Shown here one piece after another: positions 1 to 40,286 of a stretch of DNA of 40,286 nt (position 1 is the stretch's first letter; every line of letters starts with the position of its first letter). The DNA lies in assembly GCA_012522085.1 (NCBI GenBank), contig JAAYLE010000148.1:1-40286 (forward strand), written 5' to 3'. This stretch comes from Bacillota bacterium (GTDB lineage Bacteria > Bacillota > Limnochordia > JAAZLZ01). Both the position numbers and the translations under genes were made by a program. The notes beneath the pieces were generated by a model, which saw only the letters and a program-made list of their open reading frames with translations, was not told where the DNA came from and did no database searches.

Positions 1-521
1 CGAAACCGGCTTGGTATCCGCGTTGTGACAGCCATGATTCTCTCATTATGATTGAAGATATCCCCTAGAAATTGGATGAGCATTTGATTCTGTGATTGAT
101 GAGCGATGAATTCGTGGAAGTGCCGATCAATGGCAATCTGGGTTTCCAAAGGTATGCTTTCCTGGTTTGCCTCGCGGGCTTGGATATCTATGAATGTCTC
201 TCTAAACTCATCGAGTGCCTCTTCGGGTATGTATTCGATGGCTAGCCTTATTGCTAAACATTCCAGTGCTTCCCGAACCTCAAACAGTTCACGCACATCT
301 TCGATGCGGATTTCACTGACGAAGACTCCTCTTCCAGCCACCCGCCGCACCAACTTCTCCTTGCGCAGCCTTTCGAGGGCTTCCCGAACAGGCGTACGGC
401 TCACACCGAGTTCGTCGGCCAATGCACCTTCGGCCAGGAAATGACCTGGGGCAAATTCTCCACTAAGGATTTTCTTTCTAATCTTAGCGTAAGCTACGTC
501 CCTTAAGGTAATTGGCCGCAT
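1..521 (-). CDS. GntR/FCD-family transcriptional regulator (3' truncated by window edge)
   Basis: The minus strand reads open from the start to the window edge, so the C-terminus is missing. The N-terminal ~70 residues form a GntR winged helix-turn-helix (ADELGVSRTPVREALERL, then the basic wing RRVAGRGVFVSEI). An FCD-type ligand domain begins next (FEVREALECLAIRLA, then a histidine in DRHFHEFI of the kind that binds metal in FCD proteins). I chose ATG at 521 because an AGAGG lies 9 nt upstream; an in-frame ATG at 530 sits directly on that SD. It has its own promoter with TGTATACA-type operators (557-597), which suggests autoregulation. The effector and targets cannot be told. Its nearest neighbour, dapA, ends in a terminator and is a separate unit. 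Confidence 0.88.
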   Translation of the reverse strand, partial: MRPITLRDVAYAKIRKKILSGEFAPGHFLAEGALADELGVSRTPVREALERLRKEKLVRRVAGRGVFVSEIRIEDVRELFEVREALECLAIRLAIEYIPEEALDEFRETFIDIQAREANQESIPLETQIAIDRHFHEFIAHQSQNQMLIQFLGDIFNHNERIMAVTTRIPSRF

Positions 522-556
522 ATCATCCATCCTCTTCCATTGCTGGAAAATTCGCT

Positions 557-597
557 TTGTATACAATCAGTATACATATTGCATACTGGGATGTAAA
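557..597 (-). promoter_or_regulatory. Promoter and palindromic operator of the GntR gene
   Basis: On the minus strand a -35 TTTACA (592-597) and a -10 TATACT (569-574) are separated by exactly 17 nt. TTGTATACAA, a perfect 10-bp palindrome (557-566), lies just downstream of the -10, and a second GTATAC (570-575) overlaps the -10. A further half-site, GCATAC, is at 581-586. GTATAC-centred palindromes are typical of FCD-type GntR operators, so autorepression is likely. Confidence 0.72.
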
Positions 598-760
598 GGG
601 TTCACTGCCCTATTGCGGTTCACCAGCAAGAAGACATGTCCACAAGCACAAGAATCCTCCCCGATTCGTCCTCAGCCGAGCACCGTGTCGCGCGCCCCTC
701 CACCGCATAGCTATTCATCTTCCCCCATCTGTATCACCCGGCGAGCGACCATAGACGAGG

Positions 761-781
761 AAAGGCGCCCCGAAGGGCGCC
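761..781 (-). terminator. Terminator of the dap operon, UUCG tetraloop
   Basis: Read on the minus strand, a 7-bp GC stem (GGCGCCC/GGGCGCC; arms 775-781 and 764-770) closes a TTCG tetraloop and is followed by TTTCC. It lies just after the dapA stop codon. The U-run is short but the stem is very stable. Confidence 0.75.
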
Positions 782-794
782 AGGTGAACTTTCG

Positions 795-1679
795 TTAGTC
801 CAACAATCCCAACTGCCTTAAACAGTCGCTAATCGCGTCACGTTGTTCACTTGTCGGTTCGACCAATGGCAGGCGAAAGCCTCCAGCGTTGAAGCCGCTC
901 AGATTGAGGGCGGTCTTAACGGGAATCGGATTGGTGGTGATGAACATCACCTTGAACAACGGCAACAGCTCAAGGTGAATCCGCGTCGCTTCCCGTACGT
1001 CCCCATCCAAGAAGGACCTGATCATTTCTTTCATGCGGCGGCCAACCAGATGGCTGGCTACGCTGACAACTCCAATTCCGCCAACAGCCATGATGGGCAG
1101 AGTCATGCTGTCGTCTCCGCTGTAGATGGCGAAACTCGCGGGAGTCTTGCGGCGGATCTCCGCCACTTGCTCCATATTGCCACTGGCTTCCTTCACGGCA
1201 ACGACGTTATCCAATTCTGTCAAGCGAGCGATGGTGTCGGGCAACAGATTCTGACTGGTGCGTCCCGGCACGTTATAGAGCATAACCGGCAGCTCGGTAC
1301 TTGCCGCAATCTCTTTGAAATGCTGATACAGGCCCTCTTGGGGTGGCTTATTGTAATAGGGGACCACCAACATGATCCCGTCCACACCCACCTTCTCCGC
1401 GGCCTGGGTCAGCTTGATGCTGCTTACAGTGTCGTAGGAGCCCGTCCCGGCGATGACAGCCGCCTTCCCCCCGATTGCTTCGGTAACCGCCTGGTACAGC
1501 CCCACCTTCTCCTCAAAACTAAGTGTTGGCGACTCTCCCGTCGTGCCGCAGACGACCACCCCGTCGGAACCCGATTCCACCAGCCGCACCGCCAACTGAG
1601 CCGCCTGATCATAATCGACGGACAAGTCATCCTTGAAAGGGGTAACCATGGCCGTAATCAGGTTACCGAACTTTCTCAC
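795..1679 (-). CDS. dapA: 4-hydroxy-tetrahydrodipicolinate synthase
   Basis: Condenses pyruvate with aspartate-semialdehyde, the first committed step to diaminopimelate, lysine and (through SpoVF) dipicolinate. The 294 residues match the family length. Visible: the GTTGES motif (45-50) with the catalytic threonines, the YNVPGRT motif with Tyr135 and Arg140, and the Schiff-base lysine Lys163 in [11 protein letters not shown] start behind GGGGGTGG. Last gene of the dapB-spoVFA-spoVFB-asd-dapG-dapA run; it starts 18 nt after dapG and ends at a UUCG-loop terminator. The asd-dapG-dapA order equals that of B. subtilis. Confidence 0.96.
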
Positions 1680-1697
1680 GCCAACCCACCCCCTAAG

Positions 1698-2885
1698 TCA
1701 TTTTGCTCTGGCATTAAACTCATCGTGCAGTGCACGTACAGCTTTCTCAGCATCTGATTCCTCGACCAAGCAGGAAATGTTGGTATGGGAGTCGGCCGTT
1801 TGATGGATCTTGACCCCGACCCTGTTGAGCGCGGCTACCACACGAGCCATGACCCCCGGCACACCACGCATGCCGCCTCCCACCGCTGAGACTTTGGCAA
1901 ACCCCGATCTTACTTCGACTTCCATGGGAAGATCTCCTAGGACATTGCGGGCCTTCTCAGCAGCTGACTCCAAAACGGTGAAAGCAATCAGACCAGGATT
2001 GACCTGAATAAGATCTATGCTTATCTGTGCATTGCCCAACCGCTGAAAGACTACTAGGTTTAGATCCTCGTCATTAAAGCGAAGGATGAATTGAGCAAGG
2101 CCCTTGAGGTGGGTAATGCCGGTGACGACGCGGTCGGCAGTGACGGTATGATAGTTTCCTATCAATGTCCCATTGCCTTGACCATCCAATCCCTTCACAG
2201 CTAAGGGAACCTGGCCCTCCATAGCTATTTCCACAGCCCGAGGATGGATAACCTTCGCTCCTAGATGGGCCATTTCCATAATCTCCTGGTAACTTAATCG
2301 GGTGAGAACCTGAGCCTCAGGCACCACTCGCGGATCAGCAGTCATCACGCCGTCCACATCGGTGTAGATTTCGGCCAATTCGGCCTTCAGGGCGGCGGCC
2401 AGAGCGGTAGCCGTCGTGTCGCTACCGCCCCTGCCCAGAGTGGTAATCTCCCCCTCAGCGGTCATTCCCTGAAAACCAGCGACCACCACGATCTTCCCGT
2501 CAGCCAGTTCTTTGTTCAGGCGGTCAGGAACGATTTTTAAGATGCGTGCATTTGTGTAGGAACTATCCGTGATGATCCCCGCTTGCCCCCCCGTCAAAGC
2601 AACGCAAGGATAGCCTTTCTCCCGCAGCACCCGACAGAAGACCACTGCGGAGATGATCTCGCCACAGGACATGAGCAGGTCCAACTCTCGCTCTCCCACA
2701 ATGCCGCCTGCTAAGTCAATCAAGGTATCGGTCGCGTAGGGTTGGCCCTTCCGTCCCATGGCCGATACTACCACCACAGGCCGATAACCTCGTTCGATGG
2801 ACTCCATCACCCGCCGCCGACACTTCTCCCGTCCCTCGGAGGTGGCCACCGATGTTCCGCCGAACTTCTGAACGATGACTCTCAT
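1698..2885 (-). CDS. dapG: Aspartate kinase, DapG-like
   Basis: Phosphorylates aspartate, the entry step to the lysine/threonine/methionine family. The amino-acid-kinase domain begins at once with KFGGTSVA (7-14); GRGGSDTTA marks the substrate-binding region. Two regulatory ACT domains occupy about residues 265-395 (MRGVPGVMARVVAALNRVGV). At 395 residues it has the single-polypeptide class length. The position between asd and dapA and the overall type match B. subtilis DapG, the diaminopimelate-sensitive isoenzyme, rather than LysC; the inhibitor is inferred from position only. An internal start for a separate beta subunit, as in LysC, was not established. ATG with GGGAGAG upstream. Confidence 0.93.
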   Translation of the reverse strand: MRVIVQKFGGTSVATSEGREKCRRRVMESIERGYRPVVVVSAMGRKGQPYATDTLIDLAGGIVGERELDLLMSCGEIISAVVFCRVLREKGYPCVALTGGQAGIITDSSYTNARILKIVPDRLNKELADGKIVVVAGFQGMTAEGEITTLGRGGSDTTATALAAALKAELAEIYTDVDGVMTADPRVVPEAQVLTRLSYQEIMEMAHLGAKVIHPRAVEIAMEGQVPLAVKGLDGQGNGTLIGNYHTVTADRVVTGITHLKGLAQFILRFNDEDLNLVVFQRLGNAQISIDLIQVNPGLIAFTVLESAAEKARNVLGDLPMEVEVRSGFAKVSAVGGGMRGVPGVMARVVAALNRVGVKIHQTADSHTNISCLVEESDAEKAVRALHDEFNARAK

Positions 2886-2897
2886 CGCTCTCCCACC

Positions 2898-3932
2898 TTA
2901 CAATAAACCATTAGCCACCATGTATTCAGCAATCTGAACAGAGTTTAGGGCCGCTCCTTTGCGAATCTGGTCTCCCACTACCCACAGATTCAAACCATGG
3001 GGCACAGTCCTATCCACCCTGATGCGTCCCACATAGACAGGGTCTTGGTCGGCAACATCTAGAGGCATCGGATATTCCATCGCCTCTGGATCGTCTTGGA
3101 GCACAACGCCCGGCGCGTCTGCCAACAAAGCCTTGGCCTCCTCAGGGCTGATAGGTTTGGTGAACTCGACGTTGATGCTCTCCGAATGACTCCGCAGAAC
3201 GGGCACCCGCACCGTCGTAGCCGTAACCCGAATGGTCTTATCCCCGAATATTTTCTGGGTTTCGTTGACCATCTTCCATTCTTCCTTAGTGTAGCCGTCC
3301 TCGGCGAAAGAATCGATGTGGGGAAGCAGGTTGAAAGCGATCTGATAGTGCTTTGGCGCACTCTTATAGGGCAGGGCCTTGGCTTCCAAGGGACGTCCCG
3401 CAGCGTAGGACTTAACCTGTTCCACCAACTCATCCATCGCGGCAGCCCCCGCTCCCGAAACCGCTTGGTAAGTTGATACCACGATCCGCTTGATCTGCGC
3501 TCGATCGTGGAGGGGCTTCAGCGGAACGACCATGATGATGGTTGAACAATTTGGATTGGCGATGACACCCTGATGCTGGTGGATGTCCTTGGCATTAACC
3601 TCGGGCACCACGAGGGGAACTGCCGGGTCCATGCGAAAAGCGCTAGTATTGTCGATGACCACCGTCCCGGCTTTCCGCGCAGCATCCACAAACTCTCTGC
3701 TCACACTTGCACCCGCGGTGAAAAAGGCCAGGTCGACCCCGTTAAAGGCCTGGGGGGTGACCTCTTCGATGACCATCTTCTCGCCGTCCACGGTCAACTC
3801 CCGCCCTGCGGAACGGGCAGAAGCCAACAGCCGCAGCTTGGCGACGGGAAAACGTCTTTCCATGAGAATCTGTACTAATTCTTGACCTACAACTCCGGTT
3901 GCACCTAAGATAGCCACGTTGTAGCTGCTCAC
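2898..3932 (-). CDS. asd: Aspartate-semialdehyde dehydrogenase
   Basis: Reduces aspartyl phosphate to aspartate-semialdehyde with NADPH. The N-terminal Rossmann motif GATGVVGQELV (10-20) and the catalytic cysteine Cys129 in NPNCST are both present, with the downstream YQAVSGAGAAA segment. The length of 344 is normal. GTG start with GAGGAGAT upstream. It lies between spoVFB and dapG with short gaps, so it belongs to the same operon and supplies the semialdehyde used by DapA. Confidence 0.96.
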   Translation of the reverse strand: MSSYNVAILGATGVVGQELVQILMERRFPVAKLRLLASARSAGRELTVDGEKMVIEEVTPQAFNGVDLAFFTAGASVSREFVDAARKAGTVVIDNTSAFRMDPAVPLVVPEVNAKDIHQHQGVIANPNCSTIIMVVPLKPLHDRAQIKRIVVSTYQAVSGAGAAAMDELVEQVKSYAAGRPLEAKALPYKSAPKHYQIAFNLLPHIDSFAEDGYTKEEWKMVNETQKIFGDKTIRVTATTVRVPVLRSHSESINVEFTKPISPEEAKALLADAPGVVLQDDPEAMEYPMPLDVADQDPVYVGRIRVDRTVPHGLNLWVVGDQIRKGAALNSVQIAEYMVANGLL

Positions 3933-3966
3933 TGGGATATCTCCTCTTTTGACAGATTTCTTGTGC

Positions 3967-4560
3967 TCAAGACTTGTTGTACTGGATAAGGAGCGGTTGA
4001 ATTTGTTTCCCTTGCAGAGCTCCCATTATGGTAGGGATGATCAAGCTCATGTCCGCAACTAGCGAACAAGCCTTGTCCATAGGGTTATCCTGCCCAAAGG
4101 GAACCATGTAGATATTCCGAGCGTTCAACAAGACGCCCAAATTTTTGGCATTGGCCCCAAGTCCGTCGTTGGTGGAAATGGCCACTACCACCGGCCGGTT
4201 ATTGCGCAGATGGGCCTTCGCCGCCATCAGCACCGGGGAATCGGTAATGGCATTGGCCAACTTGCTTAACGTGTTGCCGGTGCAAGGAGCTATGACCAAC
4301 ACATCAAGCAGCCCTTGCGGTCCGATAGGTTCCGAGTCAACAATAGTATCGAGGGGTTCTTTCCCGGTCAACTGTTTGAGTAATCCTCGCCAATGTTCCG
4401 CTGTACCAAATCGCGTGTCTACCTGGGCCACTTCAGTGGAAATGATGGGAATCACGTCTGCGCCCGCTGCCACTAAGGCCTCGACTTGGGGTATGACTTC
4501 AGCGAACGTGCAATAGGAGCCTGTCATCGCGAATCCAACCCTTACATTCGTCAGATCCAC
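3967..4560 (-). CDS. spoVFB: Dipicolinate synthase subunit B
   Basis: Flavoprotein-fold subunit of mother-cell dipicolinate synthase, which makes pyridine-2,6-dicarboxylate from the DapA product; dipicolinate then loads the spore core. Visible: the nucleotide-binding start GFAMTGSYCTF (9-19) and the APCTGNTLSKLANAITDSP block typical of SpoVFB. The 197 residues fit the family (about 200). GTG start after GGGGGGATTCA. It follows spoVFA by about 13 nt and precedes asd, exactly as in B. subtilis. Confidence 0.95.
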   Translation of the reverse strand: MDLTNVRVGFAMTGSYCTFAEVIPQVEALVAAGADVIPIISTEVAQVDTRFGTAEHWRGLLKQLTGKEPLDTIVDSEPIGPQGLLDVLVIAPCTGNTLSKLANAITDSPVLMAAKAHLRNNRPVVVAISTNDGLGANAKNLGVLLNARNIYMVPFGQDNPMDKACSLVADMSLIIPTIMGALQGKQIQPLLIQYNKS

Positions 4561-4573
4561 ACTGAATCCCCCC

Positions 4574-5485
4574 TTAACGTTCGCCAGTCTTGTCGCCCAG
4601 CAAGCGGAGGATTAAATCGGGATACGTCTCAGCCAGTATCCTTCCAGCCGATAAGGGTGCAACCTTTCCCGGGAGACCCAAAGCCAACTCTGCCTCGATG
4701 CCAAGGCGGCGGGCAGCGGCGAAGTCGGTCCCTCCAGGGTGGGAGGCCAAATCAATCACCAACGCCCCTTCGGGGAGTGCTTCCAAGACCTTTTCCGTGA
4801 TCACTAGGTGGGGAACGGTATTGAAGATTACTTGAGCCTTCGCGGCTACTTCGGACAGTTCAGTCAAATGGCGGGATTCCAAGCACATCTCCCGGGCCCG
4901 GGCCAACTGGACAGGATTGCGGGCAACGATCACCACTTCGGCCCCCATGGCGGCTAACAACCGTCCCAAGGTTGCCCCGCAACGACCGAAGCCGACCACC
5001 ACACAGGTACTGCCATGGATGGTCACCGGCAAACGCTCCATGGCCAATTGGACGGCGCCTTCCGCGGTAGGGATGGAGTTTAGGATGGCTATTACGTCAT
5101 CCTCGGCCGTCTCCACCAGCCGAAGCTCATACCGACGGGCCAGCTCCTTAACGATGGGCTTAGCCATGCCGATCAAGAGCGGTGTGCCCGGCGCCAGCCG
5201 ACTGCACAATTCATCGTTCAAGCAAATACGCGCTCCAGGTAGGGGGCAGGACTTAATCCAGCCATCTTGGTCGGTATTGCTCATGGGGGCAATGACAACG
5301 TCCACCCCGTCCACCCCATCAAGGGGATCGGTCACTGCTTCCACATCCCCCGGGGGTAGGGACTCTTGGGGATAGGCAACCGCCTTGATCGTTGCCCCCT
5401 CAGCCGCTAGACCTCGCAGCAGTTCGATCTCCCTACCATCGCCACCTAAAAGGGCGATGCGGATTCCCATGAGTCGCCCAGACAT
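4574..5485 (-). CDS. spoVFA: Dipicolinate synthase subunit A
   Basis: Dehydrogenase-like subunit that acts with SpoVFB. An N-terminal segment with GGDGREIELLRGL is followed by a C-terminal Rossmann domain (VVVGFGRCGATLGRLLAAMGAEV, about residue 155 on). I chose the ATG at 5485 (MSGRLMGIRIALLGG) because GGAGGAG stands 6-7 nt upstream; an upstream in-frame start adds only 7 residues and lacks an SD. The resulting 303 residues compare with about 297 in B. subtilis. A sigma-K-like element (5528-5557) lies in the gap after dapB, so this pair may be expressed in the mother cell independently of dapB. Confidence 0.94.
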   Translation of the reverse strand: MSGRLMGIRIALLGGDGREIELLRGLAAEGATIKAVAYPQESLPPGDVEAVTDPLDGVDGVDVVIAPMSNTDQDGWIKSCPLPGARICLNDELCSRLAPGTPLLIGMAKPIVKELARRYELRLVETAEDDVIAILNSIPTAEGAVQLAMERLPVTIHGSTCVVVGFGRCGATLGRLLAAMGAEVVIVARNPVQLARAREMCLESRHLTELSEVAAKAQVIFNTVPHLVITEKVLEALPEGALVIDLASHPGGTDFAAARRLGIEAELALGLPGKVAPLSAGRILAETYPDLILRLLGDKTGER

Positions 5486-5527
5486 TGCTTCTCCTCCTCC
5501 TGCCAAACGACGAGACTAGCTCGATTT

Positions 5528-5557
5528 CAGTATATGTCACCGGGCAGGAGGGAGTGC
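5528..5557 (-). promoter_or_regulatory. Candidate sigma-K promoter upstream of spoVFA
   Basis: On the minus strand CATATACTG (5528-5536) matches the sigma-K -10 consensus CATAnnnTA at all but the last base. An AC (5554-5555) stands 17 nt upstream, as the short sigma-K -35 requires. spoVFA is sigma-K-dependent in B. subtilis. The consensus is weak, so chance is possible. Confidence 0.35.
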
Positions 5558-5566
5558 TTGTCCCGG

Positions 5567-6376
5567 CTAATCCGCAAACAGCAGCCCTTCTAGACCATAC
5601 ATCACCCCCTTGATCTCACCAACCCGCCGAATGCCAAGCAACACGCCGGGCATGAAGGAATCACGGCTGAAGGAATCATGGCGGATGGTGACAGTCTGTC
5701 CCTCCAAGCCGAAAATAACTTCTTGATGGGCAACAAGTCCGGGGAGACGAACGCTATGAATCTGAACGCCGCCAAAGTTCCCTCCCCGCACACCTTTCAC
5801 TTTCTCCACAAAATCTTGGTCTTGACTGCTTGTGCCGCCGCCGGATCGATTGCCGAGAATCATCTCCGCGGTCTTGATGGCGGTGCCGGAGGGCGCGTCA
5901 ACTTTTTGGTCATGATGGAGCTCGATGATTTCCACCTGAGGAAAATAGGGAGCCGCTATCTTGCACAGATGCATCATCACCACGGCTCCCAGGGCAAAAT
6001 TCGGGGCAATTAAGCAACCTAGGCCGCGCGCACTGCATAGCTCTCCGATCCGATCCAGCTCCTCCTGGCCCATCCCCGTCGTGCCAACTACTGGCCGGAC
6101 CCCGCATTCGATGGCCGTAACGACATTATCAAAGGCTGTCATGGGTGTGGTGAAATCAACCATGACATCAGCCTTGCTCGCCCTTAAGGTGGTAGCAAGA
6201 TCCTTCTGGACAGATATCCCCAAAGGGCTCAATCCAGCGAGGATGCCGAGGTCTTCCCCCAGGTGGGCAGGATCGACTGCCCCCACCAATTCCAAGTCCG
6301 CCGCATTGATTACTTCCCGCAAAACATGTCGACCCATCCGTCCCCCGGCGCCGCTGACAACCACCCTAATTGCCAC
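5567..6376 (-). CDS. dapB: 4-hydroxy-tetrahydrodipicolinate reductase
   Basis: Reduces the DapA product towards tetrahydrodipicolinate, the lysine and peptidoglycan diaminopimelate route that competes with SpoVF for substrate. Visible: the dinucleotide motif GAGGRMG (9-15), VVGTTGM (96-102), and the catalytic block ELHHDQKVDAPSGTA with His154, His155 and Lys158. The length of 269 is typical. GTG start with GGGGAGG upstream. It heads the dap/spoVF run behind a sigma-A-type promoter (6429-6457). The leader of about 46 nt leaves no room for a lysine riboswitch. Confidence 0.96.
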   Translation of the reverse strand: MAIRVVVSGAGGRMGRHVLREVINAADLELVGAVDPAHLGEDLGILAGLSPLGISVQKDLATTLRASKADVMVDFTTPMTAFDNVVTAIECGVRPVVGTTGMGQEELDRIGELCSARGLGCLIAPNFALGAVVMMHLCKIAAPYFPQVEIIELHHDQKVDAPSGTAIKTAEMILGNRSGGGTSSQDQDFVEKVKGVRGGNFGGVQIHSVRLPGLVAHQEVIFGLEGQTVTIRHDSFSRDSFMPGVLLGIRRVGEIKGVMYGLEGLLFAD

Positions 6377-6428
6377 TGGCCATCCTCCCCTTAGGCAAGA
6401 ACATGCCGACTACCTGTATGTTTCCTTC

Positions 6429-6457
6429 ATTTTCCTACAAAAGGCTCTGCCTGTCAA
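6429..6457 (-). promoter_or_regulatory. Sigma-A-type promoter of dapB
   Basis: Minus strand: a perfect -35 TTGACA (6452-6457), a 17-nt spacer and a -10 GAAAAT (6429-6434; four of six consensus positions). It lies just after the terminator of the preceding gene and about 50 nt before the dapB start. Confidence 0.55.
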
Positions 6458-6475
6458 GCAAGGGTCCGAACGCGC

Positions 6476-6498
6476 AAAAAGACCGTCAAGCGGCCTTT
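6476..6498 (-). terminator. Terminator of the YflT-like gene
   Basis: Minus strand: an 8-bp stem (AAAGGCCG/CGGTCTTT, arms 6491-6498 and 6478-6485, one G-U pair) with loop CTTGA, running into a T5 tract. It separates the stress-protein gene from the dapB promoter. Confidence 0.75.
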
Positions 6499-6520
6499 CT
6501 GCATCTATTGACAGGTATTT

Positions 6521-7009
6521 CTAATGGGTCTCTACGTCGTTTGCTCCATACTCCTCTAGGACATCCACGGCATCTTCCAGCTTGCCCTCATCATCGGACT
6601 CGATCACCGCCAAGATCTTGCCCTTCTTCACCTCTCCCTCATAGTAACGGCCCCGGTCTTCAGGAATGCCAAGGTCGATGAGACCTCCGGCCACCCCGCC
6701 AGCCACCGCCCCTGACAAGGTCGCCGCCAAAGGCCCGGCGGCCACAATAGGACCGATGCCAGGTATAGCCAGAGCGCCTGCACCGGCCAGGAGGCCGGTC
6801 AATCCACCGAGGGCTCCTCCCCATGCGGTTCCCTCGGATACGTCCATGGCTCCCATTTCTCCTCCAGCTTCCATCTCGCCGCGGCCTTTCTTGCCCATGT
6901 TCTTCGCCACAATGGAGATCTCTTCTGGGTTAAGACCTTTGTCCCGCATGGCGCTAACGGCTTCCTCCGCCTGGTTGCGAGAATTAAAGGTCGCGATTAC
7001 TTTTCCCAT
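6521..7009 (-). CDS. YflT/17M-type general stress protein
   Basis: The N-terminal ~45 residues (MGKVIATFNSRNQAEEAVSAM...ISIVAKN) match the short beta-alpha-beta domain of general stress protein 17M/YflT. A central glycine/alanine-rich hydrophobic stretch (GGALGGLTGLLAGAG...AVAGGVAGG) resembles a glycine zipper, and a C-terminal acidic segment (YYEGEVKKGKILAVIESDDE) repeats the beta-alpha pattern. The role is unknown; stress-induced in relatives. ATG at 7009 was chosen for the conserved MGKVIATF start, with GGAAGGGGGA 11 nt upstream, giving 162 residues. It ends in its own terminator and is not part of the dap operon proper. Confidence 0.78.
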   Translation of the reverse strand: MGKVIATFNSRNQAEEAVSAMRDKGLNPEEISIVAKNMGKKGRGEMEAGGEMGAMDVSEGTAWGGALGGLTGLLAGAGALAIPGIGPIVAAGPLAATLSGAVAGGVAGGLIDLGIPEDRGRYYEGEVKKGKILAVIESDDEGKLEDAVDVLEEYGANDVETH

Positions 7010-7080
7010 AAACGAGCAAGTCCCCCTTCCTAGTAGTAACTCCACGCCACTATTTTGCCCAGCAAAGGGGTGGCTATTCA

Positions 7081-7335
7081 TCAGGGCTTGCCCGCATCCC
7101 GAGCCTGGGACATGTCAACGATCAACAAGTCCAAGCCAATCTTCTTGATCCCATGCCACGGCAGCATCATCCATCTTTTCCGTTCAAAACGACCCCTGCC
7201 GGGAACGGGAAGGATCAGTGCCGTAAGTCGTCCCGTTTCCGTATCGATGACCGCATCCGCCTTATCGACCAGCCCCAAGCGGACTCCCTCGTTGATGCTG
7301 ATAATCTCCTTCCCGGCCAACTCCGAATAAAGCAT
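7081..7335 (-). CDS. ymxH: YlmC/YmxH-family PRC-barrel sporulation-associated protein
   Basis: A small PRC-barrel protein of 84 residues (MLYSELAGKEIISINEGVRLG...DAVIDTETGRLTALILP), typical of YlmC/YmxH. PRC barrels are small beta barrels used for protein or RNA contacts; the function of YmxH is not known. ATG at 7335 has AAGGGGGTGA five bases upstream. In B. subtilis ymxH sits between mlpA and spoVFA, and here it also lies between these genes, with extra genes inserted. It starts 33 nt after the beta-barrel gene ends. Confidence 0.85.
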   Translation of the reverse strand: MLYSELAGKEIISINEGVRLGLVDKADAVIDTETGRLTALILPVPGRGRFERKRWMMLPWHGIKKIGLDLLIVDMSQARDAGKP

Positions 7336-7367
7336 TCCCGTCACCCCCTTCAAGTGTATGCAATCCC

Positions 7368-8636
7368 TCAGAAGGAAATCTCCCACCCTAGGTTGAGGTT
7401 TTTTTCGGGAACCCAATAAGCATCGAGCCGACCCCGGTCGTAACGTCCAAGCTCAAAAAACACCTTGTTGCGTCCCAACTCCCGCTCGGCACGTAAGTAG
7501 TAGTAACGGTTCTTGTCTTCCCGCTGCCTGATCTTGCCGATCCCCCGCAAGGTCCACCCCTTCACTCGGGCATCGAGCTGGAGTCGCCAGCGCCTTTCCA
7601 ATTCTTGAAACCCGACTGTCGCCGACAACCAAGAAAGGATCTTCCCCCGCAACCGGAAGCGCCGATCCCATCCATCTGACTGCTCCACCGCAACGAGGGC
7701 ACTGCTCCAGGGACCACGGTATGCTTCCGTCTCTAACCGGCGTCGACCATTTCGGTCTTCAAGGCGCACCCGCCAACGCCAGTCCAGGATCTTCCGCCCC
7801 AAGAAATCAAGGGACATTTCTTCATCCCTTTGCACACCGGCAAGGTCCGTGAGCCGCTTTACTTCAACTAGCAGCCGGCCCCAGCGATCATTATGCCAGC
7901 GGATCCCCACAGTCGACCCCCGCCGGTCTCGTCGATAGGGATCTTCCCAATTGGCCCAGGATCGCCACCCTTCCCCGATGTGTTGATAAGTCCACGAAAT
8001 ATGGCCCCAAGAAGTGGGATAGCGGAGGGTTGCTACACCTGCCCCATCTTCGCCGTCCCTGTTGACCCTGCCTAAAGCTCCCCCTAGTTCTAACTTGCCC
8101 AGAAGGGCTCGAGCATAGGCATTATACATCCACGCGTACCAATCCGACTCGAGGTGTTGGGCGATGCCGGCACAGCCCAAATGGAGCCTATCTCCCCACC
8201 ACTCCCACTGGGTGCCGGCCAAATGTCCCAAGCGGCGGGGATAGGGAAAATCGCGCACGTAAAGACCGACCAACCGCCCCCGACCCATGTTGCCCACCAG
8301 CACTCCCCCGTAGCTGTCCTCCCTGCGGACGCCTTTAGTGACCATCCGGAAAGGATCGGTGAAGCTGATGTGTTCATGATTGTACATGAGCCGTAGACTC
8401 CAATCGCCAGGCGCCACTCCCCATCGCCCGGACAGCAGCCCCCATTCCTCCTCGGACTTGCGCCCGAGCTCGGCTTCAATCAGCGTCAACGGTCCCCCAC
8501 GGCCGTAGTGGATAATCGGACGGAGCAGGCCTTCCGCCCATTCCATGCGCACACCAAAGTTGACCTTTCCTGTACTCGTCAGCAACAACAAGATAATGCC
8601 GGTATACAGACACAATCGGACCCGCTGATACCGCAT
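7368..8636 (-). CDS. Predicted outer-membrane beta-barrel protein
   Basis: No named family recognised. The 422-residue protein starts with a signal-like segment (basic MRYQRVR, then LYTGIILLLLTSTG). The rest is an almost unbroken series of short amphipathic strands with alternating aromatic and charged residues, rich in Trp, Tyr, Arg and Gly, linked by polar turns. No cysteine follows the signal except one mid-protein. It ends in strand-like LNLGWEISF with terminal Phe, the pattern recognised by BamA in outer-membrane barrels. This fits a porin or OMP of roughly 20 strands in a diderm envelope. ATG at 8636 with AAAGGAGGA; the SD sits in the loop of a start-codon hairpin (8634-8657). It lies between dUTPase and ymxH, interrupting an otherwise Bacillus-like order. 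A surface adhesin is an alternative. Confidence 0.6.
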   Translation of the reverse strand: MRYQRVRLCLYTGIILLLLTSTGKVNFGVRMEWAEGLLRPIIHYGRGGPLTLIEAELGRKSEEEWGLLSGRWGVAPGDWSLRLMYNHEHISFTDPFRMVTKGVRREDSYGGVLVGNMGRGRLVGLYVRDFPYPRRLGHLAGTQWEWWGDRLHLGCAGIAQHLESDWYAWMYNAYARALLGKLELGGALGRVNRDGEDGAGVATLRYPTSWGHISWTYQHIGEGWRSWANWEDPYRRDRRGSTVGIRWHNDRWGRLLVEVKRLTDLAGVQRDEEMSLDFLGRKILDWRWRVRLEDRNGRRRLETEAYRGPWSSALVAVEQSDGWDRRFRLRGKILSWLSATVGFQELERRWRLQLDARVKGWTLRGIGKIRQREDKNRYYYLRAERELGRNKVFFELGRYDRGRLDAYWVPEKNLNLGWEISF

Positions 8637-8657
8637 GCTAAATCCTCCTTTAGCATG
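8634..8657 (-). promoter_or_regulatory. SD-in-loop hairpin covering the start codon of the beta-barrel gene
   Basis: In the mRNA, CAUGCUAAA (8657-8649) and UUUAGCAUG (8642-8634) are perfect complements of 9 bp enclosing a 6-nt loop that is exactly the SD, GGAGGA. The final AUG of the 3' arm is the start codon, so all three of its bases are paired. This is a strong candidate for translational control such as an RNA thermometer or protein-binding hairpin. Confidence 0.65.
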
Positions 8658-8705
8658 GGCCGGCGGGTCCGGTTAAATTTAGCTTAACAAATTGATCTTA
8701 GCCAG

Positions 8706-9071
8706 TCAATCGCGTGCAGGGGCCTCATATCCCCTGCGCAGGGAGGTGCCGTGCTGACGCCGGAAGTTCTCTTGGTTCTTGGTCAAATAACCCTGGTAAA
8801 GCTCCTCCGGCGAAATGTCGCACTTCAGGCACATGCTAACGAAGAAGTGAAGAATATCCACCAGCTCTTCCTTTACCCTCTCCCGATCGACAGGCTGGGG
8901 ATTCTTCCACCACTTGAAATTCACTTCATTAAGGAGTTCGGCAAGTTCGGCAACGATCGCCAGGGTTTCCTTTTGCAGCCAGGTGGACAAATCGTAGTCT
9001 AACCCTCTATTGTGAATGAGCTCGTCGTCAAACTTGCGCTGCAGCTGAAAAATATGTTCAAGTCGATCCAA
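8706..9071 (-). CDS. Dimeric (all-alpha) dUTP diphosphatase
   Basis: Hydrolyses dUTP, or related nucleotides, to the monophosphate, keeping uracil out of DNA. It resembles the dUTPase_2/MazG-like all-alpha superfamily: LEHIFQLQRKFDDEL, the helix with metal-binding glutamates (ETLAIVAELAELLNE followed by FKWWKN), EELVDILHFFVSMCL and the C-terminal YLTKNQENFRRQ. I chose TTG at 9071 (MDRLEHIF) because GGAGGT lies six bases upstream; the longer reading from 9098 lacks an SD. Length 121, a compact form of the family, so a MazG-type pyrophosphatase with another substrate is possible. It starts 12 nt after mlpA ends, so the two are probably co-transcribed. Confidence 0.75.
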   Translation of the reverse strand: MDRLEHIFQLQRKFDDELIHNRGLDYDLSTWLQKETLAIVAELAELLNEVNFKWWKNPQPVDRERVKEELVDILHFFVSMCLKCDISPEELYQGYLTKNQENFRRQHGTSLRRGYEAPARD

Positions 9072-9082
9072 AGGGCAACCTC

Positions 9083-10324
9083 CTATCCAGCTTGCCAAAG
9101 AACTTCTTCTGTGGGGCCAATAGCCGCGGCGGTCAGCGGCCCCGATAGTAAACGCTGGGCAACCCGCTGAACCATGTCCACAGTGACGGCATCGATCTTC
9201 GCCGCAAGTTCATCGGGAGTCAAAATGGCTTCATAAAACAACTCCGACTTAGCGATCCTCCCCATCCGGGCCGCGGTGCTTTCCAGGCCCAGCATCAAGC
9301 TTCCCTTCAACTGCTCCTGCCCCCGATGCAATTCCTCCGCCGTTACCCCCTCTTCCATCAGCCGGTCGAATTCATCCTGGATGATTTGGGTGACCTGGCC
9401 GACGTTTTCCGGTCCCGTCCCGACATAAACGCCGAAAACCCCCGCATCCTGGAAACATGAATGGTAGGAGTAGGTGGAATAAACCAGGCCCCGTTCCTCC
9501 CGCAGCCGCTGAAACAATCGGGAGCTCATGCCTCCCCCGAGGATTACATCAAGGACGTAAACAGCAAACTTGTCTTCGTCATGGCGAGGAACTCCCAACC
9601 CGCCGATGCAAAGATGCACTTGCTCAATATCTTTGTATCTCAAGGCAGCCTCACCGGGCTTGTCCACCGGCATCACGTTAGTTATCAACGGACGGGAAGG
9701 CAGGGAAGAAAAATACTGCTTGACTTGGTCAACTACCTGTTGATGGGTGACATTGCCTGCCGCGGCCACCACCAAATTGCCGGGTACGTAATAATCGGCG
9801 ATGAATTCCATTACGTCCTCTCGCTTCATCTCACGGATGTTGTCCTCGGAGCCGAGGACAGACAACCCTAAGGGATGACTACCGAGGACGGCGCTGGCAA
9901 ACAGATCGTGGACCAGCTCATCCGGCGAGTCTTCACACATGCGGATTTCTTCAATAACAACGTTTTTTTCCTTCTCCATCTCTTCCAGGTCGAAGACCGA
10001 GTTTAAGAACATATCCGCTAACAACTCCGCGGCAACAGGCAGCTGTTCATCAAGGATCCGGGCATAATAACAGGTCCGCTCCTTGCCGGTAAAGGCGTTG
10101 AGCTGACCCCCCGCAGCATCAATAACTTCAGCTATTTCCCGGGCAGAGCGGTTTGTTGTTCCTTTGAACATCAAGTGCTCGATTAGATGAGAAATGCCGT
10201 TGTTTTCCACCGTTTCGTTTCGAGAGCCAGTGCGGAACCAAAACCCTAAGGACACCGTTCTTACGTATGGGATCGACTCCGTCACGACTCTGATTCCGTT
10301 TGGCAAGATCGTTTTCTGGTACAA
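9083..10324 (-). CDS. mlpA: M16 family zinc peptidase (MlpA/YmxG-like)
   Basis: Insulinase-family metallopeptidase. The inverted zinc motif HLIEH lies at about residues 46-50 with the downstream glutamate in EEIRMCEDSPDEL, followed by the M16 C-terminal half carrying GGGMSSRLFQRLREERGLVYS. No signal peptide, so cytoplasmic. At 413 residues it is a single-unit M16 enzyme. TTG at 10324 (LYQKTILPNGIRVV) has GGGAGGT seven bases upstream and agrees with the usual N-terminus; the start at 10342 does not. It has its own strong promoter (10355-10383). In B. subtilis it sits between ylxY and ymxH, as here if the inserted genes are ignored. Confidence 0.88.
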   Translation of the reverse strand: MYQKTILPNGIRVVTESIPYVRTVSLGFWFRTGSRNETVENNGISHLIEHLMFKGTTNRSAREIAEVIDAAGGQLNAFTGKERTCYYARILDEQLPVAAELLADMFLNSVFDLEEMEKEKNVVIEEIRMCEDSPDELVHDLFASAVLGSHPLGLSVLGSEDNIREMKREDVMEFIADYYVPGNLVVAAAGNVTHQQVVDQVKQYFSSLPSRPLITNVMPVDKPGEAALRYKDIEQVHLCIGGLGVPRHDEDKFAVYVLDVILGGGMSSRLFQRLREERGLVYSTYSYHSCFQDAGVFGVYVGTGPENVGQVTQIIQDEFDRLMEEGVTAEELHRGQEQLKGSLMLGLESTAARMGRIAKSELFYEAILTPDELAAKIDAVTVDMVQRVAQRLLSGPLTAAAIGPTEEVLWQAG

Positions 10325-10354
10325 GCAGCCTACCTCCCTCACCGCATCCTCTAT

Positions 10355-10383
10355 ATTATAAATTCGATCCTGCGGGATGTAAA
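10355..10383 (-). promoter_or_regulatory. Sigma-A promoter of mlpA
   Basis: Minus strand: -35 TTTACA (10378-10383), a 17-nt spacer and a perfect -10 TATAAT (10355-10360), about 25 nt before the mlpA TTG start. It lies in the divergent gap with the GH18 gene. Confidence 0.75.
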
Positions 10384-10485
10384 CGAAATACCCAAGAATG
10401 CCTGTCCTGCCCGAACTTACCGGAAGGTCTGGGGTCTCCGGCGGGGAAAAAATCAGCGACTAGCCAACTATAAAGGGTGAAGCCT

Positions 10486-11760
10486 GTGCAGGCCATATTG
10501 ATCTATCTACTCACCATCTTCCTTTCGTTAACCGGCTTTTTCGGGAGCAGACAATCCACCACTGAACCACTCCCCTCCGTGGAGGTAGGCCAAGGAGCCC
10601 TGGTGGGAGGGGAACAAGTCGTCTTGCGGGAAGGCCCTGGGGGCGCCTACGCCCCAGTGAAGACCCTTGCCAAAGGCGAAGAGGTCCAGGTAATAGGTGA
10701 GCAGAACGGCTGGTACCAAGTTCAAACCAGGACCCATGAGAGTGGGTGGGTGGCAGGTTGGCTGCTGACCGGCACTCTGATGGGGAGCTCCGTTTCCCAC
10801 CGGCCCCGTGAAGTTCTGGGCTACTATGTAGACGATCTGCGCCAAACAGGCTATGATTCCCTGGCGGCCAATGACCAGTGGACAGCCGTTGCTCCCTGGG
10901 CCTACATGCTTGATGGGGAAGGCAATCTTCAAGGGAAAACACCGGCCAAAGTGCTGGATCTGGCAGGCAGCCGCGGGAAACAAACCCTAGCCCTCATCCA
11001 CAACTACCAAGACACCAAGTTCGACGGAGCCATGGCGACGACATTGCTGTCAAACCCTGAAGCCCGGGGGCAGGCGGTGGAGAATATCTATCAGATGCTC
11101 CTGCGTTGGGGATACAGTGGCGTCAACATCGACTTCGAAAACGTCCCCCACCAGCAAAAGGACAACTTAAACGCCTTCATGCAAGAATTGGCTGACCGCC
11201 TCCAACCTGAAGGATTGCTGGTGACCATGTCCATCCCGGCCAAGACGGATAAGACAGCGAACGCCAACTGGATAGGGGCCTATGACTACAGAACCTTGGG
11301 GAGAATAGTAGACGGGCTTCAGCTGATGACCTATGATGAGCACTACCGGGATGGCTCGCCAGGTCCCATCGCGTCCATCGGCTGGGTCGAAGAAGTCATC
11401 ACCTATGCCCTCAAACATGTTCCCAGGAACAAGCTCTATTTGGGAATCGCCCTGTATGGTTATGACTGGGAGGAGGTTGCCCCCGGCGAGTGGACAGGTC
11501 AGGCCATAACTCAACGACAAGCCAAGACACTGGCTGAAACGAAAAACGTGCCCGTGAACTGGGATGCTGTCCATAAAGTGCCCCATTTCAGCTATACGGA
11601 TCTAGGCAACCGCCACGTAGTTTACTTCGAAGATCGCTACAGCCTCTCCCACAAATTGTACCTGGTTAACAAGTACGACTTGGCCGGCATCGCCCTCTGG
11701 CGGCTTGGCTTCGAAGACCCCGCGGTTTGGAGCATCATCGGGCGCAGTCTGCGGCCCTAG
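10486..11760 (+). CDS. SH3-domain GH18 glycosidase, spore-type (YaaH/SleL-like)
   Basis: Predicted exported N-acetylglucosaminidase acting on peptidoglycan, probably spore cortex. Layout: signal or anchor helix (AILIYLLTIFLSLTGFFG), bacterial SH3 domain at about 37-97 (VVLREGPGGAYAPVKTLAKGEEV...GWVAGWL), then a GH18 barrel. The active-site strand reads GYSGVNIDFENV: Asp216 and the catalytic acid Glu218 remain while the usual first Asp is Asn, as in YaaH/SleL enzymes. The barrel closes with IALWRLGFEDPAVW. GTG at 10486 is preferred (AAGGGTGA five bases upstream); GTG at 10477 adds three residues. It is the only plus-strand gene of this part, divergent from mlpA and convergent with ylxY, with interlocked stop codons (CTAG). 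Confidence 0.82.
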   Translation: MQAILIYLLTIFLSLTGFFGSRQSTTEPLPSVEVGQGALVGGEQVVLREGPGGAYAPVKTLAKGEEVQVIGEQNGWYQVQTRTHESGWVAGWLLTGTLMGSSVSHRPREVLGYYVDDLRQTGYDSLAANDQWTAVAPWAYMLDGEGNLQGKTPAKVLDLAGSRGKQTLALIHNYQDTKFDGAMATTLLSNPEARGQAVENIYQMLLRWGYSGVNIDFENVPHQQKDNLNAFMQELADRLQPEGLLVTMSIPAKTDKTANANWIGAYDYRTLGRIVDGLQLMTYDEHYRDGSPGPIASIGWVEEVITYALKHVPRNKLYLGIALYGYDWEEVAPGEWTGQAITQRQAKTLAETKNVPVNWDAVHKVPHFSYTDLGNRHVVYFEDRYSLSHKLYLVNKYDLAGIALWRLGFEDPAVWSIIGRSLRP

Positions 11761-12737
11761 TCATGCCAAAGGAGCTCCCCGACGGGGACCAAGCGGAGAT
11801 TCTTTTCCCGCAGCCCCTTGATCAATTGGGGCAGAGCTTGAACAGTATTGGCCTTCGGGTGCATAAGAATAATGCTGCCATTTTCCGCCTTGGGCACGAT
11901 GCGGTTGACGATCTCTTGGGGTGAGGGGTCCTGCCAGTCGCGGGTATCGAGGGACCAGAGAATAGTCCTATAGCCAAGGGAAGCCGCGGTAGCTAAGACC
12001 CGCTCATTGAATTCGCCGTAGGGCGGGGCAAAGAGCTTGTTGGATTGGCCCGTCAATTCATCGAGGAGGTTTTCGTTGTCCACGATGAGCTTTTCTAGGT
12101 CCTTGGCCGACAGACTGTTAGGGTGGGCATGCCAGTAGCCATGATTGCCGATCTCATGTCCCCGGCTAGCAATCATCTTAGCTAGGGCTGGGTTCGCCTG
12201 TGCCCAGCGACCCGTCAAGAAAAAGGTTGCTGCCACTTGGTGTTGGTCGAGCACATCGAGCATCTTCGGCAAGATCTCTTGCCCCCAGTCCACGTTGATG
12301 GCCAAGCTGACGTAGGGGCGCTCGGGATTACCGCGGTAGACAGGTTCGAACAGGCTGCGTCTGATGGTCGGGAGGACATCCAGGACGACCAGCTGAACCC
12401 GCTCCCCCGGGGCGGCGGCCAAGATGTTGGCAACGGTGGCCGCCACATCGACCCAGGTTCCCACCACTTCTCCATGAAGCTCCCCCGTAGCTTCGTCATA
12501 GTAGGCATCTTGGGGAACAGTAACATACTCCTCAGCGATCATCGCCACCTCGCGGTACAGCTCATGTTCAAGCAGCCCTCCGATGGGCCGGCCCTCGAGG
12601 GTGACACCGGGTCGAACACCGCACACGTAGCGGTAGCCCAGCTGCCAAAGCCCGGGCCCCCAAGCCCAAAGAAGCATCAGGCCGACGACGAGCACACCCC
12701 AACGGATCATCCGTCGGGTGACGACAAGGGCAAACAT
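11757..12737 (-). CDS. ylxY: YlxY-type polysaccharide deacetylase-like protein
   Basis: CE4/NodB-fold protein anchored by an N-terminal helix (residues ~10-28), with a ~110-residue linker domain before the NodB core. Conserved: ATFFLTGRWA, the metal pair HEIGNHGYWH, APPYGEFN, ILWSLDTRDWQ and the final ILMHP. The first catalytic motif, TFDDG in active enzymes, reads INVDWG, so the general base Asp is replaced by Asn. Loss or change of activity is therefore likely, as in other YlxY proteins. ATG at 12737 sits behind GGAGGTGA. It is next to mlpA as in B. subtilis apart from the inserted GH18 gene, and 17 nt after the pdaB-like gene. Confidence 0.82.
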   Translation of the reverse strand: MFALVVTRRMIRWGVLVVGLMLLWAWGPGLWQLGYRYVCGVRPGVTLEGRPIGGLLEHELYREVAMIAEEYVTVPQDAYYDEATGELHGEVVGTWVDVAATVANILAAAPGERVQLVVLDVLPTIRRSLFEPVYRGNPERPYVSLAINVDWGQEILPKMLDVLDQHQVAATFFLTGRWAQANPALAKMIASRGHEIGNHGYWHAHPNSLSAKDLEKLIVDNENLLDELTGQSNKLFAPPYGEFNERVLATAASLGYRTILWSLDTRDWQDPSPQEIVNRIVPKAENGSIILMHPKANTVQALPQLIKGLREKNLRLVPVGELLWHD

Positions 12738-12754
12738 CCCCTCACCTCCCAAGT

Positions 12755-13540
12755 CTACTGCCGCGGGCGCCCGGACTTGCTGCGCCGCTGCGTGCCCGAG
12801 TGTTTTTCAATATAGTATCCCTCTTTATAGATCAGCTGTGAGACGGGCACCACCTGATACCCTTGGCTAAGAAGCCGGGTGAGGATCTCATCGACTGCAG
12901 CCGCCGTATGGAGGCCATCATTGTGGAAGAGGATGATGTCCCCTGGTTTGACCCTTTCCATGATCCGACGAACGATATCGTTTTTGCTCACGTTTTTCCA
13001 GTCCAGGGAATCGAGGGACCATTGGATGGTGTAATACCCAAGTTCCGCCGCCACTTCGATCACCCGGTCGTTGTATTCGCCGAATGGGGGGCGAAACAAG
13101 AAGCTATCCTGATTCGTTAACTGCTTAATTAGAGCATGGGTCTTTTCTAGTTCTTCGCGGATTTGACTTGCGTTGAGGTTAGCCATATGGGGATGGGTGA
13201 AGCTGTGATTGCCTATCTCATGGCCTTCGGCCGCGATTTTCCGCACATAGTCGGGGTTCTTCTGCAACCAGTGACCGGCGAGGAAAAAAGTAGTCTTTAC
13301 ACCATGGCGACGGAGCACTTCCAGCAGTCGGTCAGTTCGCTCCGTCCCCCACATCGCGTCGAAAGAGATGGCGACTTTTTTGTCGGGCACATCCACCTGG
13401 TAGATGGGTACTTGACGGGCGAGGAGTCCACTGACTGTCTTCACCGCCTGACCGCCGACGAACTGCAGCAGGCTGACCATGGCAGCCAGAGTCAGGAAGA
13501 CAGCCAACAGCTGCAATCGGGTCTTGATGATGATGACCAT
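12755..13540 (-). CDS. PdaB-family spore polysaccharide deacetylase
   Basis: CE4 enzyme with an N-terminal membrane anchor (LLAVFLTLAAMVSLLQFVG) and a NodB domain from about residue 50. Motifs: ISFDAMWG (the first Asp is kept, the second is replaced), TTFFLAGHWL, HEIGNHSFTHPH, RPPFGEYND, WSLDSLDWKN and ILFHNDG. The SFDAxWG form and the length of 261 fit the PdaB/YbaN group needed to maintain cortex or late spore peptidoglycan. ATG at 13540 follows GGGGGTG. The C-terminal tail is basic (QRRSKSGRPRQ). It probably shares a transcript with ylxY; exact substrate unknown. Confidence 0.82.
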   Translation of the reverse strand: MVIIIKTRLQLLAVFLTLAAMVSLLQFVGGQAVKTVSGLLARQVPIYQVDVPDKKVAISFDAMWGTERTDRLLEVLRRHGVKTTFFLAGHWLQKNPDYVRKIAAEGHEIGNHSFTHPHMANLNASQIREELEKTHALIKQLTNQDSFLFRPPFGEYNDRVIEVAAELGYYTIQWSLDSLDWKNVSKNDIVRRIMERVKPGDIILFHNDGLHTAAAVDEILTRLLSQGYQVVPVSQLIYKEGYYIEKHSGTQRRSKSGRPRQ

Positions 13541-13599
13541 GAAAACACCCCCTGCACAGGGCTTCTCCTCATTCCTATGCTAGGAGGTATGATGGTATG

Positions 13600-14190
13600 C
13601 TAGCGGGCAAACACGTGATTGCCGATTTTGACCAGCTTGGTCCTGGTGGCCCAAAAGTCGGGCCGCGTGGTCTTGTCGGGGTTATAGAAAAACACGGCGC
13701 CAAAGGTTGGATCTTCTTCGGCAAAGGCCCTCTTGGCCAGTTCCACGAATCTCGCCGGGACTGTCTCGGGCAGGCCTGATTCGACCGGAAGGAATTGGCC
13801 TGGCTGGTAGATCACCTCAGTGATTGTGTCCGGAAAACCAGGGTCGCGCACCCGGTTAACGATGACCCTCGCCACCGCTAATTGACCCAACTCCGGTTCG
13901 CCCCGGGCCTCAGCGTAAATCACCTTGGCCATCAACTCCAACTCCTCGGGGGTTGCCTCCCTTTGACGGCGCTCCGGCGCTGGACGAGGCACCTTCAGTT
14001 GCATGCCGACACCGATTAGATCAGGATCATCGAGGCTGTTTAACGCTATTATTTCCCTGGGATGGACCTTCAGCTCTCTGGCCACCGCGTAGATTGTATC
14101 GCCCGGCTTGACGGTGTACACCTCAACGCCAGCCGCTGCCGGCAAGGCAAAGAGCCCTATGAACAGCAACCATGCGACCAACCGGTGCAA
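13600..14190 (-). CDS. LysM-SleB cell-wall hydrolase
   Basis: Predicted secreted lytic transglycosylase. Signal peptide (VAWLLFIGLFALPAAAG, ~1-21), LysM peptidoglycan-binding repeat (VYTVKPGDTIYAVARELKV...LKVP, 24-67), a charged linker, then a Hydrolase_2 (SleB/CwlJ) domain (ELMAKVIYAEARGE, with Glu94 as candidate catalytic residue; AVARVIVNRV; VIYQPGQF; FFYNP). SleB-family enzymes open the muramic-lactam cortex during germination; relatives also act in vegetative growth. Here the binding module is LysM. TTG start with GGGGGTGA upstream. It follows the SteAB/glycosyltransferase cassette, which may supply its partners. Confidence 0.86.
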   Translation of the reverse strand: MHRLVAWLLFIGLFALPAAAGVEVYTVKPGDTIYAVARELKVHPREIIALNSLDDPDLIGVGMQLKVPRPAPERRQREATPEELELMAKVIYAEARGEPELGQLAVARVIVNRVRDPGFPDTITEVIYQPGQFLPVESGLPETVPARFVELAKRAFAEEDPTFGAVFFYNPDKTTRPDFWATRTKLVKIGNHVFAR

Positions 14191-14240
14191 GGCTTTTCAC
14201 CCCCTTACGAGGGTGTTCGCCCTTTGGCGGTTTTTTCCTC

Positions 14241-15041
14241 CTAATCGCACCCCAACTTGTCCAGGAAACGTAATACGGGATTGTCTTCGATCAAGCGGGA
14301 GAGAGAATACTTCTCGCTATAAAGGTGAATCCCGATCAACAGCAGCAGGCTGAAGATTCGCACCGACCCCTCAAGACTGATGATGCCGATGCCAAGCAGA
14401 GCCCCAAGGGGATTAGCCCCAGCATCGCCCATCATCACAACTCGCCGCAAGTCCCATGGAAGATATGCGAGCACCCCTCCGACGACGGGCAGAAGCAGTC
14501 TCAAGGCCCTCGCCTCACCAATAGTAAAAAGGAGAAAGGAGCCTAGCAAGAACGACTTGCCGCAACGGCCCGGTCTAAGATCTAGGAGATTGAGGGCATT
14601 GGTCGCTAGAGCAATGATCAAGGTGTTCATCAACAGACCCTCTTTGCCCCTGACGCTTAGCGCGACGACTAAGGCTAACAGACCGCCATAGAAGGCTTTA
14701 AGGAAGCCTGTGCTGATCCTTCCCTGCAAGGCGACGCGAAGGTGTCCCCGAAGGCCGCGGTGGGCATCGTCTCCCCATAGATCGTCGATTAGACCTAAGA
14801 AACCAAAGCCAAACAGGACAGCAATTAACAACACTACGTCCCGGATCTGATACAGACCCATCCAAAGGCCGGCCAACAGACCCAGACACGAACCAAGCAA
14901 GAATGACACCCCCATCCCGGTCGGGATGAGTTCACCGCGAAAGTTGGTCCGGCTCAAATGTCCCTCCTGGGCCAGGTCCGCAAGCCCCATCAGGGACCAA
15001 ACCGTCCCAAGCGCCCCGAGCAACATGGTCGCGAGGATCAC
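14241..15041 (-). CDS. MraY/WecA-like phospho-sugar transferase (divergent)
   Basis: Polytopic membrane protein (8-9 predicted helices, 266 residues) of the polyprenyl-phosphate sugar-1-phosphate transferase superfamily. Recognisable: a loop NFRGELIPTGMG, the aspartate pair in GLIDDLWGD and GDAGANPLGALLG. The usual substrate block NxxNxxDGxDGL is replaced by NALNLLDLRPGR, so it is a separate branch and not MraY itself. It would attach a sugar phosphate to a lipid carrier at the cytoplasmic face. GTG start overlaps the stop of the upstream glycosyltransferase by four bases (GTGA), so the two are translationally coupled. The product is unknown. Confidence 0.72.
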   Translation of the reverse strand: MILATMLLGALGTVWSLMGLADLAQEGHLSRTNFRGELIPTGMGVSFLLGSCLGLLAGLWMGLYQIRDVVLLIAVLFGFGFLGLIDDLWGDDAHRGLRGHLRVALQGRISTGFLKAFYGGLLALVVALSVRGKEGLLMNTLIIALATNALNLLDLRPGRCGKSFLLGSFLLFTIGEARALRLLLPVVGGVLAYLPWDLRRVVMMGDAGANPLGALLGIGIISLEGSVRIFSLLLLIGIHLYSEKYSLSRLIEDNPVLRFLDKLGCD

Positions 15042-15706
15042 ATCCTACCACCAACGCGGGCGGCCAAAGCCAGGCAGATATGCCAAAACTGACGTCCCCG
15101 GTGGCGAAAGCCGGCCAGATTCCGACCAGTTCGAGCATGGTCCATGTCCACTTCCACCTCCAAGATCCGGTATCCCAACCGCAGGGCATCGATGGTCAGT
15201 CCCACTTCCGCGCCAAACCCCTCGGCGAAGCCATTGCACCGTACCAGTATCTCCCGCAGTAGGCACCGTTGGCCCGATAAGGGCTCCCGCAGCTGCTGAC
15301 CGGTCAAAAGCAAAATCCCCTGTCTCGCCAGGCCCTTGGCGAGCCCAAAGCCGCCTCCTTTCCCCCGGCGCGGAAATACCCCGACGGTCATATGGGCCTC
15401 GCCCTCAAGGACTGGTCCAAGGAGCTTAACCCCTTCTAAGGCGCTTGCGCCCAAGTCGGCATCCAAGGTCAAGATAACATCTCCCCTTGCCTTCGTCAGC
15501 CCGACGTTCAGGGCCCCTCCCTTGCCCGCATTCTTGGTGAGACGAATGACTACGGCTCCTGCCTTGGCGGCCAAGTCCCCTGTTTGGTCTGCTGAGCCGT
15601 CATCGATCACGACCACCTCGTCGACCCCGGGGATGGCCAGGGCCGCCGACACCGAAGCCTCGATTCTACTCGCTTCATTAAAAGCCGGCATCAGCACCGA
15701 AACCAA
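15038..15706 (-). CDS. Family 2 glycosyltransferase
   Basis: GT-A fold transferase: SVLMPAFNEASRIEASV at the N-terminus, VVVIDDGSADQT with the nucleotide-binding Asp, NAGKGGALNVGL, and the metal-binding TLDADLGA. The C-terminal part (LSGQRCLLREIL...EVGLTIDALRLGYRILEVEVDMDH) resembles dolichyl-phosphate glucosyltransferase-like enzymes. At 222 residues there are no clear membrane helices, so it probably works at the membrane with its coupled MraY-like partner. TTG start with GGAGGTG upstream. It lies directly after steB. Sugar and acceptor unknown. Confidence 0.85.
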   Translation of the reverse strand: MVSVLMPAFNEASRIEASVSAALAIPGVDEVVVIDDGSADQTGDLAAKAGAVVIRLTKNAGKGGALNVGLTKARGDVILTLDADLGASALEGVKLLGPVLEGEAHMTVGVFPRRGKGGGFGLAKGLARQGILLLTGQQLREPLSGQRCLLREILVRCNGFAEGFGAEVGLTIDALRLGYRILEVEVDMDHARTGRNLAGFRHRGRQFWHICLALAARVGGRM

Positions 15707-15708
15707 CC

Positions 15709-16452
15709 TCAGCGCACCTCCGTCCCGGCCGACGCCTGCTGACCGTTTCCCGCCGCCAAGAGGAACACGAGGCTAATGAGACCTACCGGGGTGTCGATGT
15801 TCTCCACCATCGGAATGGACATCCGCCGGTATTCCTGCGCATAGGAGACGGGAACACCGACAGGCTCAGCGCCAACTACGAATATCTGCCGCCGCAGGAG
15901 GCCTTCGATGATAGGCCGATCGATCTTCTGAAAGGCCGCCTCCCCCTCCAGGGCCCCGCCGATTAAGACTACCCCATCGATCGGCCTTTGGTCAGCTTCC
16001 CCCCCAGCTTGCGGCTCATCGAGGGCCGAAGCCACGATGGCCTTTGCTTCTTCCCCTTGCGGGGGGTGGATGACCCCGGCGATCCTGGCCCCCGCGTCGC
16101 TGAGGCCAGCCGTTACCTCGGTGATGCAGTCTTCCTCCACTGCTGTTCCCGTCACCACCAGGAGTATGTCTTTCCCCGACAACCGCTCCCCGATGAGGAG
16201 GGGCTGGATAGAACGGATCAGATTTCGATCTTGTTCTAGTTCCTGGGCCAGCCTTGCTAGGTTGGCCTCAAGCTGTTCCCGTTCGTCCTTTAGCCGCATG
16301 AAGCGGACCTCCAACTCGTCCACAAGCTGTTGCTGCTGCTTTTCCAGTAGACCTTCCTTGCCAAAAAGACTATAGCCGATCAAGATTCCAATGCCTAAGG
16401 CCAAAAAGACCGCCACTAGTGATCCCAGATGGTATCGCAAATCGATCAGCAA
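15709..16452 (-). CDS. SteB/MctB-family membrane protein
   Basis: One N-terminal membrane helix (LVAVFLALGIGILIGYSLFG, ~11-30), a coiled coil (about 33-75: LLEKQQQQLVDELEVRFMRLKDEREQLEANLARLAQEL), and an extracytoplasmic alpha/beta domain. This is the PF11382 family, often labelled copper transporter MctB. The adjacent SteA homologue makes the corynebacterial SteA-SteB model more apt: a membrane complex at the septum controlling peptidoglycan hydrolysis and daughter-cell separation. No metal ligands of note (no Cys-rich or His-rich motif). TTG start with GGAGGGG upstream, 12 nt after steA. Confidence 0.78.
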   Translation of the reverse strand: MLIDLRYHLGSLVAVFLALGIGILIGYSLFGKEGLLEKQQQQLVDELEVRFMRLKDEREQLEANLARLAQELEQDRNLIRSIQPLLIGERLSGKDILLVVTGTAVEEDCITEVTAGLSDAGARIAGVIHPPQGEEAKAIVASALDEPQAGGEADQRPIDGVVLIGGALEGEAAFQKIDRPIIEGLLRRQIFVVGAEPVGVPVSYAQEYRRMSIPMVENIDTPVGLISLVFLLAAGNGQQASAGTEVR

Positions 16453-16464
16453 GGTTCCCCTCCT

Positions 16465-17586
16465 CTACCGGGCAAGCATTACCCTCAGCACTAGCAGCAG
16501 GAAGCGGCCAACTTGGCGCAGGGAATCAGAGAGCAGCAGAAGTATCATCACGGGGACGCAGGCTGCCAAGCCAAGGGAGAGGACATATCCGACCCGGGGA
16601 CGTCCCCTGTAAAGCTTGCTGACTCCTTTGGCATCCACCAAGATTTCTCCCACCTTTAGTCTTACTAAGAGAGTGCTGGCCATTCCCCGCCGCCCCTTCT
16701 CGAGGAAGTCAATCATGTTCGAATGGCTCCCCACAGTTACGATCAAAGCAGCCCCCTTTTCGTAAGCAAGGAGCATCGCCACATCCTCGCTAGTGCCAGG
16801 AAGGGGCAGTACATGGGCCTTAAGTCCCTGTTCCTGTATCCGTCGTAGTCCAGGCGCCCGACCATCGGGATATGCGTGAACCACCAGCTCCGCTCCTTTT
16901 CTCAGGGTCGTATCACTAACGCTGTCCATGTCGCCGACGATCAAATCGGGTCGATACCCTAGCTCCACCAGGATGTCGGAGCCGCCATCAACTCCGATGA
17001 GGACGGGCTCAACCTCGTCGATATAAGAACGGATAGCCATCAGATCCTCTTTGACTTTCGCCCCTCTGACGACAACAAGAGCATGTTTACCCCGCAAAGG
17101 CGTCTTGATGGGCGGCAGCGGAATCCGCCCGAGAAGGGCATCTTTTTCCTTCCAAGCATAAACCAAGGTGTTCGCAGTGAATCGCCGCAGCTCCTCTTGC
17201 AAATTCTTGCGGCCCATGGCCATCCTCTCAGTTATCATGTCCAGGGAGAGCATCTGCCCACACCCGACCATCTGGCCGTTCACCCACAGCCTATTGTCCC
17301 GGATCTCGATGCTGTCGCCATCCTTAATGGCCTCGAGGGCACAACTGCCAACCTTATCGAGAACCGGGATACCTGCGCGCACCAGTTGCAGAGGACCGGG
17401 GTTTGGGTAGCGGCCCGTGATCGACTCATCTCCATTGACGACTGCCCTGACTCCACAGCGGATTAGACTTTCCGCGGCCACTTCATCGATGTCCCGATGG
17501 GCGATCACCGCGATCTCCCCCGGCTGGAGACGTTTAACCAGGCCCTTAGTCTTCTTGTCCACCCTGGCAATGCCCCGGATGGCCAT
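16465..17586 (-). CDS. steA: SteA-family cytokinetic ring protein homologue
   Basis: Cytoplasmic protein with a thiamine-pyrophosphokinase-like nucleotide fold (LIGVDGGSDILVELGYRPDLIVGDMDSVSD, about 215-245) and one or two C-terminal membrane segments (VGYVLSLGLAACVPVMILLLL). The N-terminal half (AIVINGDESITGRYPNPGP-like block, read here as AVVNGDESITGRYPN) is diagnostic of SteA, which in Corynebacterium works with SteB in daughter-cell separation. It is not a thiamin enzyme in practice. ATG at 17586 (MAIRGIARVDKKTKGLV) has GGAGGT six bases upstream; the longer reading from 17619 does not. First gene of the steA-steB-GT2-MraY-like set, 75 nt after spo0A, with a stem-loop between. Confidence 0.82.
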   Translation of the reverse strand: MAIRGIARVDKKTKGLVKRLQPGEIAVIAHRDIDEVAAESLIRCGVRAVVNGDESITGRYPNPGPLQLVRAGIPVLDKVGSCALEAIKDGDSIEIRDNRLWVNGQMVGCGQMLSLDMITERMAMGRKNLQEELRRFTANTLVYAWKEKDALLGRIPLPPIKTPLRGKHALVVVRGAKVKEDLMAIRSYIDEVEPVLIGVDGGSDILVELGYRPDLIVGDMDSVSDTTLRKGAELVVHAYPDGRAPGLRRIQEQGLKAHVLPLPGTSEDVAMLLAYEKGAALIVTVGSHSNMIDFLEKGRRGMASTLLVRLKVGEILVDAKGVSKLYRGRPRVGYVLSLGLAACVPVMILLLLSDSLRQVGRFLLLVLRVMLAR

Positions 17587-17609
17587 GGAAGCACCTCCAT
17601 AACGCGCTA

Positions 17610-17630
17610 AAGGGGCCATGTCGGCCCCTT
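17610..17630 (-). terminator. Stem-loop between spo0A and steA
   Basis: A perfect 8-bp GC-rich inverted repeat (AAGGGGCC/GGCCCCTT, 17610-17617 and 17623-17630) with a 5-nt loop. On the minus strand it is followed by only a short T stretch, so it may be a weak terminator or attenuator letting part of the spo0A transcript continue into steA. Confidence 0.5.
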
Positions 17631-17661
17631 CTAGCGGTAGTATGCCGCGATGCTTCGCCAG

Positions 17662-18423
17662 TCATTCGGCAACTTTGATTCCCAGTCGAATTCTGTCGGC
17701 CAGAGTGGCAATAAATGAAGAATTGGTCGGTTTACCCTTTTGGGAGTCAACTGTGTAGGCAAAGACTTCGTTGAGAAACTCGATATTTCCCCGGACATAT
17801 GCCGTCTCGATCGCGTGGCGAATGGCCCTTTCCACCTTTTCAGCAGTCGTATTGAACTCCCGTGCGATAGCCGGATAAAGCTCCTTGGTCACTCGGTTGA
17901 TTAGGCTCCCGTCTTGAATCACCCGTATGATTCCTTCCTTAAGATAAGCATAGCCCTTGTAGTGGGCTGGTACACCGCATTGGATCAGCTGTCTGACGAT
18001 CTCCGCCTCCAAATGATTGCTCTTACGGTGATAAGCTTGGTCATTATACAATCTGGACCCTTGCGCCAACTCTTTGGCTCGCTGCAACAACAGCTTGACA
18101 TCAAAGGGCTTGACGATGAAGTAGTCAGCTCCAAGGGAAAGTACCCGGCTCAGGATCTCTTCTTGGCCAAACACGGACATGACTAATATCCTCAATTCGC
18201 CTCGGTCCTTTTGAATCTCCTCCAGGACACCGATTCCATCCAGCTCAGGCATAACCAAGTCTAGTAGCAAGACATCCGGCGTTTCCCTTTGGAGCACTTC
18301 CAAGACGCTCTTGCCATCGTGGACAATATGTAGTAGCTCCAGTGTAGGATCGGAGGCGACTGCCTCTGCTACTTGCTCACAAAATCCCCGATCATCGTCG
18401 GCTACCAGCAGTCTTGTCGACAT
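17662..18423 (-). CDS. spo0A: Sporulation master response regulator Spo0A
   Basis: Receiver domain 1-120 with acidic pocket Asp10-Asp11, phosphorylation site Asp55 (LLLDLVMPELDGIGVL) and the conserved Lys104 (FIVKPFDVKLL). A linker is followed by the Spo0A DNA-binding domain (~145-253) carrying the hallmark recognition region SLINRVTKELYPAIAREF and AIETAYVRGN. At 253 residues it is slightly shorter than B. subtilis (267). When phosphorylated it commits the cell to sporulation. ATG with AAGGTGAT. Its upstream region carries a near-perfect sigma-H promoter, a DnaA box and degenerate 0A boxes. Unlike in B. subtilis it is separated from spoIVB by three inserted genes. Confidence 0.97.
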   Translation of the reverse strand: MSTRLLVADDDRGFCEQVAEAVASDPTLELLHIVHDGKSVLEVLQRETPDVLLLDLVMPELDGIGVLEEIQKDRGELRILVMSVFGQEEILSRVLSLGADYFIVKPFDVKLLLQRAKELAQGSRLYNDQAYHRKSNHLEAEIVRQLIQCGVPAHYKGYAYLKEGIIRVIQDGSLINRVTKELYPAIAREFNTTAEKVERAIRHAIETAYVRGNIEFLNEVFAYTVDSQKGKPTNSSFIATLADRIRLGIKVAE

Positions 18424-18470
18424 TTGATCACCTTCTGGGTAAAATTCTCTCCCATGGGCCCGCCGCGATT

Positions 18471-18500
18471 ATATTCGGCACTTTTCAGCACAATTCCTTC
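18471..18500 (-). promoter_or_regulatory. Sigma-H promoter of spo0A
   Basis: Minus strand: -35 GAAGGAATT (18492-18500) and -10 GCCGAATAT (18471-18479), separated by 12 nt. These fit the sigma-H consensus RnAGGAwWW-N11/12-RnnGAATww at every specified position. B. subtilis spo0A also has a sigma-H sporulation promoter. The -10 lies about 48 nt before the ATG. Confidence 0.75.
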
Positions 18501-18517
18501 CAATGGTGTCGGTGTGT

Positions 18518-18526
18518 TGTGGATAA
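18518..18526 (-). promoter_or_regulatory. Consensus DnaA box upstream of spo0A
   Basis: TTATCCACA on the minus strand is an exact match to the DnaA-box consensus, lying 18-26 nt upstream of the spo0A sigma-H -35. About 0.3 exact copies are expected by chance in 40 kb on both strands, so its meaning rests on position. Confidence 0.5.
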
Positions 18527-18559
18527 GCTAATCAATTATGGCAACTTGTATCAAGAGTG

Positions 18560-18587
18560 TTCTTATCGGTTCCCTCTCTATTGTCAA
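18560..18587 (-). promoter_or_regulatory. Possible sigma-A (vegetative) promoter of spo0A with degenerate 0A boxes
   Basis: Minus strand: perfect -35 TTGACA (18582-18587), a 16-nt spacer and a poor -10 TAAGAA (18560-18565). Two 6-of-8 matches to the Spo0A box TTGTCGAA overlap or adjoin the -35: TTGTCAAG (18581-18588, plus strand) and GTGTTGAA (18590-18597, minus strand). B. subtilis spo0A has such an upstream vegetative promoter; here the -10 is weak. Confidence 0.3.
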
Positions 18588-18600
18588 GTTTCAACACACG

Positions 18601-18634
18601 AAAATGGCGGGAAAGCTGTCTGAGCCTCCCCGCC
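18601..18634 (-). terminator. Terminator of the second beta-barrel gene
   Basis: Minus strand: a 12-bp stem (outer GGCGGG/CCCGCC, inner part with G-U pairs) with a 5-nt loop CAGAC, followed by ATTTT. It lies between the beta-barrel gene and the spo0A promoters and insulates them. Confidence 0.6.
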
Positions 18635-18676
18635 CAACCACGGAGATATGTTTTTCCAGAAAAGGACACACAGGTG

Positions 18677-19327
18677 TTAGAAAGAAAGGGCTCCTCCCGC
18701 CGTGAAGACATTGGCCTGGATCTTCTTCAGCTCACCTTGATAATCATCTCTCGGTTCAAGGCAGCTGCCTTTGTATCCAACGACGATCTCAAGGGGCCAA
18801 ACGACGGGATAGCGCAAACTGGCTCCGTATCGGGCCAAAGGAGCACTGCCCTCCAGCTCTCCGGCATCGTTTGTCTCCACCCACGAAAAGGTGGGCGACT
18901 GCTGGTAATAGCCTTCTAGAACGACGCCATCGAGATCGACCGCGGCCCTTGCACCGACGAAGGGTCCCTTCCCTTCAATCTTGGTCGACCCAACCGACAG
19001 GTCTTCACCAGTGTATCCGCCGCCCACATAGGCCGCCAACGGTAAGGGCCCCAAGGGGAGGCGCAATTCAACACTGCCGGTGTACGTGGTGTAGTCGACC
19101 TGGGCGTCCTCTTTCTCATCCATCAGCATCAGATAGCTGCCGCCAAGCCTAAGCAGGCCCAAATTGAGGCCTCCATCGAAGACCCAAGCCCGTTCTTCCA
19201 AGCTTGACTCGCCCGCATGCTCCACTGTAGCCTTTGTCCAACCTACGCCCCCGTTGAAGGTGCTGGCTCCAGCTACTCCCGCAAAGACTAGCACTCCTAC
19301 CAAGGCTCCGATCAAGGACTTTTTCAA
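18677..19327 (-). CDS. Predicted porin-like outer-membrane beta-barrel protein
   Basis: A clear signal peptide (MKKSLIGALVGVLVFAGVAGA, cleavage near residue 21) is followed by about 195 residues of amphipathic beta strands with glycine-rich turns (TFNGGVGWTKATV, LNLGLLRLGGSYLML, YTGSVELRLPLG, LAAYVGGGYTGE). It ends in FTAGGALSF with C-terminal Phe, as in OmpA/OmpW-like eight-strand barrels. No SLH, LPXTG or lipobox was seen. The second TTG (19327) is chosen because AGGTGA stands seven bases upstream. It lies between spo0A and spoIVB with its own terminator. Family not recognised; a secreted spore protein is the alternative. Confidence 0.62.
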   Translation of the reverse strand: MKKSLIGALVGVLVFAGVAGASTFNGGVGWTKATVEHAGESSLEERAWVFDGGLNLGLLRLGGSYLMLMDEKEDAQVDYTTYTGSVELRLPLGPLPLAAYVGGGYTGEDLSVGSTKIEGKGPFVGARAAVDLDGVVLEGYYQQSPTFSWVETNDAGELEGSAPLARYGASLRYPVVWPLEIVVGYKGSCLEPRDDYQGELKKIQANVFTAGGALSF

Positions 19328-19535
19328 CTCCAAGTCACCTCGTTCCCATCCTTCATGTCCAAAATTAGGTTACTGGCGTTCATTTTGGGGCATTACTTCC
19401 TTCGTGGCCCCAATTCCCATTCCTGCTGTTAAGAAATGGGCAGTGCCGACGATGCTGACCTACCGGGGGGGAGGGATGTCCCTTCCGAAAGGAGAATATA
19501 TAGGTGTCCCCGAGGAAGCGAGAAGGAGGAAAGTG

Positions 19536-20240
19536 ATGGGATTCTTAGAGCAGCTAAAGCCATTGTGGGGAACAGCCAAGACTGTTCTTCCAATTACGCT
19601 TTTCATGATCGGCTTCAAGACATTCTTTCTCAAGCATAGTCCCCAGAACCCAAAGACCTTCGTCGGCGGTATTATCCTGAGCATCTTGGGGCTGCACTTT
19701 TTCATCAAGGGAGTGTCAATGAGCTTGTTGCCCCTGAGCGACTCCCTTGGCCGAGAACTAGTGGTCCTCGATAATAAACTGGCGATCGTCTTGTTCGCAT
19801 TCGTCCTGGGCTACTTTGCCACTTTAGTGGAGCCGGCGCTAAGAGTCCTAGCTTTAGAAGTCGAAGAGATTTCAGTGGGTGCCATTCCCAACAACATACT
19901 GCTCCACGCGGTAGCCTTTGGTTTCGGTTTGGGGATGGCTCTGGGGATCTTGAAGATATTGAACAATATTCCAATCAGAACCATCATCATGCCGATCTTG
20001 ATCGTATTACTGGTATTGATTCGCCTCGCGCCGGAAGAGTTCGTCGGCATAGCCATGGATTGTGCCAGCGCCACCACCGGGCCGGTCAATATCCCAATTA
20101 ACATGGCCCTCGCGATAGGACTGGCAAATGTACTTGAGGTTACCGACCCGTTGCTCGCCGGATTCGGCATCGTTGGCTTGACATCCATGGGGACGATCGT
20201 GTCCGTGTTGTCTCTTGGGATGTTGAGCAAGCTTCTGTAG
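19536..20240 (+). CDS. DUF1538-family membrane permease
   Basis: Integral membrane protein of 234 residues with six or more helices. The family signature includes YFATLVEPALRVLA, VGAIPNNILLHAVAFGFGLGMALG and the C-terminal SATTGPVNIPINMALAIGLA. DUF1538 proteins are presumed transporters of unknown substrate, often encoded next to a P-II-like regulator as here; many carry the domain twice, this one once. ATG at 19536 has AGGAGGAAAGTG directly upstream; the longer reading from 19164 overlaps the opposite beta-barrel gene and is not coding-like. It forms a plus-strand island with the P-II gene inside the minus-strand sporulation run. Confidence 0.8.
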   Translation: MGFLEQLKPLWGTAKTVLPITLFMIGFKTFFLKHSPQNPKTFVGGIILSILGLHFFIKGVSMSLLPLSDSLGRELVVLDNKLAIVLFAFVLGYFATLVEPALRVLALEVEEISVGAIPNNILLHAVAFGFGLGMALGILKILNNIPIRTIIMPILIVLLVLIRLAPEEFVGIAMDCASATTGPVNIPINMALAIGLANVLEVTDPLLAGFGIVGLTSMGTIVSVLSLGMLSKLL

Positions 20241-20299
20241 ATGTGGAGGCAGTCTGATGGAGCCCGCCGCTAACGAAACGCCAACGCGGCCGCTTGACT

Positions 20300-20338
20300 T
20301 TGGGAAGGGTCATCACACAAAGGTCGGCCCCTTCCCAA
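20300..20338 (+). repeat. 10-bp inverted repeat upstream of the P-II-like gene
   Basis: TTGGGAAGGG (20300-20309) and CCCTTCCCAA (20329-20338) are perfect inverse copies 19 nt apart, 45 nt before the P-II start in the gap after the DUF1538 gene. It could be an mRNA hairpin between the two genes or a regulator site. No U-run follows, so a simple terminator is unlikely. Confidence 0.55.
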
Positions 20339-20383
20339 CCCATATGCTAACGGCTGCGTGAGCAATGATTAGGAGGACTAGCG

Positions 20384-20713
20384 ATGGATTACTTAGCAAT
20401 TATCGCCATCGTCGAGCGAGGCAAAGCCCAGGCACTAGTGGATAAGGCCAAGGAAGTCGGTTTGCTTGGGGGGACTATCTTGTATGGACGGGGGACAGGT
20501 GTCTTTGAAGCCCCGAAATTTCTCAACCTACATATTGAATCCTCAAAGGAAGTCATCCTAATTGTGTCACACCGAGATGCTTATCGTCCCATTTACGATG
20601 TATTGGTCGAAGCCGGCCAGCTCAACGAACCAGGGAAAGGAATTATCTTTACTTTGACCGCGGATAACGTCCTTGGCCTCAGCCAGCCCGTCGGCAAGGA
20701 AAAAAAGAAATAG
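20384..20713 (+). CDS. P-II-like signalling protein paired with DUF1538
   Basis: 109 residues with the P-II ferredoxin-like fold: MDYLAIIAIVERGKAQALVDKAKEVG, the glycine-rich GGTILYGRGTG and the closing GKGIIFTLTADNVLGL. The usual T-loop uridylylation tyrosine region is not conserved, so it is a P-II-like protein outside the GlnB/GlnK group, of the type seen beside DUF1538 permeases. The likely role is to bind a nucleotide or small ligand and gate the permease. ATG with AGGAGG upstream. Its TAG stop directly abuts the spoIVB stop on the other strand, with no terminator between. Confidence 0.8.
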   Translation: MDYLAIIAIVERGKAQALVDKAKEVGLLGGTILYGRGTGVFEAPKFLNLHIESSKEVILIVSHRDAYRPIYDVLVEAGQLNEPGKGIIFTLTADNVLGLSQPVGKEKKK

Positions 20714-22015
20714 CTAAGCGGCCATGGGAGGATCGCCCGCCTGCGCCTCGCCAATACCGGATTCATAGAGCATCCATTCGGCTAAAATGCCAAATCCTCT
20801 GGTTGGATCGCTGATGAAGACATGGGTCACGGCCCCGACCAAGCGGCCATCTTGAATGATGGGACTGCCGCTCATCCCTTGAATGATGCCGCCCGTCCGC
20901 TCCAAGAGACGACCGTCGGTTATCTGGATGACCAGCCCCTTGTCATCAGGGCGCCTTTGCCTGTTGACCTTGATGATCTCCACGTCGAAGCGCTCCACCC
21001 TTTCACCTTCCAACACTGTCAGGATCTCTGCCGGTCCTTTCTTGACTTGGTGGGCCAAAGCCACCGGTATGGGCTCTGTATAGTAGGGATTGCCGGGCAG
21101 AACCTTGAGCTGGCCAAATATGCCGAAGCGGGTGTTTTTGTCAATTGTGCCCACCACATCTCGCTCGTCTTGGAAGATCCCAATTTTCTCCCCCGGCCGC
21201 CCGCGCAGGCCCGTTTGCACCCCCGAAATCTGGGCTTGCACTATATGACCCCGGTCAACCTGAATCCGGCGATTAGCCGCGTCGGTGATCATGTGGCCTA
21301 AAGCCCCATATCGACCTGTCCGCTCATCATAGAAGGTCAAGGTCCCCACGCCCGCCGCCGGATCCTCCAACCACAGCCCTAGGAGGAAGGTTGGACTGCC
21401 CCCTCCGCCCCTTCCACCACCTTCGACCTCAACAGGCCGAATACGGGTTCGAACCACCTGCCCCCGGCGAAGGAGTTCAACATCTAGTTCCTGGCCCAAG
21501 ACGCCGAATCGCTCCACCATGAACCTCAACTGATCTGGATTGTAAATGGTCGTATTATTTACTTTGAGCAAAATGTCGCCTGGCTCAATCCCTGCTTCCC
21601 GGGCGGGATAATACTCCTTGCCATCCCTGCCGAAAAGAGGTATGTGATCGACGACAATTAAGCCGGCGGGGGCCAACAAGACGCCGATTGCCTGCCCGCC
21701 AGGCATGACCTTCAGCTCCGGGACGACCTCGACCACCATCTCCCGAATCGTCATCCCCCAAAGGCTGATCATTAGACTCGCCTGGTCGGGGCTAGTCGGA
21801 CCGATTTCTACGTTCCCTTCCGAAATCTGAATGAAGTCCTTCTCCAAGGGAGAAACAAGGGTGTAAGGCGGGAATAGACCGAGACTGAGGCTGTCTCCAG
21901 GAAGAACACGCAAATGTCTGGGAAGGGCATTGAGCAAATGCACCTGGATCCCGACGAGGAGAAAACAAATAAAAAACCCCCACCACAGATAACCAAGAAA
22001 TCTGTTTCGCTGCAC
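20714..22015 (-). CDS. spoIVB: SpoIVB serine peptidase
   Basis: Forespore-secreted protease that signals to the mother cell and triggers pro-sigma-K processing in B. subtilis. Membrane anchor at ~8-28; PDZ domain at ~115-195 (REAGIEPGDILLKVNNTTI); then the SpoIVB S55 peptidase domain with His241 (ALGHMITD), Ser382 (GMSGSP) and a candidate Asp367 (ITDGR). The length of 433 is normal. GTG start; GGGGAG ten bases upstream is the SD and is complementary to an upstream anti-SD (see 22023-22102). It follows recN as in B. subtilis but is split from spo0A by three genes. Confidence 0.96.
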   Translation of the reverse strand: MQRNRFLGYLWWGFFICFLLVGIQVHLLNALPRHLRVLPGDSLSLGLFPPYTLVSPLEKDFIQISEGNVEIGPTSPDQASLMISLWGMTIREMVVEVVPELKVMPGGQAIGVLLAPAGLIVVDHIPLFGRDGKEYYPAREAGIEPGDILLKVNNTTIYNPDQLRFMVERFGVLGQELDVELLRRGQVVRTRIRPVEVEGGGRGGGGSPTFLLGLWLEDPAAGVGTLTFYDERTGRYGALGHMITDAANRRIQVDRGHIVQAQISGVQTGLRGRPGEKIGIFQDERDVVGTIDKNTRFGIFGQLKVLPGNPYYTEPIPVALAHQVKKGPAEILTVLEGERVERFDVEIIKVNRQRRPDDKGLVIQITDGRLLERTGGIIQGMSGSPIIQDGRLVGAVTHVFISDPTRGFGILAEWMLYESGIGEAQAGDPPMAA

Positions 22016-22045
22016 CGTTTATCTACTCCCCATAGCCCATGACAT

Positions 22046-22065
22046 AAAAAAAGGCGAATTCGCCT
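22046..22065 (-). terminator. Terminator of recN
   Basis: Minus strand: self-complementary GGCGAATTCGCC (22053-22064) followed by seven T. The dyad is perfect, but as a hairpin its loop must open two or more central pairs. It lies 60 nt after the recN stop and just before spoIVB. Confidence 0.7.
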
Positions 22066-22070
22066 AGGGC

Positions 22071-22100
22071 TATCATGCCCATGGGGAGTAGGTTTTATGT
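22071..22100 (-). promoter_or_regulatory. Candidate sigma-G promoter of spoIVB
   Basis: Minus strand: ACATA (22096-22100), an 18-nt spacer and CATGATA (22071-22077), compared with the sigma-G pattern gHATR-N17/18-CATHMTA, one mismatch in each box. Transcripts would begin near 22063, downstream of the anti-SD. spoIVB is sigma-G-dependent in B. subtilis. Confidence 0.28.
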
Positions 22101-22125
22101 CAGGAGGCATCTTACAGCTGCCCTG

Positions 22126-23838
22126 CTACCCTGCCAGTTGTTTGACCCGGCCTGCCCGATTCAAGAGCTCCTGCGCGTGCTGTCGGGCGGTGACCTCATT
22201 GCCCCCCAACATCCGAGCTATCTCTTCCAGCGATTCCTCCTTCTGGAGTCTGGTCAAGTTCACTTTGGTGGTCCCATTAAACTCTTCCTTCTGCACCCGA
22301 TAATGGCTGTCGGCCATGCTGGCTACCTGGGCTAGATGGGTGACCACTAGGACCTGTCGGCTCCTAGCCAATCTGGCCAGCCTAATGGCGACCTTGTCCG
22401 CCGTCTGACCACCGATGCCCGTATCAACTTCATCAAAGATCAAAGTAGCGATATTATCCCCTTTAGCGAGAATCGTCTTTAGCGCCAACATGATGCGGGA
22501 CATCTCACCGCCGGAAGCGATCCGATTCAGGGGCTTAGGTTCTTCCCCCGGATTGGGACCAATGAGAAATTCAATGCGTTCAGCTCCTCGCGGCGTGATT
22601 CGCAGTCCATCTCCCAGGGAAGTGCCGCCCTCATGGGGCAAGAATCCCACCTGAAACCTGGCCCGCGGCATATTAAGATCCTCAAGCTCCCGCCCTACCG
22701 CCCCTTCCAGGCGCGCGGCATGGGACCTCCTAAGCTGAGACAGCTTCGCGGCCAGCTCCTGGAGTTCCCTTTGTAGAATCTCACAACGCTGTTGGAGTTC
22801 TTTGTGCTCTTCGGTCTGCTTTTCTACCAACTCCAGGGCCGCGGCCATCTCTTCCCCCTTGGCGATGATCTCCTCGATGGTGCGACCGTACTTCCGCTTC
22901 AAATGGTTGATAAGCTCCAGTCGCTCCTCGATCTCCTGCAGCCTCCCCGGCCGCGCTTCGATGCCTTCCCCATAGGTTCTAAGCTCCCTGGCAATTTCCT
23001 GGACGAGGATTTGGGTCGACTGGAGGTTCTCCCACAGTGGGGCCAAAGACTTGTCCAGCCGGACCAAGCTTCCCAGTGTTGCCGCTCCCCTGCCGAGCAG
23101 ACTGGCAGCGGACAGCTGGTTTCCATAAAGGAGCTCGTAAGTGCCCATCACCCCTTCATAAAGGGCGCTGGCATTTTGCAAGACGCGCCTTTCTTGTTCC
23201 AGTTCTTCATCCTCGCCAGGCCGCAGACGGGCTTGCTCGATCTCCTCCACCTGATGGAGGAGAAGCTCCCGATCGCTGGCCCGGCGAGCTAGCGTGTCCT
23301 TCCACTTGGTCAGTCGCTCGAGGACTTGCCGGTACTCTCCCAGCTTCGCCTCAAGCTGCCTGCGAAGAGACAAGGCCTCCTCGCCGATGAAGGCATCGAG
23401 AAAGTCGCCATGGGTTTCCGAACGCAACAAGGATTGATGATCATGTTGGCCATGGATGTCGACCAGAGCTTGTCCCACATCAGCCAGGATATGCAAGGGA
23501 ACCACCCGGCCATTCAGCCGACATCGGTGTCGGCCACTGCGATTGACTTCCCGGGTGAGGATGACCAGGCCATCCTCCGGTGGATAACCCAGATCGGTAC
23601 ACAGCTTGCCAACGGGCGAGTCCGGTTCGACGTCAAAGCAAGCTTCCACCAATGCGCTGTCTGCCCCGCCCTTGATGCTGTCAACGGTTGCCCGCCCGCC
23701 GAGGACGGTACACACTGCATCGATGATGATCGATTTGCCGGCTCCAGTTTCCCCCGTCAGGATGTTCAATCCTGGCATGAACTGGCACTCTAGACGCTCG
23801 ATAAGGGCGTAGTTGCGTATGTGGAGCTCCCTCAGCAT
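22126..23838 (-). CDS. recN: DNA repair protein RecN
   Basis: SMC-like ATPase that acts early at double-strand breaks. Walker A GETGAGKS (about 29-36) lies in the globular N-terminus. A long central coiled coil (~155-370) has a helical hinge. The C-terminus carries the ABC signature region (IASGGEMSRIMLALK) and Walker B (TLIFDEVDTGIGG), then VTHLAQVASMADSHYRV. At 570 residues it is the usual size. ATG with GGAGGGACAAGGG. It lies between argR and spoIVB as in B. subtilis and ends at a terminator. Confidence 0.97.
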   Translation of the reverse strand: MLRELHIRNYALIERLECQFMPGLNILTGETGAGKSIIIDAVCTVLGGRATVDSIKGGADSALVEACFDVEPDSPVGKLCTDLGYPPEDGLVILTREVNRSGRHRCRLNGRVVPLHILADVGQALVDIHGQHDHQSLLRSETHGDFLDAFIGEEALSLRRQLEAKLGEYRQVLERLTKWKDTLARRASDRELLLHQVEEIEQARLRPGEDEELEQERRVLQNASALYEGVMGTYELLYGNQLSAASLLGRGAATLGSLVRLDKSLAPLWENLQSTQILVQEIARELRTYGEGIEARPGRLQEIEERLELINHLKRKYGRTIEEIIAKGEEMAAALELVEKQTEEHKELQQRCEILQRELQELAAKLSQLRRSHAARLEGAVGRELEDLNMPRARFQVGFLPHEGGTSLGDGLRITPRGAERIEFLIGPNPGEEPKPLNRIASGGEMSRIMLALKTILAKGDNIATLIFDEVDTGIGGQTADKVAIRLARLARSRQVLVVTHLAQVASMADSHYRVQKEEFNGTTKVNLTRLQKEESLEEIARMLGGNEVTARQHAQELLNRAGRVKQLAG

Positions 23839-23853
23839 CCCTTGTCCCTCCGA

Positions 23854-24324
23854 CTATTTGCGCAGCTCTCCCAAACGAGCGAGAACTTCCTTCACCGAAC
23901 CATCGAGGGGGGCTGCTTCCTCCTGCCGAACGATGACCAAGATGGCATCATCTCCACCGATGGTACCGACAATTTCCGGCCAAGCCAGGTCGTCTAGCGC
24001 GGCGGCAACTGCCTGGGCTGTACCGGGCAGGGTCTTGACGACAATCAAGTTCCCCGCATAATCAACATCAATCACATAATCGATAAACGCCCGCTGGGCC
24101 CGGCGCAAGACATCGGATGCTCCCAGCCTCTGGGGCCGCACATAACGATAGGTGCCCCCTTCATCCGCTACTTTGATCAGTCCCAGCTCCTTGATGTCGC
24201 GAGAAATGGTGGCCTGGGTCACAGAAATGCCCCGCTTGCGCAATTCTTCCGCTAATTCCGTCTGGGTAGCGATGGCCTTCGATCGGATGATGTTCAGCAT
24301 GGCTGCTTGACGAACGTTCTTCAT
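23854..24324 (-). CDS. argR: Arginine repressor ArgR/AhrC
   Basis: Arginine-dependent regulator of arginine synthesis and breakdown. N-terminal winged helix (~1-75: IATQTELAEELRKRGISVTQATISRDIKELGLIKV) and C-terminal hexamerisation and arginine-binding domain with GTIGGDDAILVIV, containing the conserved Gly-Asp-Asp of the ligand site. The length of 156 is standard. ATG at 24324 with AGAGG upstream. It is 10 nt after nadK and 15 nt before recN, so it is in their operon. No arginine genes lie in the window. Confidence 0.96.
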   Translation of the reverse strand: MKNVRQAAMLNIIRSKAIATQTELAEELRKRGISVTQATISRDIKELGLIKVADEGGTYRYVRPQRLGASDVLRRAQRAFIDYVIDVDYAGNLIVVKTLPGTAQAVAAALDDLAWPEIVGTIGGDDAILVIVRQEEAAPLDGSVKEVLARLGELRK

Positions 24325-24334
24325 AAATCAGCCT

Positions 24335-25192
24335 CTACACTTCGGGATGGGCTAAACGATTGCGCAACACCTCATAAAAGCCCCGTCCCATCATTTTTAT
24401 TACCCGCGTAGTCTCCTCCGCCCGACAAACCCAGATTTCATCATCAGGCTCCAAGGTTGCTTCACAACGTCCATCGACGGTCAGGACAATATCGGTGTGC
24501 ATTGCCTTAACCTTTACCCTCACCCGCTCTTGCGGCAAGGCAAGGACGGAACGAGTGGCGGTCAAGGTGTGGGGACAAATGGGAGTGATGATCAGGGCAG
24601 CCAGCTTTGAGTTGACCACCGGCCCGCCGGCCGACAGATTGTAAGCCGATGAACCGGTAGGGGTGGCAATAATCATCCCGTCCGCCGCAAAATTGCCGAC
24701 CAACTGATCATCAACAGTCGTCTCCAAGGTGATGATGCGAGCAACCGGCCCCCTGGTGATAACGGCATCGTTCAAGGCCAGGAACACCCCTTGACAACGG
24801 TTCTGCCGCCGCAGCTCAACCCGGAGCATCATCCGCTCTTCCACCTGGTACTTGCCCTGGAGAAGCAGCTGCAGACCTTCCTCCAGCTCACCAATCTCCA
24901 GTTCCGTCAAGAAACCTAAATGCCCAAGATTGACTCCCAGAATTGGCACGCCTGTCCCCGCGGTCAATCTAGCGGCCCGCAAAAAGGTGCCATCCCCGCC
25001 AAGGACGATCATCACATCCAGGTCCCGGGTTAGGTCCTCCGATAATGGCCCGTCCACCCCAGACAAGGAGGAAATGGCCTCTTGGGGCGCGTAGACCTCA
25101 ATTCCCCGTTCCTTGAGGGTCTCTATGACCTTGTTCGAGGCTTTTACAGCTTCCGCCTTGTCAAGATGGGCAAGCACGCCAACCCGCTGCAC
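24335..25192 (-). CDS. nadK: NAD kinase
   Basis: Phosphorylates NAD to NADP. Shows the family motifs GGDGTFLRAAR (about 65-75), LGVNLGHLGFLTE, and the conserved block DGMIIATPTGSSAYNLSAGGPVV that binds NAD and contributes the catalytic Asp/Thr. The length of 285 is normal. GTG start at 25192 with GGAGGTGG upstream; an intervening ATG is out of frame. It sits between tlyA and argR, a common Clostridia/Bacilli order. Confidence 0.96.
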   Translation of the reverse strand: MQRVGVLAHLDKAEAVKASNKVIETLKERGIEVYAPQEAISSLSGVDGPLSEDLTRDLDVMIVLGGDGTFLRAARLTAGTGVPILGVNLGHLGFLTELEIGELEEGLQLLLQGKYQVEERMMLRVELRRQNRCQGVFLALNDAVITRGPVARIITLETTVDDQLVGNFAADGMIIATPTGSSAYNLSAGGPVVNSKLAALIITPICPHTLTATRSVLALPQERVRVKVKAMHTDIVLTVDGRCEATLEPDDEIWVCRAEETTRVIKMMGRGFYEVLRNRLAHPEV

Positions 25193-25252
25193 CCCTCATC
25201 GCCACCTCCCATGTCGTATTATTTCTTCGCCAAACCAATAATTTCCCCTTCC

Positions 25253-26059
25253 CTATCCGCGCAACCATCGATGGGCGTCGGCAACCACTCGCCCTACTTC
25301 GTCCTCCAGCAAAACCGTCTCGGCCGTTTGCTTTCGCCAGTAGATCAAAAACTCGATGTTCCCTTCCGGACCGGTGATGGGCGAATACGTAAGGCCAACG
25401 GTCTTCCAGCCCCAGCTTAAGGCCGCCTGGGCGATTTCCAGCAAGACATGTCGATGAACCTCCGGATCCCGAACGACCCCCTTCTTCCCCACTTGTTCCC
25501 GACCAGCTTCAAACTGGGGCTTCACCAGGGCGATAACTTCACCGGCGGGAGTCAACAGGTTCCAGAGCACTTCGAGGAATTTTCGGATCGAAATGAATGA
25601 GACATCCACAGTTGCCAAATCCGGGGGTTCTTCAAGATCCCCCGGATTCATATGGCGGATATTAGTCCTCTCCATCACGACAACCCGCGGATCGGTCCGC
25701 AGCGACCAAGCAAGCTGTCCGTATCCCACATCAACGGCGTAGACTTTGCGCGCACCGTGTTGCAGTAAACAGTCGGTGAACCCCCCGGTAGAGGCGCCAA
25801 CATCGATAACGACCTTGTCCGTCACATCGACCTGCCACAAGTCTAGGGCCTTCTTCAGTTTCAATCCGCCCCTGCTGACGTAGGGAAGAACCTGACCCTT
25901 CACCTCTATCTCCACCTCGGGGGGAAACTTGCTGCCGGGTTTGATGACCTGTTGACCATTCACGTAGACGATGCCCGCCATGATCATTCCTTGCGCCCGT
26001 TGCCGACTAGGGGCCAAGGAGCGTTGGGTGAGCAGCTGATCGAGCCGAACCCTAGCCAA
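25253..26059 (-). CDS. tlyA: TlyA-family rRNA 2'-O-methyltransferase
   Basis: N-terminal S4 RNA-binding domain (VRLDQLLTQRSLAPSRQRAQGMIMAGIVYVNGQ, ~4-60) joined to an FtsJ/RrmJ-like methyltransferase fold with SAM motif VIDVGASTGGFTDCLLQHGA and the downstream ATVDVSFIS and LVKPQFE. TlyA proteins methylate ribosomal RNA; older names call them hemolysins. The length of 268 is typical. TTG start with GGGAGG seven bases upstream; it overlaps the end of dxs by eight bases. Confidence 0.94.
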   Translation of the reverse strand: MARVRLDQLLTQRSLAPSRQRAQGMIMAGIVYVNGQQVIKPGSKFPPEVEIEVKGQVLPYVSRGGLKLKKALDLWQVDVTDKVVIDVGASTGGFTDCLLQHGARKVYAVDVGYGQLAWSLRTDPRVVVMERTNIRHMNPGDLEEPPDLATVDVSFISIRKFLEVLWNLLTPAGEVIALVKPQFEAGREQVGKKGVVRDPEVHRHVLLEIAQAALSWGWKTVGLTYSPITGPEGNIEFLIYWRKQTAETVLLEDEVGRVVADAHRWLRG

Positions 26060-27896
26060 GGGATTTCCTCCCTTCCCTCCTCAGGGCCTCTTGGGCATAG
26101 GCGCTGATAGCCTCCGGCGTCAAACCATACTTTTCATGGAGCACCGAAACAGGGCCATGCTCAATAAAGACGTCGGGCAGGCCAATCCGACCTATGAGCC
26201 TGCCATTGGGACAAGCTTCGAGGACGGCGCTGCCAAATCCCCCCATCAATACGTTTTCTTCAACGGTAATCAGGTAGCCCGGTGTGCTTCGAATCAATTC
26301 CACATCCAACGGCTTGACGAAACGAGCATTAACCACCCCGGCATCGATGCCCTGGCGGGCCAGAAGCTTGGCTGCCTCCTGGCAAGTCCCTACCATGGAG
26401 CCAAGGGTAATGAAATTCAGGTCCTGGCCCGTCGATAGCCTCTGCCCCCGCCCCAGAGCGATTGGTTCTTCAGATCCGAGGGGCGTCAGACTGCCGCGTG
26501 GGTAGCAAAGGGCAACTGGACCTTCATAGTTGAGAGCCCAAGCTAACATATCTTCTAATTCCTTGCCATCCTTCGGCGCCAAGATGACCAGACCAGGGAT
26601 AATCCGTAAGAAGGACAGGTCGAAGGCTCCGTGGTGGGTTGGGCCATCTTCCCCGACCAAACCGCTGCGGTCGATCGCCAAGACCACCGGCAGCCCCTGC
26701 AGACAGATGTCATGGATGAGTTGATCGTATCCCCGCTGCAGGAAGGTTGAGTACATAGCTACTACCGGCCGCTTTCCCCCGACGGCCAGTCCCGCGGCCA
26801 AGACCAGGGCATGCTGCTCGGCAATGCCCACATCGAAGAATCGATCGGGAAACTGCTGCTGGAATACACTGAGGCCCGTCCCTTCGGCCATCGCCGCGGT
26901 GACGGCCACAATTCGGTCATCCTCCTTGGCCATCCGGCAGAGCGTCTCGCCGAAGAGTCGACTATTAGACGGTCCATTTTCGCCGGATGATGCGGCCGCA
27001 ATGCCATGGTACTGTCTCGGATTGCGCTCGGCCAGAGGATGTCCCTTGCCCTTGGTAGTCACCACATGTAGGAGCACCGGGCCCTTCATGGCCAGGGCAT
27101 CCCGCAAGCCCCACCTCAAAAGCCCGATGTTATGTCCGTTCAAGGGTCCGTAATAAGAAAACCCGAGCTCTTCAAAAAACATCCCCGGTACGAGCACCTG
27201 CTTCAGGCCATCTTTGAGCTTGTCGACGACCCGGTGGACGATCCCGCCAAAAGCAGGGATTTGTTTCAGCAAGTTTTCCAACTCGGTCCTTGCTTTATAT
27301 AAAGTGGGGTCCATCCGCAGCTGGGTAAGATAGCGGGCGAGGGCCCCAACGTTTTTGTCAATGGACATTTCATTGTCATTCAGGATCACCAGCAGGTCAG
27401 TTCCCCGGTGCCCGGCGTGATTGAGGGCTTCAAAGGCAAGTCCTGCCCCCAAGGCGCCATCGCCGATGACAGCCACCACATGGTAATCCTCCCCGGCCAG
27501 ATCCCGCGCCTCAGCTAAGCCTAAAGCCGCCGAGATGGAAGTACTGCTGTGGCCGGCACCAAAAATGTCATGGGGACTTTCGGAGCGGCGGGGAAACCCG
27601 CTAAGGCCCCCATATTGTCGCAGTGAGGCAAACTGGTCCCGCCGTCCCGTAAGGAGCTTGTGGGCATAAGTCTGATGCCCCACATCCCAGATGATCTTGT
27701 CCCGGGGACTGTCTAAAATGCTGTGGAGGGCAATGGTCAATTCCACCACACCCAGGTTGGCCGCCAAATGTCCCCCGCAATTAGAGACAGTCGAGATGAT
27801 CTCCTCCCGGATTTCTTCCGCCAGCTTGCTTAGCTCGCTAGAGGTTAGACCTTTCAAGTCGGCGGGCGAGTTAACCGCGTCTAATACTCGAGTCAT
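26052..27896 (-). CDS. dxs: 1-deoxy-D-xylulose-5-phosphate synthase
   Basis: Thiamin-diphosphate enzyme that condenses pyruvate and glyceraldehyde-3-phosphate, the first step of the MEP isoprenoid route. The TPP motif begins GDGALGAGLAFEALNHAG and ends NDNEMS. The transketolase pyrimidine-binding domain has DVGIAEQHALVLAAGLAVGG, and the C-terminal domain is complete. ATG at 27896 (MTRVLDAV) has GAGGAG six bases upstream; the reading from 28025 would run into the previous gene and lacks an SD. It then has 614 residues. It supplies precursors for IspA encoded upstream. Confidence 0.96.
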   Translation of the reverse strand: MTRVLDAVNSPADLKGLTSSELSKLAEEIREEIISTVSNCGGHLAANLGVVELTIALHSILDSPRDKIIWDVGHQTYAHKLLTGRRDQFASLRQYGGLSGFPRRSESPHDIFGAGHSSTSISAALGLAEARDLAGEDYHVVAVIGDGALGAGLAFEALNHAGHRGTDLLVILNDNEMSIDKNVGALARYLTQLRMDPTLYKARTELENLLKQIPAFGGIVHRVVDKLKDGLKQVLVPGMFFEELGFSYYGPLNGHNIGLLRWGLRDALAMKGPVLLHVVTTKGKGHPLAERNPRQYHGIAAASSGENGPSNSRLFGETLCRMAKEDDRIVAVTAAMAEGTGLSVFQQQFPDRFFDVGIAEQHALVLAAGLAVGGKRPVVAMYSTFLQRGYDQLIHDICLQGLPVVLAIDRSGLVGEDGPTHHGAFDLSFLRIIPGLVILAPKDGKELEDMLAWALNYEGPVALCYPRGSLTPLGSEEPIALGRGQRLSTGQDLNFITLGSMVGTCQEAAKLLARQGIDAGVVNARFVKPLDVELIRSTPGYLITVEENVLMGGFGSAVLEACPNGRLIGRIGLPDVFIEHGPVSVLHEKYGLTPEAISAYAQEALRREGRKSLG

Positions 27897-27897
27897 G

Positions 27898-28623
27898 TTA
27901 CTCTCCTCGTTTCCCTTTCCGCTTCCGTCCCTTCTTGGACTGCCGATTAGCCTTTCCGAAGATGGCAATCCCGGTGCCCTTCTCAAGCCAGTAAAACAGC
28001 CGGCCCACGGCGAGGACGATATCATCGGCGTATTTTAACGCAATCACTTTCCCACAAGCTTTGCCCGCAACGGTCAAGGCGGCAATCACCGCCACCATCA
28101 GGGTCGTCACTACCGGTTCTTTGAATCCCGGCCGCAACAGGAGCACGCGCATCACAACCGCCGTGGCCACGGCGCCGCTCAGCGTTCCGGCCACATCACC
28201 GACCATATCGTTGGCAAAGTTGGCTACTCTGTCGGCATGGCGAATGAGGCGGACAGCTTGCTGTGCGCCGGCAACCCGGTCGACAGCCATCGCATGGAAG
28301 GGCTCTTCCCGAGCGGCGGTGACAGCAACCCCGACGATGTCAAAAATGATGCCTAGTCCCACGATGACCAGGAGCAAGACCAAAGCAGGTAAGAGGGTGA
28401 AGAAGGTGAGAAGGGTTTGACTCCCCAGCGAAATGAACACTGATAAAAAAAAGGTCGCTACCCCGACGGCCACAAACCGCCGTATCTGAGAGCGAAAATT
28501 CGGCTCGCCCAAGGAAAGGAACACCGCCTCCTTAGGGTATGTATGGGCCGGCAGCACGCTGAGTAAAGATTGTGGCTTCAGGTCCAGCAGGTTTTCCCAC
28601 AGGCCTTCCGAAGATGTTGCCAT
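27898..28623 (-). CDS. Conserved membrane protein between ispA and dxs
   Basis: 241 residues with four or more membrane helices and a Lys/Arg-rich tail (QSKKGRKRKGKRGE). The core FDIVGVAVTAAREEPFHAMAVDRVAGAQQAVRLIRHADRVANFANDMVGDVAGTLSGA recalls conserved Clostridia proteins sometimes linked loosely to the CNNM/DUF21 fold; no transport function is known (the quoted block spans more than one motif and is given here as its key parts: AVTAA, PFHAM, ANDMVGD). ATG at 28623 has AAAGGGG upstream; the extension to 28716 looks non-coding. The stop adjoins the dxs start (2 bp), so they are co-expressed. A 589-bp gap precedes it. Confidence 0.65.
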   Translation of the reverse strand: MATSSEGLWENLLDLKPQSLLSVLPAHTYPKEAVFLSLGEPNFRSQIRRFVAVGVATFFLSVFISLGSQTLLTFFTLLPALVLLLVIVGLGIIFDIVGVAVTAAREEPFHAMAVDRVAGAQQAVRLIRHADRVANFANDMVGDVAGTLSGAVATAVVMRVLLLRPGFKEPVVTTLMVAVIAALTVAGKACGKVIALKYADDIVLAVGRLFYWLEKGTGIAIFGKANRQSKKGRKRKGKRGE

Positions 28624-29212
28624 CTTGGCGGTTTCCCCTTTACGGCCTGCCTGTTCTGTCGCCAAGAACAGAGCTAGATCGCCACTTAGCCCACATCGCA
28701 ATCCCCAACGTGCCATCCACCGGAAACAGTCTAGGAGTTTTCCTCAACGACGCTAATTGCCTTCTAGCCCCTTTTGCAGAATGGGTTTCAAGCAGTCCAA
28801 ACCAAGAATAGGTTCCACGGCCGCTGAACCATTCTTGTACCATGCTATCCCACCACCCCACTCAGGGCAGGCTACACTGCACCCAACACTAAGTACTGCG
28901 AAAGCAGCTTCTGCATCGCGTGCAGGTTCAGCCCAAGCCGTAACCGATGGCCACGAACTTGGGTCTCCGCGGAAAGGGGGTCAACGCCTACATGCCTTTG
29001 TAGATCGCCCCCGCTTCCTTAACCCCCAGCAGCAGCCCCCGACTGGGCGTCGGCGGCCACCACCAGGGACTTCATCGATGTGCCCTCGACGGATTTTTAG
29101 GCCCGTCTTCAAAGGCAACCGCGCCGACTAGAATACTGCGCCGGCCCACTGTTTGGTGTAGCTGTATTATAACACACCGCCCCAAACCCCGCAAGCAACA
29201 GCATTCACAGGC
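28624..29212. other. 589-bp intergenic gap with promoter, hairpins and decayed-looking frames
   Basis: No gene could be supported. It holds a good minus-strand promoter at the ispA end (29166-29194); a structured stretch where GGGGGTTAA (29021-29029) pairs with TTGACCCCC (28976-28984) around a smaller CTACA/TGTAG hairpin; a frame of MKSLVVAADAQSGAAAGG (from ATG about 29074, SD GAGGG) that hits TAA and then stays open for about 48 codons; and a 7-bp hairpin CTGTTCT/AGAACAG (28651-28671) just before the next gene. It may be a non-coding RNA, a pseudogene or a long leader. Confidence 0.5.
29166..29194 (-). promoter_or_regulatory. Promoter downstream of ispA
   Basis: Minus strand: -35 TTGCGG (29189-29194), a 17-nt spacer and a perfect -10 TATAAT (29166-29171) preceded by TGT (extended -10). 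It begins 19 nt after the ispA stop and fires into the 589-bp gap. Confidence 0.65.
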
Positions 29213-30103
29213 TCATCTATCCCTATGTAAGATGTAGCCGACAAGCTCTCTGAGGGGCCATGCTTCCTCACCCAAGCCCGCCAGGGCCGCCAAAGCATTC
29301 GCGGCCGCACCGTGAGCAGCCTCTTTCGCCTTTTCCAGGCCGAATAGTGCCGGGTAAGTCGCTTTCCCATGACTCGCATCACTGCCCACTGGCTTGCCCA
29401 GCTTGTCCACATCCCCTTCCACATCGAGGATGTCATCGGTGATCTGGAACAACAAACCAAGCTCCCGGCCATAGGTGGTTAACGAGGCCAGCAGTTCCTC
29501 CCCTGCGCCCCCCACCATAGCACCCGTTCGCAAAGCGACGGTAATCAGATCCCCTGTCTTATGGCAGTGAATGTACTCTAAAGTGGCCCTGTCGACCTTC
29601 TTGCCCTCAGATTGCAGGTCGACCACCTGGCCGCCGATCAAGCCTTCGCTGCCGACGGCCTGGGCCACCTCGGCAATGATGTTTACCACCGCGGCATCAT
29701 CCGCCAGGGAAAGACGAGTAAGCAAATAAAAGGCCCTGGTGAGCAAAGCATCGCCGGCCAGGAGGGCGATGGCTTCACCGAACATTTTATGATTCGAAGG
29801 CTTGCCCCGTCGCCAATCATCATCATCCATACATGGCAAATCATCGTGGATTAAAGAAAAAGAATGGATCATCTCCAAGGCTGCCGCTAAGGGCAGGGCC
29901 GCATCGCTCGAACCCTGGGCAATCTCGGCCGCGGTAAGGGCCAAAATGCCCCGCAGACGTTTGCCCCCTCCCAAGGTGGAATAGCGCATCGACCGGTGCA
30001 GAATCTCCGGCACAACATCATCGCCAGGCAAATACTCTTCCAAGGCCCTTTCGATCAATTGCGCCCGGCTGCGTACATATTGCTGCAGATCTTTCACCTT
30101 CAT
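29213..30103 (-). CDS. ispA: Polyprenyl (farnesyl) diphosphate synthase
   Basis: Condenses isopentenyl and dimethylallyl/geranyl diphosphates to farnesyl diphosphate for the lipid carriers of cell-wall synthesis. First aspartate-rich motif DDLPCMD (87-93) with GKPSNH, second DDILD (223-227), and GGKRLRG (46-52). The two extra residues in the first motif are typical of bacterial short-chain type II enzymes. The length of 296 is normal. ATG overlaps the stop of xseB by four bases (ATGA). Confidence 0.95.
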   Translation of the reverse strand: MKVKDLQQYVRSRAQLIERALEEYLPGDDVVPEILHRSMRYSTLGGGKRLRGILALTAAEIAQGSSDAALPLAAALEMIHSFSLIHDDLPCMDDDDWRRGKPSNHKMFGEAIALLAGDALLTRAFYLLTRLSLADDAAVVNIIAEVAQAVGSEGLIGGQVVDLQSEGKKVDRATLEYIHCHKTGDLITVALRTGAMVGGAGEELLASLTTYGRELGLLFQITDDILDVEGDVDKLGKPVGSDASHGKATYPALFGLEKAKEAAHGAAANALAALAGLGEEAWPLRELVGYILHRDR

Positions 30104-30345
30104 CCGACTCCTCCTTGGGCCAGGTCCCGCAATTCCGGGCCAAAGCCTTCGTCCACCAGCACCCTAATCCTTCCTTCGGCCTTGTCCAGACATTCGTTAC
30201 AAAAACGCACCAATTTGATCCCTTGCTCAAACAAGGCCAGGGATTCTTCGAGGGTCGTTTCACCGCCTTCGAGCAGCCGAACGACCTCTTCGAGCAGCCT
30301 GCAAGCTTCTTCAAAATCTAGTTCTTCCCAGTTGATTTCCTTCAC
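30100..30345 (-). CDS. xseB: Exonuclease VII small subunit
   Basis: 81 residues, two long amphipathic helices (ELDFEEACRLLEEVVRLLEGGETTLEESLALFEQGIKLVRFC, given as its key parts EEACRLLEEVV and TLEESLALFEQG) that bind the large subunit. GTG at 30345 is chosen over TTG at 30369: it overlaps the xseA stop as GTGA and has GGAGG just upstream, giving the normal family length. Cotranscribed with xseA and ispA. Confidence 0.93.
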   Translation of the reverse strand: MKEINWEELDFEEACRLLEEVVRLLEGGETTLEESLALFEQGIKLVRFCNECLDKAEGRIRVLVDEGFGPELRDLAQGGVG

Positions 30346-31571
30346 GAGCCTCCACTTCCCTCCCCGCAAATCTTCTGGATCTTGGCCTGCAAGTCTCCTT
30401 CCCCAAGGATGATATGCACCATGTCGCCGACGCGGCCATCCTGTGCCCGGCGGAGAATCCGCCCATCGGACAGTTGACAGATGCTGTAGCCCCTGGCCAA
30501 AGTCCCTAGGGGGCTGAGAAGCTCCAGTCGTCCAGCAAGACCAATCAGTCTATCTTTATTCAACCTATACCCATTACGCACCGCCAGCAGCAAAGAACGC
30601 TCCCTCTCATCCAACGTGAGCCGAAGGCGATTCAACCGCTCTTCAGGTCGTTGGAGAACGCTTCGCTCGGCCAGGCTCGAAACCTGCCGGCGCCCTTGGT
30701 CAACGCGCCTTTGCGCCATCCGGCGGAGACGTTCATAAAGACTAATCAACTGTGCCGCGATCGCACTAACGTCAGGAACGGCCATTTCCGCCGCCGCCGA
30801 AGGGGTAGGCGCCCGGTGATCGGCGACCAAATCCGTAATGGTCACATCGGTTTCATGGCCCACCGCCGAGATCACGGGAATGGAGGAGGAATAGACGGCC
30901 CGGGCGACTCCTTCATCGTTAAAAGACCAAAGGTCCTCAAGGGAGCCCCCGCCTCTGCCCAGGATGATGATATCAAGATCGCCGTAGCGATTGCATAGTT
31001 CCAAAGCCTTAATGATGCTAGCCGGGCCTTCGCTTCCCTGGACGATGGCCGGAGCGACGATAATATCGATCTTGGGATTGCGGCGGCGAGCGACGGTGAC
31101 AATGTCTCGCAGAGCAGCCCCTTGCAAAGAAGTGACCACTCCCAGACGATGGGGAAAAGCCGGCAAGGGACGTTTCCGCCCCGGATCGAACAGGCCTTCC
31201 GCAGCCAGCTTCTCCTTCAGCTGCTGAAAAGCATAATGAAGAAGTCCCTCTCCCGCCGGGAAGACCTGCTCCACATACAGTTGATAGTCTCCGTTCGGCG
31301 GATAAACTCCTATCCTGCCTGCCGCCACCACCTCAAGCCCATCGCCGAGAGCAAAGGAGAGGGCTTGTCCATAGCGGCGAAAGAGGACGCACCGCAGGCG
31401 GGCCTTGGCATCCTTGAGGGTAAAATACGTGTGGCCCGAGGTGTGGCGCTTGTAGTTGGAGATCTCGCCCCGGATTAGGATGCTTTGCAAAACGGGGTCG
31501 GCAGTCAACGTATCTTCGATGCGCCGCGTTGCCTCGGCCACCGTCCAAATCTTTGGTTCAGCTGGCCACAT
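30342..31571 (-). CDS. xseA: Exonuclease VII large subunit
   Basis: Single-strand DNA exonuclease. N-terminal OB fold (~8-105: TVAEATRRIEDTL, ILIRGEISNYKRHTSGHTYFTLKD), then the catalytic domain with the strongly conserved IILGRGGGSLEDLWSFNDEGVARAV and AVGHETDVTITDLVADHRAPTPSAAAE, and a C-terminal coiled coil. The length of 409 is within range. ATG overlaps the nusB stop (TGATG). In B. subtilis folD lies between nusB and xseA; here it is absent. Confidence 0.96.
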   Translation of the reverse strand: MWPAEPKIWTVAEATRRIEDTLTADPVLQSILIRGEISNYKRHTSGHTYFTLKDAKARLRCVLFRRYGQALSFALGDGLEVVAAGRIGVYPPNGDYQLYVEQVFPAGEGLLHYAFQQLKEKLAAEGLFDPGRKRPLPAFPHRLGVVTSLQGAALRDIVTVARRRNPKIDIIVAPAIVQGSEGPASIIKALELCNRYGDLDIIILGRGGGSLEDLWSFNDEGVARAVYSSSIPVISAVGHETDVTITDLVADHRAPTPSAAAEMAVPDVSAIAAQLISLYERLRRMAQRRVDQGRRQVSSLAERSVLQRPEERLNRLRLTLDERERSLLLAVRNGYRLNKDRLIGLAGRLELLSPLGTLARGYSICQLSDGRILRRAQDGRVGDMVHIILGEGDLQAKIQKICGEGSGGS

Positions 31572-31984
31572 CAGTGCTTCTCTCCGACCTCGGACCGGGC
31601 AATGGCACCCAAGACCCCGTTGACAAACTTGCTCGATTCCTCATCGCCGTAAACCTTGGCCAGCTCCACTGCCTCGTTAATAGCCACCCCAACAGGGACA
31701 AGGTGCTGGTAGATGCTCTCAAAGACAGCAATACGCAGGATATTTCTATCCACATTAGCCATCCGGTCCAATGTCCAGTCAATGGCATAGGAGCTGATTA
31801 GCTCGTCAATAGCCTTGCGATTCGCCAGGACCCCTCGCACGAGCTCACGACAATAAGCAGCATCCGCGGACGACAAACCGTCGGCAACAACGGTGTTTTC
31901 CACACTAAGGTCCCAATCGCACTTGCCGACGTCAATCTGGAAAAGCGCCTTCAGAGCCGATTCTCGGCCCGCCCTTCTACTCAA
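31571..31984 (-). CDS. nusB: Transcription antitermination factor NusB
   Basis: All-helical protein of 137 residues: RRAGRESALKALFQIDVG at the N-terminus, LVRGVLANRKAIDELISSYA, DRNILRIAVFESIY and the closing INEAVELAKVYGDEESSKFVNGVLGAI all match the family. It binds boxA in rRNA leaders with NusE. TTG start with GGGGGAT upstream. It stands 15 nt after the DUF2273 gene and is coupled to xseA. Confidence 0.96.
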   Translation of the reverse strand: MSRRAGRESALKALFQIDVGKCDWDLSVENTVVADGLSSADAAYCRELVRGVLANRKAIDELISSYAIDWTLDRMANVDRNILRIAVFESIYQHLVPVGVAINEAVELAKVYGDEESSKFVNGVLGAIARSEVGEKH

Positions 31985-31999
31985 CTGATGATCCCCCCA

Positions 32000-32218
32000 T
32001 CAACGCGGCCACAGACGCCTTAGCAGTTCCGGCAGCTCCTCCCTTTCCACCAGGCTGCCGATAAAATATCCGACCAGCAGACAAAAACAAATGAAGAGCG
32101 CTCGCCAAAACCCAAACCGCAGGACGAGTAGTGCCACAACCAGCCCGATGACGCTCCCCCAGAAGCGGCCTTTATGGCGATGGATAGCCCTCCGTATCTG
32201 ATCCCACAGCTCCTGCAT
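32000..32218 (-). CDS. DUF2273 small membrane protein
   Basis: 72 residues: an amphipathic N-terminus (WDQIRRAIHRHKGRFWGSVIG), one or two helices (IGLVVALLVLRFGFWRALFICFCLLVGYFIGSLV in parts: VVALLVLRFGF, ICFCLLVGYFIG) and a basic tail. DUF2273 regularly lies between amaP and nusB or beside asp23 genes, and may help anchor Asp23 complexes at the membrane. ATG with GAGGTG upstream. Confidence 0.85.
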   Translation of the reverse strand: MQELWDQIRRAIHRHKGRFWGSVIGLVVALLVLRFGFWRALFICFCLLVGYFIGSLVEREELPELLRRLWPR

Positions 32219-32238
32219 CCTCGGAGCACCTCGCTTCC

Positions 32239-32778
32239 CTACTCTACCCTTGGCTTCCTGTCCCGGACCAGGCTCCTTACTTTTACCTGAACATCCGCGA
32301 TCTCCAGTCCCGTTGTCTGTTTCAGATAGTCCTTTACCCCTGCCTGAACCGCCTCGACTACTGCGGGAATATTCACATCGGGCAGCACCTTTAAACTTAA
32401 AAGGATGCCCACTCCTTCCGAGCGGGCCCGAACTCTAGCCTCCACATCCTGTACGCCAACCACGTCCTGGGCTGATCGCCGAATCAGGCTTTCCAGGACC
32501 GACATACTGATGTGTACTTGGCCGAGCTGACTCTCCCAAGCCAAAGGAGGAGCGGTCCCCATATCACGAACAGCTAGTCGCAATATGTAAAGGCTGAGCA
32601 ACAACAGAATAATGCCGGCTGCCAATGGTCTTGCGCCGTCAAACCGGGCGATGTAATCCAACCAGTGGAAGACTTGCTCGGCCGGATTCCACCCCCAAGC
32701 TAAGGCGAAGGCCAGCAAGGACAACGTCAGGAAAACCAGGGAGAGAACCACCAGGATCACGCGGTCATATGCCCGCAC
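32239..32778 (-). CDS. amaP: Alkaline-shock membrane anchor AmaP
   Basis: Two N-terminal membrane helices (VILVVLSLVFLTLSLLAFAL and LAAGIILLLLSLYILRL) followed by a C-terminal Asp23-like domain (HISMSVLESLIRRSAQDVVGVQDVEARVRAR...VKDYLKQTTGLEIADVQVKV). It holds Asp23 at the membrane in Staphylococcus. GTG at 32778 has GGAGGAG six bases upstream; a TTG one codon earlier is possible. The AmaP-DUF2273-Asp23 trio is complete here. Confidence 0.88.
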   Translation of the reverse strand: MRAYDRVILVVLSLVFLTLSLLAFALAWGWNPAEQVFHWLDYIARFDGARPLAAGIILLLLSLYILRLAVRDMGTAPPLAWESQLGQVHISMSVLESLIRRSAQDVVGVQDVEARVRARSEGVGILLSLKVLPDVNIPAVVEAVQAGVKDYLKQTTGLEIADVQVKVRSLVRDRKPRVE

Positions 32779-32805
32779 CAATATCTCCTCCTCTTATTGT
32801 GCGGG

Positions 32806-33192
32806 TTACCTAACCCGAACCTCCTCATGCTTTTCCTCCTGGGGGAAGTGGACGCCCTGGATATTGACATTGACCTCAACCACCTGCAGTCCCGTCATCC
32901 CTTCGATGGCCCGCTTCACATTTTCCTGAATTTTCGTGGCCACATCCGGGATCCGGACTCCGTAGTTGACGATGATGAACAGGTCTACCGCAGCCTGCTC
33001 CTCCCCTACTTCCACTTTAACCCCCTTGGACAGATTCTTGCGGCCAAGCATCTCAGCGATGCCGCCAGCGATGCCGCCGCTCATCCCGGCAACACCTTCA
33101 ATCTCGGTAGCGGCAAGTCCAGCGATGATGCCCACCACTTCATTAGCAATTCTCAGCTCGCCCAGTTCGGTCTTATCCTTCGTATCAGCCAC
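32806..33192 (-). CDS. Asp23/Gls24 envelope stress protein
   Basis: 128 residues with the Asp23 (DUF322) core: ELGELRIANEVVGIIAGLAATEIEGVAGMSGG, VKVEVGEEQAAVDLFIIVNYGVRIPDVATKIQENVKRAIEGMTGL and VEVNVNIQGVHF (key parts given). The B. subtilis equivalent at this place is yqhY, tied to acetyl-CoA carboxylase function. GTG start with GGAGGTGG six bases upstream. Own promoter at 33226-33254, so it can be expressed apart from accC. Confidence 0.92.
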   Translation of the reverse strand: MADTKDKTELGELRIANEVVGIIAGLAATEIEGVAGMSGGIAGGIAEMLGRKNLSKGVKVEVGEEQAAVDLFIIVNYGVRIPDVATKIQENVKRAIEGMTGLQVVEVNVNIQGVHFPQEEKHEEVRVR

Positions 33193-33225
33193 CTCTGTCC
33201 ACCTCCATTTGCTGGATGCACCCCT

Positions 33226-33254
33226 AGTATATCAAAGGATGGGGCCAAGAACAA
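33226..33254 (-). promoter_or_regulatory. Promoter upstream of asp23
   Basis: Minus strand: -35 TTGTTC (33249-33254), 17-nt spacer and -10 TATACT (33226-33231; five of six). The -35 begins at the base after the accC stop codon. It would drive asp23-amaP-DUF2273-nusB and on. Confidence 0.62.
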
Positions 33255-34610
33255 TCAGAGAGCATTCTTAGCGAGAAACCGGGTCTCGATGAAGTCCGTT
33301 GACAATTCTCCCCGGCGAAAGAAGGGATCGTCGAGGATCTCTAGATGGAAGGGGATCGTATGGGCAATGCCGTCGATGGTAAACTCCCGCAAAGCAACCT
33401 TCATGCGGTCAATGGCCCGGTCTCGAGTAGGCGCCCACGCGATCACCTTGGCAAACATGGAGTCGTAATAGGAGGGCACATTCCACCCTTCATAGGCCGC
33501 GCTATCGATGCGGATCCCCGGTCCTCCCGGCGGACGATAGGTCTTAATTCTCCCGGGAGACGGCAGGAAGTTGCGATAGGGATCTTCAGCGGCAATGCGA
33601 CACTCGATGGCATGTCCCCTAATGGTGATGTCGTCCTGGTTGTAGCTCAGAGGCTCGCCCGCGGCAACGAGCAGCTGTTCCCGGACAAGGTCAACGCCGG
33701 TGACCATCTCCGTTACCGGGTGCTCCACCTGGATGCGGGTATTCATCTCCATGAAATAATAGCGGCCTTCACTGTCAAGGAGAAATTCCACTGTCCCCGC
33801 ATTAACGTAATCGACCGCCAAGGCCCCTTTGAGGGCAGCTTCACCCATGGCCTGCCGGAGCTCATCGGTCATGATGGGGCAGGGAGCTTCTTCCAGGAGT
33901 TTTTGATGGCGGCGCTGCAACGAACACTCCCGTTCGCCCAGATGGATGGCCTTGCCATGAGAATCAACGAGAATCTGGATTTCAACATGACGCGGTTTGG
34001 TGACGAACTTTTCTAGATAGACGACGCCGCTGCCGAAGGCAGCTTCCGACTCCGCCCGCGCTGGGGCTAGAACACGAAGCAGCTCCTTCTCATCATACGC
34101 CACCCGCATCCCTTTGCCACCGCCTCCGGCGGCAGCCTTGACGATAACCGGATAACCAATTTCCCGCGCGATCCCGGCTGCCTCCCGGTCGCTTTCCACA
34201 CCGCCCGGGCTTCCAGGAATAACCGGCACGCCCGCCTCCTCCATGGTTCTCTTCGCGGCCGCCTTATCCCCCATCCGCTCGATCGTCTCCGGGGAAGGGC
34301 CAATGAAGGCCAGTCCATTAGCCCGGCAGATTTCGGCGAAATGGGCCCGTTCGGCGAGATATCCATAGCCTGGATGGATGGCATCGGCGCCGGAGATAAG
34401 GGCAGCGCTGATGATGTTGGGAATGTTGAGGTAGCTTTGAGATGATGGGGCCGGACCTACACAATAGGCTTCGTCGGCATAGGCGACATGAAGGGAATCG
34501 GCATCGGCCTCTGAATAGATGGCAACCGTCCTGATGTCCAGTTCTTGACAAGCACGGATAATCCGGAGGGCGATCTCCCCCCTGTTAGCGATTAATACCT
34601 TTCGGAACAA
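33255..34610 (-). CDS. accC: Biotin carboxylase of acetyl-CoA carboxylase
   Basis: ATP-grasp enzyme that carboxylates biotin on AccB in the first step of fatty-acid synthesis. Shows [26 protein letters not shown], the glycine-rich ATP loop [38 protein letters not shown] and [16 protein letters not shown]-type metal/catalytic block (here [14 protein letters not shown]). The length of 451 is standard. TTG start behind GGGGGAG, 12 nt after accB. Confidence 0.96.
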
Positions 34611-34621
34611 CTCTTCTCCCC

Positions 34622-35074
34622 CTAGCCAAGTTTCTCAACGACAAACAAAGGTTGGCCGTATTCGACGGGCTGCGCGTTGTCCACCAAGATCTCCTTGATC
34701 ACTCCGGCCACATCAGCCTCAATTTCGTTCATCATCTTCATGGCCTCGATGATGCAAAGAGGCTGCCCCTCTTCGATCCTGTCGCCGACTTCCACATACG
34801 GCGCAGCATCAGGTGCCGGAGCCCTGTAAAAGACCCCGACCATAGGTGCAGCGATGATCACCGTCTCTTCTTTCACCTCAGGTGCCTCCACCGACACGAC
34901 CTGGCCAGTCACCGGCTGCCGGGGAAATGCTTCTTCCGTTCGTTGCTCGTATGGAGCTCCGGAGACGATTGCCTTCTTCAGATACAATCGCACCTTGTCC
35001 GTTTCTAGTTCGAGTTCGGCCACATCGCTTGCGCTCAACGCTTGTATGAGTTCTTTTATCTCATCGAGATTCAT
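34622..35074 (-). CDS. accB: Biotin carboxyl carrier protein
   Basis: 150 residues: N-terminal docking helix ([18 protein letters not shown]), a Pro/Ala-poor linker, and the biotinyl domain with Lys113 in [12 protein letters not shown] as biotin site and the family thumb [23 protein letters not shown] with AGGGGG upstream. It is the first gene of the accBC pair; a structured 160-bp leader (inverted repeat 35132-35231) precedes it, following spoIIIAH. Confidence 0.96.
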
Positions 35075-35256
35075 CCATATCCCCCTTTAGTCCCAAGGTC
35101 AATCCCAAGCTCAAGCATATCTTTACCAATTCTGAGGAAAGCCAGCCCCGGAGGCATTATTCCCCGGGGCCACATGGTTGAGTCATGGGTGTCTTTTTCT
35201 TCTCGGCGCACTAAAATCCTGCTTTCCTCAGCAAAGTCACTGCTCGATTCCGTCAA
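35071..35256 (-). CDS. Possible 61-codon ORF between spoIIIAH and accB
   Basis: An unbroken frame spans the whole spoIIIAH-accB gap: TTG at 35256, inside the end of spoIIIAH, to a TGA that overlaps the accB start as ATGA. The protein would be acidic at the N-terminus and end in [12 protein letters not shown]. No family recognised and no good SD at any in-frame start. The stretch also carries nested inverted repeats, which favours an RNA leader over a gene. Confidence 0.22.
   Translation of the reverse strand: MTESSSDFAEESRILVRREEKDTHDSTMWPRGIMPPGLAFLRIGKDMLELGIDLGTKGGYG
35132..35231 (-). repeat. Nested inverted repeats in the accB leader
   Basis: An outer perfect 11-bp repeat (CTGAGGAAAGC 35132-35142 with GCTTTCCTCAG 35221-35231) encloses an inner 7-bp GC hairpin (GCCCCGG 35145-35151 with CCGGGGC 35164-35170). 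In RNA this forms a long branched leader before accB. No U-run follows the inner hairpin on the minus strand. Confidence 0.55.
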
Positions 35257-35818
35257 TGATCGTGATTCTCTCCAGGGTTACCCCAGCCAGCCGGTTGACT
35301 ACCTCGCCGATTTGAGCCGCCTGCGCCGCATCCACCTGACCATCCACTACTATATTCGCACTGTCGGCAGTCAACACCACGACCACATCCCGATGTCCCT
35401 TGGCTTTGATTAGGTTTTCCAATTCCGTCTCCTTATGGCTTAATTGGGTTAGGTGCCAAAGCCTTGCCTCCGTCTCCGCCCGGCGAGCAGGTTGAATGGT
35501 GGGGTCCAGCAAAATCTCTTCCAGATAGGAAGCCTGTCGGCTGCGAGAACGCTCCCTTTCCCAGCGATATTCATTGAAAAAGTCCGTCCGCAGGGGTGCA
35601 ACCTCCACCAACTCGGCAACGGTAGTAGTCTCCGATCGTTGGAGGGGAGCCGTTACCGACAGAGCCTCCTCGCTGATCTCCGTCAATTGCCCATCGACCA
35701 AATCCTGATTCTGCGTTTCTGCCTGGGGAAAGACATACAGATAGCAAAGCCCGAGAACAAGCAAAACTAGGGCCAACAAGACTAAGCGGCTGGTGCGTTT
35801 ACTGACCACGTAAAACAC
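35237..35818 (-). CDS. spoIIIAH: Stage III sporulation protein AH
   Basis: Mother-cell membrane protein of the SpoIIIA-SpoIIQ channel. Single N-terminal helix (LVLLALVLLVLGLCYLYVF), linker, then the ring-building YscJ/FliF-like domain (IQPARRAETEARLWHLTQLSHKETELENLIKAKGHRDVVVVLTADSANIVV, in key parts ETELENLIKAKG and DVVVVL) closing with AAQIGEVVNRLAGV. GTG at 35818 is favoured (AGGTGA five bases upstream); GTG at 35827, abutting the spoIIIAG stop, is possible. Last gene of the spoIIIA operon. Confidence 0.93.
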   Translation of the reverse strand: MFYVVSKRTSRLVLLALVLLVLGLCYLYVFPQAETQNQDLVDGQLTEISEEALSVTAPLQRSETTTVAELVEVAPLRTDFFNEYRWERERSRSRQASYLEEILLDPTIQPARRAETEARLWHLTQLSHKETELENLIKAKGHRDVVVVLTADSANIVVDGQVDAAQAAQIGEVVNRLAGVTLERITIIDGIEQ

Positions 35819-35827
35819 TTCCCTCAC

Positions 35828-36451
35828 CTACTTTCTCGGCATAACTTCTATCCTGTGGGCCGGCACCCCGAGGACCGTCTCCACTGCCCGCAAGATGTCG
35901 AGCCGCACCCGCGGGTCCCGGGCCCCATCGGCGATTACCAGTACTCCGCGAATAGGAGGCCGACCTTCCTGGACAACGATGGGCTGCTCTCCCTTACGGT
36001 CATCAGCGGCCACGAGAACGTACTGGGTCGTTGTCCGCTCCTCGGTGATTTGTCGCTCAACGCCGGCCCGGTCACTTTCAACGGTAGTTCTCACCTCCTT
36101 TGTCTGATTGGCCAAATACTCCCTTCGGGGGCCGTCCATCGTTAGCAGGACCCTTACCTCCCCCACCCCGGCGATCTGCGTCAAGGTGCCGGCCAGGGAC
36201 CGTTCCAGGCGGGTTTGAAAATCAGACCAATCTTCTTCCGAAGTTGAGCGCATAACTGGTTCGGCCAGGCTCTGGACCGTTGGTTTTCGTTCCGGAGCGG
36301 TACTCACCAGGAGCACTAAGCCGACTAAGAGGAGGATCACTGTCAGCTTAGCCCGACGCGCCTGGGCGGGGTTAAGGTTGAGGAGGCCCTCATCATCCCC
36401 CTGTTCGTGCCCTTGCCGCCACCATTTATGCCAATTATCGAGCAGCCCCAT
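35828..36451 (-). CDS. spoIIIAG: Stage III sporulation protein AG
   Basis: Second ring protein of the SpoIIIA-SpoIIQ complex. Cytosolic start (MGLLDNWHKWWRQG), one helix (LTVILLLVGLVLLVS), then an extracytoplasmic domain with LAGTLTQIAGVGEVRVLLTMDG and VIADGARDPRVRLDILRAVETVLGV. ATG at 36451 is chosen for its homology start and the GGAGG nine bases upstream; it overlaps spoIIIAF by 17 bp. 207 residues. Confidence 0.93.
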   Translation of the reverse strand: MGLLDNWHKWWRQGHEQGDDEGLLNLNPAQARRAKLTVILLLVGLVLLVSTAPERKPTVQSLAEPVMRSTSEEDWSDFQTRLERSLAGTLTQIAGVGEVRVLLTMDGPRREYLANQTKEVRTTVESDRAGVERQITEERTTTQYVLVAADDRKGEQPIVVQEGRPPIRGVLVIADGARDPRVRLDILRAVETVLGVPAHRIEVMPRK

Positions 36452-36956
36452 TGCTCCCACCCTCCCTGTATTGGACATCGACTGCCCCGTGACTGAGACC
36501 GTAGAATTGGGCAATAAAGGGGACTACTTTCTCAGTCCACGCCTCCTGCCTTTCCCCCGGCATTAGCTGCAGCCAGACGATGACCCTATCGATGCGACCT
36601 TCCGATAGCTCCGCCTGCACTGTTGCATCCTCCACCCCGGGGGTCATGGCGAGGAAGGCCGCGGCTTGGTCGTTCAAGCGAGAGACGTAGTCCCCCCTCA
36701 ACCGGGCAAGGGCCCTTTGGCGCAGGCTTAGACCTGCTTCCAAAGATACGCTCTCCAGCCGGCCACTAGCCGGCAGCTCCCAATTGATGCTCAGCCCCGT
36801 TAAGGCCAACATGGGCTCAAGAATGGCGGCAATCAGGACGAGACCAATGACGAGTTGGACGAAACCGCGAATACTGCTCTTCGGCAGCATGGTTTCCAAA
36901 AACACGACCACAAAGACTAGGATGACCAGGTTTTGCAGCCATTGTCGCAAAGGCAT
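36435..36956 (-). CDS. spoIIIAF: Stage III sporulation protein AF
   Basis: Two N-terminal helices (LVILVFVVVFLETML and FVQLVIGLVLIAAILEPML) and a C-terminal ring-type soluble domain (LNDQAAAFLAMTPGVEDATVQAELSEGRIDRVIVWLQL). Its exact role in the channel is unknown. 173 residues; ATG directly follows the spoIIIAE stop, with GAGGTGA overlapping that stop. Confidence 0.91.
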   Translation of the reverse strand: MPLRQWLQNLVILVFVVVFLETMLPKSSIRGFVQLVIGLVLIAAILEPMLALTGLSINWELPASGRLESVSLEAGLSLRQRALARLRGDYVSRLNDQAAAFLAMTPGVEDATVQAELSEGRIDRVIVWLQLMPGERQEAWTEKVVPFIAQFYGLSHGAVDVQYREGGSNGAAR

Positions 36957-38114
36957 TCACCTCGCAAAAGCCGCCAAATTACCGATGCCAATGATCATGG
37001 TGATGGCCACGAAAAACATCAGAGCTACCGTTCCCACCGCAACGAACAACAAAGTCAGGGAGTCGGCCATTGAACCTAGAGCTTGGGTCAGCCTCGGTTC
37101 ACTGATGGGCTGCACCATCGCCGCAACGAGCCGGTAGAGGATAATGGCCGAGGCGATCTTCATCATCGGGAAAGCGGCAGTCAAGCCTACGGCCGCCAGG
37201 CCCAAGGCCCCAATGGTATTCTTGATCAGTAGGGAACCACCAACGACTACCTCCACAGCATCGGCGAACATGCCGCCGATGACCGGGACAAAGGTGCCAG
37301 TCAAAAACTTAGCCGTCCGCAAGGCAGCACCGTCGGCTACTGGGGCAATGGCTCCCCTGACGACCATGACGCCAAGAAACAGACTGAAGACAACGCCCAA
37401 CAGGGCAATGCACCCTGTCCGAACAAGGCCCGCTAAGCGAGACAAGGGAAACTCGGCCGAGAAGTTGCCGGCTACCCCTAGGACGGCGGCGACGAAAATC
37501 AAGGGAAAGATTATGCCCTCAACCAAAGTGCCGACGGTAGTTGTCACTGCGAGAAGCAGGGGACTGAAAATGGCGGCGGAACTAACCGCGCCTACGGCCA
37601 CGAGCAAGGTGGCCATTGTCGGCAGCAGCGCCTGCATGAAGGATACCATCGAGTCGATTGTCCGACTGCCAACTTGAGCGGCACTATGGAAGCTCTGCAA
37701 TGCCAGGACCGTCAACACAGCCATGCAGACGGCGAAAGCAAGCTCACTAGCTCCGGCTGGAAGGCCGCGCTGGAGATTCTGCAGCAAGGAGCAAAGGACG
37801 ACGAGCACTATCAATTGACCCATCAGTCGTGTTTGCAGGAAGACTTCTCCCCATAGGTAACGGAGCAATGCCAACATGATCTCCCCCAAGTCGGCGAAAC
37901 CTTCTCCTCGGACGATGCGGCGCACGTCAAAAGGAGGCAATAGCTCCCTCACCTCTGGCTCCAAATCGGCCAAAAAAGCTCGAATCCCCGCTAGATCTAG
38001 TTCCGACAGCTGCTCCTCAATAACGAGGTGTAAGGGATCCTCCTGAGCTTTCATGGGCCAAGGCAGGAGCAAGACCATGCCTATACTTAAGCAAATCGCC
38101 AGTCGGCAAAACAC
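36957..38114 (-). CDS. spoIIIAE: Stage III sporulation protein AE
   Basis: Polytopic channel component, a likely export-gate part. A cleavable signal (LAICLSIGMVLLLPWPMKA), a soluble segment, then about eight helices with the conserved alanine/glycine-rich stretches (GAVSSAAIFSPLLLAVTTTVGTLVEGIIFPLIFVAAVLGV). The length of 385 is close to B. subtilis (399). GTG with GGGGGAG upstream; 11 nt after spoIIIAD. Confidence 0.94.
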   Translation of the reverse strand: MFCRLAICLSIGMVLLLPWPMKAQEDPLHLVIEEQLSELDLAGIRAFLADLEPEVRELLPPFDVRRIVRGEGFADLGEIMLALLRYLWGEVFLQTRLMGQLIVLVVLCSLLQNLQRGLPAGASELAFAVCMAVLTVLALQSFHSAAQVGSRTIDSMVSFMQALLPTMATLLVAVGAVSSAAIFSPLLLAVTTTVGTLVEGIIFPLIFVAAVLGVAGNFSAEFPLSRLAGLVRTGCIALLGVVFSLFLGVMVVRGAIAPVADGAALRTAKFLTGTFVPVIGGMFADAVEVVVGGSLLIKNTIGALGLAAVGLTAAFPMMKIASAIILYRLVAAMVQPISEPRLTQALGSMADSLTLLFVAVGTVALMFFVAITMIIGIGNLAAFAR

Positions 38115-38125
38115 CCCATCTCCCC

Positions 38126-38515
38126 CTACGGCAGCAGACCAACCAAGGTATCTAAAATGGCGACAACTACCGGGATGGAAATCGCAAGGATCATGATCTT
38201 GCCTGCAATTTCAATGACCAAGGCCACCGCCTCCTCGCCCGCGTCCTTGCTGACTTGGGCTCCTAGGGCCGTCAAGTAGGCAATGCCAATGCTGCGCAAG
38301 ATCACACCCAAATAGAACCCACTAAGGTCGGCCCGTTGACCAAGCTCGTAAAAAACTTGGAGAACCCGGTCTAGGGGACCGATAAGAAGGAGAAACACGC
38401 CAACCACGAAGGCGAGGCTCAGCTGCGGCGCCAATTCGGGGTAGCGCTCCCGCAAATGGGCAAGTATGACCGTGATGATGATCCCTAGCCCTGCGATGCG
38501 GGCGATATCCGACAC
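38126..38515 (-). CDS. spoIIIAD: Stage III sporulation protein AD
   Basis: Small membrane protein of 129 residues with three to four helices (IAGLGIIITVILAHL, LSLAFVVGVFLLLIGPL, and LVIEIAGKIMILAISIPVVVAILDTL) and the conserved LRSIGIAYLTALGAQVSKDAGE. Start GTG with AGAAAG upstream. It follows spoIIIAC closely; AC and AD are related repeats. Confidence 0.94.
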   Translation of the reverse strand: MSDIARIAGLGIIITVILAHLRERYPELAPQLSLAFVVGVFLLLIGPLDRVLQVFYELGQRADLSGFYLGVILRSIGIAYLTALGAQVSKDAGEEAVALVIEIAGKIMILAISIPVVVAILDTLVGLLP

Positions 38516-38529
38516 AGCTTTCTACCCCC

Positions 38530-38727
38530 TCACCAGAGGCGAAAGGTGGATTCCACCCGCTCCAGTAGCTGGGATACCCAGGGAAACAGCCATAACAGAG
38601 CTAGAATGATGCCAGCAAGTCCCAGGGCATAGGCCAATTCATCCCGCTTGGCTTGGACCAGGACGATGTTCAAGATGGCTACTAACAGACCTAAACCAGC
38701 TATGCGTATGATTAACGATGTGTCCAT
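38530..38727 (-). CDS. spoIIIAC: Stage III sporulation protein AC
   Basis: 65-residue two-helix protein (MDTSLIIRIAGLGLLVAILNIVL and YALGLAGIILALLWLFPW). ATG at 38727 is the family start with GGGGGG nine bases upstream; longer in-frame readings run through spoIIIAB and are rejected. It sits 17 nt after spoIIIAB. Confidence 0.94.
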   Translation of the reverse strand: MDTSLIIRIAGLGLLVAILNIVLVQAKRDELAYALGLAGIILALLWLFPWVSQLLERVESTFRLW

Positions 38728-38744
38728 ACTCGCTGCCCCCCTGC

Positions 38745-39272
38745 TTAGTAGAACAAGAGGACCAGGGCGGCCCCGCCTGCTAGCCCTAAGTAGTTCCAGA
38801 GGCGAACGTTGCGCTCCCGTTCCTCGATGGCAACCTGTTCTTCCAACTGCAATTGATGGCGGGCCAAGGCCAGGTGTTTTCCTTGGTCTTCTTTGCTTGA
38901 CAGCCCTATGACCTGGCCTAGTCCCCGCAGCACTTCCAGATCCCTTCTTTGGAGGGCCAGAAGTGGCGCCTGTTTCCTCAAGGCAAAGTTCCAAGCATCG
39001 TTAAAGGAACAACCCTCACCGGCAAGGAAGCTGCGGGCCGCCTCCTGGAAAATCCCACTTACGGGCGGGTCCACTCGACGGGCAACCGTCTCAAGAGCTT
39101 CCGGCAAGGAGGCATTGGCGTAGCTGACTTCCGTTTCTAAGATTTGGAGTCCCAGCTGCAAGAGCCGCAGCTGCCTAGGCCGTTCGATGAAATTGCCGGC
39201 GACCATGGTGGAAATACGCCAACAGCTGCCAAGGATCACCAAGACTCCGACGACCCGGAGCAATCTGCCCAC
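38745..39272 (-). CDS. spoIIIAB: Stage III sporulation protein AB
   Basis: 175 residues: N-terminal helix (VVGVLVILGSCWRIS), a helical soluble part (RLLQLGLQILETEVSYANASLPEALETVA) and a C-terminal helix. Resembles type II secretion GspF-like protein, suggesting a platform beside the SpoIIIAA ATPase. GTG with GAGGTG immediately upstream. Confidence 0.93.
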   Translation of the reverse strand: MGRLLRVVGVLVILGSCWRISTMVAGNFIERPRQLRLLQLGLQILETEVSYANASLPEALETVARRVDPPVSGIFQEAARSFLAGEGCSFNDAWNFALRKQAPLLALQRRDLEVLRGLGQVIGLSSKEDQGKHLALARHQLQLEEQVAIEERERNVRLWNYLGLAGGAALVLLFY

Positions 39273-39336
39273 CTCACTTCCTAGTCCATATGTATAGACA
39301 AACTAAGTAGGATATGCCCTGACTGACAAGATTTCC

Positions 39337-40275
39337 TCACAACGAGATGATCTGCTCAACGGTGCCAACGCCTTGTCTTCGACTGAGGACAACTACCCGG
39401 CGAAAGTGCCCTTCTGCCAATAGGGCGGCCATTAACGGACGACGATGAAGTTCTTCTAGGTTTCGTCCATGGGCCGTGGCGATAACGGTGACGCCGCAAT
39501 TGGCAGCTTCAGCAAGGGCAGCTCCATCCTCTGGTCGACCGATTTCATCGGTGATCAGAACCTGCGGCGACATGGACCGCAACAAAATCATCATCCCCTC
39601 AGCCTTGGGGCACCCATCCAAAACGTCTGTCCGGGGTCCCACATCCAGTTGGGGGATTCCGCGGTAACAGCCGGCAATCTCGGACCGCTCATCGGCGATG
39701 GCCACTTGCCGCCCTGGCAGCCCCAGGCTAGGCACCCCCCAGCTCAACTGCCGCGCCAAGTCACGCAGCAGCGTAGTCTTCCCGCAGACTGGGGGCGAGA
39801 TGATCAAGGTCTGGCAGACCTCCTTTTCCTCAATGAGGAAAGGCAGCACTCGGTCGGCCGCTCCTATGACCTGACGACTTAGGCGCAAATTAATGCCCGC
39901 AATGTGTTTGATGGTTCTCAGCCGACCGTTCTCCATCACCGCTTGACCAACTAGTCCCACCCGATGACCACCAGGCAGGGTGATATATCCATTGCGAAGC
40001 TCTTCCTCAAGGGCATATAAAGACCCCTTGGTCAACAGCTGCACCACCCGGTCCAACTCTTCTTTCGTTAGACGATAAACCTTGTGGGGGGAGCAGCTGA
40101 GACCCTCCGGCCCAAGGAAGGCATCTTCTCCGCCGACAACGATCATGACCGGCCTTTCAACCCGCAGCCTTATCTCTTCGAGCCGATGGAGAATCGCATC
40201 GTCTAGGACAATGAGCAAATCTCGCAAGGAACGAGGCAGCACAGGGAAAATGTCCCGCTCCAAGAGTTGCCTCAC
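39337..40275 (-). CDS. spoIIIAA: Stage III sporulation protein AA, secretion-type ATPase
   Basis: First spoIIIA gene and motor of the channel. N-terminal part (LPRSLRDLLIV, then RLEEIRLRVERPVMI), Walker A PPVCGKTT (161-168), Walker B-like VLITDEIGRPEDG, and VIATAHGRNLEELHRR. The length of 312 compares with about 307 in B. subtilis. GTG at 40275 is assumed; the window ends 11 bases further, so its SD, promoter (expected sigma-E) and any slightly earlier start cannot be seen. Confidence 0.95.
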   Translation of the reverse strand: MRQLLERDIFPVLPRSLRDLLIVLDDAILHRLEEIRLRVERPVMIVVGGEDAFLGPEGLSCSPHKVYRLTKEELDRVVQLLTKGSLYALEEELRNGYITLPGGHRVGLVGQAVMENGRLRTIKHIAGINLRLSRQVIGAADRVLPFLIEEKEVCQTLIISPPVCGKTTLLRDLARQLSWGVPSLGLPGRQVAIADERSEIAGCYRGIPQLDVGPRTDVLDGCPKAEGMMILLRSMSPQVLITDEIGRPEDGAALAEAANCGVTVIATAHGRNLEELHRRPLMAALLAEGHFRRVVVLSRRQGVGTVEQIISL

Positions 40276-40286
40276 CGATGGCCGAG

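Follow-up and report, generated by a model that had tools for sequence, protein, structure and literature searches.

A candidate cis-acting RNA element enclosing the start codon of a predicted outer-membrane protein gene in Limnochordia

Described hairpins at initiation regions and the window leader

The replicase operator of phages MS2 and R17 is a hairpin with the start codon at its 3′ base, the Shine-Dalgarno (SD) sequence at its top and CAUG on both sides. Toehold switches and crRNA riboregulators, repressed by default, carry the SD in a loop and the start codon in or beside the stem. In flagellin and glgC mRNAs, CsrA binds GGA in a hairpin loop and blocks the SD. The MS2 coat protein represses the RdRp gene via the TR stem-loop (PMC9894550), and in-cell structures of related riboregulators have been described (PMC4737173). 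High-affinity CsrA sites are ANGGAN hexaloops, and most SELEX winners had no more than four contiguous base pairs (PMC7652899).

We analysed a hairpin in a genome of Limnochordia, a diderm class whose genomes come chiefly from digesters and mud (PMC11456536). The whole stretch of DNA under study (contig JAAYLE010000148.1, 40,286 nt) is referred to as the window. The inner hairpin, CATGCTAAA-GGAGGA-TTTAGCATG, occupies positions 8634-8657 of the minus strand. An earlier note made from the letters alone had described this 24-nt sequence, with perfect 9-bp arms, a GGAGGA loop and a paired AUG (8636-8634), and we found every one of these details at the given positions. The minus strand reads, 5′ to 3′, TTGACT-N17-TAAGCT-AAATTTAAC-CGGACCCGC-CG-GCC-CATGCTAAA-GGAGGA-TTTAGCATG-C-GGT-ATCA-GCGGGTCCG.

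Folding extends the 5′ arm of the inner stem (P2) to GCC + CATGCTAAA (8649-8660, minus strand). The SD, GGAGGA, forms the hexaloop (8643-8648, minus strand), and the 3′ arm TTTAGCATG (8634-8642, minus strand) contains the start codon, with a predicted pairing probability of 1.00. Repeat search and folding both identified an outer stem (P1) of 9 bp. Its non-coding 5′ arm CGGACCCGC lies at 8663-8671 and its 3′ arm GCGGGTCCG, located inside codons 4-7, at 8617-8625 (both minus strand); the repeat search gave 12-nt arms with 92% complementarity. Three further pairs accompany the outer stem around the inner hairpin. A candidate promoter lies at 8681-8709 (minus strand), with TTGACT (8709-8704), a 17-nt spacer and TAAGCT (8686-8681), a weak −10 (p = 0.05). 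The earlier note contained neither the outer stem, nor the promoter that places the transcript start approximately at this stem, nor the intrinsic-terminator tail seen in relatives.

The whole fold of 69 nt has a predicted free energy of −36.1 kcal/mol, compared with −19.4 ± 2.8 kcal/mol in dinucleotide shuffles (z −6.1); 0 of 200 shuffles folded as well. The leader was also more stable than all 136 background windows of its own locus. The claim that the initiation region is folded was borne out, and the fold is under selection. The claim that such a repeat is unlikely by chance applies to its exact placement and not to the arms: with loops limited to 3-10 nt, perfect 9-bp hairpins number two on the minus strand of the window, for 1.55 expected in composition-matched random sequence. 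For 40 kb the inner arms by themselves are mildly unusual; exact placement and nesting are the unlikely part, and it is the relatives that decide the question.

In the congener G001 (JAAYLV010000001.1; 85% amino-acid identity) the leader fold is intact. Over the 24 nt there is a single difference, in the loop (GGAGGA to GGGGGA), and all 12 bases of the P2 5′ arm are the same. Other changes in the G001 leader lie in the bulge after the AUG and in P1, with an A-U to G-U change and loss of the terminal pair. Among the inner hairpin's 15 non-coding bases there is thus one change, against 40% at fourfold-degenerate positions; at that rate so few changes have P = 0.006. Close-relative comparison was made with G001, as the contig of the other congener, G002, ends inside the gene.

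Like the MS2/R17 operator, the window hairpin has the SD at its top, the start codon at its 3′ base and CAUG on both sides; unlike the operator, its stem is longer, nested in a second stem and promoter-proximal, and in most of the class the element carries a terminator tail. We know of no coat-like repressor for the window element. It also resembles toehold switches in having the SD in the loop and the start codon in the stem, and differs from them in being natural and conserved, with the start codon fully paired and not bulged. Since the transcript is predicted to begin approximately at the stem, there would be no 5′ toehold, and to our knowledge no trigger RNA has been described. The earlier note knew of no element of this form in spore-forming Bacillota. 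An Rfam 15 search of the window and 14 ortholog loci matched no family to the leader element; the geometry, however, has precedent in the MS2 replicase operator and synthetic toehold switches.

Related leaders across the class

The gene order M16 peptidase, MazG/dUTPase-like gene, predicted beta-barrel gene, PRC gene is conserved in distant families across the class. We inspected leaders of distant orthologs and found structured barrel starts almost throughout, in most families. The f5/f13 leaders have an outer stem CUCCGCG/CGCGGAG and an inner hairpin pairing both the SD and a UUG. In f7 the arrangement is CATGCCC-[..SD..]-GGGCATG, and the f6 leaders have the form CACCGGCC-[ GGAAAGGAGTGACT ]-GGTCGGTG with a paired GUG. 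In an f3 locus (L031) the SD, just upstream of the barrel ATG, is paired in CCTCCTG/CAGGAGG and the start codon lies outside; this appears to be a different way of hiding the initiation region of the equivalent gene. Alignment of the window leader with the f7 leaders was too poor to be usable.

A covariance model, R1, was built from seven f5/f13 leaders. Of the 73 class genomes, 30 each gave a single strong match (E from 3e-22 to 7e-5), 23 of them outside the training set, and all 30 matches adjoin at least one of the syntenic genes (M16, mazG, barrel, PRC). In the alignment of the 30 sequences 94.9% of cells are paired, and nine of 19 pairs have double changes (24 cells); slid structures gave 34-63% paired cells and 0 of 500 shuffles reached the real value. 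Compensatory changes are exemplified by an outer-stem CUCCG/CGGAG that becomes CUUCG/CGAAG and an inner-stem AUGC/GCAU that becomes AUGU/ACAU. In most R1 members the UUG in the inner stem, properly spaced from the SD, is a better start than AUG. Comparison with relatives and a search for compensatory changes had been proposed in the earlier note; across the class the outcome was positive, in the congener, in the ortholog leaders and in the covariation.

In most R1 matches a sigma-A promoter lies 4-6 nt ahead of the element, so transcripts are expected to have their 5′ ends at the outer stem or a few bases from it. TTGGAA-17-TATAAT or a similar sequence is directly upstream of the element at p ≤ 0.02 in 23 of the 30, and consensus TATAAT occupies the equivalent −10 place in most distant orthologs. 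All 30 members have a U-tract (5-7 U in 8 nt) after the start-enclosing stem. Phe codons within this tract are TTT rather than TTC in a ratio of 43:5, compared with 229:152 in the remainder of these genes (p = 2.5e-5). This bias suggests that the RNA, and not the peptide alone, is under selection.

Start codons paired with probability above 0.9 were found in 31 of 46 barrel starts and in 15 of 94 control starts of neighbouring genes. The difference was present in R1 leaders (20/30; p = 6e-6) as well as in non-R1 leaders (11/16; Mann-Whitney p = 1e-4), with p-values that overstate independence because the sequences are related. Measured against the local background, the f1 leaders and some of those in f6 and f7 are extremely stable; the others are ordinary.

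R1 did not match the window leader: with filters off, a search of 161 nt scored 4.5 bits (E 0.22), and P1 alone aligned. The window element shares the position of the R1 type, promoter-proximal at the syntenic barrel start after M16-mazG, and its architecture, an outer stem formed with early codons around an inner hairpin with the SD and a paired start codon. The case for shared descent with R1 is therefore built on synteny, promoter position and architecture, and convergent evolution towards a common regulatory need would give the same picture. Beyond the class, a search of 399 genomes of the phylum with R1 gave no genuine match (one class member and one unrelated terminator), and viral contigs yielded no relative.

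In R1 members the internal loop GCCCARGGGAGAU (alignment A6, columns 10-20) is nearly invariant, though unpaired and non-coding.

The nine f6 leaders in alignment A7 (L023, L024, L029, L032, L034-L036, L040 and L041) have a strictly conserved −10-like GATAAT. In the same nine leaders an unpaired CCAG motif and a terminator-like hairpin are followed by a separate start hairpin. The terminator-like hairpin (GCCCG/CGGGC, tail UUUUGUCUUU), upstream of the start hairpin, has compensatory changes in two genomes. A two-module attenuator is a possible reading of the f6 leader.

Proposed control and rival explanations

With structure, conservation and covariation, position, promoter and selection on the U-tract established computationally, we consider that the hairpin probably represents, in the window, a cis-acting RNA control element located at the mRNA 5′ end of a syntenic outer-membrane gene in much of the class. 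The transcript would start at the outer stem or no more than a few bases from it, and the first codons of the gene would supply the 3′ strand of that stem. The inner hairpin would pair the start codon and contain the SD, either in the loop or in the upper part of the stem; such a fold would oppose initiation, and from it we infer repression as the default state. In about 30 class genomes the U-tract directly follows the outer stem, so the same fold would also be an intrinsic terminator acting near codon 5, an attenuator enclosing the start codon. A 30S subunit, or another factor, opening the fold would then allow both elongation and translation. More tentatively, the element may be a natural, class-wide translation-licensed attenuator: the terminator hairpin would contain the gene's SD and start codon, and a 30S subunit that binds productively, or a factor assisting it, would serve as the antiterminator. 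On this reading, to which we give a fairly low probability, the gene would be transcribed only when immediately translatable.

A promoter, a short leader, a GC-rich hairpin and a U-tract before the gene are shared with intrinsic-terminator attenuators of Bacillota. Unlike in those leaders, the terminator stem of the R1 type encloses the SD and start codon, the U-tract encodes Phe residues of the signal peptide, and one fold would block termination-controlled elongation and initiation together. The window copy itself has a tail, AUUGUGUC, with four U in 8 nt right after the outer stem, compared with a threshold of at least five, and the terminator scan made no call on the minus strand at this leader. 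The U-poor tail makes terminator function doubtful here, and the window copy probably acts at translation alone. The class-wide picture is further limited by departures from it: in f3 the pairing covers the SD but leaves out the start codon, some f6 and f7 leaders are of ordinary stability, and the f6 terminator hairpin is separate.

What would open or hold the fold could be a protein. CsrA (possibly CsrA/FliW) could bind the loop GGA and block the SD: csrA is present in 65 of the 73 class genomes, including that of the window (G000:C185, E 1.2e-24), the loop contains GGA as in CsrA/RsmA-repressed hairpins, and in R1-type leaders the internal loop contains a further conserved motif, AGGGA. We consider this reading rather unlikely, given that the loop is GGAGGA (GGGGGA in G001, where the motif is lost) and not an ANGGAN hexaloop, the 9-bp stem is far longer than CsrA prefers, four of nine f6 leaders lack GGA at the CCCAG motif, and the U-tract is left unexplained. 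R1-type leaders may nevertheless have a binding site in their conserved unpaired motif CCCAG/AGGGA. A small RNA acting in trans, or alternative pairing of the leader, could likewise open the lock; this motif and the likeness to riboregulators with the SD in the loop fit such an opener, which we nevertheless hold to be quite improbable, as Rfam gives nothing nearby. The fold might instead be a device for processing, insulation or stability that terminates the transcript of M16 and mazG and protects the barrel mRNA from decay at its 5′ end, with the start codon inside for compactness. Its location between two genes, the promoter that sets the mRNA 5′ end approximately at the stem, and the terminator-like look of R1 members agree with this. 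However, start-codon pairing is kept while stem sequences vary, and with the promoter upstream of the stem an insulating terminator would cut the gene's own mRNA too, which leaves insulation unlikely.

Two further readings are very improbable. The earlier note had suggested that translation may depend on temperature, and the initiation region does sit in a hairpin; RNA thermometers, however, use weak, imperfect stems. In silico melting gave a start-codon pairing above 0.9 at temperatures up to 85 °C for the window copy, and of 0.88 at 85 °C for G001, and the thermometer was rejected. A DNA palindrome bound by a transcription factor is equally hard to credit: the perfect 9-6-9 dyad does lie about 20 bases downstream of the candidate promoter, but the outer stem is offset from it, and relatives keep the pairing with other dyad sequences. 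Allowing up to three mismatches, the dyad occurs nowhere else in the genome, and the operator was rejected too.

If the preferred reading, a cis-acting RNA control element, is correct, the locus provides a candidate conserved cis-regulatory RNA, previously undescribed, that controls an envelope-protein gene in diderm Bacillota. This group is pivotal for understanding how cells with two membranes came to have one. A terminator that encloses the start codon would be a compact design, with one fold gating transcription and translation, and a natural counterpart of the toehold geometry used in synthetic biology.

The gene product and its genome

The putatively regulated gene (7368-8636, minus strand) encodes a predicted outer-membrane protein of 422 aa with a signal peptide and a C-terminal F, assigned to no Pfam family. 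Upstream of it is a MazG/dUTPase_2-like gene (8706-9098, minus strand), whose stop codon overlaps the candidate −35. The beta-barrel label of the earlier note is plausible: besides the signal peptide and C-terminal F, BamA is encoded in the window's genome and two orthologs have weak Porin_4 matches. It stops short of proof, as the AlphaFold model has a pLDDT of 32 and is unusable; a profile of the protein had no match among solved structures.

The barrel protein is very divergent, and a profile of seven orthologs detects it in 31 of the 73 class genomes. In several families of the class neither an ortholog, by this profile, nor an R1 element, by the covariance model, was found among the 73 genomes.

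Elsewhere in the window, dpaB- and dpaA-like genes (dipicolinate synthase; 3967-5506, minus strand) were read by eye from the translations, pointing to a capacity for sporulation in this BamA-encoding genome. The window also contains a full-length OLE (Ornate Large Extremophilic) RNA at 28532-29160 (minus strand), scoring 460 bits against Rfam RF01071.
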